Position numbers and translations under genes: made by a program. The notes beneath the pieces were generated by a model, which saw nothing but the letters and a program-made list of their open reading frames with translations, searched no databases and was not told where the DNA came from. From NCBI GenBank assembly GCA_017415515.1, contig JAFQGI010000006.1:1-45176 (forward strand): DNA of 45,176 nucleotides, read 5' to 3'. Source of the stretch: Clostridia bacterium. GTDB taxonomy: Bacteria > Bacillota > Clostridia > Oscillospirales > Acutalibacteraceae. Positions 1 through 45,176 of this stretch are shown in pieces; the stretch's first letter is position 1; each line of letters opens with the position of its first letter.

Positions 1-654
1 CAACGGTTCTATGTTTTCGTTATTTAAAAAACCCAACGCCGCTGTCATAGATTCAATTATTCTTTCTTCAGGCATTAACCCTGCATGGATAACTTTATCG
101 GTCTCGCTATGAACTGTGACAATATCTTTTCTAAACAATTTTCCATCCGGTTTATTTGCTGGATCTTCACGCACCACTTCTTCTAAAAATATTTCATCAT
201 AAATCTTCCGTACATCTTCACAACTGTTTAGTTCAATTTTCTCTTTTGCTATCAGTTTTAAATATTTATTAACTAAACTCAAGAAGCGTTGCCGTCTTCC
301 CCGATTTTGTATTTGTGCCTCCAAAATATCAAGTGCTTCTCCAATTTCCTTACGGCTACTATGCACACCCTCAATTTTATTTGTAATAACAATTTCATCT
401 ATTAGACATTTTTTGGAATACTGCTGTATTGCGACACCAGGTAGTTCACCGCACAAATCGCCTATTTTTTTGTCTAGTTTAGCAATTTCAAAAGCGAGTC
501 GCATAACATCAACTGTTTGTGTGAAAAACGCTTGCTTATCGCCGATTTGAAAATCTATTCGGACTGTCTCTTCAGAATTAAATCTATTCGTATACTCTTG
601 AGCATACCGTTCATTACTTTCATAATAGTATTTCTTCAGCTCTCTGTAAGGCAT
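1..654 (-). CDS. Fic family protein, N-terminal part (runs off the left edge)
   Basis: An open frame of 218 codons enters from the left edge and starts at an ATG at 654, preceded by an AAGGAGG site at 662-668. Residues 91-96 read TNKIEG, which fits the [S/T]xxxE[G/N] inhibitory helix that blocks the ATP site in self-inhibited Fic proteins. The following SSRKEI and the surrounding helical sequence are typical of the Fic N-terminal domain. Fic enzymes usually transfer AMP to a hydroxyl side chain of a target protein, and the inhibitory glutamate restrains this. The catalytic HPFxxGNGR motif would lie beyond the window, so activity cannot be judged. The gene is AT-rich like its XRE neighbour and unlike the DNA beyond 4.7 kb, which suggests acquired DNA. 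No antitoxin partner is visible. Confidence 0.85.
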   Translation of the reverse strand, partial: MPYRELKKYYYESNERYAQEYTNRFNSEETVRIDFQIGDKQAFFTQTVDVMRLAFEIAKLDKKIGDLCGELPGVAIQQYSKKCLIDEIVITNKIEGVHSSRKEIGEALDILEAQIQNRGRRQRFLSLVNKYLKLIAKEKIELNSCEDVRKIYDEIFLEEVVREDPANKPDGKLFRKDIVTVHSETDKVIHAGLMPEERIIESMTAALGFLNNENIEPL

Positions 655-684
655 AATACAACCTCCTTTTTGCTTGTGACAACC

Positions 685-713
685 ATTATAGCTTATTTCA
701 AATCAAAAATCAA
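685..713 (-). promoter_or_regulatory. Predicted sigma-A promoter of the fic gene
   Basis: Reading on the minus strand, TTGATT (708-713) and TATAAT (685-690) are separated by 17 bases and lie about 30 bases before the start codon. The rest of the AT-rich gap up to 894 shows no convincing gene. Confidence 0.6.
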
Positions 714-894
714 GCGTTTTTTTATTTGAACATTGCTTTTGTTTCTTGATAAATAAAAATATGCGTTTGTTTTTATTCGTTTTACATGTGAAGTCACGTC
801 ATTTATAGTATATATCTATAATTTTGTTTTAATTCCTTTTGGTAACACAAAATCATTCCGCTGTTTTATTTTTTCACGTTGTCCTTACACAAGC

Positions 895-924
895 AACAGC
901 GGAGTGGAATTCCACTCCGCTGTT
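895..924 (-). terminator. Perfect 30-bp palindrome after the XRE gene
   Basis: Two perfect 15-base arms form a hairpin 12 bases after the stop codon of the XRE gene. The arm AACAGCGGAGTGGAA resembles the arms of the two palindromes at 2301 and 3630 (AGCG-AGG-GAA core). It is likely a terminator and possibly a structural mark of the cassette-like units. Confidence 0.6.
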
Positions 925-936
925 CGCTTTTCCGAA

Positions 937-1968
937 TCAATTCAAAATAGTTTTATAAATGTCGCCTGAAAGCTGTGTGGCTACATGTTCTGTTTGCGTT
1001 TGGTTATTAACGCTCGTAAATTCTTCAGGTGAAATACGTCGTCCTTTGAAAAGTAAAGACGTGTGCATTTGGGCGATCAAACCATCGTATAGTTTGGAAT
1101 GCTCTACTGCTTTTTTGCCGTATGCAGTGGCTTGTTCGCTGTTCCCTTCACTGCGTTTCGCCAGTTCCACAAACACACGAGAAAGAAAAACATGATAAAA
1201 TCCATAATCACTGTCCTCAAAGACAATTTCAAAGATATTAGGAAGTTTTTTCAGTGCTTTTATACGATCTCCTTTTGATAATTCGCTTTCTGTTGCATAG
1301 ACAAATATCAGTCGGTGCAATAAGTGCAATACTGCATCCAAACTGCATTGAATGGACTCTGTTTTGTCTTTGCCCTCCAATACACCCAAAGCGGCGGTCT
1401 CAATACCGGACCAAATGCTCGGTAATTTTTTCATCCATCCAATTGCCTTTTCACCGTTTCCCAACAGCTTGTTGCATACAGAAATATTGTTTATGCAACG
1501 GCACTGTTCTTCCAGATCTTCCGTCATTTTCAAAAAACGTTCTGCGATAGATATAGACAATTCAAGATAATATTTTCTTTTTTCGTCTACATTGTGAAGT
1601 CCCATAAGATAGGAATCAACCATTACATTATTGATAATTGACTTGTTATTTGGAAAAGAAGCATATACTTTTTGCGACAAGCTGTAGGCATCAGAAATAT
1701 TGCCGCGATGATGAGCCTCCTGTCGATCTTTTTCATAATTCTCTATAATGGACTTGCTGGTCTCGTAGTCTGCACCTAACAGAAAATCGACAGTGACATT
1801 GTAAAACGACGCAAGAACGGGCAGGAACGTAATGTCCGGATAGGTCGCATTATTTTCCCATCTACTTACCGATTGTTTTGAAACATCTAACAACTCTGCG
1901 ACCTGTTCTTGTGTGAAGCCTTTTTGTTTTCTCAATGTTTTTATATTTTCACCAAAATTGAAATTCAT
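937..1968 (-). CDS. XRE-family transcriptional regulator with long helical C-terminal region
   Basis: The 343-residue protein starts at the ATG at 1968, which has GGAGGTG just upstream. A longer frame to 2007 has no ribosome binding site and runs into the promoter. Residues 5-65 form a classic HTH_3 domain, with TQEQVAELLDVSKQSVSRWE carrying the recognition helix. The remaining 280 residues are helix-rich with no domain I can name; they may be TPR-like, as in peptide-sensing XRE regulators, but this is inference. The gene has its own promoter, an operator-like palindrome and a terminator, so it is a self-contained unit. Its targets are unknown. It is AT-rich and followed on the right by the first spoVT-derived repeat, so it may be an older cassette of the same series. 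Confidence 0.85.
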   Translation of the reverse strand: MNFNFGENIKTLRKQKGFTQEQVAELLDVSKQSVSRWENNATYPDITFLPVLASFYNVTVDFLLGADYETSKSIIENYEKDRQEAHHRGNISDAYSLSQKVYASFPNNKSIINNVMVDSYLMGLHNVDEKRKYYLELSISIAERFLKMTEDLEEQCRCINNISVCNKLLGNGEKAIGWMKKLPSIWSGIETAALGVLEGKDKTESIQCSLDAVLHLLHRLIFVYATESELSKGDRIKALKKLPNIFEIVFEDSDYGFYHVFLSRVFVELAKRSEGNSEQATAYGKKAVEHSKLYDGLIAQMHTSLLFKGRRISPEEFTSVNNQTQTEHVATQLSGDIYKTILN

Positions 1969-1991
1969 ATAAACACCTCCATAAATGTGTT

Positions 1992-2036
1992 TTGTAGCTA
2001 CAATCATAGTATATAGGATAATTTCAGCACAATCAA
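1992..2036 (-). promoter_or_regulatory. Promoter and operator-like palindrome of the XRE gene
   Basis: On the minus strand TTGATT (2031-2036) and TATACT (2008-2013) are 17 bases apart. Immediately downstream the perfect 12-base palindrome TTGTAGCTACAA (1992-2003) covers the predicted transcription start. Its position suggests autorepression by the XRE protein, which is an inference. Confidence 0.55.
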
Positions 2037-2101
2037 TGTCTCGGTTTGTGATGGGTGTAACGAAAAATGAGACAGGGTGGCTTTTCTCTTTTTAAGAAAA
2101 T

Positions 2102-2190
2102 TGCAGTATAAATCTCCTCAAAACACAGATACTAACAACACAATTTGTAATATATATATGAAAGCAACTGGGATTGTGAGAAGAATAGAT
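2102..2190 (+). repeat. spoVT 5'-end repeat, copy A (decayed)
   Basis: This copy matches the leader and first codons of spoVT, with substitutions and a loss of about 12 bases that removes the AAGGAG ribosome binding site. The codons read MKATGIVRRIDE and then stop. It appears to be the oldest stranded 5' end of spoVT. Confidence 0.85.
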
Positions 2191-2300
2191 GAATGAGGTA
2201 TAATAACACCAAGCGCTTTAAACTCTTATAAATACAGGGTTTTGAGTGATTTTTAAGAAATATTTTTTACAAAAAACAGCACATTTTGACTTATACATAG

Positions 2301-2331
2301 CAAAAGCGAGGTGAATTTCACCTCGCTTTTG
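2301..2331 (-). terminator. Palindromic terminator, 15-bp arms
   Basis: CAAAAGCGAGGTGAA is followed after one base by its exact reverse complement, 35 bases after the stop of the gene at 2367. A/T-rich flanks on both sides would let it end transcription in either direction. Confidence 0.65.
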
Positions 2332-2366
2332 CGACATTCGTTTATTAATTGTGTACATAATGGATA

Positions 2367-3278
2367 TTACTTTTCAATCCTATCAAAATTAAGTAATATC
2401 TTTGCTCTCTTCACGGTAATATATCCTTTCCAATTCTCAGTAACCTGCCGAGAAACATCGCTATCAATTCCCCAAGAGAAATTAGGGTTCCATACACCTT
2501 GTTCATTGATATTGTCAAACCAAAAATCGAAAGTTTGTTCAATTCCGTGCTTTACATCGTCATACCAAATGGAAGAGGGGGATGATACGAAATCCAGCGG
2601 AGTAAAATAATATCCATTATAATTGTTTGTGTCAAAGCAAGTGTTATCAAGAATTCTTCTGCGCATAGATGACAGTATTTCATTAGTTATAAGAGGGGAG
2701 TTGATTTGCAGAAGCTGATGAACCAATGCTTGTATATTCAATGAATCGTGATCTCCACAGAAATCATTGCTCAAAAGGAGTGCAAAGCAATCATCCGCTA
2801 TTTTATATCCGAGTTCTCTTTGACTCTCTGTTCCGTAACGGATAAACGCTGAAGCGACAACAGCACATGGATTAGGGTTGAATACGGTACAAGGTGCATA
2901 GTTCCACCACGGCGCGTGAGGATAATCCATTGCTTCCTTGGGACTATCTTCCCAATATTTCGGTATATCCTGAACCGAGTTTTCAAAATAAGCCAATATA
3001 GTTTTAAACCATTCAGAAGAACAATCAAGATCATATTCATATGCTTGGAAAATTGCTTCTGCAGTCGGAATTGCAGCTGATAATGGGCAAAGCACATCCG
3101 CTTCAAAGCCACTGCCCATTCCACCATCTGTATTCTGATATTTCAGCATCTCTTCCACGATCTGTCCTTTTGAACCACCGTTAAAAAGATAATTCCATTT
3201 TGCTCGATCATATGGGCGGGCATTTACCTGCATCCATTCGTTCATTTTCGCAAACTGAACTTTTGATAACATTCTCAT
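2367..3278 (-). CDS. Uncharacterised protein with prenyltransferase/terpene-cyclase-like alpha-alpha toroid repeats
   Basis: This 303-residue protein has no signal peptide or membrane segment. Residues 47-62 (YQNTDGGMGSGFEADV) resemble the QxxDG-type repeat motif of squalene-hopene cyclase and prenyltransferase alpha/alpha toroids. The regularly spaced tryptophan- and proline-rich stretches fit such a fold. I see no DXDD cyclase motif or zinc ligands of prenyltransferases, so enzyme activity should not be assumed. The start could be the ATG at 3278 or at 3272; the nearest AGAAAGG is rather far upstream. It is the only gene of its roughly 1.3-kb repeat-bounded unit, has its own promoter within the repeat and its own palindromic terminator, and is AT-rich. 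Function unknown. Confidence 0.7.
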   Translation of the reverse strand: MRMLSKVQFAKMNEWMQVNARPYDRAKWNYLFNGGSKGQIVEEMLKYQNTDGGMGSGFEADVLCPLSAAIPTAEAIFQAYEYDLDCSSEWFKTILAYFENSVQDIPKYWEDSPKEAMDYPHAPWWNYAPCTVFNPNPCAVVASAFIRYGTESQRELGYKIADDCFALLLSNDFCGDHDSLNIQALVHQLLQINSPLITNEILSSMRRRILDNTCFDTNNYNGYYFTPLDFVSSPSSIWYDDVKHGIEQTFDFWFDNINEQGVWNPNFSWGIDSDVSRQVTENWKGYITVKRAKILLNFDRIEK

Positions 3279-3374
3279 AACAATAACACTTAGCCTTTCT
3301 GCAGAAGATTCCTCTCTCGGTTTATTTGTATCTAACAGATTTCTTTCAACTTACTTTCAAAAATGTTTTATCAA

Positions 3375-3510
3375 TTTATTATATCATATTTCATTTCAAA
3401 AGTAAATCTATGCAGTATAAATCTCCTCAAAATACAGATAATAACAACACAATTTGTAATTTAAGGAGAAATGTATATATGAAAGCAACTGGAATTGTGA
3501 GAAGAATTGA
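3375..3510 (+). repeat. spoVT 5'-end repeat, copy B (intact leader, orphaned)
   Basis: The core 3411-3510 matches 4679-4778 at about 96 of 100 positions by eye, with the four differences clustered just before the AAGGAG site. Weaker similarity extends left to 3375 and covers the divergent promoter. The ribosome binding site and ATG (3479) are intact, but after the tenth codon the frame leaves spoVT and reads 20 codons in all before a stop. Confidence 0.92.
3378..3406 (-). promoter_or_regulatory. Promoter of the 303-residue gene
   Basis: On the minus strand TTTACT (3401-3406) and TATAAT (3378-3383) are 17 bases apart. The same arrangement recurs at 4646-4674, so the repeat carries the cassette gene promoter as well as the spoVT leader. 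Confidence 0.6.
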
Positions 3511-3523
3511 GGCTTGTGTTATA

Positions 3524-3581
3524 ATAGGGCAAACCGCCTGAAAGGCGCATAAACACTAGGTTTTTTGTTAGTTTGCCCTAT
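3524..3581. repeat. Nested inverted repeats at the left end of cassette 2
   Basis: ATAGGGCAAAC (3524-3534) pairs exactly with GTTTGCCCTAT (3571-3581), and a small CGCC/GGCG stem (3535-3547) lies inside. AAACCGCC (3531-3538) could alternatively pair with GGCGGTTT (3613-3620). The segment can therefore fold in more than one way right beside the recombination junction. Confidence 0.6.
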
Positions 3582-3629
3582 TGAACACAAGGGTGTTAAA
3601 AACGAGTTTTGGGCGGTTTTTATACATAA

Positions 3630-3660
3630 CAAAAGCGAGGGGAATTTTCCCTCGCTTTTG
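3630..3660 (-). terminator. Palindromic terminator, 12-bp arms
   Basis: CAAAAGCGAGGG (3630-3641) pairs with CCCTCGCTTTTG (3649-3660), eight bases after the stop of the gene at 3669. The arm is nearly the same as the palindrome at 2301. Confidence 0.65.
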
Positions 3661-3668
3661 TAGTTGTA

Positions 3669-4625
3669 TTACGGGAATTTTATTGTCAGTTCAGTTTCCT
3701 TGTAATCATTGCCGGTTAGATATGTAACAACCGCGATTCCCTCGCCGTTCGGTTTGGCTCCTATCACAATATCTCCTGCAACAGGAGAGCAGTTTGTTAG
3801 AATGTGCTTTTTATAATATTCTGACTTGTCAAATATATTTTGTACAATAACACTATATTCACCGTTTTCATAATTTGCATAAATAACATAATTGCCTTGT
3901 GCCATTAAAACATATTGAAAGGTCTCAGACACCTTACTGTTTTCAACATCACAATACACTGCCCAATTAGTTGACTGCCCCGTTCCTGTTTGAACTTTCA
4001 AACCTAAAATATATGTGTTGACTTGCTCAACCTTTGGTTCATGGGTAGCATTGTCTTTTGAGAACAAAACGTTATCATTTTTATCAACTACTGTATACGT
4101 GTATGTTAAATCGTCGTTTTTCGTAATTGAATACATATCAAGAGGATTATAATATTTATATACATCCCACAAATCATACCGACTAATATTTTTGATTGAA
4201 CCGCAGAACATATCCATATGACCGCAATCGTCTTTATCAAAAATTCCTTCTATAATAACATACTCACCATTATATTGTTGTGCTTCTTCATACGGAATTG
4301 CTTTTTCGCCAAGTTCAATCCAAATAGAATTGCCAACGCCGTATTTTAAATCTTCTTTACTAAGTGAAATGCAATTACCTTCAAATTCAAGATTACCCAC
4401 ACCGATAACTCTGACAAGTTGACCGTCATATTTTTCAGGAGTAGCAATCAATTGAATCATAGTTACATCTTTGGCATATTGATTGGCAGAGTTTGGTGTT
4501 TCGCTATAACCTGATTCGACAAGTTTATTTTTAAATAACTTTATTCCGAAAACCCCAGCCAAAACTACCGCTATTGTGATAAGAACAGAAAGAACAACAG
4601 TTATTATTTGTTTTTTGTTTTTCAC
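3669..4625 (-). CDS. Membrane-anchored extracytoplasmic protein of unknown function
   Basis: The 318-residue protein starts at a GTG (4625) preceded by AAAGGCGGTGA. Residues 1-6 are basic (MKNKKQ) and 7-28 form one hydrophobic helix, with no lipobox cysteine, so it is most likely an N-terminally anchored surface protein. The next ~110 residues contain TPEKYDGQLVRVIGVG and NGEYVIIEGIFDKDD, two similar beta-rich segments suggesting an OB-fold-like domain. The C-terminal half is also beta-rich and unassigned. I do not recognise a family with a known activity. It is the sole gene of the second repeat-bounded unit, AT-rich, and lies head to head with spoVT, sharing the short repeat C region as a divergent promoter. 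Confidence 0.75.
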   Translation of the reverse strand: MKNKKQIITVVLSVLITIAVVLAGVFGIKLFKNKLVESGYSETPNSANQYAKDVTMIQLIATPEKYDGQLVRVIGVGNLEFEGNCISLSKEDLKYGVGNSIWIELGEKAIPYEEAQQYNGEYVIIEGIFDKDDCGHMDMFCGSIKNISRYDLWDVYKYYNPLDMYSITKNDDLTYTYTVVDKNDNVLFSKDNATHEPKVEQVNTYILGLKVQTGTGQSTNWAVYCDVENSKVSETFQYVLMAQGNYVIYANYENGEYSVIVQNIFDKSEYYKKHILTNCSPVAGDIVIGAKPNGEGIAVVTYLTGNDYKETELTIKFP

Positions 4626-4642
4626 AAAATCACCGCCTTTGA

Positions 4643-4778
4643 TTTATTATATCACAACCGGTTCAAAAAGTAAATTGTTGCAGTATAAATCTCCTCAAAA
4701 TACAGATAATAACAACACACTTTGGTTTTTAAGGAGAAATGTATATATGAAAGCAACTGGAATTGTGAGAAGAATTGA
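4643..4778 (+). repeat. spoVT 5'-end repeat, copy C (functional)
   Basis: This copy supplies the working leader, AAGGAG site (4731-4736) and first ten codons of the present spoVT gene. Identity with copy B ends exactly at the tenth codon (after AGAATTGA at 4778). Confidence 0.92.
4646..4674 (-). promoter_or_regulatory. Promoter of the 318-residue gene
   Basis: On the minus strand TTTACT (4669-4674) and TATAAT (4646-4651) are 17 bases apart, about 20 bases before the GTG start. It diverges from spoVT. Confidence 0.6.
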
Positions 4779-5289
4779 CGACCTTGGTCGTGTGGTTATT
4801 CCGAAAGAGATTAGAAGAACGATGCGGATACGCGAAGGAGACCCGCTGGAGATCTTCACCGAGAAGGACGGCGAGGTGGTATTCAAAAAATACTCCCCCG
4901 TGGGGGAACTGTCCCCCTTTGCGGTGCAATACGCCGACGTGCTGGCTCGCGCCTGCAACATGACGGTGCTGGTGTGCGACCGCGACCACGTCATCGCTGC
5001 CGCCGGACAAAACCGCAAAGAGTTCTATGAACGGCGGGTGTCCGTGGGCTTAGACGAGGTGATGGAGGGGCGGCAGACCTACGTGGCCCAGGCAGGCGGC
5101 GCCAACCGCCTGCAACCGGTGGAGACCCTCAGCCGCTATGCCGCCGTGGCCGCCCCCATCCTCGCCAGCGGTGACGTCACCGGCGCGGTGTGCCTCATCC
5201 AGCCGGAAAGCGGCACCGTCCCCTCCGAGGGGGACGTGCGGCTGGCTCAGGTGGCGGCCGCGTTCCTCGGCAAGCAGATGGAAGAATGA
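4747..5289 (+). CDS. spoVT: Stage V sporulation protein T, AbrB-family regulator
   Basis: The 180-residue protein matches the length of Bacillus SpoVT (about 178). Residues 1-48 are the swapped-hairpin AbrB DNA-binding domain (MKATGIVRRIDDLGRVVIPK, then RTMRIREGDPLEIF). Residues ~60-180 look like the GAF-like domain. In spore formers SpoVT tunes forespore sigma-G genes. The start at 4747 has AAGGAG ten bases upstream; longer in-frame starts upstream lack one. The codons up to about the tenth belong to the triplicated segment, whereas the rest is single-copy and GC-rich. There is thus a compositional break inside the gene at the presumed recombination point. The leader contains a GTATA-(17)-ATAATA arrangement that could be a forespore promoter, but this is weak. 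Confidence 0.93.
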   Translation: MKATGIVRRIDDLGRVVIPKEIRRTMRIREGDPLEIFTEKDGEVVFKKYSPVGELSPFAVQYADVLARACNMTVLVCDRDHVIAAAGQNRKEFYERRVSVGLDEVMEGRQTYVAQAGGANRLQPVETLSRYAAVAAPILASGDVTGAVCLIQPESGTVPSEGDVRLAQVAAAFLGKQMEE

Positions 5290-5368
5290 GGCGGCTTTTA
5301 GTTGGAGCTTGTCGCAGTCAGCGTTGCCGCCTCTCGAATATGGCTACGCCATATTCCCACATTAGTGC
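5290..5368 (+). repeat. 79-bp direct repeat, copy 1
   Basis: This copy begins at the last base of the spoVT stop codon region and is nearly identical to 5377-5455. It contains the palindrome GAATATGGC-TAC-GCCATATTC. No gene is visible between 5290 and 5575. Confidence 0.9.
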
Positions 5369-5376
5369 AGATTTTT

Positions 5377-5455
5377 GGCGGCTTTTAGTTGGAGCTTGTC
5401 GCAGTTAGCGTTGCCGCCTCTCGAATATGGCTACGCCATATTCCCACATTGGTGC
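5377..5455 (+). repeat. 79-bp direct repeat, copy 2
   Basis: Second copy, separated from the first by eight bases and differing at about two positions (GCAGTTAGC versus GCAGTCAGC, ATTGG versus ATTAG). It carries the same internal palindrome. Confidence 0.9.
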
Positions 5456-5497
5456 GTAGGGGGCCACGGGCGGTCGAGGACGCCCGCCCCTACAAAC
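5456..5497. repeat. GC-rich fold-back intergenic element
   Basis: GTAGGGG near 5457 pairs with CCCCTAC near 5486-5492, with GGGCG/CGCCC inside. It resembles short dispersed intergenic elements of Clostridia. The dispersed nature is inference. Confidence 0.45.
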
Positions 5498-5525
5498 GCC
5501 ATTTGCGTTTTTGCGTAAATATAAA

Positions 5526-5564
5526 AACAGCACGCTCTGTCGGGGGGACAGAGCGTGCTGTTTT
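5526..5564. terminator. Bidirectional intrinsic terminator of the opp operon
   Basis: AAAACAGCACGCTCTGTC and its complement surround a G-rich loop and are flanked by A and T runs. It lies just after the last opp-operon gene on the minus strand and could also end spoVT transcripts. Confidence 0.85.
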
Positions 5565-5575
5565 ATATGGGGGCA

Positions 5576-5833
5576 TTACATCAATTTAAAGAGCAGGTAC
5601 ATAATGCCGTACAGCACCAACAATGCGCCGCCAAACACCAGGGTGGGCAGCAGCATCATACGGAAGGCATCGAAGAAGGTGGTCCACTTCTCCTTGCCGG
5701 TGCTGTAAGAGGGGGTGTCGTTGCGAAAATACTTAGACGCACCGCCCTTGACATTGGACATATCCGCAATGGTGCGGCCGTCGTCCACGTACACTACCTT
5801 TTCTTTTTTCTTTTTCTCTTTCTTCTCAGCCAC
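5576..5833 (-). CDS. Small lysine-rich membrane protein at the end of the opp operon
   Basis: This 85-residue protein begins MAEKKEKKKKEKVVYVDD, a highly basic N-terminus, followed by a polar segment. Residues ~58-83 are a strongly hydrophobic helix (LPTLVFGGALLVLYGIMYLL). It is probably a single-pass membrane protein with a cytoplasmic basic tail. It starts two bases after oppF ends, so it is the last cistron of the peptide-transport operon and may be an accessory subunit of the permease. No known family or motif is recognised; the role is inferred from position only. Confidence 0.7.
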   Translation of the reverse strand: MAEKKEKKKKEKVVYVDDGRTIADMSNVKGGASKYFRNDTPSYSTGKEKWTTFFDAFRMMLLPTLVFGGALLVLYGIMYLLFKLM

Positions 5834-5835
5834 GA

Positions 5836-6990
5836 TTAGGCCTCCTTGGAGGTTTCCTCTTCCAACAAATGGCAGGCGGCGAAGTGACCGGGCTCATACT
5901 CCTTATATTCCGGCACCACGTGCTTGCAGATCTCCTTGGCGTAGGGGCAACGGGTGTGGAAGCGGCAACCCTTGGGCGGGTTGGCGGGAGAAGGAATATC
6001 GCCGCCCAGGGCGATGCGTTGCATCTTCTGGGTGGGGTCGGGGTTGGGGACGGCGGAGAACAGCGCCTTGGTGTAGGGGTGCAGAGGATTGGTGAAGATG
6101 TCCTCTTTGGAGCCGAACTCCATCATACCGCCCAGATACATCACGCCGATCTTATCGGAGATAAACTTAACCACCGACAGGTCGTGGGAGATGAAAACGT
6201 AAGCCAGATTCATCTCGCGCTGCAACTCTTTGAGCAGGTTGATGATCTGCGCCTGAATGGACACGTCCAGAGCGGACACGGGCTCGTCGCAAATCACCAG
6301 CTTGGGGTTCACCGACAGGGCGCGAGCGATACAGATGCGCTGACGCTGGCCGCCGGAAAACTCGTGGGGATAGCGCTCGAAATAATAATCCCGCAGACCG
6401 CACTTGTCCATCAGATCCAGCACATAGTCCTTCACCTGCTCCTTGGGCACGATGTTGTGCACCAACACCGGCTCACTCAGCAGGCCGCCCACGGTGTCAC
6501 GGGGAGGCAGAGAGGAATAGGGGTCCTGGAAGATGATCTGCATCTGCTTGCGGATCTCACGCATCTGAGAGGATTTGAGGTGGGTGATGTCCTGGCCGTT
6601 GAAGATGATCTGGCCGCCGGTGGGCTCGTGCAATTTCAGAATAGCACGGCCGGCGGTGGTCTTGCCGCAGCCGGACTCGCCCACGATACCGAGGGTCTCG
6701 CCGGCCTTCAGCTTGAAGGAGATGTCGTCCACCGCAACCAGCTCTTTGGTCACCTTGCCGAACATGGTCTTTTGCAGGGGGAAGCACTTGCGCAGATGGC
6801 GCACCTCCAACACACAGTCGGGGTCAAAGGGCTGTGCCAGATCCTCCTCGATCTGCTGCTGGCGGCGAGCCTTAAACTCTGCCTCCAACGCCGCGTCGTC
6901 GTACTCGGGAACCTCCGGTGCGATCACCTGAGATTCCTCCAAGTTTTCGAAGTTCTTAATGACGTCCTCGGACGCATTACGCTTAGCCAT
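5836..6990 (-). CDS. oppF: Oligopeptide ABC transporter, ATP-binding protein OppF
   Basis: The 384-residue protein starts at the ATG at 6990 after GGAGGCTGACC and overlaps the end of oppD by eight bases; a longer frame to 7026 is not needed. It has Walker A GESGCGKT (104-111), the ABC signature SGGQRQR (212-218) and Walker B with DEP (235-237). The C-terminal oligopeptide-transporter domain has a [15 protein letters not shown] cysteine cluster, which in some Opp/Dpp ATPases binds an Fe-S cluster. It powers import together with OppD on the cytoplasmic face. A charged extension of about 55 residues precedes the ATPase domain. The usual SLNPR segment after the Q-loop reads SLPPR, a small deviation. 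Confidence 0.93.
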
Positions 6991-8197
6991 GGTCAGCCTC
7001 CTCTCTGTACAGGTGGCAGGCCACAAAGTGGGTGGGGCTTACCTGCACCATTTCGGGGTACTCACCGTTACAGCAAGCGGTGCACTGGGCACAACGCTCC
7101 TTGAAATAGCAGTGATTGGGCATGTTGGTGGGGTTGGGCACGTTGCCGGGGATGTTATACAGCTCGGTGCCGTCGTCCAAGGTCATGGTGGGCTTGGACT
7201 TTTGCAGACCGATGGTATAGGGGTGGCGGGGATCCTGGAAGATCTCCATCACGGTGCCCTTTTCGATCACCTTGCCGGCGTACATCACCACCACGTAATC
7301 CGCCATCTCAGCGATGACGCCCAGATCGTGGGTGATCAGCAGGATGGAGCCGTCGATCTTGTTTTTAATATCCTGCAACAGCTCCAAAATCTGCGCCTGG
7401 ATGGTCACGTCCAGGGCGGTGGTGGGCTCGTCGGCGATGATCAGACGGGGCTCCGCCGCCAACGCCATGGCGATCATCACACGCTGGCGCATACCGCCGG
7501 ACAGCTCGTGGGGGAACGCCTTATACACGTTTTCGGGGATGATGCCCACCAGACGCAGCATCTCATAGGATTTCTCCTTAGCCTGCTCCTTGGTGGCGCC
7601 GGGGATGTGGATGAGGGTGACCTCGTCCAACTGCTGACCAATGGTGAACACGGGGTTCAGAGAGGTCATGGGCTCTTGGAAAATCATGGCAATCTGCTTG
7701 CCACGCAGACGGTGGATCTCACGGATGGGCATCTTGGCGATGTCGTACACCTTTTCCTCCATCTCGAAGGAGCCGTCCTCGGCCAGCACCGGCTTGCCCT
7801 TGGCATCCTTTTTGATGTCTTTGGAATGGAAGCGGATGGAGCCGTCCACGATCTGTCCGGTGGGGCCCTGGATCAGGCGCATCACCGACATACTGGTCAC
7901 CGACTTACCGCAACCGGACTCGCCCACCACACCCACAACGGAGTGCTTAGGCACATCGTAGGAGACGCCGTTGACCGCCTTGACCACACCCTGCTCGGTG
8001 TAGAAATAGGTGTGGAGATCCTCGATCTCCAAAATGTTGTCGGGGTCTTTGAGCTCGGAGAGGAACTCCTCCTCGGGAGCCTTGCGGTTCTTGTAAGCCT
8101 CCAAGCGCTTGATCTCCTTGGCGTTGGCCTTGGCGATCTCGCGAATCTCGCGGCCGGTCAAATAACCGCGGTTGGTTTTCTCTTTCTTGACGGCCAC
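6983..8197 (-). CDS. oppD: Oligopeptide ABC transporter, ATP-binding protein OppD
   Basis: The 404-residue protein starts at a GTG (8197), two bases after the oppC stop. Walker A GESGCGKS is at 92-99, signature LSGGMRQR at 232-239 and Walker B ADEPTT ends near 260. The C-terminal domain has a [14 protein letters not shown] cysteine-rich stretch, which may hold an Fe-S cluster. Between Walker A and the Q-loop there is an insertion of about 30 residues (around 127-157, [20 protein letters not shown]) not found in most OppD proteins. The first 50 residues are a charged helical extension. It pairs with OppF as the ATPase of the peptide importer. Confidence 0.93.
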
Positions 8198-8199
8198 AA

Positions 8200-9351
8200 T
8201 TATCGCCTCGCTTTCGGGTCGAGGGCGTCACGAAGACCGTCGCCCACGAAGTTGAAGCCCAGCACGGCGATGACGATGCACACGCCGGCAGGCACCCACA
8301 CATACAGGTGGTTCTGCAAAATATCCTGGTTGGTGGAGATGATGTTGATCATGGTGCCCCAGGCGGCGTAAGGCGCCTTAACACCCAAATTCAAATAGGA
8401 CAGGGTGGATTCGTACAGAATCATGCTTCCCAAGGACAGGGTCATCTGCACAATGAGCTGGGGCATCACGTTGGGAACCAGGTGCTTGAAGATCTTACGG
8501 CCGGTGGAATAGCCCATGGCCTCCGCCGCCACCATAAACTCCTGCTCACGCAGGGAGAGAATCTGACCGCGGACCAAACGGGCGGTACCCGTCCAGGAGA
8601 TCAGGGTCAGATAGATCATCAAGAGATAGATGCGGTATTTGGCATCGATGCCGGAGGCATCCAACAGGGTGCTGAGGATCAACAGAATCGGGATGCCGGG
8701 CAAGCACATCAGAATATCGCTGATACGCATGATCAGATCGTCCACCCAGCCGCCGAAATAGCCGGCCAAGCCGCCCAGCAACACACCCAGAATGGTGATG
8801 AGGAACACGGCGATGAAGCTGACGATCAGAGAAATACGGCCACCGTACATCAAACGGACGAAGATGTCGTAGCCCTCGTTGTCCGTGCCAAGAATATGAT
8901 CCTTGGAGGGAGGGGACAGGAAATTATCCTTTAATTGGTTTTCGGTGGTCTGGCGAACGGTATAGGTCACGCCGTCCACCTCGTAGGTGTATTCGCTGGT
9001 GGCGTAGTCCACCTTACCGCTCTCATCCAGCTCGATCTCGCCCCATTTGCCGTTGTTGGGGGTGTAGACCTCCGTCTCCACGCCGTCGATCACCTCGGTG
9101 TGCATCGACTCGGCCAGGAACAGGGGGCCCACAAAGCTGAACAGGAACAGACCCACCACCATGATCAAACCGATGATGCTCAAACGGGAGCGGAAGAAGC
9201 GGCGCACCACCATACGGGTGGGGGACATCAACTTGACGTTGCGATCCAGCGGCACCTCGGTGTCCTCAACAGCCGGGGTCTCCACCTCTTCGGTGACGGG
9301 CAGGTCAAGCTCTTCCGTCTGCTCGGCAAACAACGTTTTATTCTCTTCCAT
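8200..9351 (-). CDS. oppC: Oligopeptide ABC transporter permease OppC
   Basis: The 383-residue protein has an acidic cytoplasmic N-terminus of about 50 residues, a first membrane helix (SIIGLIMVVGLFLFSFVG), and an extracytoplasmic loop of roughly 80 residues that is longer than usual. Five further helices form the BPD_transp_1 domain. The EAA coupling segment, EAMGYSTGRKIFKHLVPN, contacts the ATPases. It forms the translocation channel with OppB. It lies 11 bases after oppB with GTGAGGTGAAC as the ribosome binding site. Confidence 0.92.
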   Translation of the reverse strand: MEENKTLFAEQTEELDLPVTEEVETPAVEDTEVPLDRNVKLMSPTRMVVRRFFRSRLSIIGLIMVVGLFLFSFVGPLFLAESMHTEVIDGVETEVYTPNNGKWGEIELDESGKVDYATSEYTYEVDGVTYTVRQTTENQLKDNFLSPPSKDHILGTDNEGYDIFVRLMYGGRISLIVSFIAVFLITILGVLLGGLAGYFGGWVDDLIMRISDILMCLPGIPILLILSTLLDASGIDAKYRIYLLMIYLTLISWTGTARLVRGQILSLREQEFMVAAEAMGYSTGRKIFKHLVPNVMPQLIVQMTLSLGSMILYESTLSYLNLGVKAPYAAWGTMINIISTNQDILQNHLYVWVPAGVCIVIAVLGFNFVGDGLRDALDPKARR

Positions 9352-9362
9352 ACTCGTTCACC

Positions 9363-10355
9363 TCACTCCAGCTTGACGCGGGGGTCAACCACCGCATACA
9401 TCAAATCCGCCAGCAACACGCCCAACACGCTGAGCAGCGCCAAGAACATATTATAGCCCATGATAAAGGGAATGTCGCCGCGGTTCATCGCATCCAAAGC
9501 CACGTTACCGATACCGGGCAGGGCAAACACCTGCTCGGTGATGATGGCGCCGGAGAACAGGGTGGGCAACAGACCCGCCATAGAGGTCACCAGCGGAATC
9601 AGGGTGTTGCGGAAGGCGTGCTTGTTGATCACCACGCGCTCCTTCAAGCCCTTGGCACGGGCGGTGCGGATATAATCGGAATTCAGCACCTCTAACATAT
9701 TGGTACGGGTCATACGCATACGCGCACCGATGCTGAGGATGACAATGGTCAGGATGGGAATCACCATGTGGCGCACATAGTCCAGCAGCAGTTCCATACC
9801 CGACTGCATCACCGTGGCATCCACCAAGCCGGAGGGCGGCAACCACCCCAGTTTGAGGGCCAACAGATCCTTCAACATATTGCCGAAGAAGAAGGAGGGC
9901 AGGGAGATACCGATCATCACCAGCACGGTGACGATATAGTCACGCAGGCTGTATTGATGGGTAGCCGCCGTGATGCCCAGCGGAATGGCGATCAGGAACT
10001 CAAACACCGTGGCAATGAATGCAATGGCAAAGGAAATGCCCATGTGCTCCACGATGATGTCCGCCACCGGCGCCTGGTGCACGAAGCTGGTGCCCAAATC
10101 AAAGCGACATAGGGCACCCAACCAGTTGAAATAGCCTTTGAGAATACCGCTGAAGGTGTTGTCACCCAAGCCGTACATCTCATACATCGCCTTCACCGTT
10201 TCGTCGCTGACAGTGGCGCCGCCACGGCTGATGGCGTCGATCTTGCTTTGAATAAAATCGACCGGCATCAGGCGAATGAGGAAGTAAATAATCATAGACA
10301 CGCCCAGCAAAATGACCACAGCCAAGGCGAGTCGTTTCACAATATACTTAAACAT
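9363..10355 (-). CDS. oppB: Oligopeptide ABC transporter permease OppB
   Basis: The 330-residue protein has a typical OppB N-terminus (MFKYIVKRLALAVVILLG), six predicted membrane helices and the EAA segment RAKGLKERVVINKHAFRN. Its length is close to the family's usual 305-335. It partners with OppC. It follows oppA after an 80-base gap that holds a strong stem-loop, which may lower expression of the permease and ATPases relative to the binding protein. Confidence 0.93.
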   Translation of the reverse strand: MFKYIVKRLALAVVILLGVSMIIYFLIRLMPVDFIQSKIDAISRGGATVSDETVKAMYEMYGLGDNTFSGILKGYFNWLGALCRFDLGTSFVHQAPVADIIVEHMGISFAIAFIATVFEFLIAIPLGITAATHQYSLRDYIVTVLVMIGISLPSFFFGNMLKDLLALKLGWLPPSGLVDATVMQSGMELLLDYVRHMVIPILTIVILSIGARMRMTRTNMLEVLNSDYIRTARAKGLKERVVINKHAFRNTLIPLVTSMAGLLPTLFSGAIITEQVFALPGIGNVALDAMNRGDIPFIMGYNMFLALLSVLGVLLADLMYAVVDPRVKLE

Positions 10356-10383
10356 AATATCCCCCGATATTTCGTTGGGTTTT

Positions 10384-10420
10384 GCTGCGATCCCCTCCCC
10401 CTACGGGAGAGGATCGCAGC
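10384..10420 (-). promoter_or_regulatory. Intercistronic stem-loop between oppA and oppB
   Basis: GCTGCGATCC pairs with GGATCGCAGC, and the stem extends through CTCCCC/GGGAG. There is no clear T-run, so it looks more like an RNA-stabilising or attenuating stem than a full terminator. Confidence 0.6.
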
Positions 10421-10434
10421 GTATTTTTGAATGC

Positions 10435-13026
10435 TTAGCCGACAAACTCCACTTCCCAAATGCGGTCCAGGGGAGAAGAATAGGGGTTGACGATCTTGGG
10501 CAGGCTGGAGGTCTTGATCACCTTGGAATTGTAAGCGTACAGCACGCTGCGCTGATAGACGGGCAATTCAATGGCCAGATCTAGGATCTTGCCCATCGCC
10601 TCCTCGTACAGGTCGGCGCGCTCGTTCTGATCGTTGGTGGAGCGGGCGTCGTCGATCAGGTCGGCCAGCTCGTTGAGCAGGTTCCGCTCCTCGGCAGTGC
10701 CGCTGACCTTCAGGTGGTTATAACCCCAAGCCAGCGTGCTGGTGGCGGTAGAATCCTTGTGGTAGACCTGATACAGGTCGGGGTCCAGAGCGGAGGACCA
10801 AGCGGCGGCCCACACCTCCAGAGCACCGGTGTTGATCTTGGTCAGAGCCTGGGTGTCGCACACCACCTCAACCTCCCAACCCATGCTGTTCAGCAGGGCG
10901 GCGGCATCACGGAACACCTTGTAGGTGGGGTGGTCGGTCAGGCTGGAGCCGGCGATGGTGAACTTCACCTTCAGATCGCTGGAACCGGTGCTGACGTTGG
11001 CGTTATTCATGTACTTCTTGATCAGCACACGAGCGCTATCCTCGTCAAACTTGCCGACAGGAGGATAATCCTTACCGTTGTCGTCGGCAGAGGTGCCGTC
11101 GGGATAAGCCCAGCTCACCTTGGACATGGGCCAGTAGATCTGGCTGGCGGTACCGGCACGGTAATAGTCCAGAGCCAGAGAGGTGTTCATAGCGCACATA
11201 ATGGCCTTACGCAGATTGATGTTCTGCACCTTGGCGGCGTTGATGCCCACGTAACCGTAACCCAACTGGTCGGTGGTCAGAGTGACCATGCCGCTGCTCT
11301 TCAAATTCTGCAACTTATCGTAGTTGTCGTTGGTCAAAGAGGGGGTGATATAGTGCACCTTGCCGCTTTCCAGGTTGGCGATGGCGTCGTTGGACAGAAC
11401 CACCTGATAACGCAGCTTCTCGATCTTGGCGTTCTCCAACTCAGCACCCACGGTCTCAAAATAGGTGTTGCGCTTGAAATACACAACGTTGTTGGTGAAG
11501 AAAGCGCTCTCAGCGGGCTTGTCGGAGTTCTTGTTGTCGGTGACCTTGTAGGGACCGGCGCCCATGGGCAGCTTGATGTTGCGGGTGGACTGGATGACGT
11601 TCTTCATGAAATCGAAGCTGGCATACTCAACACCGAACTTGTTGTTCGCAATGTCCACGCCAACGGAGCTGCCCTCGCCGTAATAGTGCTGGGGAGCCAC
11701 GGTGATGGCAAAGTTCCAAATAGCCTTGGGGTCCACGTCCTTGATGGTGATCTCCAACACGTCGTACTCGTCGCTGTTCTTCACGGTGCCGTCGTCGTTG
11801 TGGGCGGTGGCAACCTTGTAGGTCTTGTCGCCGATGGTGATCGCCTCACCGGCACGGTCGGTGTGACCCAAAGAAACGATACCGGAAATGTTGGGAACCA
11901 GCAGATCGCCGTCGGCGCTGTTCTCGCGCAGGATGATCTCCTTCGCCTTGGCGGTGTACTCGTTCATCACCTTGGCGGCGGTGCCCCACATGGTGAGAAT
12001 ACGGGAGAAGCTCTCTTTGAGCTCGATCTGATAGACGTACTCGATGGCGTCTTCCTTGGTCTTGATCGCGTTGGGGTCGTATTTGGGGGTCAGCTTTTCG
12101 ATCTTGGTGCGATCCTGCTTGCCGTCGGCACCCTCAGGATACTTCACCTCCACCTGGCCCTCGGAATACATAAAGCGGAAGATGTCGTTCTTAAACTCCT
12201 CGTGGGACTTATAAGGCTCATCGGTGTAGGAATCCTGAGCGGCCAGATAGTCGGCGTTCAGTTCCTCTTTAAACAGTTTCAGCGCGTTGTCATAGTCCGC
12301 CAACAACTGGGCGTTGGTCACCTCGGAGGGGTTGGTGGACAGAGAAGACTTGTAACCGGAGGACAGGGAGTGGGCCAGGATAGCCTGCTTCATCTCCTCA
12401 TAGGACACCTCGTTGGTGGGAGAAGCCTTCTGCATCGCGGTATACAGGTTGATCAGCTCCATCAGACGAGCCTCGGCACGGGCAGAGGCCTGCTGGGAAA
12501 CCAGATCGGTGCTGCCGGAGGTGGCAGAGATGGACTGGGTGCGATACTCGTTCAGACCCAAGATCTCGGTGGAATACAGGGTGTTGGAGCCGGTGTAAAC
12601 GGGATCCAAATAGACGTAATAGTTGAACAGCACGTCCTCCATGGTCAAGGGCTGACCGTCAGAGAACTTGATGCCGTTTTTCAGCACGAACACATAGGTG
12701 ATGGTGCCGTCGGCGTTCTCCACGATCTTATAATCCTTGGTCACCACGTTCTGGTCCTCACCATAGGCCACCACAACCTGGCCGGCCTCTTCGTCATACG
12801 TGGCACCCAGCATGCTGATCTGGGTCATGGCCACCACCGTGCCGTCAGCGGCGGCGGTGGAGAAGAAGGGATTGAACAGACCGTCGGGTTGGTCAATCAT
12901 CACAACGAAAGCATCCGGCTTGCCGGCGGCAGCCTCCTGCTTGTTCTTTTTGCCGCAGCCGGACATGGCGATCATACCGACGCACATGCACAGACACAGC
13001 AAAACACAAAGAATTTTACGTTTCAC
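10435..13026 (-). CDS. oppA: Peptide-binding lipoprotein OppA (SBP family 5), unusually long
   Basis: The 863-residue protein starts at a GTG (13026) with AAGGAG upstream. The signal peptide ends in a lipobox with cysteine 24 (MSGC), so the protein is tethered outside the membrane. Solute-binding family 5 features include the early NPFFSTAA segment, YVFVLKNGIKFSDGQPLTMEDV, and late KAIMCAMN and GYNHL regions. Typical OppA proteins are 530-600 residues. Here about 250 extra residues lie in the first half, rich in helical charged sequence (for example SARAEARLMELINLYTAMQK), as in some clostridial OppA variants. The extra part may shape peptide choice or contact a partner. The gene lies 36 bases after the giant protease gene, so uptake is probably coupled to surface proteolysis. 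Confidence 0.92.
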   Translation of the reverse strand: MKRKILCVLLCLCMCVGMIAMSGCGKKNKQEAAAGKPDAFVVMIDQPDGLFNPFFSTAAADGTVVAMTQISMLGATYDEEAGQVVVAYGEDQNVVTKDYKIVENADGTITYVFVLKNGIKFSDGQPLTMEDVLFNYYVYLDPVYTGSNTLYSTEILGLNEYRTQSISATSGSTDLVSQQASARAEARLMELINLYTAMQKASPTNEVSYEEMKQAILAHSLSSGYKSSLSTNPSEVTNAQLLADYDNALKLFKEELNADYLAAQDSYTDEPYKSHEEFKNDIFRFMYSEGQVEVKYPEGADGKQDRTKIEKLTPKYDPNAIKTKEDAIEYVYQIELKESFSRILTMWGTAAKVMNEYTAKAKEIILRENSADGDLLVPNISGIVSLGHTDRAGEAITIGDKTYKVATAHNDDGTVKNSDEYDVLEITIKDVDPKAIWNFAITVAPQHYYGEGSSVGVDIANNKFGVEYASFDFMKNVIQSTRNIKLPMGAGPYKVTDNKNSDKPAESAFFTNNVVYFKRNTYFETVGAELENAKIEKLRYQVVLSNDAIANLESGKVHYITPSLTNDNYDKLQNLKSSGMVTLTTDQLGYGYVGINAAKVQNINLRKAIMCAMNTSLALDYYRAGTASQIYWPMSKVSWAYPDGTSADDNGKDYPPVGKFDEDSARVLIKKYMNNANVSTGSSDLKVKFTIAGSSLTDHPTYKVFRDAAALLNSMGWEVEVVCDTQALTKINTGALEVWAAAWSSALDPDLYQVYHKDSTATSTLAWGYNHLKVSGTAEERNLLNELADLIDDARSTNDQNERADLYEEAMGKILDLAIELPVYQRSVLYAYNSKVIKTSSLPKIVNPYSSPLDRIWEVEFVG

Positions 13027-13062
13027 AGCTATCTCTCCTTACTCTGTTTTGGGGGTTAGGGA

Positions 13063-16000
13063 TTACTCTTTAAACACCACGGTGAGCGTTTCGCCGTCCT
13101 CATCCGGGGTGATCACAACCTTGTCGGTGGGGGCACCGTTCTCGTCCACAGCTTCATAGGTGATGTTGTGGGAGATCGCGGGGGCCTCGGTGCCCTCGGA
13201 GGTCATCACCAGGCCACACAGCAAACCAAAGGTGTAGTCATTCACGTCCGTAATCGTCAAGGCGGCGGCAGAGGAAATCTGCAGCTTACCATTTACGGTA
13301 ACATTGGTCAGGGTGGCCTTGTCATACAGGGTGCCGGCAAACACGCCGAAAGCGGGAGCCACCGACTTGGTGCCCTTTTCGATGCGATAGATCACGTTAT
13401 CGAAGGTCACGTCCTGCATCACGGCGGCGTTGCCCACCGTGCCGAACAAGCCGGCCACAGGGCTGCCGGAGGTCTGATCCTGCACCACCGTCACGTTGCG
13501 GATGGTGTGACCGTTACCCTCAATGCGACCGTTAAAGGAAGCGGTGGAGAAGACGGAGGGCCAAATCTTGCCGGTGAAATCCAGATCCGCCATCAAAACG
13601 TAATTGGCGGAGGAGTCGGCGTTGGCGATCAGCTGATCCGCATTGTAGATGTGGAACCAGTCGCCCTCCACATAGTCGATATACAATTTCAGCACGGCGT
13701 TCTCCACCTCGCCGGAGGCATTGGCGGAGCCGGGATGGGTGATGACAGAGCCGGTCACCGGCTTAGTCTTTTCCGCGTCGTAGTAAACGCCGCTGAAGGT
13801 ATAGCCGACCTTCTTGGTCTCTCTGGGGAAGTCGTTCATCTTCATGGTGCCGGTGGCCTCGTCCCACGCGGGCAGTGTGAACTGGTCGCCCATCATACAC
13901 TCCTCGGACACCAACAGCTCATCCGGCTTGTCGATATTGTAATACTCCACGGTGAAGAGGGGCAGCCACACGGCATACAGGGTCAGCACCGGCTCGTTGG
14001 CGGTATAATAGCCATCGGAGAGGGTGATGCGACCCTTCTCGAAATCCCACTGCGTATAGTTGCCGTTCTCATCCTTGGTGTACCAACCGGCCAACACGTG
14101 CTTGGCACGCTTGGCCTCGAACTTGTCGGTACGCTGTTCGGCATCGGGAGCCAGAAGCGGCAGGGATACCGCTCCGTTGGCGTCCTTCGGCAGATCTTTG
14201 ATGTTAAAGGTGTCTACGATATGGGTGGTGTTGACGTTATCACCAAACTGACCGCCGTTGGCGTCAAAGCGAACGCTGACGGTATAGCCGTCTGCATCGT
14301 AGGCGGCATAGTGATCCTTGGCCTGCTTGTTGGGGTTGAAGATCATCCACAGGATGCCTGCCACAGCCAACAACGCCAGCACAGCCAGGCCGATGATGCG
14401 CAGCCACTCTTTGACAGAGCGGCGCACCTTGGGGGCAGGCTCGCTCTCCTCCACCGGCTCAATCTCCGGCTCGGCATCCACGGGAGCCACCATCGCTTCC
14501 TCGGTGGGAAGTTCGACGATCTCCTGCTCCGCAGTTTCCTGTTCAATGGTCTCCTGTTCGGCAGTCTCCTGTTCAATGGTCTCCTGTTCGGCAGTCTCCT
14601 GCGCGGCGTCGCCCTTTTTCTTGAACAAGCCGGCAATCACCAGAGCCAACGCAACCAGCCAGCCCCACACCTTCACCGCCACACGGGCGATCCACTTGCC
14701 TGCACGGGCAAGACGGCCGGGCAGCTTCTTGCAGAAGCGGGCAACACGGCCGGGCAACTTCTTAAAGAAGCGCACGGTGCGACCGGGCAATGCCTTGAAG
14801 AAGGCAATCATGTATGCTTTGGTCAGATACCCCTTCTTGTAAGCCCAGATGGCCCACAGAATCACGGCATCGTTGACCAAGAAGAGAATCACGATCCACA
14901 ACCAGGGGAGCTTTTTGGTCTGCTTGGCGGCGGGAGAGGTCTTTTCGGGGGCCTTTTCGGACTCATCGGAAGAGCCTTCCTCCTCATCCACAGCGGACAG
15001 CGCCGCCAAACGCAGCTCGGCGGACACCAGCACGCCATACAGCTCCTCGCCCACCAAGCCCTGCTGGACGGTGGTGGCGATGAGATCGTAGGCGGCACGG
15101 GCAGCCTCCACGGTGGCGCGGTCATTCAGCGTCACACGCTCGGGGATCAGCTTGATGGCGGCGATGGCAGCCAGGGTGATGTCATCCGCGGCGGCGGCGC
15201 CCATCAAACGCAGATCGAAATAATGGTCGAGGATATAGTTGTCATAACCGACGCCGTTGACCGGACGGATCATGGTCAGCTTGGTATCCACATAGCCGAC
15301 GTAATCCACGAAGTTGGCGCCGTAGAAAATGTTGGAATACATACCGCCGGTGGCGTTCCACATAAAGAAAGGAACGATGCCCTCACCGACGATGGCAACC
15401 TCGTTGCCGTCATAATCGGTGTAGGTGCCGTAGTCACCGGAACCGGGAATGTGCTCGTAAGTCTCGTAATAGCTGGGGTCGAAGGACTCTTCCATCACGG
15501 GAGCGTAGTAGCTCTGGAAGGTCACGGTTTTCAGGCTGTCGCACTCATAGAACGCCTTATGTCCCACCGCAGCCACGGTATAGGGCAGCGTCACCATCTC
15601 CACGGAAGCGCCGGTGAAGGCCATGGCGCTGACGCGGACGGTATCCTCCATCAGCACGGGACGGTTGTCGCTGCCGGAATAGGACACCAGCTCCCAACCG
15701 TTGGGAACACGGCTGTACAGAGAGCCCTCATAGACGGTCACGTTGTCGTTGACGGTGTAGGTGTAGTTCTTCTCCTCATACTTGTTGCCGTTGAACTCGG
15801 TGACCTCCACCTGATAGAAGGGGGTCAGCACGCACATGGCAAAGGGGTTGTCGCCCATAGCGGTGACGGCGTCGCCCAGCGTCACCTTGAAGGGGGTGTA
15901 CTCCTCCTTCATAAAGGCGTGCTTGCCCACCGTCACGGCAGAGGTCAAATCCGCCGTGGTCAGCGCGGAGTAAGCAAAGGCATAGTCGCCGATCTCGGTC

Positions 16001-19000
16001 ACATCACCCAAACGGGTGGTGGACACCAGCTTGTCACAATAGGAGAAGGCACCCTCGCCGATGGTGACGCCCACAGGCTTCTCGTCGGTGGCTTCTTCGT
16101 CGGTGGGCTCCTCAGCCGTTTCGGCCTCAGCAGACTCCTCGGTGGTTGCGTCCTCGGCGGGCTCCTCCTCAACCGACTCCTTCTCCTTGAAGGTGACGGA
16201 TTGCAAAGAGGAGTTATACACGAAGGCGTAATCGCCGATGGAGGTGGCAGAGGACAGGTCTGCCGCCTTCAAAGCACCGCACTCGGTAAAGGCGTATTCG
16301 CCCACCGTCTCGATGCTGGACAGGTTGACGCTCTCCAGCTTGGAGCAACCGGCGAAGGTGTAGGGCTTCAGCTCGGTGATGGCGTCGCCCAGCACCACCG
16401 TCTTCATCTCGCGGCAGTAGGCAAAGGCATACTCGCCGATGGAGGTGGCAGAGGACAGATCCGCCGTCTTGATGGCGGGGGCGTGATAGGTGTACAGATA
16501 ACGGCCTTCGCTGTCCACAGCGGCCACCGTCATATTCTCGTCCAAGCATTTGAAATACACGTCGCCGGACAGGGCGTAATCGCCGATCTCCACAACCTCA
16601 GATAGGTCGATGTCGGTCAAGGAAGCGTTGTTGTAGAAGGCCATCTTGCCCAGCTTGACACCCTTGCCCAGCGTCACCTTTTTCAGGCTGGCGGCGTTGG
16701 TGAAGGCGGTCTCGCCCACGGTGACGTTGTCACCGATGGTCACATTCTGCAGAGCAGAGGCGAAGGTGTAATAGAAGTAACGCTCGCCACCCTTGTCTTC
16801 GTGGGACACCTTAAAGATGGAGTCCTTATTCATACCGAAGGCATATTTGCCCAGCACTGCGTTGTCGCCCACCTTGACGGTGGTCAACTCCTCGCACTCT
16901 GCGAACACACCCTCCGCCACGTTCATGCCGGCGGGCACGGTCACGGAGGTGATGTCGGTGAAAGCAAAGGCATAGCGGCCAATGACGGTATCCTTTGTGA
17001 AGGAGGGCAGAGTGGAAATCGCCGTCTCAAAGAAGGCGTATTCACCGATGGCGGTCAGCTTGCCCAGCGTGACCTTTTCAATGTTCTTGGAAGAAGCAAA
17101 GGCCTGAGCGCCCACCACCGTCACCTTAGGCAGGTCGACGGAGGAGATGGCATCGTTGTGGGAGAAGGCACCCTCGCCGATGACGGTCACCTCAGTGCCG
17201 CCGATGTCCTCGGCGGAGAAGGAACCGCTGACCGAGGGAGCCACCGCCACCAAGGTCTTGCCGTCGGTGGAAAGGATATATTCCTTCTTGCCGGCCTGAT
17301 AGGCCTTGTTGCCCTCTTTGACCTCCAATGCGGACACGGCAGTCTTCAAGAAGGCGTGCTCGCCGATCTCGTTGACGGCGGGGCCGATGACGAGAGAGGA
17401 CAGGCTCTCGCACTCATAGAACATGGCCTTGGGCAGCACCAGGGCGTTGACCTCGAAAGAGGTCAGGCTCTCGCACTTGGTGAAGGCGAACTCGCCGTAC
17501 TTCACCAAACCGGCGGTGATGGTCACATCCTTCAGCTTTTCGCAGCCGGCAAAGGCGTAGCGACCAATGGACAGCAGGGTGTCACCGGTGACGATGCCTT
17601 CCAGCTTGCGGTTGCCGGCAAAAGCGTAGTCGGAAATCACGCAGGCGGCAGACAGGTCGATGGTGCCCTGCAGGTCGCAACCCTCAAAGGCGTGCTGGTT
17701 GATGATGATGACGTTGTTTTCACCACTGAAGGTGATCTTTTTCAAAGAAGTGCAGTTGTAGAAAGCGCCGTATTCGATGGCGGTCAGGGTGGAGGGGAGC
17801 ACGATCTCCTCCAACGCAGTCAGATTGGCAAAGGCATAGGCGTTGATCTTCTCCACGCCCTCGGGCAGCACCACCTTGGTGATGGTGTTGTCACCGATGT
17901 ACCACTGCTTGCTGCGCTCACGGTCGTCAATGGCCAATTCCTCGGCGGTCTTTTCGACATAATCGAAGTTGGAGAAGGCAAAGGAGCCGATCTCCTTAAT
18001 GGACAGACGCTTGGGCACGTCAACCAGACCACCGTTACCGTAATAGTGGTTCAGAATGCCGTTGGCGGCGTCGAAGGGATCCTTGACCTCGATGGAAACC
18101 GTTTCGGAATAATAGGTGCTTTTGCCGTCCATCAAAATCTTGACGGTGACGGAGGAGAAGCCCTCCGCCACGGCGGTCACCTTGCCCGCCTCGTTGATGG
18201 TGACGATGCTTTCGTTGCTGGTTTCGTATAGCACCTCGGTTTCCGCAGGGAAATAGGCGGCCAGCTCATGAAGCAGTGTCACAGACTCGGAGGGATACAG
18301 CGACAGGCTGTAATTGCCCTCGAAGAACCGGTAGTTGCCGGTGTCGCCGATGTCCTTGTCCTCGTTATCCAGCATATAATAGGCCTTGTTGGTGTAGTAG
18401 CCGTAGAGGTTAAAGCTGTCGGTGACCGGCTTATCGTAGCGGCGATAGCCCTCTTCTTCCTCGGACAGCACCTTCACCAGAAGGATCAATGCTTTTTCAG
18501 AGTTGGGATCTTTAATCTTGACACGGGTGGTGCCGGGAGCCACACCCACCACCTTGTTGTTGACCACGTTGGCAACCTTGGGGTTCTGGGTGGAGAATTC
18601 CAGCATCTCGCCCCACTGGGTGGCGGGATACACCACGGGGGTGAGGGTGAACACCTCGTTGGGGCTCAGAACGATCTCCTGCTCGATCTCCTCGGACAGG
18701 CAGAAATCAATGAACTCATCCGGCAGACGAATTTCATAGGTGGCGTAGTTGAGCGCATAGTCATAGGTGGTGAACACGAAGGAATTCTTGTTCATCGCAC
18801 CGGACTTGATCTGATACAGATAATCCGTCAGCTCCACGGTGACGACGGTGGTGTCGTTCTCTTTGGAGTAGATGGGGGTCATATACTGCTCAAAGGCCTT
18901 CATTTCGGGGGTGGCGTTGCCATCCGCATCCTGGCCCATCACCACATAGCCCAGCTGACCGCACATGGCGTAGTGGTTGTCATACACAGACAGTTTGGCG

Positions 19001-22000
19001 TACAGACGGTTCTTCTCCTCCGTCTTGTCGTACTCATAATAGTACTCCACACCGGTGACGGTGGGGGCCTCATAGTCGGTGGTCAGCGGGAACTCGAAGA
19101 CGTTGTTCTTGTTGGTCTCCACGCCGCCGTCACCGTAATCCATAAAGCCTTCCAACCGCACGGTATAGCGGCCGTTGTTGGGCAGATCGAAATTCTGGGT
19201 GTCAAACTCCACCTCGATGTTGGAGGGGCGAATGGGGCCGCCGTCGCCGTATGCCTTACGCACGTCGTAGTCCACCGTTTCGTAGACCACCTTGCCGGTG
19301 GCGTTGTCCACCACCTTGATCTCGATGCGCTGGGCGGCACGCAGCATACCCGCCCACACAAAGCGCAGGGCGTGCACGGCGCCGTCCTGGTTGGACAGAG
19401 CGATGTAATTCTTGTTGGCGGCGATCACCATATCCTTGGGATCCTGGGTGAAATAGTAGGAGCCCAGATAGCTGACGTAGTCGCCGGTCAGACCGCCCAC
19501 CGCACGGGTGGCGAAAGAGTCGGCCATCAGCTTATCCTCTACGTCGATGCCATCGTCCAACTCATCCTTGTTGGTGTCGTAATACTCCAAATCGAACATG
19601 GGAGCTTTGGTCCAATCGCCGTAGAAAGCCAGATAGGGTACGTTCAGGTCGTATTCCGTGCCGGACTTGGCGTCCAAGGACAGGAAGCCTTCCACGTACA
19701 TGCCGTTTTCAAAGGACTTGTCAAGATAACTCTTGTTGGCATCGGTCAGGGTCAGGCGCACCTTCACCTTAGCCTGCTTGCCGGCGGCAACGGTGATGGT
19801 GTTGCCGTCGTTGGAGCCGCCGTCCACGGAGAGAATCTCCAATTTGGCACCCTCCAACACATAAGCCTGCTCGGTGACAGTGGTCTTACCGGAGTTGGTC
19901 TTGGTGTCGCTGACCCCCTCGGTGATGACCTTGGTGGTCAGAGCGTAGGACAGCGCACTGCTGCCGAAGTTATCCACGGCAAAGGTCATCTCGTACACAC
20001 CGGTCTTGTTGGGATCGTCGCCCAGCTCCAACTTGGTGGTGTCCATGGCGTTGCCGTCTCTATTAAAGGTAATAATGCAAGCGGGAGTCTTGGTGGCGGC
20101 CAGCAGGTCAGCCAGACCGGCGCCCTGCTTACGCACGGCATAAGGCTCGCCGTTGGTATTGATGATGATGTCGGCAGTGGACATCAGCAGGCGGTTGACC
20201 ATGGCGGTCACCGCACCGGTGTCCTCCGCGATCTCGGGGAAGTTCTCCACCACGTACTGGTGCATCAGCACCACGGCGCCTGCCATATTGGGGCAAGCCA
20301 TGGAGGTGCCGGACAGACGGTCATAGTCGCCGCCGGTGACGGAGGAGAGAATGTTACCGCCGTGGGCGGTGATCTCCGGCTTGATGCCCAAGCTGGGGGT
20401 GGGACCCCAAGAGGAGAAGTCGGACATAAAGGGACCGGAGGTCTGGTCCACGCTGATATGTAACTTACCGGAGGACTGGGCGGCCAGCACCTCACCATCG
20501 TCCTGGGAGATGGAGCAGACCGCCAACTGCGCGTCACCGATGTTCATCTTGATGTCACCGGAAACGTTGTTGTAAATGATGATACCGGCAGCGCCCTGCT
20601 GCTCGGCGATCATCGCTTTTTCTTCGAAGGTGTTGTCACCGCGGCGCACCAGAGCGATCTTGCCCTTCACGTCCAGGCCGGTATAGTTGACCGAACGGCC
20701 CACGCCGGGGATGGTGACGTACTCGATCTCGATGGAGGTCTTGTCGCCCAACAGCTTCTCGAAGAAGTGCTGCTCCTTACCGCCGTTGTCGTTGGCCTCG
20801 TCGAAATACATAATGGTGCTGCCGTATTTGAGATAGGGGGTCTCCACGCCGTTGACCGAGGCGACGGACAGGGTACCGGGGTAGGTGCCGGGGGAGCCGA
20901 CGGTACCGGAGTCAGGGTTGGAGGTCAGGGGCAGGTTGCCGTTGGCCTCGGAGCTGTAAGCAGAGCTGTAGCTGTTGGAGGCGGCCACCACCACGGCGAT
21001 GCCGGACTCGCGCAGGCGCTGATACACGCCGTTGAGCAGCTCCTCTTCACCCTCGTGGTCAAAGCCGCAAGCGGTACCCAGGGACATATTGATGACGTCC
21101 ACGCCCAGGATAACGCAATCCTCCAGAGCGGCCAAGATCCAGGAGCTCATGGCGGTGTCCTGAATGTCGGAGAAGATCTTCATGGACACCAACTGGGCAT
21201 TGGGGGCCACACCGGTGATCACATCGTCCTTACCGACGATCACACCGGACACGTGGGTGCCGTGGTTGTTGTGGGTGGAATACACGTCGGGATCGTTATC
21301 CGCATAATCGTAACCGAAAGGAACTTTATTATTGATGAAGACGTTATCCACGGTCAGGTTGCCGTCGGCCCACTCGTAGGCGGTGGTCTTGTCGATCAGA
21401 GCGGCCACCTGGTCGTAGGTCAGACCCAACTGGGTGGAGGTGAAATTGTTGGGGGAGAATGCGGTGTGGTTGGAGTCCAGACCGGTGTCCAGAACCGCCA
21501 CCACCATGCCGGTGCCGTCATAGGGAACGTCGGAAGCGTTGAAAATACCCGTCTCATAGACGTTAACCTCGTTCTCCACCAGCTCGGCAGCCTGGGATTT
21601 GTACTCCTGGCTGATCACGGCAGACTCGGCGGCACCCAAGGACTGACAGGTGACGGCATAGTCCCGTCCCTTGATCAGAATCTCGAAGCCGCTGAACAGG
21701 GTGTTATAATCCTCACCCAGCTCGTATTCGATGCCCTGCTCGTCAAACAGCGTCAAGAGCGCCTCCTTTCGAGCAGAGATGGCATCCAGCACCGTCTTAG
21801 CCTCGTCGGATACGGCAAACTCTTGCAGGGACATGGTTTTGTCCGTGCGGCCGTAAGCGTCCATCAGCGAAGAACGGTCGATGCGGATGATGACCGAAAT
21901 GTCGTCGTCATCCTTCACGCCGTTCGGCAGACGGAAGGCCACGTTGCTGTTCAAATAGTCCAGATAATTCACCAAAATGGAGTTATTATCCAGCTTATTG

Positions 22001-22143
22001 ATCGCAGAGATCTCCAGCCGCGGCACAGAGCCGACAGCCGTTCCGGCAGCAAACACCGCCGGAACCGTGCCCACCAACAGGGACACAGCCAGCAGTACGC
22101 TCAGCGCCGAACGCAGGATGTGGGAAAAGTGTGTCTTCTTCAT
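13063..22143 (-). CDS. Giant secreted subtilisin-like (S8) protease with BspA leucine-rich repeats and internal membrane segments
   Basis: The 3026-residue protein starts at the ATG at 22143 (AGAAAGGA upstream); a frame 30 codons longer lacks a site. It has a signal peptide (1-32) and a pro-region, then an S8 domain with Asp219 (VLDTG), His294 (HGTHVSG), Asn390 and Ser614 (GTSMA), and an inserted PA domain (~480-560). Beta-sandwich regions and two BIG2-like Ig domains (~1160-1370) follow. More than twenty LRR_5/BspA repeats (~1375-2220) come next. A membrane helix (~2411-2436), a basic segment with three LPGR repeats, a second hydrophobic stretch (~2489-2505), EQET repeats and a third helix (~2579-2602) follow. 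The last ~420 residues have InlB-type DANGG and GLUG-like sequences. It probably cleaves proteins at the cell surface for the Opp system. The middle membrane block is unusual. S8 membership is certain; the substrate is unknown. Confidence 0.93.
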   Translation of the reverse strand: MKKTHFSHILRSALSVLLAVSLLVGTVPAVFAAGTAVGSVPRLEISAINKLDNNSILVNYLDYLNSNVAFRLPNGVKDDDDISVIIRIDRSSLMDAYGRTDKTMSLQEFAVSDEAKTVLDAISARKEALLTLFDEQGIEYELGEDYNTLFSGFEILIKGRDYAVTCQSLGAAESAVISQEYKSQAAELVENEVNVYETGIFNASDVPYDGTGMVVAVLDTGLDSNHTAFSPNNFTSTQLGLTYDQVAALIDKTTAYEWADGNLTVDNVFINNKVPFGYDYADNDPDVYSTHNNHGTHVSGVIVGKDDVITGVAPNAQLVSMKIFSDIQDTAMSSWILAALEDCVILGVDVINMSLGTACGFDHEGEEELLNGVYQRLRESGIAVVVAASNSYSSAYSSEANGNLPLTSNPDSGTVGSPGTYPGTLSVASVNGVETPYLKYGSTIMYFDEANDNGGKEQHFFEKLLGDKTSIEIEYVTIPGVGRSVNYTGLDVKGKIALVRRGDNTFEEKAMIAEQQGAAGIIIYNNVSGDIKMNIGDAQLAVCSISQDDGEVLAAQSSGKLHISVDQTSGPFMSDFSSWGPTPSLGIKPEITAHGGNILSSVTGGDYDRLSGTSMACPNMAGAVVLMHQYVVENFPEIAEDTGAVTAMVNRLLMSTADIIINTNGEPYAVRKQGAGLADLLAATKTPACIITFNRDGNAMDTTKLELGDDPNKTGVYEMTFAVDNFGSSALSYALTTKVITEGVSDTKTNSGKTTVTEQAYVLEGAKLEILSVDGGSNDGNTITVAAGKQAKVKVRLTLTDANKSYLDKSFENGMYVEGFLSLDAKSGTEYDLNVPYLAFYGDWTKAPMFDLEYYDTNKDELDDGIDVEDKLMADSFATRAVGGLTGDYVSYLGSYYFTQDPKDMVIAANKNYIALSNQDGAVHALRFVWAGMLRAAQRIEIKVVDNATGKVVYETVDYDVRKAYGDGGPIRPSNIEVEFDTQNFDLPNNGRYTVRLEGFMDYGDGGVETNKNNVFEFPLTTDYEAPTVTGVEYYYEYDKTEEKNRLYAKLSVYDNHYAMCGQLGYVVMGQDADGNATPEMKAFEQYMTPIYSKENDTTVVTVELTDYLYQIKSGAMNKNSFVFTTYDYALNYATYEIRLPDEFIDFCLSEEIEQEIVLSPNEVFTLTPVVYPATQWGEMLEFSTQNPKVANVVNNKVVGVAPGTTRVKIKDPNSEKALILLVKVLSEEEEGYRRYDKPVTDSFNLYGYYTNKAYYMLDNEDKDIGDTGNYRFFEGNYSLSLYPSESVTLLHELAAYFPAETEVLYETSNESIVTINEAGKVTAVAEGFSSVTVKILMDGKSTYYSETVSIEVKDPFDAANGILNHYYGNGGLVDVPKRLSIKEIGSFAFSNFDYVEKTAEELAIDDRERSKQWYIGDNTITKVVLPEGVEKINAYAFANLTALEEIVLPSTLTAIEYGAFYNCTSLKKITFSGENNVIIINQHAFEGCDLQGTIDLSAACVISDYAFAGNRKLEGIVTGDTLLSIGRYAFAGCEKLKDVTITAGLVKYGEFAFTKCESLTSFEVNALVLPKAMFYECESLSSLVIGPAVNEIGEHAFLKTAVSALEVKEGNKAYQAGKKEYILSTDGKTLVAVAPSVSGSFSAEDIGGTEVTVIGEGAFSHNDAISSVDLPKVTVVGAQAFASSKNIEKVTLGKLTAIGEYAFFETAISTLPSFTKDTVIGRYAFAFTDITSVTVPAGMNVAEGVFAECEELTTVKVGDNAVLGKYAFGMNKDSIFKVSHEDKGGERYFYYTFASALQNVTIGDNVTVGETAFTNAASLKKVTLGKGVKLGKMAFYNNASLTDIDLSEVVEIGDYALSGDVYFKCLDENMTVAAVDSEGRYLYTYHAPAIKTADLSSATSIGEYAFAYCREMKTVVLGDAITELKPYTFAGCSKLESVNLSSIETVGEYAFTECGALKAADLSSATSIGDYAFVYNSSLQSVTFKEKESVEEEPAEDATTEESAEAETAEEPTDEEATDEKPVGVTIGEGAFSYCDKLVSTTRLGDVTEIGDYAFAYSALTTADLTSAVTVGKHAFMKEEYTPFKVTLGDAVTAMGDNPFAMCVLTPFYQVEVTEFNGNKYEEKNYTYTVNDNVTVYEGSLYSRVPNGWELVSYSGSDNRPVLMEDTVRVSAMAFTGASVEMVTLPYTVAAVGHKAFYECDSLKTVTFQSYYAPVMEESFDPSYYETYEHIPGSGDYGTYTDYDGNEVAIVGEGIVPFFMWNATGGMYSNIFYGANFVDYVGYVDTKLTMIRPVNGVGYDNYILDHYFDLRLMGAAAADDITLAAIAAIKLIPERVTLNDRATVEAARAAYDLIATTVQQGLVGEELYGVLVSAELRLAALSAVDEEEGSSDESEKAPEKTSPAAKQTKKLPWLWIVILFLVNDAVILWAIWAYKKGYLTKAYMIAFFKALPGRTVRFFKKLPGRVARFCKKLPGRLARAGKWIARVAVKVWGWLVALALVIAGLFKKKGDAAQETAEQETIEQETAEQETIEQETAEQEIVELPTEEAMVAPVDAEPEIEPVEESEPAPKVRRSVKEWLRIIGLAVLALLAVAGILWMIFNPNKQAKDHYAAYDADGYTVSVRFDANGGQFGDNVNTTHIVDTFNIKDLPKDANGAVSLPLLAPDAEQRTDKFEAKRAKHVLAGWYTKDENGNYTQWDFEKGRITLSDGYYTANEPVLTLYAVWLPLFTVEYYNIDKPDELLVSEECMMGDQFTLPAWDEATGTMKMNDFPRETKKVGYTFSGVYYDAEKTKPVTGSVITHPGSANASGEVENAVLKLYIDYVEGDWFHIYNADQLIANADSSANYVLMADLDFTGKIWPSVFSTASFNGRIEGNGHTIRNVTVVQDQTSGSPVAGLFGTVGNAAVMQDVTFDNVIYRIEKGTKSVAPAFGVFAGTLYDKATLTNVTVNGKLQISSAAALTITDVNDYTFGLLCGLVMTSEGTEAPAISHNITYEAVDENGAPTDKVVITPDEDGETLTVVFKE
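14521..14602. repeat. 30-bp tandem repeat coding for QETAEQETIE units
   Basis: A 30-base unit encoding ten residues is repeated nearly three times inside the protease gene, giving an acidic EQET tract. It is likely prone to copy-number change. Confidence 0.85.
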
Positions 22144-22221
22144 ACGGAGTTCCTTTCTGTTACGCGATTTGTCCTCATACATAACCCAAAAACGCATAGT
22201 ACGCGAATTTAACCACCTTAT

Positions 22222-22250
22222 ATAATACCGCATCCCAAAACAAAAAGCAA
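22222..22250 (-). promoter_or_regulatory. Predicted promoter of the protease-opp operon
   Basis: On the minus strand TTGCTT (22245-22250) and TATTAT (22222-22227) are 17 bases apart, leaving a leader of about 70 bases before the protease start. Confidence 0.5.
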
Positions 22251-22371
22251 GTGTTTCCTTTCATTTATTCAAAATTCAGCCAAAAACACGAAAAAAGAGG
22301 GTCTTTTTTATGGTTTTTGCATTTTTTCGCCCTAAAAAGTTGCGTAAAGGCAGGCAAATGGTCGTTTTGTC

Positions 22372-22400
22372 TTTACATTTTGCCGTCATTGTGTTATTAT
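22372..22400 (+). promoter_or_regulatory. Predicted promoter of the CD1871A / Fe-S-thioredoxin pair
   Basis: TTTACA (22372-22377) and TATTAT (22395-22400) are separated by 17 bases, about 35 bases before the ATG at 22435. It diverges from the protease promoter. Confidence 0.5.
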
Positions 22401-22434
22401 AAAATGTAATATGTCCTTAAAGGAGGTCGTTTTT

Positions 22435-23199
22435 ATGACCCAAAACACGAAATTGTGGATGCGGCGGATCTACTTTGCGTTGATCACCGTCGCTTTGCTT
22501 ACGGTGGCGGTGCTGCTGATGGTGCAATGCGTAGCCATTTATCGCTTAGGCGACGACGCTTTCACCCGCGAAAGTGTGGCTGCCCACTTTGCACCCATCG
22601 CGGTGCCTGTATACATATGCCTCGGCTTGGTGGCGGCAGGCTTCGCCCTCTCCCCTCTCCTGCCGGCGGCCCCCGACAGCCAGCCCGATCGGGACGTGGT
22701 GACCCTGCGCCGTTTGCAGGCTAAGACCGATCTCACCGCCTGCCCCGCCGAGCTGACCCGCACCGTGTGCAAAACCCGCCGTGCCCGCAACCGCCATTAT
22801 TACATCACGCTGGCTCTGTTGGCCATCGGCACGGCGGTGTTCCTTTGGTATGCGCTGGACAGCGGCAACTATACCAACGATTTTAACGGCTCCATGGTTA
22901 ACGCCATGTGGTGGCTGCTGCCCTGCATGGGTGTGCCCGCCCTCTACGGCGTTTTCACCGCCTTTTTCTGCCGCCGCAGCGTGAAAAAAGAGATCGGCTT
23001 GCTGCGTACCGCCCCCAAAGAAGCCCTCTCCCCCGCCCCCAAGACCCAGCCCAAAAGCGAAAAGTGGATGCCCTTCCTGCAAGGCGGCATGGTCGCCATC
23101 GGCATCGGCATGCTGGTATACGGCGCCCTCATTGGCGGTGCCGACGAGGTTTTCAAAAAAGCGGCAGCCATCTGCACGGAATGTATCGGATTGGGGTGA
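22435..23199 (+). CDS. Membrane protein with C-terminal CD1871A-type CXXC domain
   Basis: The 254-residue protein starts at the ATG at 22435, eight bases after AAAGGAGG; the ATG at 22411 overlaps that site and is unlikely. It has four to five hydrophobic helices (about 10-32, 54-75, 115-135, 155-175 and 215-235). The last ~40 residues, VAIGIGMLVYGALIGGADEV then ICTECIGLG with Cys247 and Cys250, closely resemble the small clostridial CD1871A-family CXXC proteins. Those usually stand alone at about 45-50 residues beside a 4Fe-4S/TlpA redox gene, exactly the neighbour found here. The fusion to a larger membrane domain is unusual. A role in thiol or electron transfer across the membrane is inferred from context. 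Confidence 0.8.
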   Translation: MTQNTKLWMRRIYFALITVALLTVAVLLMVQCVAIYRLGDDAFTRESVAAHFAPIAVPVYICLGLVAAGFALSPLLPAAPDSQPDRDVVTLRRLQAKTDLTACPAELTRTVCKTRRARNRHYYITLALLAIGTAVFLWYALDSGNYTNDFNGSMVNAMWWLLPCMGVPALYGVFTAFFCRRSVKKEIGLLRTAPKEALSPAPKTQPKSEKWMPFLQGGMVAIGIGMLVYGALIGGADEVFKKAAAICTECIGLG

Positions 23200-23205
23200 T
23201 AATGA

Positions 23206-24732
23206 ATGGCTAAAATCAAAAGTTTCTTCCAAAAAATATGGCCCTCCAAGCGCAAATGGATGCAGCTATATTTTGCCCTGTTGTTTAACGCCAACTTAAA
23301 AGGCTTTGTCAACGTGGACGGCCTCTTTAACGGCAAAATTTATGAGGGTAACACCAAAAAGATGTGTGTCCCCGGCATCAACTGCTATTCCTGCCCCGGC
23401 GCCGTAGGCGCCTGTCCCTTAGGCTCGTTACAAGGAGCTATCGGTGAGAAAAACACCCTGTTCTATGTGGGCGGCACCCTAATGCTGTATGCCATCCTGT
23501 TTGGACGTATGATCTGCGGCTGGCTGTGTCCCTTCGGCTGGATTCAGGAGCTGTTACATAAGATCAAGACTCCCAAAGTGAAGAAAAATCGCATCACCAA
23601 GGTGCTTTCCTATTTCAAATACGTGGTGTTGGCGTTCTTCGTTATCATTGTTCCTACCATGTACGCATTTCGCAACGTTCCGTTACCTGCTTTCTGCAAA
23701 TACATTTGTCCCGCCGGCACGTTAGAGGGCGGTATCGGACTGCTTTCCAACAAGGTAAACGACAGCTATTTCTCCATGTTGGGCCCGCTGTTCACCTGGA
23801 AGTTCCTGCTGATGGTGAGCATTCTGGTGGGCTGCATCTTCGTCTTCCGTCTGTTCTGCCGTTTCCTCTGTCCGTTGGGTGCCCTGTACGCCCTGTTTAA
23901 CCGCTTCTCTATCTTCGGCATCAAGCTCAACCGCGACAAGTGCGTGGACTGCAACCGCTGCATCGCCCACTGTGAGATGGACATTCGCCACGTGGGCGAC
24001 CCCGAGTGCATCAGCTGCGGCGAGTGCATTGCCGTTTGCCCCACCGAAGCCATCCAGTGGAAGGGACCGAAGATCCTGCTGCCCAAGAACGTCGTCTCTA
24101 AGGACGACACCCCCGAGGTGGCCAAAGCTAAGAACAAGAAGAAGCTGGTTACCCGCATCGTCTCCACCGTGGTGCTGCTGGCTATCCTGGTGGGTACCGG
24201 CGTCTACCACTGGAACAAAGCCGCCGTCCCCATGCCCAAGCCCCCCGCCCAGCAGGACGTCAACCCTGAGGTAGATGCCCCCCTGGGCAACGCAGTCGGC
24301 AATCTGTGCTACGGTGCAGATTTGAAGGTGATCGTCGGAACCGATGCCGCCACCATCAACCCGGTTAAGACCGGAAAGGTGACCATCATCAACTTCTGGG
24401 GCACTTGGTGCACCGGCTGCATCGCTGAATTGCCGTATTTCAACGAGATTGCCGTCAATTATCAAGAGAATGTCACCGTGGTAGCCGTCCACTGTTTACC
24501 GGACGGCAACAAGCCGGCCCGCGAATTCGCTGACCGTGAATACCCCGGATCCCCCATTGTGTTCGCTTTCGATTACGGCGCCACCCTCAACGATTATTAT
24601 ACCCTCCTGGGTGGACGCGGCGCCTATCCCTATACCGTGATTGTGGACGAAAGAGGCGTAATCACCCACACCTTCTTTGATCCCCTTACTTACGATAAGC
24701 TGGAAAACGCCATTCTTCCTCTGCTGAAATAA
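23206..24732 (+). CDS. NapH-like polyferredoxin fused to a TlpA-like thioredoxin domain
   Basis: The 508-residue protein starts six bases after the previous stop, behind GGGGTGAT. The N-terminal part is a NapH/CcoG-like membrane ferredoxin with Cys-rich loops (Cys54, 60, 63, 70; RMICGWLCP with Cys104 and 108; FCRFLCP). Two 4Fe-4S motifs follow: Cys246-249-252-256 and Cys268-271-274-278. After another membrane helix (~308-328) comes an extracytoplasmic thioredoxin domain with the active site WC402TGC405. In relatives these two halves are usually separate genes. The likely role is to move electrons from cytosolic ferredoxin through the membrane to reduce disulfides outside, probably with the CXXC protein encoded just upstream. 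The partner proteins are unknown. Confidence 0.9.
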   Translation: MAKIKSFFQKIWPSKRKWMQLYFALLFNANLKGFVNVDGLFNGKIYEGNTKKMCVPGINCYSCPGAVGACPLGSLQGAIGEKNTLFYVGGTLMLYAILFGRMICGWLCPFGWIQELLHKIKTPKVKKNRITKVLSYFKYVVLAFFVIIVPTMYAFRNVPLPAFCKYICPAGTLEGGIGLLSNKVNDSYFSMLGPLFTWKFLLMVSILVGCIFVFRLFCRFLCPLGALYALFNRFSIFGIKLNRDKCVDCNRCIAHCEMDIRHVGDPECISCGECIAVCPTEAIQWKGPKILLPKNVVSKDDTPEVAKAKNKKKLVTRIVSTVVLLAILVGTGVYHWNKAAVPMPKPPAQQDVNPEVDAPLGNAVGNLCYGADLKVIVGTDAATINPVKTGKVTIINFWGTWCTGCIAELPYFNEIAVNYQENVTVVAVHCLPDGNKPAREFADREYPGSPIVFAFDYGATLNDYYTLLGGRGAYPYTVIVDERGVITHTFFDPLTYDKLENAILPLLK

Positions 24733-24742
24733 CCCACAAAGC

Positions 24743-24780
24743 AAAAAATCCCCGACGGAAATCTCCGTCGGGGATTTTTT
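24743..24780. terminator. Bidirectional intrinsic terminator
   Basis: AAAAAATCCCCGACGG and its complement CCGTCGGGGATTTTTT enclose a short loop, placed between two converging genes. It can serve both strands. Confidence 0.92.
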
Positions 24781-24785
24781 ATGCT

Positions 24786-27077
24786 TTACTTCTTGTAGCA
24801 ATAGAGGAACATCCAGGCGTTGGCGGGGTTGACCCCCTCCACCTCCTCAAAGAGGTAGCCGGGCTCGCCCTCATTCCACCAGTTTTGGCTGTTGCCGTAG
24901 TTGTCCAGCATATACTTCAGATCCCGGGTCAGCGGGTAGACCTTCTGGGTCTTATCCATATTGTTGACGTACTGCTGCATCAAAAGAGCGTATTGCTCCT
25001 TGCTTTTGAAGGTGCCGTCGGCATTGTAAAGATAGGCGGTCATATTGCCAAATTCGGTGAGCAAGCCCTGGATGGAAGCGTATTGGTTGTCCATCTGCAC
25101 ATACACTACGGGGCCGGTGCTGCTGTCCAGATGATAATACCCGTCCTTCTCATTATACACCAGCTCGTGCCCGGTGGAGGAGAAGATGTCCAGATTGGTC
25201 AGCCCCGAGGGAGCGGTCACCGGCTTGGGAGCGCCGTTGCCTGTATAGTCCACGGTGGGCTCGTCCTCGATGCTCCACGCGGGATCGCCGATGCGGGTGA
25301 CCTGCAGCACCGCGGCGTCGCAGTTGGTGGCGGCGTCGATGCCGATGACGAAGACGTTTCCGATCTGCGTTTCGTTCACCGAGATGTTAAACGCGTTGCC
25401 GGAGGTGGTGTCCGCCGCCAAATTGAACGACATGACGAAATCACTGCCGCCATAGTAACCAATCTTGGCGTAGGTGTTGGAGGAGGAGAAGCGATAGGTG
25501 CCGTCGCGGGTAGGCTCAAAGAGGAAATAGTTGCGCTCACCTGCAACCAGCGGCACGTACGCTGCGCCCTCGGATAAATACGGAACTTTGATGATCTTAT
25601 CAATCAAAGGATCGTTGATCTTCAAGGTCTTGGAAGTGTCGATCTCAGCGGCCAGCGTCAGGGTGACGGCGGATTTATTCACCGACACCACGGCGGCCTT
25701 TTCGTCGTAAAAGAACTTGGTGCCCTCCACCTTGACGGTGTAGGTGCCCCGATCCAAAGTGACTTTGGACACGCCCTTTTTGTCGCCCACTTGCTTGGCA
25801 ACCTGCTTGTCGCCGTTATAGAAAAGGACAGTCAGTCCACCCATGGGAGCGCCGTTGCCGTCCTGCAGGGTGACGGTGTAGTCCATGGTGGTGACCTCGG
25901 GGTCGGCAGGGGGATCGGGAGGAACGATGGGCTGTTCCTTCTCCAACGTGATGGTGATGTCGGTGGTGCCGACGGGATACCAGAAACGCTTGCTTTCCGC
26001 GATGTAGCCCTTGGGAATGGTGAGAAGAATGGCGATATCGCCCTCAGGCAAAACAAATTTGGCCACGCCCTTGCTGTCGGTGGTGACGGTCTTCCAAATC
26101 AGTTCCACCTGCGCCCGTAATTCCACGCCTGCCATGGGTTTACCGTCTTGATCCTTGACGGTGACCGTGTAGTCCACGGTACGGTCGGGACCGTCCACAG
26201 TAACCTCCTTCTTCTCGCTGAAGGATACCGTGGATTCGATTGTCATAGCAGGATACTCGTTTTTCTCGTTGGGCAACACCATATAGGTGATGCGCACCTC
26301 GTCACCCTTGGTGACGGGCACCTCCAAACCACCTTTTTCGCCATCCTCGCCCATCGTGCGGCTGACGCCGGAGGTCAGGTTGTATACCTCCACATCCACG
26401 AGAAGCACATCGGTATCGTGAATCACATCAATATGCAACACACCATTGGCGGTGGCGGTGTGGGTATACACCACACCCGTCTCGTTTCCGGCCTCAATCT
26501 GAACCTTCAACTCCTTGCCATCGCCATCTTTCAGCGTACCCAACTCATAGGGGTTGGGCAGCGTGCCCTTGGGATAGGTGAAGGTCACTTTAAAGGTGGC
26601 GTCGGCGGTGCCTTTGTTGCCGATGGCCAGCTTGACGGGGTTCAGAATATCGTCGGTGGTGACAGGGAAGGTGATCACACCGTTTTTCGGCTCATAGGTC
26701 TTGCCCTCGTATTCCACATAGGCGTCCTTGCTCTCAATGCGCAGGTCGGTGCCGTCGACGCGGTAGACGTCGTAATAGGTGACGCCGCCTGCCTGAACCA
26801 CCGCGTCAAATTCCAGCACGCCGCCGATCTCGAAGGGCAGCTCCTTAGAGCCGTTTCGCTCGTCATCCGGCAGCAGACCGCCGTCCGTGGTGGTTGTGGA
26901 GGGGTCGGTGGTGCCGCCCTCAGTCGGGAGCGTGGTAGTGGTGCCGCCCTGGGTGGTCTTAGGGGCGGTGGTCTTGGTGCTTCCTTTTTTCTTGTCGCCT
27001 TCCTTACCGCAAGCGGTGAAGGTCAGCAACAACGCCAGCGCCAGCACCAATGCCAGCCATTTCTGCATCGTTTTCAT
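24786..27077 (-). CDS. Secreted lipoprotein with threonine-rich linker and prealbumin/Cna_B-like beta domains
   Basis: The 763-residue protein starts at 27077 after AGGAGGACACT. Its signal peptide ends in LTFTAC, a lipobox, so it is attached to the outer face of the membrane. A low-complexity K/T/S-rich linker follows (~25-70). Next come beta-rich domains and two similar carboxypeptidase-regulatory-like units, MDYTVTLQDGNGAPMGGLTV and VDYTVTVKDQDGKPMAGVEL, each of about 80 residues. The C-terminal region resembles a solute-exposed domain with FLFEPTRDGTYRFSSSN, typical of bacterial pre-peptidase C-terminal-like folds. No catalytic motif is seen. It has its own promoter and converges on the Fe-S/thioredoxin gene. 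A surface-binding or structural role is plausible; the exact function is unknown. Confidence 0.8.
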   Translation of the reverse strand: MKTMQKWLALVLALALLLTFTACGKEGDKKKGSTKTTAPKTTQGGTTTTLPTEGGTTDPSTTTTDGGLLPDDERNGSKELPFEIGGVLEFDAVVQAGGVTYYDVYRVDGTDLRIESKDAYVEYEGKTYEPKNGVITFPVTTDDILNPVKLAIGNKGTADATFKVTFTYPKGTLPNPYELGTLKDGDGKELKVQIEAGNETGVVYTHTATANGVLHIDVIHDTDVLLVDVEVYNLTSGVSRTMGEDGEKGGLEVPVTKGDEVRITYMVLPNEKNEYPAMTIESTVSFSEKKEVTVDGPDRTVDYTVTVKDQDGKPMAGVELRAQVELIWKTVTTDSKGVAKFVLPEGDIAILLTIPKGYIAESKRFWYPVGTTDITITLEKEQPIVPPDPPADPEVTTMDYTVTLQDGNGAPMGGLTVLFYNGDKQVAKQVGDKKGVSKVTLDRGTYTVKVEGTKFFYDEKAAVVSVNKSAVTLTLAAEIDTSKTLKINDPLIDKIIKVPYLSEGAAYVPLVAGERNYFLFEPTRDGTYRFSSSNTYAKIGYYGGSDFVMSFNLAADTTSGNAFNISVNETQIGNVFVIGIDAATNCDAAVLQVTRIGDPAWSIEDEPTVDYTGNGAPKPVTAPSGLTNLDIFSSTGHELVYNEKDGYYHLDSSTGPVVYVQMDNQYASIQGLLTEFGNMTAYLYNADGTFKSKEQYALLMQQYVNNMDKTQKVYPLTRDLKYMLDNYGNSQNWWNEGEPGYLFEEVEGVNPANAWMFLYCYKK

Positions 27078-27113
27078 AGTGTCCTCCTAATAGGGATTTT
27101 TCGTTCGTTCGTT

Positions 27114-27142
27114 ATTTTACCATATATCGCGACTCTCGTCAA
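27114..27142 (-). promoter_or_regulatory. Predicted promoter of the lipoprotein gene
   Basis: On the minus strand TTGACG (27137-27142) and TAAAAT (27114-27119) are 17 bases apart. A GAACGAACGAAC triplet repeat lies in the leader. Confidence 0.65.
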
Positions 27143-27152
27143 GAAAGAGCAA

Positions 27153-27179
27153 GACGGCAGGAAACCTCTTCCTGCCGTC
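27153..27179 (-). terminator. Terminator of the feo operon
   Basis: GACGGCAGG (27153-27161) pairs with CCTGCCGTC (27171-27179), and the minus strand then reads TTGCTCTTTCTT. The T-tract is imperfect but the stem is strong and lies just after the small Cys-rich gene. Confidence 0.75.
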
Positions 27180-27185
27180 CTGACG

Positions 27186-27350
27186 TTATTCGATTGAGCG
27201 GTGATCCGTTTTCGCGGAGCAGTCACCGCCGCACTGCTTACAGTAAGGGCAACCGATGCATTTTTCGCCCCGCTTTTTGGCGCGGACGAGATAGACGACG
27301 ATCGCCGCCACAACAGCCGCCAAAATCAGCGCGATGATCCAATTTTCCAT
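27186..27350 (-). CDS. FeoB-associated Cys-rich small membrane protein
   Basis: This short gene encodes 54 residues: one N-terminal membrane helix (WIIALILAAVVAAIVVYLV), then basic RAKKRG, then a cysteine-rich tail ECIGCPYC-like (KCIGCPYCKQCGGDCSAK) with five cysteines. This matches the small FeoB-associated proteins found next to feoB in Firmicutes. It lies 24 bases after feoB, in the same direction, before the operon terminator. An in-frame ATG at 27359 is possible; 27350 is chosen for the AGGATGTGG upstream. It probably helps FeoB with ferrous iron transfer, a role analogous to FeoC that has not been shown directly. Confidence 0.85.
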   Translation of the reverse strand: MENWIIALILAAVVAAIVVYLVRAKKRGEKCIGCPYCKQCGGDCSAKTDHRSIE

Positions 27351-27374
27351 AAGCCACATCCTAACTGTTGGGGA

Positions 27375-29387
27375 TTATTTGCCGGTTTTCAACTTCTTGT
27401 TGGTGTTCAGAATCAAACCCGCCACAACGGCGGCCATAACCAACACCGCAATCAAACCGCCAACGGCGGCGCCCATGTTCAGCGTGCCGCCTACGAGCAG
27501 CGTGCCGATGGTATACACCAGATAGGACACGGTGTAGCCCACCGCCAACTGCAAGCCGATGCCGCCCCACAGCCACTTGGCGCTCTTCATCTCGGCGTTC
27601 ATGGCGCCGATGGCCGCAAAGCAAGGGGGGGTGTACAGATTGAACATCAAATACGCCAGCGCCGCCACCTTGGTGATGGCCATGATGCCGGCCACCTCGG
27701 TGCCTGCCCCCTCCATCAGAGCCAGCTCCTCGGTGTCGATGAGGTTTTCCAAACCCACAAAGCAGACCGCCAGCGTGCCCACCACATTCTCTTTGGCGAT
27801 GAAGCCGGTGATGGCCGCCGCCGCCAGCTGCCAGGACAGCACGCCCACAATGGGCACCAGCAGATAGGCAAAGGGCGAGGCGATGGAGGCGAGAATGGAT
27901 TGATCAGCGCTCTCGGCAACGGTGAAGCTCCAAGTGAAGCTCTGCATCAGCTGTACCGCCATGTTGCACAGCAAAATGATGGTGGCGGCTTTCACGATAT
28001 AGGCCCAGCCGCGGCTGCACATCGACTTGAACGCGCCCCAGAAGGAGGGCACCCTGTATGCGGGCAATTCAATAATGAAGAAGGATTTTTTCGCTTTGTG
28101 GCCCGTGACGGCGTTCACCAACAGGGCGCCGAGGAAGATGAGGGCAATGCCCGCGAAATACATCAGCGCGCTGACCCACCAAGCGTCCTCAAAGAAGGCG
28201 CCCGCAAACAGGGCGATGACCGGGATCTTGGCGCCGCAAGGCATAAAGGGAGCCAGCATAGCGGTGGCACGGCGCTCCCGCTCGTTGCGGATGGTGCGGC
28301 TAGCCATAATGCCGGGGACGGCGCAACCAACCGTGATGACAAAGGGGATCACCGACTTGCCGGAGAGGCCCACCCGCTTAAAAATCGGGTCAAGCACCAC
28401 GGCGGCACGAGACATATAGCCACAATCCTCCAACAGAGCAATGAGGAAATACATCACCATCACCAGCGGCAGGAAGCCCACCACCGCCACCACACCGCCG
28501 ATGACGCCATCCACCAGGATGGCGGAAAGCAAGGGGTTGGCGCCCACCAACAGGCCGCCCACCCAGCCCTGGAAATTCTCCAAGAGCGGCACCAGGCCGG
28601 GGAGGAAGGTGTCCCCCACCTCCACGCCTTCGGCAATCCAGGTACCCAGGGTGGTCTGGGAAATATAAAACACCAAAAACATCACCACGGCGAAGATGGG
28701 AATGCCCAACCATTTGTTGGTGAGCACGGCGTCGATCTTGTCGCCCACGTTCTTTTCGTTGGTGCGCACCTTGCGCCGTTCCACCGCGCTGACGATGCCG
28801 TTCACGAACGCAAAGCGGCGGCGGTCGGCGGTCTGCACCGCCTCTTTGTCGGTGAGATCCAGCTCCAACTGGCGATAGGGGGCGATCTGCCCCTTGCCCA
28901 CCTGAGTGATGGCGACACGGATCAATTCCTCCAATCCGTCGGCGGAGGTGGACACCGTCTTGACCACCGGACAGCCCAGCTTAGCAGAGAGGGCGGCGGC
29001 ATCGATCTTGTTTCCTTTTTTCTTGCCCACGTCGCTCTTGTTCAGCGCCACCACCACGGGGATGCCCAGCTCCAACAGCTGGGTGGTGAAGAACAGGCTG
29101 CGGCTCAGGTTATCCGCGTCCACGATGTTGATGATCACGTCGGGCTTCTCCCCCATCACGTAATCGCGGGTCACGCTCTCCTCGCTGGTGAAGGGCGACA
29201 TGGAATAAGCACCGGGCAGGTCCACGGCAAGCACCGTCCGGTTTCCGGTATAGGCTTTTTTGATGGGGTGCTCCTTCTTATCCACGGTAACGCCCGCCCA
29301 GTTGCCCACCTTTTCGTTGCTGCCGGTCAGGGCGTTGTACATGGTGGTCTTGCCCGAGTTGGGGTTGCCCGCCAAAGCAATTCTCAT
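27375..29387 (-). CDS. feoB: Ferrous iron transport protein B
   Basis: The 670-residue protein starts at 29387 after GGAGGAAAAG. The N-terminal G domain has G1 GNPNSGKTT (residues 7-15), G3 DLPGAYSM and G4 NKSD, followed by the helical GDI-like segment. The C-terminal part has about ten membrane helices with the two Gate motifs (FLPLVMVMYFLIALLEDCGY and a second near the C-terminus) and the CAVPGIMASRT segment. It imports Fe2+ across the cytoplasmic membrane in a GTP-dependent way. It is shorter than E. coli FeoB (773), as is normal in Firmicutes. It follows feoA with a 98-base gap containing a DtxR-like palindrome and is followed by the small Cys-rich partner. Confidence 0.97.
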   Translation of the reverse strand: MRIALAGNPNSGKTTMYNALTGSNEKVGNWAGVTVDKKEHPIKKAYTGNRTVLAVDLPGAYSMSPFTSEESVTRDYVMGEKPDVIINIVDADNLSRSLFFTTQLLELGIPVVVALNKSDVGKKKGNKIDAAALSAKLGCPVVKTVSTSADGLEELIRVAITQVGKGQIAPYRQLELDLTDKEAVQTADRRRFAFVNGIVSAVERRKVRTNEKNVGDKIDAVLTNKWLGIPIFAVVMFLVFYISQTTLGTWIAEGVEVGDTFLPGLVPLLENFQGWVGGLLVGANPLLSAILVDGVIGGVVAVVGFLPLVMVMYFLIALLEDCGYMSRAAVVLDPIFKRVGLSGKSVIPFVITVGCAVPGIMASRTIRNERERRATAMLAPFMPCGAKIPVIALFAGAFFEDAWWVSALMYFAGIALIFLGALLVNAVTGHKAKKSFFIIELPAYRVPSFWGAFKSMCSRGWAYIVKAATIILLCNMAVQLMQSFTWSFTVAESADQSILASIASPFAYLLVPIVGVLSWQLAAAAITGFIAKENVVGTLAVCFVGLENLIDTEELALMEGAGTEVAGIMAITKVAALAYLMFNLYTPPCFAAIGAMNAEMKSAKWLWGGIGLQLAVGYTVSYLVYTIGTLLVGGTLNMGAAVGGLIAVLVMAAVVAGLILNTNKKLKTGK

Positions 29388-29437
29388 AACACTTTTCCTC
29401 CGTCTTTATGTATACCTAATCTATCAAACACGTTTGG

Positions 29438-29455
29438 GGTTAGCCGCCGCTAACC
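29438..29455. promoter_or_regulatory. DtxR/IdeR-like operator between feoA and feoB
   Basis: GGTTAGC-CGCC-GCTAACC is a perfect 7-4-7 palindrome close to the TTAGGTTAG-CTAACCTAA iron box. Its place suggests extra iron control before feoB, perhaps with a weak second promoter (TTGATG-17-TTTTAT upstream). Confidence 0.6.
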
Positions 29456-29485
29456 GATGGATAAAAATAATAAAAAACGATAACA

Positions 29486-29698
29486 TCAAACGATAATGGC
29501 CTCCGCCAAGGCGGTGTCGATGCTGTAACGGCCATCCTTGATGGAGACGGTGCAACCGCTCTTGCGGTGGGAGATGACCGTGATGCCCTCGCCGCTGTAA
29601 CAGCCGAGAGAGAACAGAAAAGCGTTCAGCTCCTCGTCATCGGTTTCAATGCGCTGAATGATGTATTCTTTGCCTTCTTCTGCCTGACGCAGGGTCAT
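29486..29698 (-). CDS. feoA: Ferrous iron transport protein A
   Basis: The 70-residue SH3-like protein starts at the ATG at 29698, eight bases after GGAGG; the GTG nine bases upstream overlaps that site. The core ELNAFLFSLGCYSGEGITVI matches the FeoA RLxxLGLxPGxxV pattern, and RYSIDTALAEAIIV matches the family C-terminus. FeoA is cytoplasmic and needed for FeoB activity. It is the first gene of the iron operon, behind a strong promoter and two iron-box-like palindromes. Confidence 0.93.
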   Translation of the reverse strand: MTLRQAEEGKEYIIQRIETDDEELNAFLFSLGCYSGEGITVISHRKSGCTVSIKDGRYSIDTALAEAIIV

Positions 29699-29716
29699 TT
29701 CCGTCACCTCCGTTTT

Positions 29717-29734
29717 GGTTAGTCTTTGCTAACC
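29717..29734. promoter_or_regulatory. DtxR/IdeR-like operator, feoA proximal
   Basis: GGTTAG-TCTTTG-CTAACC, two exact 6-base half-sites, lies between the feoA promoter and its ribosome binding site. Confidence 0.6.
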
Positions 29735-29751
29735 GCACGCTTCAAAAAATC

Positions 29752-29769
29752 AGTTAGCCTCCGCTAACC
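29752..29769. promoter_or_regulatory. DtxR/IdeR-like operator, feoA distal
   Basis: GTTAGC-CTCC-GCTAAC lies just downstream of the -10 box, about +3 to +20. Bound repressor here would block the start of transcription when iron is plentiful. Confidence 0.65.
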
Positions 29770-29776
29770 ACAGGGT

Positions 29777-29805
29777 ATTATAGAGCTTTTTCCAGCATTT
29801 GTCAA
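29777..29805 (-). promoter_or_regulatory. Consensus sigma-A promoter of feoAB
   Basis: On the minus strand TTGACA (29800-29805) and TATAAT (29777-29782) are exactly 17 bases apart. Such a perfect promoter fits a gene controlled by a repressor. Confidence 0.85.
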
Positions 29806-29837
29806 GATAAACTTTCGGTTTTTACACCAAAAGCGCA

Positions 29838-29874
29838 AAAAAGACGGCACAGCAAAAAGCTATGCCGTCTTCTT
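29838..29874. terminator. Terminator at the end of the purine operon
   Basis: AAGACGGCACAGC and GCTATGCCGTCTT surround an A5 loop, with A and T runs outside, directly after the fhs stop codon. Confidence 0.88.
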
Positions 29875-29879
29875 TCCAA

Positions 29880-31556
29880 TTAGAACAAACCGGTAATCTT
29901 GCCGTGGGCATCCACGTCGATGCGCTCGGCGGCGGGGGACTTGGGCAGACCGGGCATGGTGAGGATGTCACCGGTCAGCACCACGATGAAGCCCGCACCG
30001 GCGGACACCTTGACGTTCTTCACCGTGACGGTGAAGCCTTCGGGGGCACCCAGCTTGGTGGGGTCGTCGGAGAAGGAATACTGGGTCTTGGCGATGCAGA
30101 CGGGGCACTTGTCAAAGCCCAAGGCGGTGAGCTGGGCGATCTGCTTTTTCGCCGCAGGCAGGACGACGATACCGTCGCCGCCGTAGACCTTCTTCACCAC
30201 AGACTCGATCTTCTCCTCGATGGAGCAGTCCAGCTCGTAGGAGAAGGTGAAATCGCCCTGCTCCTCCTCGCAGAGACGGACCACCTCTTTCGCCATCTCG
30301 ATGCCGCCGGCGCCGCCGTCCGCCCACACGGTGGACAGCACGGTGTTGACACCCAGCTCACGGCACTTGGCGATGATGAAATCAATCTCGGCGTCGGTGT
30401 CGGTGGGGAAACGGTTGACCGCCACCACGCAGGGAAGCTTGTACACATTCTTAATATTGGACACGTGGCGCAGCAGATTGGGGATGCCGCGCTCCAACGC
30501 ACCCAGATCCTCGGTGGCCAGCTCGGTCTTAGCCAGACCGCCGTGCATTTTCAAGGCTCGGACGGTGGCCACCATCACCACCGCGTCGGGGGTGAGGCCG
30601 GCCATACGGCATTTGATGTCCAGGAATTTCTCCGCACCCAAATCGGCGCCGAAGCCCGCCTCGGTGACGGTGTAGTCGCCCATCTTCAGCGCCAAGCGAG
30701 TAGCCATCACGGAGTTGCAACCGTGGGCGATGTTGGCGAAGGGACCGCCGTGGACGAAGGCAGGAGTGCCTTCCAGCGTCTGTACCAGGTTAGGCTTGAT
30801 GGCATCCTTCAGCAGGGCGGTCATAGCGCCCACCGCCTTCAGGTCGCCGGCGGTGACGGGTTTATCGTCATAGGTGTAGCCCACGATGATGCGAGACAGA
30901 CGCTCCTTCAGGTCGGTGATGGAGGAAGCCAGGCAGAACACCGCCATAATCTCGCTGGCCACGGTGATATCAAAGCCGTCCTCGCGGGGGACACCGTTGG
31001 GCTTGCCGCCCATACCGTCCACGATGAAGCGCAGCTGGCGGTCGTTCATATCCACGCACCGCTTCCAGGTGATACGGCGCACGTCGATGCCCAGGGCGTT
31101 GCCCTGCTGGATGTGGTTATCCAGCATGGCGGCCAGCAGGTTGTTGGCGGCACCGATGGCGTGGAAGTCGCCGGTGAAGTGCAGGTTGATGTCCTCCATA
31201 GGCACCACCTGAGCGTAGCCGCCGCCTGCCGCACCGCCCTTGACGCCGAACACGGGGCCGAGGGAGGGCTCGCGGAGCGCCACGGTGACGTCCTTGCCGA
31301 TGCGCTTGAGACCGTCCGCCAGACCGATGGTGGTGGTGGTCTTACCCTCACCTGCGGGGGTGGGGGTGATGGCAGTAACCAGAATCAGCTTGCCGTCGGG
31401 GCGGTCGGACTCCTCCAACAGGGAGAGGTCGATCTTTGCCTTATAGTTGCCGTACTGCTCCAAATATTTCTCATCCACGTGGGCGGTAGCGGCAATCTCG
31501 CGGATGTGCTTCATTTGACATTCCTGGGCGATTTCAATATCGGTTTTGTAGGACAT
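29880..31556 (-). CDS. fhs: Formate-tetrahydrofolate ligase
   Basis: The 558-residue protein matches the family's usual 556-560. It starts at 31556 ([11 protein letters not shown]) behind AAAGGAGTG; a longer open frame that runs into purL is not real. The ATP loop [20 protein letters not shown] and [20 protein letters not shown] are diagnostic. The enzyme joins formate to THF using ATP, giving 10-formyl-THF. It is the last gene of the purine operon, 13 bases after purL. That places the source of the formyl donor with the two enzymes that use it (PurN and PurH) and with a formate-family channel in the same operon. Confidence 0.97.
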
Positions 31557-31569
31557 AAAAAACACTCCT

Positions 31570-34500
31570 TTATCCTTTGAAATACTTAACGGCGGCCTCG
31601 AACATACGGATGTCGTACTCACCGGGGACGTTGCGGTACAGGCCGTCGGCGATGCGCTCACTGTGACCCATCTTACCGAACACACGACCATCGGGCGAGG
31701 TGATGCCCTCGATGGCGAACAGAGAGCCGTTGGGATTGAAGTTGATAGAGTTGGTGGGGTTGCCGTCCAAGTCCACGTACTGGGTGGCAATCTGACCGTT
31801 CTGAGCCAACCGGAGCGCCAATTCGGGAGAGCAGAGGAATTTTCCTTCGCCATGGGAGATGGGCACGTTGACGATGTCGCCCACCTGCATTAAGCTCAGC
31901 CAAGGAGACTTGGTAGAGGCGATGCGGGTGTGGACGATGCGGGACTGGTGGCGGTTGATGTTGTTAAAGGTCAAGGTGGGGCAGGTTTCATCGGTGTCGA
32001 TGATCTTGCCATAGGGTACTAATCCTAACTTGATCAACGCCTGGAAGCCGTTGCAGATACCGCACATCAGACCGTCGCGGTTGTCCAGCAGGTCGGTGAC
32101 CGCCTCTTTGACGGCGGCGTTGCGGAAGAAAGCGGTGATAAACTTGGCAGAGCCATCCGGCTCGTCGCCGCCGGAGAAGCCACCGGGCACAAAAATGGCC
32201 TGAGCGTCCGCCACCTTCTTGGAGAAGGCGTCCACCGAAGCGGCTACGTCGTCGGCGGTGAGGTTGCGCACCACAAAGATCTCCGGCTCGGCACCGGCAC
32301 GCTGAACCGCGCGGGCGGAATCGTACTCGCAGTTGGTGCCGGGAAAAACGGGAATCAGAATCTTGGGTCGTGCCACCTTAATGGCGGGGGCAAGGGTGCT
32401 TTTTTCGGTGTAATGAAAGGTGGGAGGCACATCCTTGGACTCCTTGGCCTTGGTGGGATAGACATCCTCCAAGGTGGCGGTGTTCAGGGCGTACATCTCG
32501 TCGATGGTGGCGACGTCGCCGTCCAAATCGATAATGCCGTCGGCGGTGGTGACACCCAAGCGCAGAGCGCCGGGCAGAGAAATCTCCTCGACGGTTTCAG
32601 CGAGGATGAAATCGGGGAAGGACAGGTGCCAGTTCTCCTTCAGGCCTGCATCGGACTTGAAGCCGATGTGGTTACCGAAGGACATCTTCATGATACCCTC
32701 GGCGATGCCGTGCTCCACCGCCCAAGCGGAGAGAATTTTGCCCTCGCGACATAGGGTATGGAAGCGGTCCCACGCCTCCTTGACGCTGTCGGCGGTCTCC
32801 TCGGTAGGACCGAAGACGTAGACGGGGTTGCCCGCCGCCTTAAACTCGGGGGTGATGACGTCATTTTTGTTGATGGGAGCGATGGCGAAGGAAATCACGG
32901 TGGGAGGCACGTCCAAGTCGAGGAAGGTGCCGGACATGGAGTCCTTACCGCCGATGGCGGCGGCGCCCAGCTCCAGCTGGGCATCCAGTGCGCCCAACAG
33001 AGCGGCAAAAGGCTTGCCCCAACGGGTGGGCTCGTCCTTTAGTTTCTCAAAAAACTCCTGCAAAGTCAAGTACGTCTTTTTATAGTCGCATCCGGCGGCC
33101 ACCAGCTTCGCCACCGAGGAGAACACCGCGGCGTGAGCCCCCGTGTAGGGGTCCACGGTGAGGCGGTCGGGGTCGCAGCCCCACGCGAACACGCTGGCGG
33201 TGTCGGTGGACTGACCCGGCAGCATCGGCAGGGTCGCACACATCGACTGGGCGGGGGTCAGCTGGCGAGCACCGCCATAGGGCAACACCACGCTACCGGC
33301 ACCGATGGTGGAGTCAAAGCGCTCGATGAGGCCACGCTGGTCGGCGGTGTGGAGATCGGCGGCCATCTCACGCAGATTGGCATAGAGAGGTTGGCTCAGC
33401 ACGGTCAGATCTTTCTCAGCGACCTCAATGTCGGCGTGCTTCACCGCACCGTTGGTGTCTAAGAAAGCACGGGACAGGTCGGCAACGGTCTGGTCACGCC
33501 AGGTCATCACCATGCGCTCCTCCTCGGTGACCACAGCCACGCGATAGGCCTCCAGGTTCTCGGCCTGCGCCAGAGCGATAAACTTGTCAGCATCCTCGGC
33601 GGCGACCACCACTGCCATACGCTCCTGGGACTCGGAGATGGCGATCTCGGTGCCGTCCAAACCGTCGTATTTCTTACGCACCGCGTCCAAATCGATGCGC
33701 AAGCCCGGCGCCAACTCACCGATGGCGACAGACACACCGCCGGCGCCGAAGTCGTTACAACGCTTGATCAGGCGGGTGACGGCAGGATTGCGGAACAGGC
33801 GCTGGATCTTGCGCTCCTCGGGGGCATTACCCTTTTGCACCTCCGACGCCATCGTGGTCAGGGATTTCATATTGTGGCTCTTGGAGGAGCCGGTGGCACC
33901 GCCAATGCCGTCGCGGCCGGTGCGACCGCCCAGCAGCACCACCACGTCACCGGGAGCGGGACGCTCACGGCGCACATTCTCGGCAGGGGCGGCGGCAACC
34001 ACCGCGCCGCACTCCAAACGCTTGGCCACAAAGCCTTCGTGATACAGCTCCGCCACGTGACCGGTAGCCAGACCGATCTGGTTTCCGTAGGAGGAATAGC
34101 CTGCGGCGGCGGTCTGGCATATCTTGCGCTGGGGCAGTTTGCCCGCCAAGGTCTCCCCCACCGTCTTGCGGGGGTCGCCCGCACCCGTCACGCGCATCGC
34201 CTGATGGACGTAGGCGCGACCGGACAGGGGATCGCGGATGCAACCGCCGATGCAGGTGGCGGCACCGCCGAAGGGTTCGATCTCGGTGGGGTGGTTGTGG
34301 GTTTCGTTCTTAAACATCAGGAGCCAATCCTGCTCCTCGCCGTTCACCGTGGCGGTGAGGTGAATGGAACAGGCGTTGATCTCCTCGGACTCATCCAGTT
34401 CGGGAGTCAAACCGCGCTTTTTCAGCACCTTGGTAGCCAAGGTGGCGATGTCCATCAGGGTCTGGGGACGGGCGGCGGCCTTTTCCTCGCCGTACACCTC

Positions 34501-35262
34501 CACACGGGCCTCCAAATAGCGCTCGTAGGCTTCCTGTACCGCGGGATCGTGAATCACCACATTATCAAAATGGGTGGAGAAGGTGGTGTGGCGGCAGTGG
34601 TCGGACCAATAGGTGTCCACCACGCGAATCTCGGTGACGGTGGGGTTTCTCTTTTCTTCGTCACGGAAATAGGCTTGCAAGAAAGCGAGGTCGTCCACGT
34701 CCATCGCCAAGCCCATATTATCCAGCAGAGTGGCGAGGTCGTCACGGTCCATCGCGATAAAACCCTCGATGGTGGCCACGGGGGCGGGGATGGAATGCTC
34801 CACCGCCAAAGTGGCGGGCAACTCCAAAGAAGCCTCGCGGCTCTCCACGGGGTTGATCACGTGCTGCTTAATGGCGGTGAGCTCCTCCTCAGAGAGGGTG
34901 CCGTACAGCGCATACACCTTGGCGGTGCGGATGAGGGGGCGCTCCTGCTGAGAAATAATCTGAATGCACTGGGCGGCGGAATCGGCGCGCTGGTCGTACT
35001 GACCGGGCAGATACTCCACCGCAAAGACGATGGCGCCCTCGGCGGTCACCTCGGCGGATACGTCATCCAGCTGAGGCTCGGCGAAGACGGTATTTTTGGC
35101 ATACTCAAACAGGTCGGCGGACAGACCCTCGGCGTCGTAACGGTTGAACAGGCGCACAGTCTCCAAGCCCTCGACACCCAAGAGGGTACGAGCCTCGCCC
35201 AGCAGAGCGCGAGCTTCGTTGTCCAGACCCTCTTTCTTTTCTACGTATACACGGTAAACCAT
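31570..35262 (-). CDS. purL: Phosphoribosylformylglycinamidine synthase, single-chain clostridial type
   Basis: The 1230-residue protein converts FGAR, glutamine and ATP to FGAM. It has the N-terminal PurS-like part, two AIR-synthase-like halves ([19 protein letters not shown] in the first), and a C-terminal class I glutaminase beginning [19 protein letters not shown], with the nucleophile Cys1070 in GICNGFQ. Single-chain PurL with this N-terminus is typical of Clostridia and differs from the Bacillus PurSQL set. Its ATG directly follows the purD stop codon, so the two are translationally coupled (ribosome site GGAGGAAACATAA). Confidence 0.96.
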
Positions 35263-36534
35263 TTATGTTTCCTCCTTTGCCATCAAGGCTCTCGCCCCGA
35301 TGTCGTGGCGGTAATAAGCATTGTCAAAACGAATCTGCTCCACCAGCTTGTAAGAAGCCTCGATGGCGGCGGGCAGGCTGTCCGCGATCGCGGTAGCACC
35401 TAGCACACGGCCGCCATTGGTGACCAACACGCCATCCTTGACGGCGGCACCCGCCACATAGACGCTGTCCGCAATCTCAGCGGGGATGGTCAGCGGCAGA
35501 CCCTTGTCGTAGGACTGGGGATAGCCGGAGGATGCCATAATCACACAGCAGGCGTGGCGGTCAGCGAACTTGATCTCGGTGTCGGCAAGGGTGCCGTTGG
35601 TGGTGGCCTGCATCACGGTGAGCAGGTCGCTCTCCAGCAGAGGAAGCACCACCTGAGTCTCGGGGTCACCGAAACGGCAGTTGTACTCAATGACCTTGGG
35701 GCCGTTAGGGGTGAGCATCAGGCCGAAGTAGAGGCAACCCTTGAAAGGACGACCCTCCGCCTTCATGGCGTGAATGGTGGGCAGGAAGATGGTGTCCATA
35801 CACACCTCGGCCACATCCGCAGTGTAGTAGGGGTTGGGGGCGATGGTGCCCATACCGCCGGTGTTGAGGCCGGTGTCGTTATCTCTCGCACGCTTATGAT
35901 CCATCGAAGAGATCATCGGCACCACCGTTTCGCCGTCGGTGAAGGACAGCACCGACACCTCGGGACCGGTGAGGAACTCCTCAATGACGATGTGATCGCC
36001 GCTGGCGCCGAAGGCCTTATCCTGCATCATGGACACCACGGCGGCCTTGGCCTCCTCCAGGGTCTGGGCGATGATGACGCCCTTGCCCAGCGCCAGACCG
36101 TCCGCCTTGATGACGGTGGGAATGGGAGCGGTGTCCAGGTAGGTCAGGGCGGCATCCATATCGTCAAACACCTCGTAGGCGGCGGTGGGGATGCCGTATT
36201 TCTTCATCAGGTTTTTGGAGAACACCTTGCTGCCCTCGAGGATGGCGGCATTGGCGCGAGGACCGAAACAGGGAATGCCCTTTTCCTCCAGCGCGTCCAC
36301 ACAGCCCAGCACCAGCGGGTCGTCGGGGGCCACCACGGCGTAGTCAACGCCCTCGGCCACCGCAAAATCCACGATGGCGGGGATGTCCTTGGCGCCGATA
36401 TCCACGCAGGTGGCGTCGGCGGCCATACCGCCGTTGCCGGGGAGCGCGAAAATGTGCTCCACCTGCGGATTCTCTTTCAGTTTTTTGATGATGGCGTGCT
36501 CACGGCCGCCACCGCCGACAACGAGAAGTTTCAT
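35263..36534 (-). CDS. purD: Phosphoribosylamine-glycine ligase
   Basis: The 423-residue ATP-grasp enzyme joins phosphoribosylamine and glycine to make GAR. The N-terminal MKLLVVGGGGREHAI motif, ADGLALGKGVI ATP-grasp loop and NCRFGDPETQVVLPLL signature are all present. Length is normal (about 420). Start at 36534 with GGAGGACAC. It follows a 220-base gap after purH that holds a fold-back repeat. Confidence 0.97.
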   Translation of the reverse strand: MKLLVVGGGGREHAIIKKLKENPQVEHIFALPGNGGMAADATCVDIGAKDIPAIVDFAVAEGVDYAVVAPDDPLVLGCVDALEEKGIPCFGPRANAAILEGSKVFSKNLMKKYGIPTAAYEVFDDMDAALTYLDTAPIPTVIKADGLALGKGVIIAQTLEEAKAAVVSMMQDKAFGASGDHIVIEEFLTGPEVSVLSFTDGETVVPMISSMDHKRARDNDTGLNTGGMGTIAPNPYYTADVAEVCMDTIFLPTIHAMKAEGRPFKGCLYFGLMLTPNGPKVIEYNCRFGDPETQVVLPLLESDLLTVMQATTNGTLADTEIKFADRHACCVIMASSGYPQSYDKGLPLTIPAEIADSVYVAGAAVKDGVLVTNGGRVLGATAIADSLPAAIEASYKLVEQIRFDNAYYRHDIGARALMAKEET

Positions 36535-36587
36535 TTTGTGTCCTCCGAAAAAATGGGTGGTTACATAGGGTTGAATGGGAGCAGAAT

Positions 36588-36736
36588 CCCTCGGCTCCCC
36601 TTGTCAGGGGAGCTGTCGAACCAACATCGCAACGCCGAAGTTGGTGAGACTGAGGGGTAGTTTTGTCTTGTGCGAACCTCGACTACCCCACCGTCATTTG
36701 CTCCGCAAATGCCACCTCCCCTGACAAGGGGAGGCA
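36588..36736. repeat. Fold-back intergenic repeat between purH and purD
   Basis: Left arm GGCTCCCCTTGTCAGGGGAG and right arm CTCCCCTGACAAGGGGAG are complementary to one another and each is itself nearly palindromic. No gene is visible in 36535-36757. Confidence 0.8.
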
Positions 36737-36757
36737 AGACAAGGTCTCTGCATAATT

Positions 36758-37942
36758 TTAGTGATGGAACAATCGCATACCGGTGAAGGCCATGATCATG
36801 CCCTTCTTGTCGCACTCCTCAATAACCAGATCGTCACGGATGGAGCCGCCGGGCTCGGCGATGTAGGTCACGCCGCTGGCGTAGGCGCGCTTGATATTAT
36901 CCGCGAAGGGGAAGAACGCGTCAGAAGCCAGAGCCAAGCCCTTGAAGCCGCCCAGCCACTGAGCTCTCTCCTCGGCGGTGATGGGAGCGGGCTGCTCGGT
37001 GAAGTAATTCTGCCAAATGCCGTCGGCGCACACGTCCTCTTCGTTGCCGTTGATGTAGCCGTCGATGACGTTGTCCCGCTCCGGGCGACCCATGGTGGGC
37101 AGGAAGGGCAGGGAGAGCACCTTGGGATGCTGGCGCATCAGCCAGGTATCCGCCTTGGTGCCTGCCAAACGGGTGCAATGGATACGGCTCTGTTGGCCGG
37201 CACCCACGCCGATAGCCTGACCGTTGATGGCATAGCAGACCGAGTTGGACTGGGTATATTTCAGGGTGATCAGAGCCACGATGAGGTCGCGCTTGGCGGA
37301 GTCGGGCAGATTTTTATTCTCGGTGACGATATTCTCCAGCAGGTGATTGCCGATTTTAAACTCGTTGCGACCTTGCTCAAAGGTGATGCCGTAGACGTCC
37401 TTCTGCTCGATGGGTGCGGGAACGTAGTTGGGATCGATCTCTACGATATTGTAGTTGCCCTTGCGCTTGCCTTTGAGGATTTCCAAAGCCTCGGGCTCAT
37501 AGCCGGGGGCGATGATGCCGTCGGACACCTCGCGGGCGATCAACTTGGCGGTGGTGACGTCGCAGACGTCGGACAGCGCCACCCAGTCACCGAAGGAGCA
37601 GAGGCGGTCGGTGCCGCGGGCGCGGACGTAGGCGCAGGCCAGGGGGGACTCGTCCAGTCCCTCCACGTCCTCTACGAAGCATGCCTTCTTCAGTGGCTCG
37701 GGCAGGATCAGACCCACAGCGGCGGAGGTGGGGCTGACGTGTTTGAAGGAGGTGGCGGCAGGCAGACCCAGCGCCTCCTTCAGCTCCTTCACCAACTGCC
37801 ACGCGTTGAAAGCGTCCAGGAAGTTGATATAACCGGGGCGACCGTTCAGTACGGTGATGGGCAGGTCGGCGTCGTTCTTCATAAAGATACGGGACGGTTT
37901 CTGGTTGGGGTTACAGCCGTATTTCAGTTCAAATTCTTTCAT
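36758..37942 (-). CDS. purH: AICAR transformylase, stand-alone (PurH C-terminal domain only)
   Basis: The 394-residue protein begins MKEFELKYGCNPNQKPSRIF at 37942 (GAGGTG upstream); a longer frame overlaps the upstream gene. It contains the AICARFT signatures FKHVSPTSAAVG and SLPFLPTMGRPERDNVIDGY, and ends SGVTYIAEPGGSIRDDLVI. Bifunctional PurH is about 520 residues with an N-terminal MGS-like IMP cyclohydrolase; that domain is missing here, and the closing step is instead encoded by the adjacent PurO-type gene. The enzyme formylates AICAR with 10-formyl-THF. Confidence 0.94.
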   Translation of the reverse strand: MKEFELKYGCNPNQKPSRIFMKNDADLPITVLNGRPGYINFLDAFNAWQLVKELKEALGLPAATSFKHVSPTSAAVGLILPEPLKKACFVEDVEGLDESPLACAYVRARGTDRLCSFGDWVALSDVCDVTTAKLIAREVSDGIIAPGYEPEALEILKGKRKGNYNIVEIDPNYVPAPIEQKDVYGITFEQGRNEFKIGNHLLENIVTENKNLPDSAKRDLIVALITLKYTQSNSVCYAINGQAIGVGAGQQSRIHCTRLAGTKADTWLMRQHPKVLSLPFLPTMGRPERDNVIDGYINGNEEDVCADGIWQNYFTEQPAPITAEERAQWLGGFKGLALASDAFFPFADNIKRAYASGVTYIAEPGGSIRDDLVIEECDKKGMIMAFTGMRLFHH

Positions 37943-37952
37943 TGTCAGCACC

Positions 37953-38675
37953 TCACACATTTTTGTTGATGATGATCTCCTCAGGAGCAGAGCCGTCCAG
38001 CGGCACACAGCGCACAAAGAGAGACACTTTGTTATCTTCGTTCAGGTTGTTCCACACCAAATCCGCCAATTCCTGAGCGGTATTCGGCATCGCCACCTCC
38101 TCCGGTTCGCCGTAGAAGGAGGGAATGGGATTGCCGTCACACTTATAGGTGTGGATGAAGTGGCCGATACCGGCCTCGGGGACGTAGGAGTAGTAATAGC
38201 GGTTGCATACGGGGCGACCGTTAGCAGATTTCAGGATCGACAGTTTATAGGCAAAGGTGTTGCGAGGGAAGCAATAGTACAAAATGCCCGAAATACGAGG
38301 GGTGTAGTTGGGAAAGTCCGGCTCAAACTCGCGCAGATTCAAGGCGTTCTCAAAGCCGTGACCATCACCCGTCAAATGATCGAAAATCGTGTTGGTCTGA
38401 TCGCCGTTGGTGACAATATCAACATTGCCGCCCTTAGCCGACAGGTAGGGATTGTAGATGATTAGGCTGGGATCGGACAGCTTGCCCTCGTCAAAAGCCT
38501 TGGTGCGCATACCACCGTCAAACCGTTCAAAGATACGGTTACGGCTGTTTTCGCTGCGTCCCATGATGAAATAGGCGATCATCGCCTTTTTGCCGTCGGC
38601 AGAGGTACCGATGACGATACCGCGACCGGGATAGGTGTTTTCGGACAGCAATTTTTCTAAATCAAACAATGCCAT
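37953..38675 (-). CDS. purO: IMP cyclohydrolase, PurO type
   Basis: The 240-residue protein fits the IMP_cyclohyd family first defined in archaea (PurO), with YPGRGIVIGTSADGKKAMIAYF and IMGRSENSRNRIF near the N-terminus and NYTPRISGILYYC in the middle. It closes FAICAR to IMP, the last step of the pathway. It lies 10 bases before purH, replacing the missing PurH N-terminal domain. Start at 38675 with GAGGGAAC upstream. Confidence 0.9.
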   Translation of the reverse strand: MALFDLEKLLSENTYPGRGIVIGTSADGKKAMIAYFIMGRSENSRNRIFERFDGGMRTKAFDEGKLSDPSLIIYNPYLSAKGGNVDIVTNGDQTNTIFDHLTGDGHGFENALNLREFEPDFPNYTPRISGILYYCFPRNTFAYKLSILKSANGRPVCNRYYYSYVPEAGIGHFIHTYKCDGNPIPSFYGEPEEVAMPNTAQELADLVWNNLNEDNKVSLFVRCVPLDGSAPEEIIINKNV

Positions 38676-38716
38676 GGTTGTTCCCTCGCTTTTCTATTAA
38701 TCAGCAGAATTTCGGT

Positions 38717-38931
38717 AGGCTTCCCCTTGAGGGGAAGCTGGCACGGCGTAAGCCGTGACTGATGAGGTGTAGCCGCGTCAGCGGCGTTATTGAAGTCTGT
38801 ACAAGCTTTACCACCTCATCCGTCGCCTATCGGCGACACCTTTTCGCTCGCCGCGAAACGGCCCCCCTTTTGTCACCTGCGGTGACATTTTCCCCCGCCA
38901 TCGGGGGAAATCAACCTCAAGGGGAAGGCTT
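38717..38931. repeat. Fold-back intergenic repeat between purN and purO
   Basis: Terminal inverted repeats AGGCTTCCCCTTGAGG and CCTCAAGGGGAAGGCT bound about 215 bases with several internal stems. The right end reaches the first base of the purN stop codon (minus strand). A 90-base part (38841-38930) is repeated in reverse orientation at 44087-44176. Confidence 0.88.
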
Positions 38932-39547
38932 ATTCGGTTTTGCAAATCTTCTCGCTGACGAGTTCCACAGCGCGGGGCAGGAGGATCCACTCCGCCTGTT
39001 CCATCACGCGGCGCTGGAGGATCTCGGGGGTGTCCCCCTCCTCGATGGCTACCGCCTTTTGCAGGATGATCTCGCCGCCGTCGGGAATCTCGTTGACGAA
39101 ATGCACGGTGGCACCCGTCACCTTGACCCCTCTTTCGAGGGCGGCGCGGTGCACCCGCAGACCGTAAAATCCCTCACCGCAGAAAGAGGGGATCAAGGAC
39201 GGATGGACGTTTAAGATGCGCTTTTCATACGCATCGGTGAAATGCTTGCTCAAAATGGACATAAAGCCCGCCAGCACAATAAGGTCGATCTCGCAAGCGG
39301 CCAGTTGCGCCAGCAAGACGTCTTCAAAAGCCTCCTGATCACCGCCGCAGGCCGCCTTGGTGATCACCACAGCAGGGATACCTGCACGAGCGGCACGCTC
39401 GAGGGCGTAAGCCCCCTCCTTATTGGAGATAACCAGCACAATCTCGCCGTGGGGGATTTCACCGCGGCTTTGCGCGTCAATGAGTGCTTGTAAGTTGGTT
39501 CCGCCGCCACTGACGAGGACGGCGATACGACAAGGATTAGTTGCCAT
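38930..39547 (-). CDS. purN: Phosphoribosylglycinamide formyltransferase
   Basis: The 205-residue protein transfers a formyl group from 10-formyl-THF to GAR. It shows RIAVLVSGGGTNLQALID, the catalytic region ILNVHPSLIPSF with His in NVHPS, and HFVNEIPDGGEII with the catalytic Asp. Its ATG overlaps the end of the upstream formate-family transporter by 11 bases (ATGGCAACTAA), so translation is coupled. Confidence 0.97.
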   Translation of the reverse strand: MATNPCRIAVLVSGGGTNLQALIDAQSRGEIPHGEIVLVISNKEGAYALERAARAGIPAVVITKAACGGDQEAFEDVLLAQLAACEIDLIVLAGFMSILSKHFTDAYEKRILNVHPSLIPSFCGEGFYGLRVHRAALERGVKVTGATVHFVNEIPDGGEIILQKAVAIEEGDTPEILQRRVMEQAEWILLPRAVELVSEKICKTE

Positions 39548-40154
39548 GCTGCTTTTCCTCCTTTGTCAGCCTAGTCAACAGCGGCAACAGCACGCCGCCC
39601 ACGGCGTTGCTGAGAATCACGCACCACAAGAAGCCGAAGGCCTCCCACGACACGATACCGGAGGTGGCGAAATAGAATAGATCCGCGATGGAGTGTTCGA
39701 ATCCGCTGAGGATAAACACCGGCACACAGAAGAAAATCGCCGCCGTAGTCTTGTGGTCGCGGAAAATGCTCACCGCCAGATACATCAGAATGCCGCAGAA
39801 CACACCGCGGATGGCGGTCTGTGGCCACTCTTGGGTCAGCTTTGCCTCGCAGATGGTCTGTGCCACATCCCCCAGCTGGGGCAGAGCGTAGCGGATGGCG
39901 TAGCCGCAGAGAACGGTGGCGATGGCGTTGCCCAGCAGGGCGGTGAGCACCACCGTCCAAGCGGCCTTATCGTGCTGTTCGGGCAAAAATCCCACCTTGC
40001 CGGTGAACAGACCGTAGCCCTTATAGCAAATGCAGAGCAGTGCCACCGAAAACAGCACTGCGCCCACATAGCGATTCTCGCAGGCCAAAAACACGCTACC
40101 GCCGATGGCAATAAGAATACCGGCCAAAATACCGTTTATCGTTCCTTTTATCAT
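39537..40154 (-). CDS. Formate/nitrite-family (FNT) transporter inside the purine operon
   Basis: The 205-residue membrane protein starts at 40154, where ATGA overlaps the purM stop. It has six hydrophobic helices. FNT hallmarks are present: the L2-type loop around LLGNAIATVL, the GFEHSIADLFYFA segment (FNT consensus GFEHxVANM, with the conserved histidine), and NAVGGVLLPLL near the end. Family length is usually 250-290, so this is a short member. FNT channels move formate, nitrite or hydrosulfide. Given purN on one side and fhs at the end of the operon, formate is the most likely substrate, feeding 10-formyl-THF synthesis. Direction (uptake or release) cannot be read from the sequence. Confidence 0.88.
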   Translation of the reverse strand: MIKGTINGILAGILIAIGGSVFLACENRYVGAVLFSVALLCICYKGYGLFTGKVGFLPEQHDKAAWTVVLTALLGNAIATVLCGYAIRYALPQLGDVAQTICEAKLTQEWPQTAIRGVFCGILMYLAVSIFRDHKTTAAIFFCVPVFILSGFEHSIADLFYFATSGIVSWEAFGFLWCVILSNAVGGVLLPLLTRLTKEEKQHGN

Positions 40155-41200
40155 AACGCGATCTTCTCCTCGCCGGCGATAATCTCGCCGATGACGTAGG
40201 CGTCGTCGCCGTGGGCACGCAGGATGGACAGGGCGGTTTCCACCTGCTCGGCAGGCACCACCACGCTCATACCCACACCCATATTGTAGGTGTTGAACAT
40301 ATCCCGCTGGGGCACGTTGCCCCACTGGGCAATCAGGTCGAAGATGGGCAACACCTTAACGGCAGACTTGTCGATCTTGGCGCACAGACCATCGGGGATG
40401 GAACGGGGAATATTCTCATAAAAACCGCCGCCGGTAATGTGGGAGATGCCCTTCACGTCAACCTGCTCCAAGAGGGCGAGGATGGATTTCACGTAAATGC
40501 GGGTAGGCACCAGCAGAGCCTCGGCAATGGTCTTGCCGGAAAGCTCCTCACGAGCCACATACAGCTCGGGGTTGTTGTTATCAATGTCAAAAGCCTTGCG
40601 GCACAGAGAAAAACCATTGGAGTGGATGCCGGTGGAGGGCAGAGCGATCACCACGTCACCCACCGCCATGCGGGTGTTGTCGATGATCTTCTTCTTATCC
40701 ACGATACCCACGGCAAAGCCCGCCAGATCGTAGTCGTCCACCGGCATTAGGCCGGGGTGCTCAGCGGTCTCGCCGCCGATGAGGGCGGCGCCGGACTGGA
40801 CGCAGCCCTCGGCAACGCCGCTGACGATCTCAGCAATCTTTTCAGGAATGTTCTTGCCGCAGGCGATGTAATCCAGGAAAAACAGGGGCTTGGCGCCGCA
40901 GCAGATGATGTCGTTGACGCACATAGCCACCGCGTCGATGCCGATGGTGTCGTGCTTGTCCATCAACTGCGCCAATTTCACCTTGGTGCCGCAACCGTCG
41001 GTGCCGCTGACCAGGACAGGCTCCTCCATACCGGCCAGAGAAAGGCCAAAGCAACCGCCAAAGCCGCCCACATCGTCTAAGCAACCCTCGTTTTTGGTGC
41101 GGGCGATGTGGGATTTCATCAATTCCACCGCCTTGTAGCCGGCGGTGATGTCCACGCCTGCCGCCGCATAGCTGGCAGACTGAGAATTCTTATGATCCAT
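40151..41200 (-). CDS. purM: Phosphoribosylformylglycinamidine cyclo-ligase (AIR synthetase)
   Basis: The 349-residue protein starts at 41200 (MDHKNSQSASYAAAGVDI) with AAAAGG seven bases upstream. The ATG six bases earlier sits on that site, and longer frames run into purF. It shows GLSLAGMEEPVLVSGTDGCG-type ATP loop, GAALIGGETAEHPGLM and HITGGGFYENIPR. It converts FGAM to AIR. It is 11 bases after purF and overlaps the next gene by four bases. Confidence 0.96.
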   Translation of the reverse strand: MDHKNSQSASYAAAGVDITAGYKAVELMKSHIARTKNEGCLDDVGGFGGCFGLSLAGMEEPVLVSGTDGCGTKVKLAQLMDKHDTIGIDAVAMCVNDIICCGAKPLFFLDYIACGKNIPEKIAEIVSGVAEGCVQSGAALIGGETAEHPGLMPVDDYDLAGFAVGIVDKKKIIDNTRMAVGDVVIALPSTGIHSNGFSLCRKAFDIDNNNPELYVAREELSGKTIAEALLVPTRIYVKSILALLEQVDVKGISHITGGGFYENIPRSIPDGLCAKIDKSAVKVLPIFDLIAQWGNVPQRDMFNTYNMGVGMSVVVPAEQVETALSILRAHGDDAYVIGEIIAGEEKIAL

Positions 41201-41211
41201 AATCATCCTTT

Positions 41212-42633
41212 TTATTCCTTTCCGTTCCAGCAGTAGGTGCACAGCTTGCAGGGCTCGATGCCGATGGCCTCGATGACCCCCTCCAAAGACTGAAAGTCCA
41301 GCGAGCCCAAATGCAGTTTTTCTGCCATGGCGGCTCGCAGGTTTTTGCCGCGCTGGGTATTGCCGTCGCAATACTCGTCCAGATAAGCGAGACCCTCCTC
41401 CCCCTCCAGCTCCACAATGGTGCGGCGAGCGATCAGATCCATTTCGCTGTTGCTGCGGGAAAAATTCAGGTATTTACAGTTAAACATAATGGGCGGGCAG
41501 GCAGAGCGCATATGCACCGTCCTGGCGCCGCTTTCATAAAGGAAATCCACCGTCTCTTTAAGCTGGGTGCCGCGGACGATGGAATCGTCCACCAACAGCA
41601 AGTTTTTGTCCTCAATCAAAGCGGGAACGGGAATCTGCTTCATCTTGGCGATGCGGTTGCGATCCGACTGCTTGCTGGGGGTAAAACTCCGGGACCAGGT
41701 GGGGGTGTATTTGATATAGGCGCGGGCGAAGGGCAGATGGCTCTCGTTGGCATAGCCGATAGCGTGGGGGGTGCCGCTGTCCGGCATACCGCACACGTAA
41801 TCCACGTCGGCAACCGTGCCCTTTTCGTTGTCCTGCTTTGCCATCAGCGCGCCGTTGCGGTAGCGCATCAGCTCCACGTTGACCCCCTCATAGGCGGAGG
41901 TGGAAAAGCCGTAATAGCTCCACAGGAAGGCGCACATCCGCATCTCCTCGCCGGCGGGAGCAAGGGTGGTGACCCCCTCGGTGGTGATGTGGACGATTTC
42001 GCCGGGTCCCAGCTCCCGCTCGTCCTCAAAGCCCAGCTTCTGATGAGCAAAGGGCTCAAAGGAGACGCTGTAACCGTCCTCCCGCTTGCCGATCCAGATG
42101 GGCAGACGTCCCACCTTGTCGCGGGCGGCAATGAGGGAGCCGTCGTCCTTTAAGATAAGGATGGAGGCAGTGCCCTCCACCTGCTGCTGCACAAAGCGGA
42201 TGCCCTGGGCAAAATCGTTTTTGAGGTTGATGAGGGCACCCACCAACTCGGTGACGTTCACCCCACCGCCGGTCATGGCGTCAAAGTGACCGCCGTCCGC
42301 CAAATAGGTGTCCACCAGCTCGTCGGCGTTGTTCACCGCACCGGTGACGCAGATGGCGTAGGTGCCCAACTTGGAGCGAATCAGCAGGGGCTGAGGATAG
42401 AAATCGCTGATACAGCCGATGGCGGAGGTGCCCCCCATCTCCTCGAAGATACCCTTGAAGCGGGCACGGAACGGCGTGGTCTGGATGCTGTGGATCTGCC
42501 GTTGCAGACCGATCTCGGGGTCGTAGACGGCGATGCCGGCACGACGGGTGCCCAGATGGGAATGGTAGTCGGTGCCGAAAAACACGTCCTCCATACAATC
42601 TTGTTTCGATACGATGCCAAAATAACCGCCCAT
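41212..42633 (-). CDS. purF: PurF-like amidophosphoribosyltransferase lacking the N-terminal cysteine nucleophile
   Basis: The 473-residue protein has the PurF two-domain plan: an N-terminal Ntn-type glutaminase fold (DYHSHLGTRRAGIAVY, AVNNADELV, residues 1-230) and a C-terminal phosphoribosyltransferase with the PRPP loop LLLVDDSIVRGTQ (~340-352). Standard PurF exposes a catalytic Cys at the very N-terminus (CGVFGI). Here the start is MGGYFGI, so glycine stands in that place. The start is secure: GGAG lies seven bases upstream and an in-frame stop lies a few codons before, excluding a propeptide with Cys. C-terminal cysteines (PCKLCTYC) resemble the Fe-S ligands of Bacillus PurF. The enzyme may use free ammonia or a separate glutaminase, or may be a regulatory homologue with a true PurF elsewhere. 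Confidence 0.88.
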   Translation of the reverse strand: MGGYFGIVSKQDCMEDVFFGTDYHSHLGTRRAGIAVYDPEIGLQRQIHSIQTTPFRARFKGIFEEMGGTSAIGCISDFYPQPLLIRSKLGTYAICVTGAVNNADELVDTYLADGGHFDAMTGGGVNVTELVGALINLKNDFAQGIRFVQQQVEGTASILILKDDGSLIAARDKVGRLPIWIGKREDGYSVSFEPFAHQKLGFEDERELGPGEIVHITTEGVTTLAPAGEEMRMCAFLWSYYGFSTSAYEGVNVELMRYRNGALMAKQDNEKGTVADVDYVCGMPDSGTPHAIGYANESHLPFARAYIKYTPTWSRSFTPSKQSDRNRIAKMKQIPVPALIEDKNLLLVDDSIVRGTQLKETVDFLYESGARTVHMRSACPPIMFNCKYLNFSRSNSEMDLIARRTIVELEGEEGLAYLDEYCDGNTQRGKNLRAAMAEKLHLGSLDFQSLEGVIEAIGIEPCKLCTYCWNGKE

Positions 42634-42667
42634 AGGGGGAATCTCCTCTCAAAATCACGGGGTGAAC

Positions 42668-42811
42668 AGCCTCCCTCCCCGAGGGAGGTGGCCGAGCGTC
42701 AGCGAGGTCGGAGGGAGTTTCGGAGCGGCTATCGCCATTCTCCCGCATTTGTGCCAAGATCACTCCCTCAGTCAGCCTATCGGCTGCCGGCTCCCTCAAA
42801 GAGGGAGCCTT
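42668..42811. repeat. Fold-back intergenic repeat between purC and purF
   Basis: CTCCCTCCCCGAGGGAGG on the left and CTCCCTCAAAGAGGGAG on the right are mutually and internally complementary. The interval 42634-42826 has no gene. Confidence 0.8.
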
Positions 42812-42826
42812 CGTCCTATTCAAACA

Positions 42827-43513
42827 TCAAGCGAAAAACAGCTCGTTCAGGGTCATGGGATCCACGTACTCGCCGTTTTTATACACGCGCATGTTGCCGG
42901 AGGCAACCTCGTCGATGAGCATCACGCGACCCTCGGGGTCGTAGCCGAACTCGAACTTGATGTCGTACAGCTCCATACCCTTTTGTGCCAGATCGTCCGC
43001 CACGATCTTGGTGATCTGCTGGGTCATAGACTTCAGATCCTCATACTGCTCGTCGGTCATCACGCCGATGGCCACCAGCGCATCCTTGGTGATGAGGGGA
43101 TCGCCCTTCTCATCGTCCTTCAACGTAGTTTCTACGTAGGAGGGCAGGTCGGCACCGCTCTCGATCAGAGCGCCGTAGCGGCGGATGAAGGAGCCCACCG
43201 CCTTATTGCGGCAGATAACCTCCAGACCCTTGCCGAACACCTTGGCGGGCAACACCTCCATGGTGGTGTCCTCCAGATTGGCGCTGACATAGTGGGTCCG
43301 AATGCCGGCGGCATTGATCTTCTCAAAGAAATAGATGGACATACGCAGGTTGACGTCGCCCACGCCCTCGATGGTCAGGCCGACGGCGTTCTCGCCGGGA
43401 TCAAACACGCCATCCTTGCCGGTGCAGTCGTCCTTAAACTTCAGCAGGCAGTTGCCGTTGTCCAGCTTGTACACGTCCTTGGTTTTGCCGGTGTAAATCA
43501 GTTCCTTGCTCAT
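42827..43513 (-). CDS. purC: SAICAR synthetase
   Basis: The 228-residue protein starts at 43513 ([17 protein letters not shown]) with AAGGAG nine bases upstream. [26 protein letters not shown] and the metal/ATP region around [12 protein letters not shown] are typical of PurC. It joins CAIR and aspartate. It lies 37 bases after purE. Confidence 0.96.
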
Positions 43514-43550
43514 AATCAATCGCTCCTTCTAATATATGAATGGGTTTGTC

Positions 43551-44039
43551 TTACAGATTTTCCATAACCTTGGCGTCCTTGTCCAGCACGATGGCGGCAT
43601 CGGTGGCACGCTTCGCGTCCAGCTTGGCCGCCAAATCGGCGTCGGACACTGCCAAAATTTGTGCCGCCAGCAGAGCGGCGTTGGCGCCGCCGTTGATGGC
43701 CACGGTGGCCACGGGGATGCCGGTGGGCATCATCACGGTGGACAGCAGGGCGTCCATGCCGTCCAGCACAGAGGACTTGCAGGGGATGCCGATGACCGGC
43801 AGGGTGGTGTTGGCGGCGACGGCGCCGGCCAGATGAGCCGCCATACCGGCGGCGCAGATCAGCACGCCGAAATCACCCTCGCGGGCGTTCACCGCAAAGT
43901 CGCGAGCCTGCTCGGGGGTGCGGTGGGCGGAGTAGATATGTACCTCGTAGGGAATACCCAGCGACTTTAAGGTGTCGGTGACCTTTTGGATGATGGGCAA
44001 GTCGCTGTCGCTACCCATAATGATGCCTACTTTTTTCAT
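43551..44039 (-). CDS. purE: 5-carboxyaminoimidazole ribonucleotide mutase PurE
   Basis: The 162-residue protein is the first gene of the operon (GGAGGT upstream of 44039). It has [18 protein letters not shown] and [20 protein letters not shown] and AAHLAG are class I features, but the usual class I SDW reads SDL. No purK is found in this operon, although class I PurE normally uses the PurK product. Either purK is elsewhere or this PurE acts on AIR and CO2; the sequence cannot decide. Confidence 0.94.
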
Positions 44040-44085
44040 TTTTGTACCTCCTTGAGTGGGGATTTAGCCGACGAAGTCGGCGTAT

Positions 44086-44391
44086 AAGGCTTCCCCTTGA
44101 GGTTGATTTCCCCCGATGGCGGGGGAAAATGTCACCGCAGGTGACAAAAGGGGGGCCGTTTCGCGGCGAGCGAAAAGCTGTCAGCCGACAGGCTGACTGA
44201 TGAGGTGTAGCCGCGTCAGCGGCGTTATTTAATTTTGTACATTTTGTTTCTGTGTCATTTTATGAAAATGGCACAGCCATTCTCGAGGAGTGGCAAACGC
44301 TAACTGCGACAAGTACTATCTTCAAGCCACTCCGGCCACCTCATCCGACCTCGCTATCGCTCGGCCACCTTCCCCTCAAGGGGAAGGCTTT
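44086..44391. repeat. Fold-back repeat between the ZTP riboswitch and purE
   Basis: Ends AAGGCTTCCCCTTGAGG and CCTCAAGGGGAAGGCTT bound about 305 bases with stems such as GTCACCGCAGGTGAC. It shares a 90-base segment (inverted) and a GATGAGGTGTAGCCGCGTC segment (direct) with 38717-38931. It fills most of the 44040-44421 leader, which has no gene. Confidence 0.88.
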
Positions 44392-44421
44392 TTTGGTTTT
44401 TAAATTACCTTTTATCTCATC

Positions 44422-44468
44422 AAAAAACAGAAAAGGGCGCAGTTATCTCGCACGAGAAAACTGCGCCC
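44422..44468 (-). terminator. Riboswitch-controlled intrinsic terminator
   Basis: GGGCGCAGTT pairs with AACTGCGCCC around a TCTCG/CGAGA stem, followed on the minus strand by TTTTCTGTTTTTT. The first stem bases overlap the end of the ZTP aptamer, the standard arrangement for ligand-controlled read-through. Confidence 0.9.
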
Positions 44469-44548
44469 AGACGGTCGGCTTAAACAGCGGGTTTTCCTGA
44501 TCCTCTGTGGTGCTCCACAATTATCCGTCAGTCACGGAAAACCCTTTT
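44463..44548 (-). ncRNA. ZTP (pfl) riboswitch
   Basis: On the minus strand the closing helix GGGTTTTCC (44544-44536) pairs with GGAAAACCC (44497-44489). The conserved CGTGACTGACGGA lies in the first part and the diagnostic GCCGACCGTCTGGGC (44479-44465) in the second. ZTP rises when 10-formyl-THF runs short and AICAR accumulates; binding should turn on downstream genes. The operon encodes AICAR transformylase, Fhs and a formate-family channel, which fits. Confidence 0.93.
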
Positions 44549-44562
44549 ATTTTGACCATCAA

Positions 44563-44592
44563 ATTATACCATATTACAAGGTATAGTGTCAA
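44563..44592 (-). promoter_or_regulatory. Sigma-A promoter of the purine operon
   Basis: On the minus strand TTGACA (44587-44592) and TATAAT (44563-44568) are 18 bases apart, placing the transcript start just before the riboswitch. No clear PurR or PurBox pair was noticed. Confidence 0.85.
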
Positions 44593-44633
44593 GGCGCAGA
44601 CGCGTAATTTACACGTTTCTACACATTACACAA

Positions 44634-45176
44634 TTATTTGATGGAAACACTCTTTTCTTTTTGGATAACATCGTGAGCGCCGCCCTCCACAATGCTGGTG
44701 GCAGACACCAAAGTGAGGGTCGCCTTCTCCTGCAACTCGGGGATGGTGAGGGCACCGCAGTTGCACATGGTGGACTTCACCTTGGACAGGGACAGCGCCA
44801 CGTTATCCTTCAGCGTGCCGGCGTAGGGCACGTAGGAGTCCACCCCCTCCTCAAAGGACAGCTTCTTGTCACCGCCCAAATCGTACCGCATCCAGTTGCG
44901 GGCGCGGGAGGAACCCTCGCCCCAATATTCCTTATAATAAGTGCCGCCGATGTTCACCTTGTTGGTGGGGGACTCGTCAAAGCGGGCGAAATAGCGACCC
45001 AGCATCACGAAATCGGCGCCCATTGCCAGCGCCAGGGTGATATGGTGGTCGTACACAATGCCGCCGTCGGAGCAAACGGGCACGTAGATGCCGGTCTCCT
45101 CAAAATAGCGGTCACGCTCGGCACACACCTCGATGAGGGCAGTGGCCTGTCCGCGACCGATACCCTTGGTCTCACG
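44634..45176 (-). CDS. guaB: IMP dehydrogenase, C-terminal part (runs off the right edge)
   Basis: 180 residues enter from the right edge. They show [39 protein letters not shown] (substrate phosphate loop) and [13 protein letters not shown], then the flap region [12 protein letters not shown], ending [11 protein letters not shown]. The enzyme oxidises IMP to XMP, the first step to GMP, so the reading order runs from GMP synthesis into the purine operon. The catalytic Cys loop lies outside the window. A GMP reductase is less likely given the flap sequence. No strong terminator is seen in the 41 bases before the purine promoter, so some read-through into the operon is possible. Confidence 0.9.

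Follow-up and report, generated by a model that had tools for sequence, protein, structure and literature searches.

What is to be made of a locus that opens the sporulation gene spoVT three times and completes it once? We analyzed a stretch of 45,176 nt (hereafter the window) of a Clostridia bacterium, contig JAFQGI010000006.1 of assembly GCA_017415515.1. The three spoVT ATGs are at positions 2158, 3479, and 4747, and only the last opens an intact SpoVT of 180 aa (Pfam SpoVT_C, E = 3.7e-38; its score of 213.8 bits against NCBIfam TIGR02851 is under the cut-off of 235.9). As noticed in the first-pass annotation, which was made from the sequence alone, the spoVT leader and first ten codons are present in three copies, the last two of which agree at 96% and diverge at a single GA. 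This GA belongs to codon 11 (3509 and 4777 for copies B and C), therefore ten whole codons are common. Copies A and B stop there, and copy C continues into the intact gene. With the 100-nt leader and start of the third copy as a query, the window's genome yielded the query itself (E = 4.9e-47), the two other copies (96% identity, 1.3e-41; 81%, 3.0e-23), and no further place at E 0.001. The start-to-start distances, first estimated as about 1.32 and 1.27 kb, measure 1,321 and 1,268 bp. The features of the array are listed below, the leader and left-end HMMs having been trained on copies of the same kind as those that they score.

1–2101, minus strand: probable older units (partial ORF 1–654, palindrome at about 894–923, HTH gene 937–1968)
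2102–2187, plus strand: orphan spoVT leader and codons 1–10, copy A (repeats D2/D3; leader HMM 2101–2186)
2188–2300, plus strand: class I left end of unit 1, beginning GATGAATGAGGTATAATA (left-end HMM 2188–2255, E = 6.5e-12)
2301–2331, no strand: palindromic terminator of unit 1 (inverted repeats I1/I7)
2367–3278, minus strand: cargo gene 1, 303 aa (long ORF)
3374–3410, minus strand: cargo-promoter side of the unit 1 right end (repeat D1; TTTACT-17-TATAAT)
3411–3508, plus strand: unit 1 right end, leader and codons 1–10, copy B (repeats; leader HMM 3407–3507)
3509–3629, plus strand: class I left end of unit 2 (GAGGCTTGTGTTATAATAGGGCAAACC..), with a long hairpin (left-end HMM 3509–3581)
3630–3660, no strand: palindromic terminator of unit 2 (inverted repeats I1/I9)
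3669–4625, minus strand: cargo gene 2, 318 aa, of no confident Pfam or NCBIfam family (long ORF)
4642–4678, minus strand: cargo-promoter side of the unit 2 right end (repeat D1)
4679–4776, plus strand: unit 2 right end, leader and codons 1–10 of the intact gene, copy C (repeats; leader match and HMM)
4747–5289, plus strand: intact spoVT, with the codon-11 GA at 4777–4778 as putative crossover (junction statistics)

The two units share one plan, as had been recognized from the sequence: a palindromic terminator, one minus-strand ORF, a TTTACT-17-TATAAT motif in front of the next leader, which reads as the minus-strand promoter of the cargo, and a new spoVT start. This promoter is included in a 137-nt repeat (3374–3510 and 4642–4778; 89% identity). 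The left end had been described as structured in both units; this holds for unit 2 (DNA fold z of −6.42) and not for unit 1 (0.30). Cargo gene 1 has no Pfam or NCBIfam match up to E 0.1. An RNA family was rejected as an explanation of the units, the Rfam scans giving no match near cut-off in window positions 1900–5400 and none at gathering level in four other loci (L052, L043, L200, and L160). Upstream, the partial ORF 1–654 has a DUF4172 match below cut-off. The window's left edge shares 19 identical nt with the end of contig C17 from the same genome; C17 carries a diverged spoVT start near 11435 preceded by another terminator and ORF. Judging from this overlap, the array probably extends leftward into C17.

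Such arrays are not confined to the window. The leader and start query matched 124 of 200 family genomes at E 0.01, with two or more matches in 40 of the 200, a row count in which some are split hits; the left end of unit 2 was found in 33 of 200 at E 1e-4. The junction pattern occurs in at least 118 stretches of named genome contigs. Among the matches listed, the taxa are almost all MAGs titled Clostridia, Oscillospiraceae, and similar, and the hosts are mostly goat, sheep, deer, cattle, yak, and buffalo. In the fetched loci we delimited 98 distinct units, defined as stretches between neighboring copies less than 9 kb apart. They comprise 86 of class I, as in the window, 11 of class II, in which the spoVT copy extends to codon 33–34 and is followed by a conserved tail, and one unclassified. 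Class I units have a median length of 1,975 bp (range 659–6,715) and class II units of 1,340 bp (694–3,227). The longest ORF is antiparallel to spoVT in 53 of 86 class I and 10 of 11 class II units, and 58 of the 98 contain a single ORF of at least 100 aa. The pattern originally proposed, serial cassettes each restoring the 5' end of spoVT, is thus borne out well beyond the window. Loci with a single spoVT copy within the fetched stretch also exist (e.g., L054, L055, and L066–L068).

The array-bearing genomes are drafts, mostly MAGs, and the arrays might be assembly errors at repeats. Several junctions are indeed close to a contig end, at about 130 bp or less (e.g., L130, L136, L159, L161, and L169), but the design recurs with different and with shared cargo across MAG collections (RGIG, SIG, RUG, and others), and arrays are also found in the interior of longer contigs, where the unit boundaries agree. 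We therefore regard an assembly error as very improbable.

The contents of the arrays are varied. In 164 cargo ORFs, scanned as two sets of 82, the commonest families (the best 25 of 69 and the best 25 of 84 Pfam families) include restriction-modification, Fic, TIR, Abi_alpha, and AraC regulators, together with sugar kinases, glycoside hydrolases, and methionine synthesis. The two units of the window had been described as having no recombinase. HMMs built from 60 recombinases and run on the window, L033–L072, and L103–L240 agree: they detected none in the units, and in the array loci only an Xer-like gene (L057), an integrase (L240, which is the G200 insert presented below), and a fragment (L206). 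Within the searched stretches, of up to 20 kb, no tyrosine recombinase lies beside the cassettes. A relaxase is present in L316. Cargo also differs between relatives. The first-pass annotation had considered that all close relatives might carry the same copies with the same genes, which would speak against cassettes; this check does not refute the idea, as the same-genus genome G027 has another first cassette and, as second, one related and not identical to window unit 2 (71% over 409 bp). Similarly, L051 and L045, compared within a genus, have unlike cassettes and a syntenic downstream flank.

Which element, then, uses the same site? It had been suggested that a genome-encoded recombinase might belong to an element ending at this junction, and a candidate was found. 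In genome G031, spoVT is split at the codon-11 GA by the ends of an element on two contigs, C68 (attL) and C75 (attR), which complement each other at this GA. The attL reads ..AGAATC/GA/CTAATGCGTTATAATAGGACAAGG and is followed by conjugation genes, a PF02534 coupling protein and a TraG P-loop protein being encoded on this contig (L369). The attR, ..TACTTGACACGTTCA/GA/TGATTTGGG, lies about 150 bp after three serine recombinase genes, and C75 carries spoVT from codon 11 onward, without its start, after this triplet. The recombinases (575, 569, and 538 aa) are encoded in tandem and each contains PF00239 and PF07508. The left end in the window matches the attL place (G031:C68:19841) at 80% over 48 nt (E = 3.1e-5). 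Cassettes and element thus have a common site, and sequence comparison shows a similarity between the left ends of class I cassettes and of this three-serine-recombinase conjugative element.

A second insertion, of about 30 kb, in G200 has the same left end, a like right arm, and a recombinase related to the G031 triplet (63% over residues 27–349 of 575). Over 89 nt its left end shares 97% identity with that of a unit in L212, and over 126–127 nt it shares 99% with contig-end pieces. On its 3' side, codons 11 to about 34 of spoVT precede a class II cassette, then the intact gene. This insert is a decayed relative of the G031 element. Two tyrosine recombinases (402 and 294 aa) are encoded in it as well, and no VirB4/VirD4 relative was detected there at E 1e-20, so its mover is uncertain. 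The attP reconstructed from the two arms has strong dyad symmetry in G200 (16 of 24, p = 0.0001) but not in G031 (9 of 24, p = 0.19), and attB symmetry is weak in both. The arms joined across the GA read as TTGACA-17-TATAAT in both genomes. Elements of the Tn4451 type have circle-specific promoters and cross over at GA. In G137, another triplet ends in ACTTGACACAAGCA/GA, beyond which lie genes that we take to be spoVAE/spoVAD. Relatives of the triplet recombinases are found in 124 of 200 family genomes at E 1e-20, with or without arrays. At this threshold they are absent from the window's genome, its two listed congeners, and G023, and cassettes are present in G000, G027, and G023 despite there being no triplet relative.

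The cassette junctions were compared with this site. We collected 178 candidate junctions and used for statistics the 162 having a spoVT start; the expected start is absent at 14 of the 178, some of which look like chance promoter matches (e.g., L042 and L163). The base before the GA (A 96, C 37, T 28, and G 1) fits the third base of Ile-10, and the variable positions upstream of the GA are mostly synonymous in these 162 class I junctions. G and A follow in 96% and 98%, respectively, in a collection whose search patterns favored junctions of the GA type. The left side of a cassette corresponds to B-P', and its right side to B followed by B' or by the next P'. As the right ends carry the B arm, a cassette is without flanking attL and attR. 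The first-pass reading of site-specific insertion of the cassettes as such has no clear support: right ends are B arms, and breakpoints are blurred. A sequence ..GCACCGCAAGAGGAAAG/GTGAGAAGAAT was considered as another kind of right end and rejected, five of six cases inspected having a recognizable spoVT start plus a GC-rich insert; the insert, of about 110 bp, lies within codon 5, and one of the five has a changed start codon. The outer 6-mer recurs in inverted form in 32 of 178 left ends (384 of 7,550 in the swapped control), the outer and inner 6-mers together in 23 of 178. An attC-like hairpin was discarded as a common feature, since it is present in only part of the left ends.

Cassettes are shared between arrays of different genomes. 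We identified 25 homologous unit pairs over more than 300 bp, such as L193/L314 (98% over 4.1 kb; metF/metH, judged from scan results), L184/L226 (95%), and L047/L199 (93%). Window unit 2 has relatives in L123 (87%), L133 (75%), and L035 (71% over 409 bp). Two cassettes adjacent in L199 occur in the separate arrays of L035 and L047. Homology limits were compared in 13 of the 25 pairs. In L047/L199, the homologous part begins at the orphan ATG and ends at codon 11 of the right copy; the left leader is unrelated (26%) and the sequence after the homology differs (29%).

The cassettes are also recombined. Among 55 distinct intact spoVT genes, 72 of 1,485 pairs are at least 85% identical over the 94-nt leader and start. 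Window and G200 agree at 96% over leader and start, 77% over the next 94 nt, and 55% over the following 282. In 29 pairs with 94% identical leaders, the third positions of codons 4–12 agree at only 41–83%; this mixture means that exchange is not confined to the GA. When 15 of the 25 homologous pairs were set against the 95% level of a control, right leaders exceeded it in three, the cargo-promoter side in seven, and left leaders in none.

These observations bring in the main rival explanation, homologous recombination only. A few decayed elements would have supplied the B-P' junction, DNA would arrive by any route, and RecA-type exchange at the 100–140 bp leader repeats would gain, lose, and shuffle the cassettes. 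The long direct repeats of the arrays, the breakpoints blurred in codons 4–12, and the left ends and leaders swapped between homologous cassettes are all in its favor. Indirectly, two points weigh against it: hosts with an unrelated leader would offer about 30 bp of coding similarity for such exchange, and leaders within one array often differ, as seen by eye. We consider homologous exchange as the sole process a serious but rather unlikely explanation.

The reading that we prefer, and to which we give about half of our confidence, is that the arrays are stacks of passenger cassettes at the attachment gene of the three-serine-recombinase element, moved in trans and by homologous exchange. spoVT would be the chromosomal attachment gene of the conjugative element, with crossover at the GA of codon 11. 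Each class I cassette would begin with the P' (left) arm of the element and a terminator, go on with its cargo, in most cases one gene or a few, and close with a right end in which the cargo promoter stands back to back with a full start of spoVT: promoter, ribosome site, and ten codons. From its sequence, this spoVT promoter may be sigma-G dependent. A working spoVT 5' end on every cassette would make insertion tolerable and allow a next cassette to be added. Cassettes would be gained and lost in trans through the recombinases of a visiting element, and B-P' beside P-B' would let a cassette leave and arrive together with the element. Homologous exchange among repeated leaders would, in addition, swap left ends and leaders; it is kept in the mechanism because of the mixed codons 4–12, the exchanged left ends and leaders, and the cassette-bearing genomes without a recombinase relative. 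We infer the recombinases as movers of the cassettes, the route of cargo entry, and the expression of the rebuilt spoVT.

Alternatively, a dedicated recombinase that escaped our searches, borne by a plasmid or phage, a host Xer, or a tyrosine recombinase of the G200 type, might move the cassettes, the serine element merely sharing their site. Two genomes that are both 99% complete, G023 and G180, carry class I cassettes and few recombinase genes (two PF00589 and no PF00239 hits in G023; two of each in G180). The two tyrosine recombinases of G200 also speak for this explanation, as do the class II junctions after codon 33–34, which the codon-11 site does not account for. In 16 array genomes, PF00589 and PF00239 were each present in 15. 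Sixty recombinase loci from these 16 genomes, each taken with its flanks (about 1.5 kb), contain no spoVT start and no class I left end, and the proteins of these loci fall into many clusters. Against a dedicated recombinase stand the similarity of the left end to that of the serine element and the lack of any match to one exact junction pattern in viral contigs. As a further, weak indication, a dif-like pattern occurs in none of eight genomes, and an Xer/dif mechanism was rejected. Overall, we find a separate mover improbable.

We found 28 distinct class II tails, some of which sit behind other sequence; in L045 and L143 the tail is joined to a spoVT leader or start. The distal part of this tail, a TACATAGC..GCGAGG stretch (up to four mismatches), is common to 94 of 178 class I left ends. 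Class I cassettes may thus derive from class II cassettes whose head was replaced by the left arm of the element. The same cargo is headed as class I in L036 and as class II in L049 (82% over 786 bp). No recombinase for class II was found.

How do these arrays compare with known systems? Integrons and CALIN elements are arrays of small cassettes in varied combinations. The likeness to integrons drawn in the first-pass annotation is valid for this logic and goes no further: the cassettes described here have their own promoters, their left ends are without common folding, an attC of conserved folding is not found in each cassette, and a serine, not a tyrosine, recombinase is tied to the site. 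SCC elements at rlmH use serine recombinases and insert serially into a gene end that stays functional. That is, however, a 3' gene end occupied by large elements with ccr genes, whereas here small cassettes occupy a 5' end.

We read the arrays as putative attachment-site accretion in miniature, the site being a serine-integrase attB. In textbook accretion, a passenger has a P arm on its right; the cassettes have a full promoter and gene start instead. Under accretion, a passenger beside an element is described as able to leave with it and to stay behind elsewhere (PMC5704250; PMC3146451), and the arrays are compatible with this. The CIMEs of ICEs and IMEs described in PMC5704250 also form tandem stacks of passengers that lack integration genes and occupy the site where an integrative element attaches. 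They keep attL and attR, flanks that the cassettes lack, each ending in a new promoter and gene 5' end; compared with CIMEs as presented there, class I units are small (median 2 kb) and have mostly one long ORF. The ssrA islands of Dehalococcoides are similar in being tandem islands at one gene with a serine integrase, and 15 islands without integration module were suggested by the authors to be possibly cis-mobilizable; in that account they occupy the 3' end of the tmRNA gene with a 20-bp direct repeat (PMC3146451), in contrast to spoVT, a protein-coding sporulation gene occupied at its 5' end. Streptococcal ICEs with serine-integrase triplets are reported with three co-oriented recombinases near the target and repeats of 2–8 bp; the targets given are mutT, traG, and hsdM (PMC4701971), whereas here the target is spoVT, with cassette arrays. 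A title-level literature search found no description of spoVT as an integration site.

The cargo thus spans defense-type genes (restriction-modification, TIR, Fic, and Abi) and metabolic genes (the metF/metH cassette and glycoside hydrolases). Tentatively, and taken as a whole with somewhat less confidence than the mechanism itself, we propose that the arrays form a gene-capture platform of its own kind. Its cassettes, mostly of one gene and with two-way promoters, would rebuild the attachment gene that they occupy upon each insertion and be moved by large serine recombinases at B-P' sites, much like integrons but independent of them, and the system would have spread through gut spore-formers. 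Our data suggest a previously unrecognized way in which gut Clostridia acquire and exchange genes. Spore-forming gut Clostridia would thereby have a chromosomal platform of cassette arrays separate from integrons, gene traffic would be linked to a sporulation regulator, and the way in which small passengers exploit serine-integrase sites could be tested directly.

The first 19 nt of the window are identical to the last 19 nt of another contig of the same genome (C17, locus L103), and the two contigs are therefore probably neighbours, judging from this shared end. If so, an ORF with a weak match to DUF4172 would span the gap from the end of C17 into window positions 1-654. At the other side of the array, a repeat search identified the following feature directly 3' of the intact spoVT, each copy containing the palindrome GAATATGGCTACGCCATATTC:

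5290-5455, two direct repeats of 79 nt each, 97% identical

Some orphan spoVT starts are themselves interrupted: in five loci (L052, L065, L160, L164, and L200) codon 5 is split by a GC-rich repeat about 110 bp long, and some leaders are broken by other short sequences, for instance in L193 and L199.

The spoVT site of locus L316 is occupied by an insert (104-8000) that encodes a relaxase, a NikA/MobC-like protein, a RepA_N protein, and a KAP NTPase, and is perhaps a mobilizable element; its right end was not found within the 20 kb fetched. The G200 insert carries a small AbrB-type gene (L312:8018-8143), whose product shares 52% identity with the SpoVT N-terminus over 42 residues.

From position 12509 onwards, locus L359 encodes a serine-recombinase triplet with the same terminal P arm as the spoVT-site element. 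As this triplet adjoins apparent spoVA genes, sporulation genes may often serve as targets.
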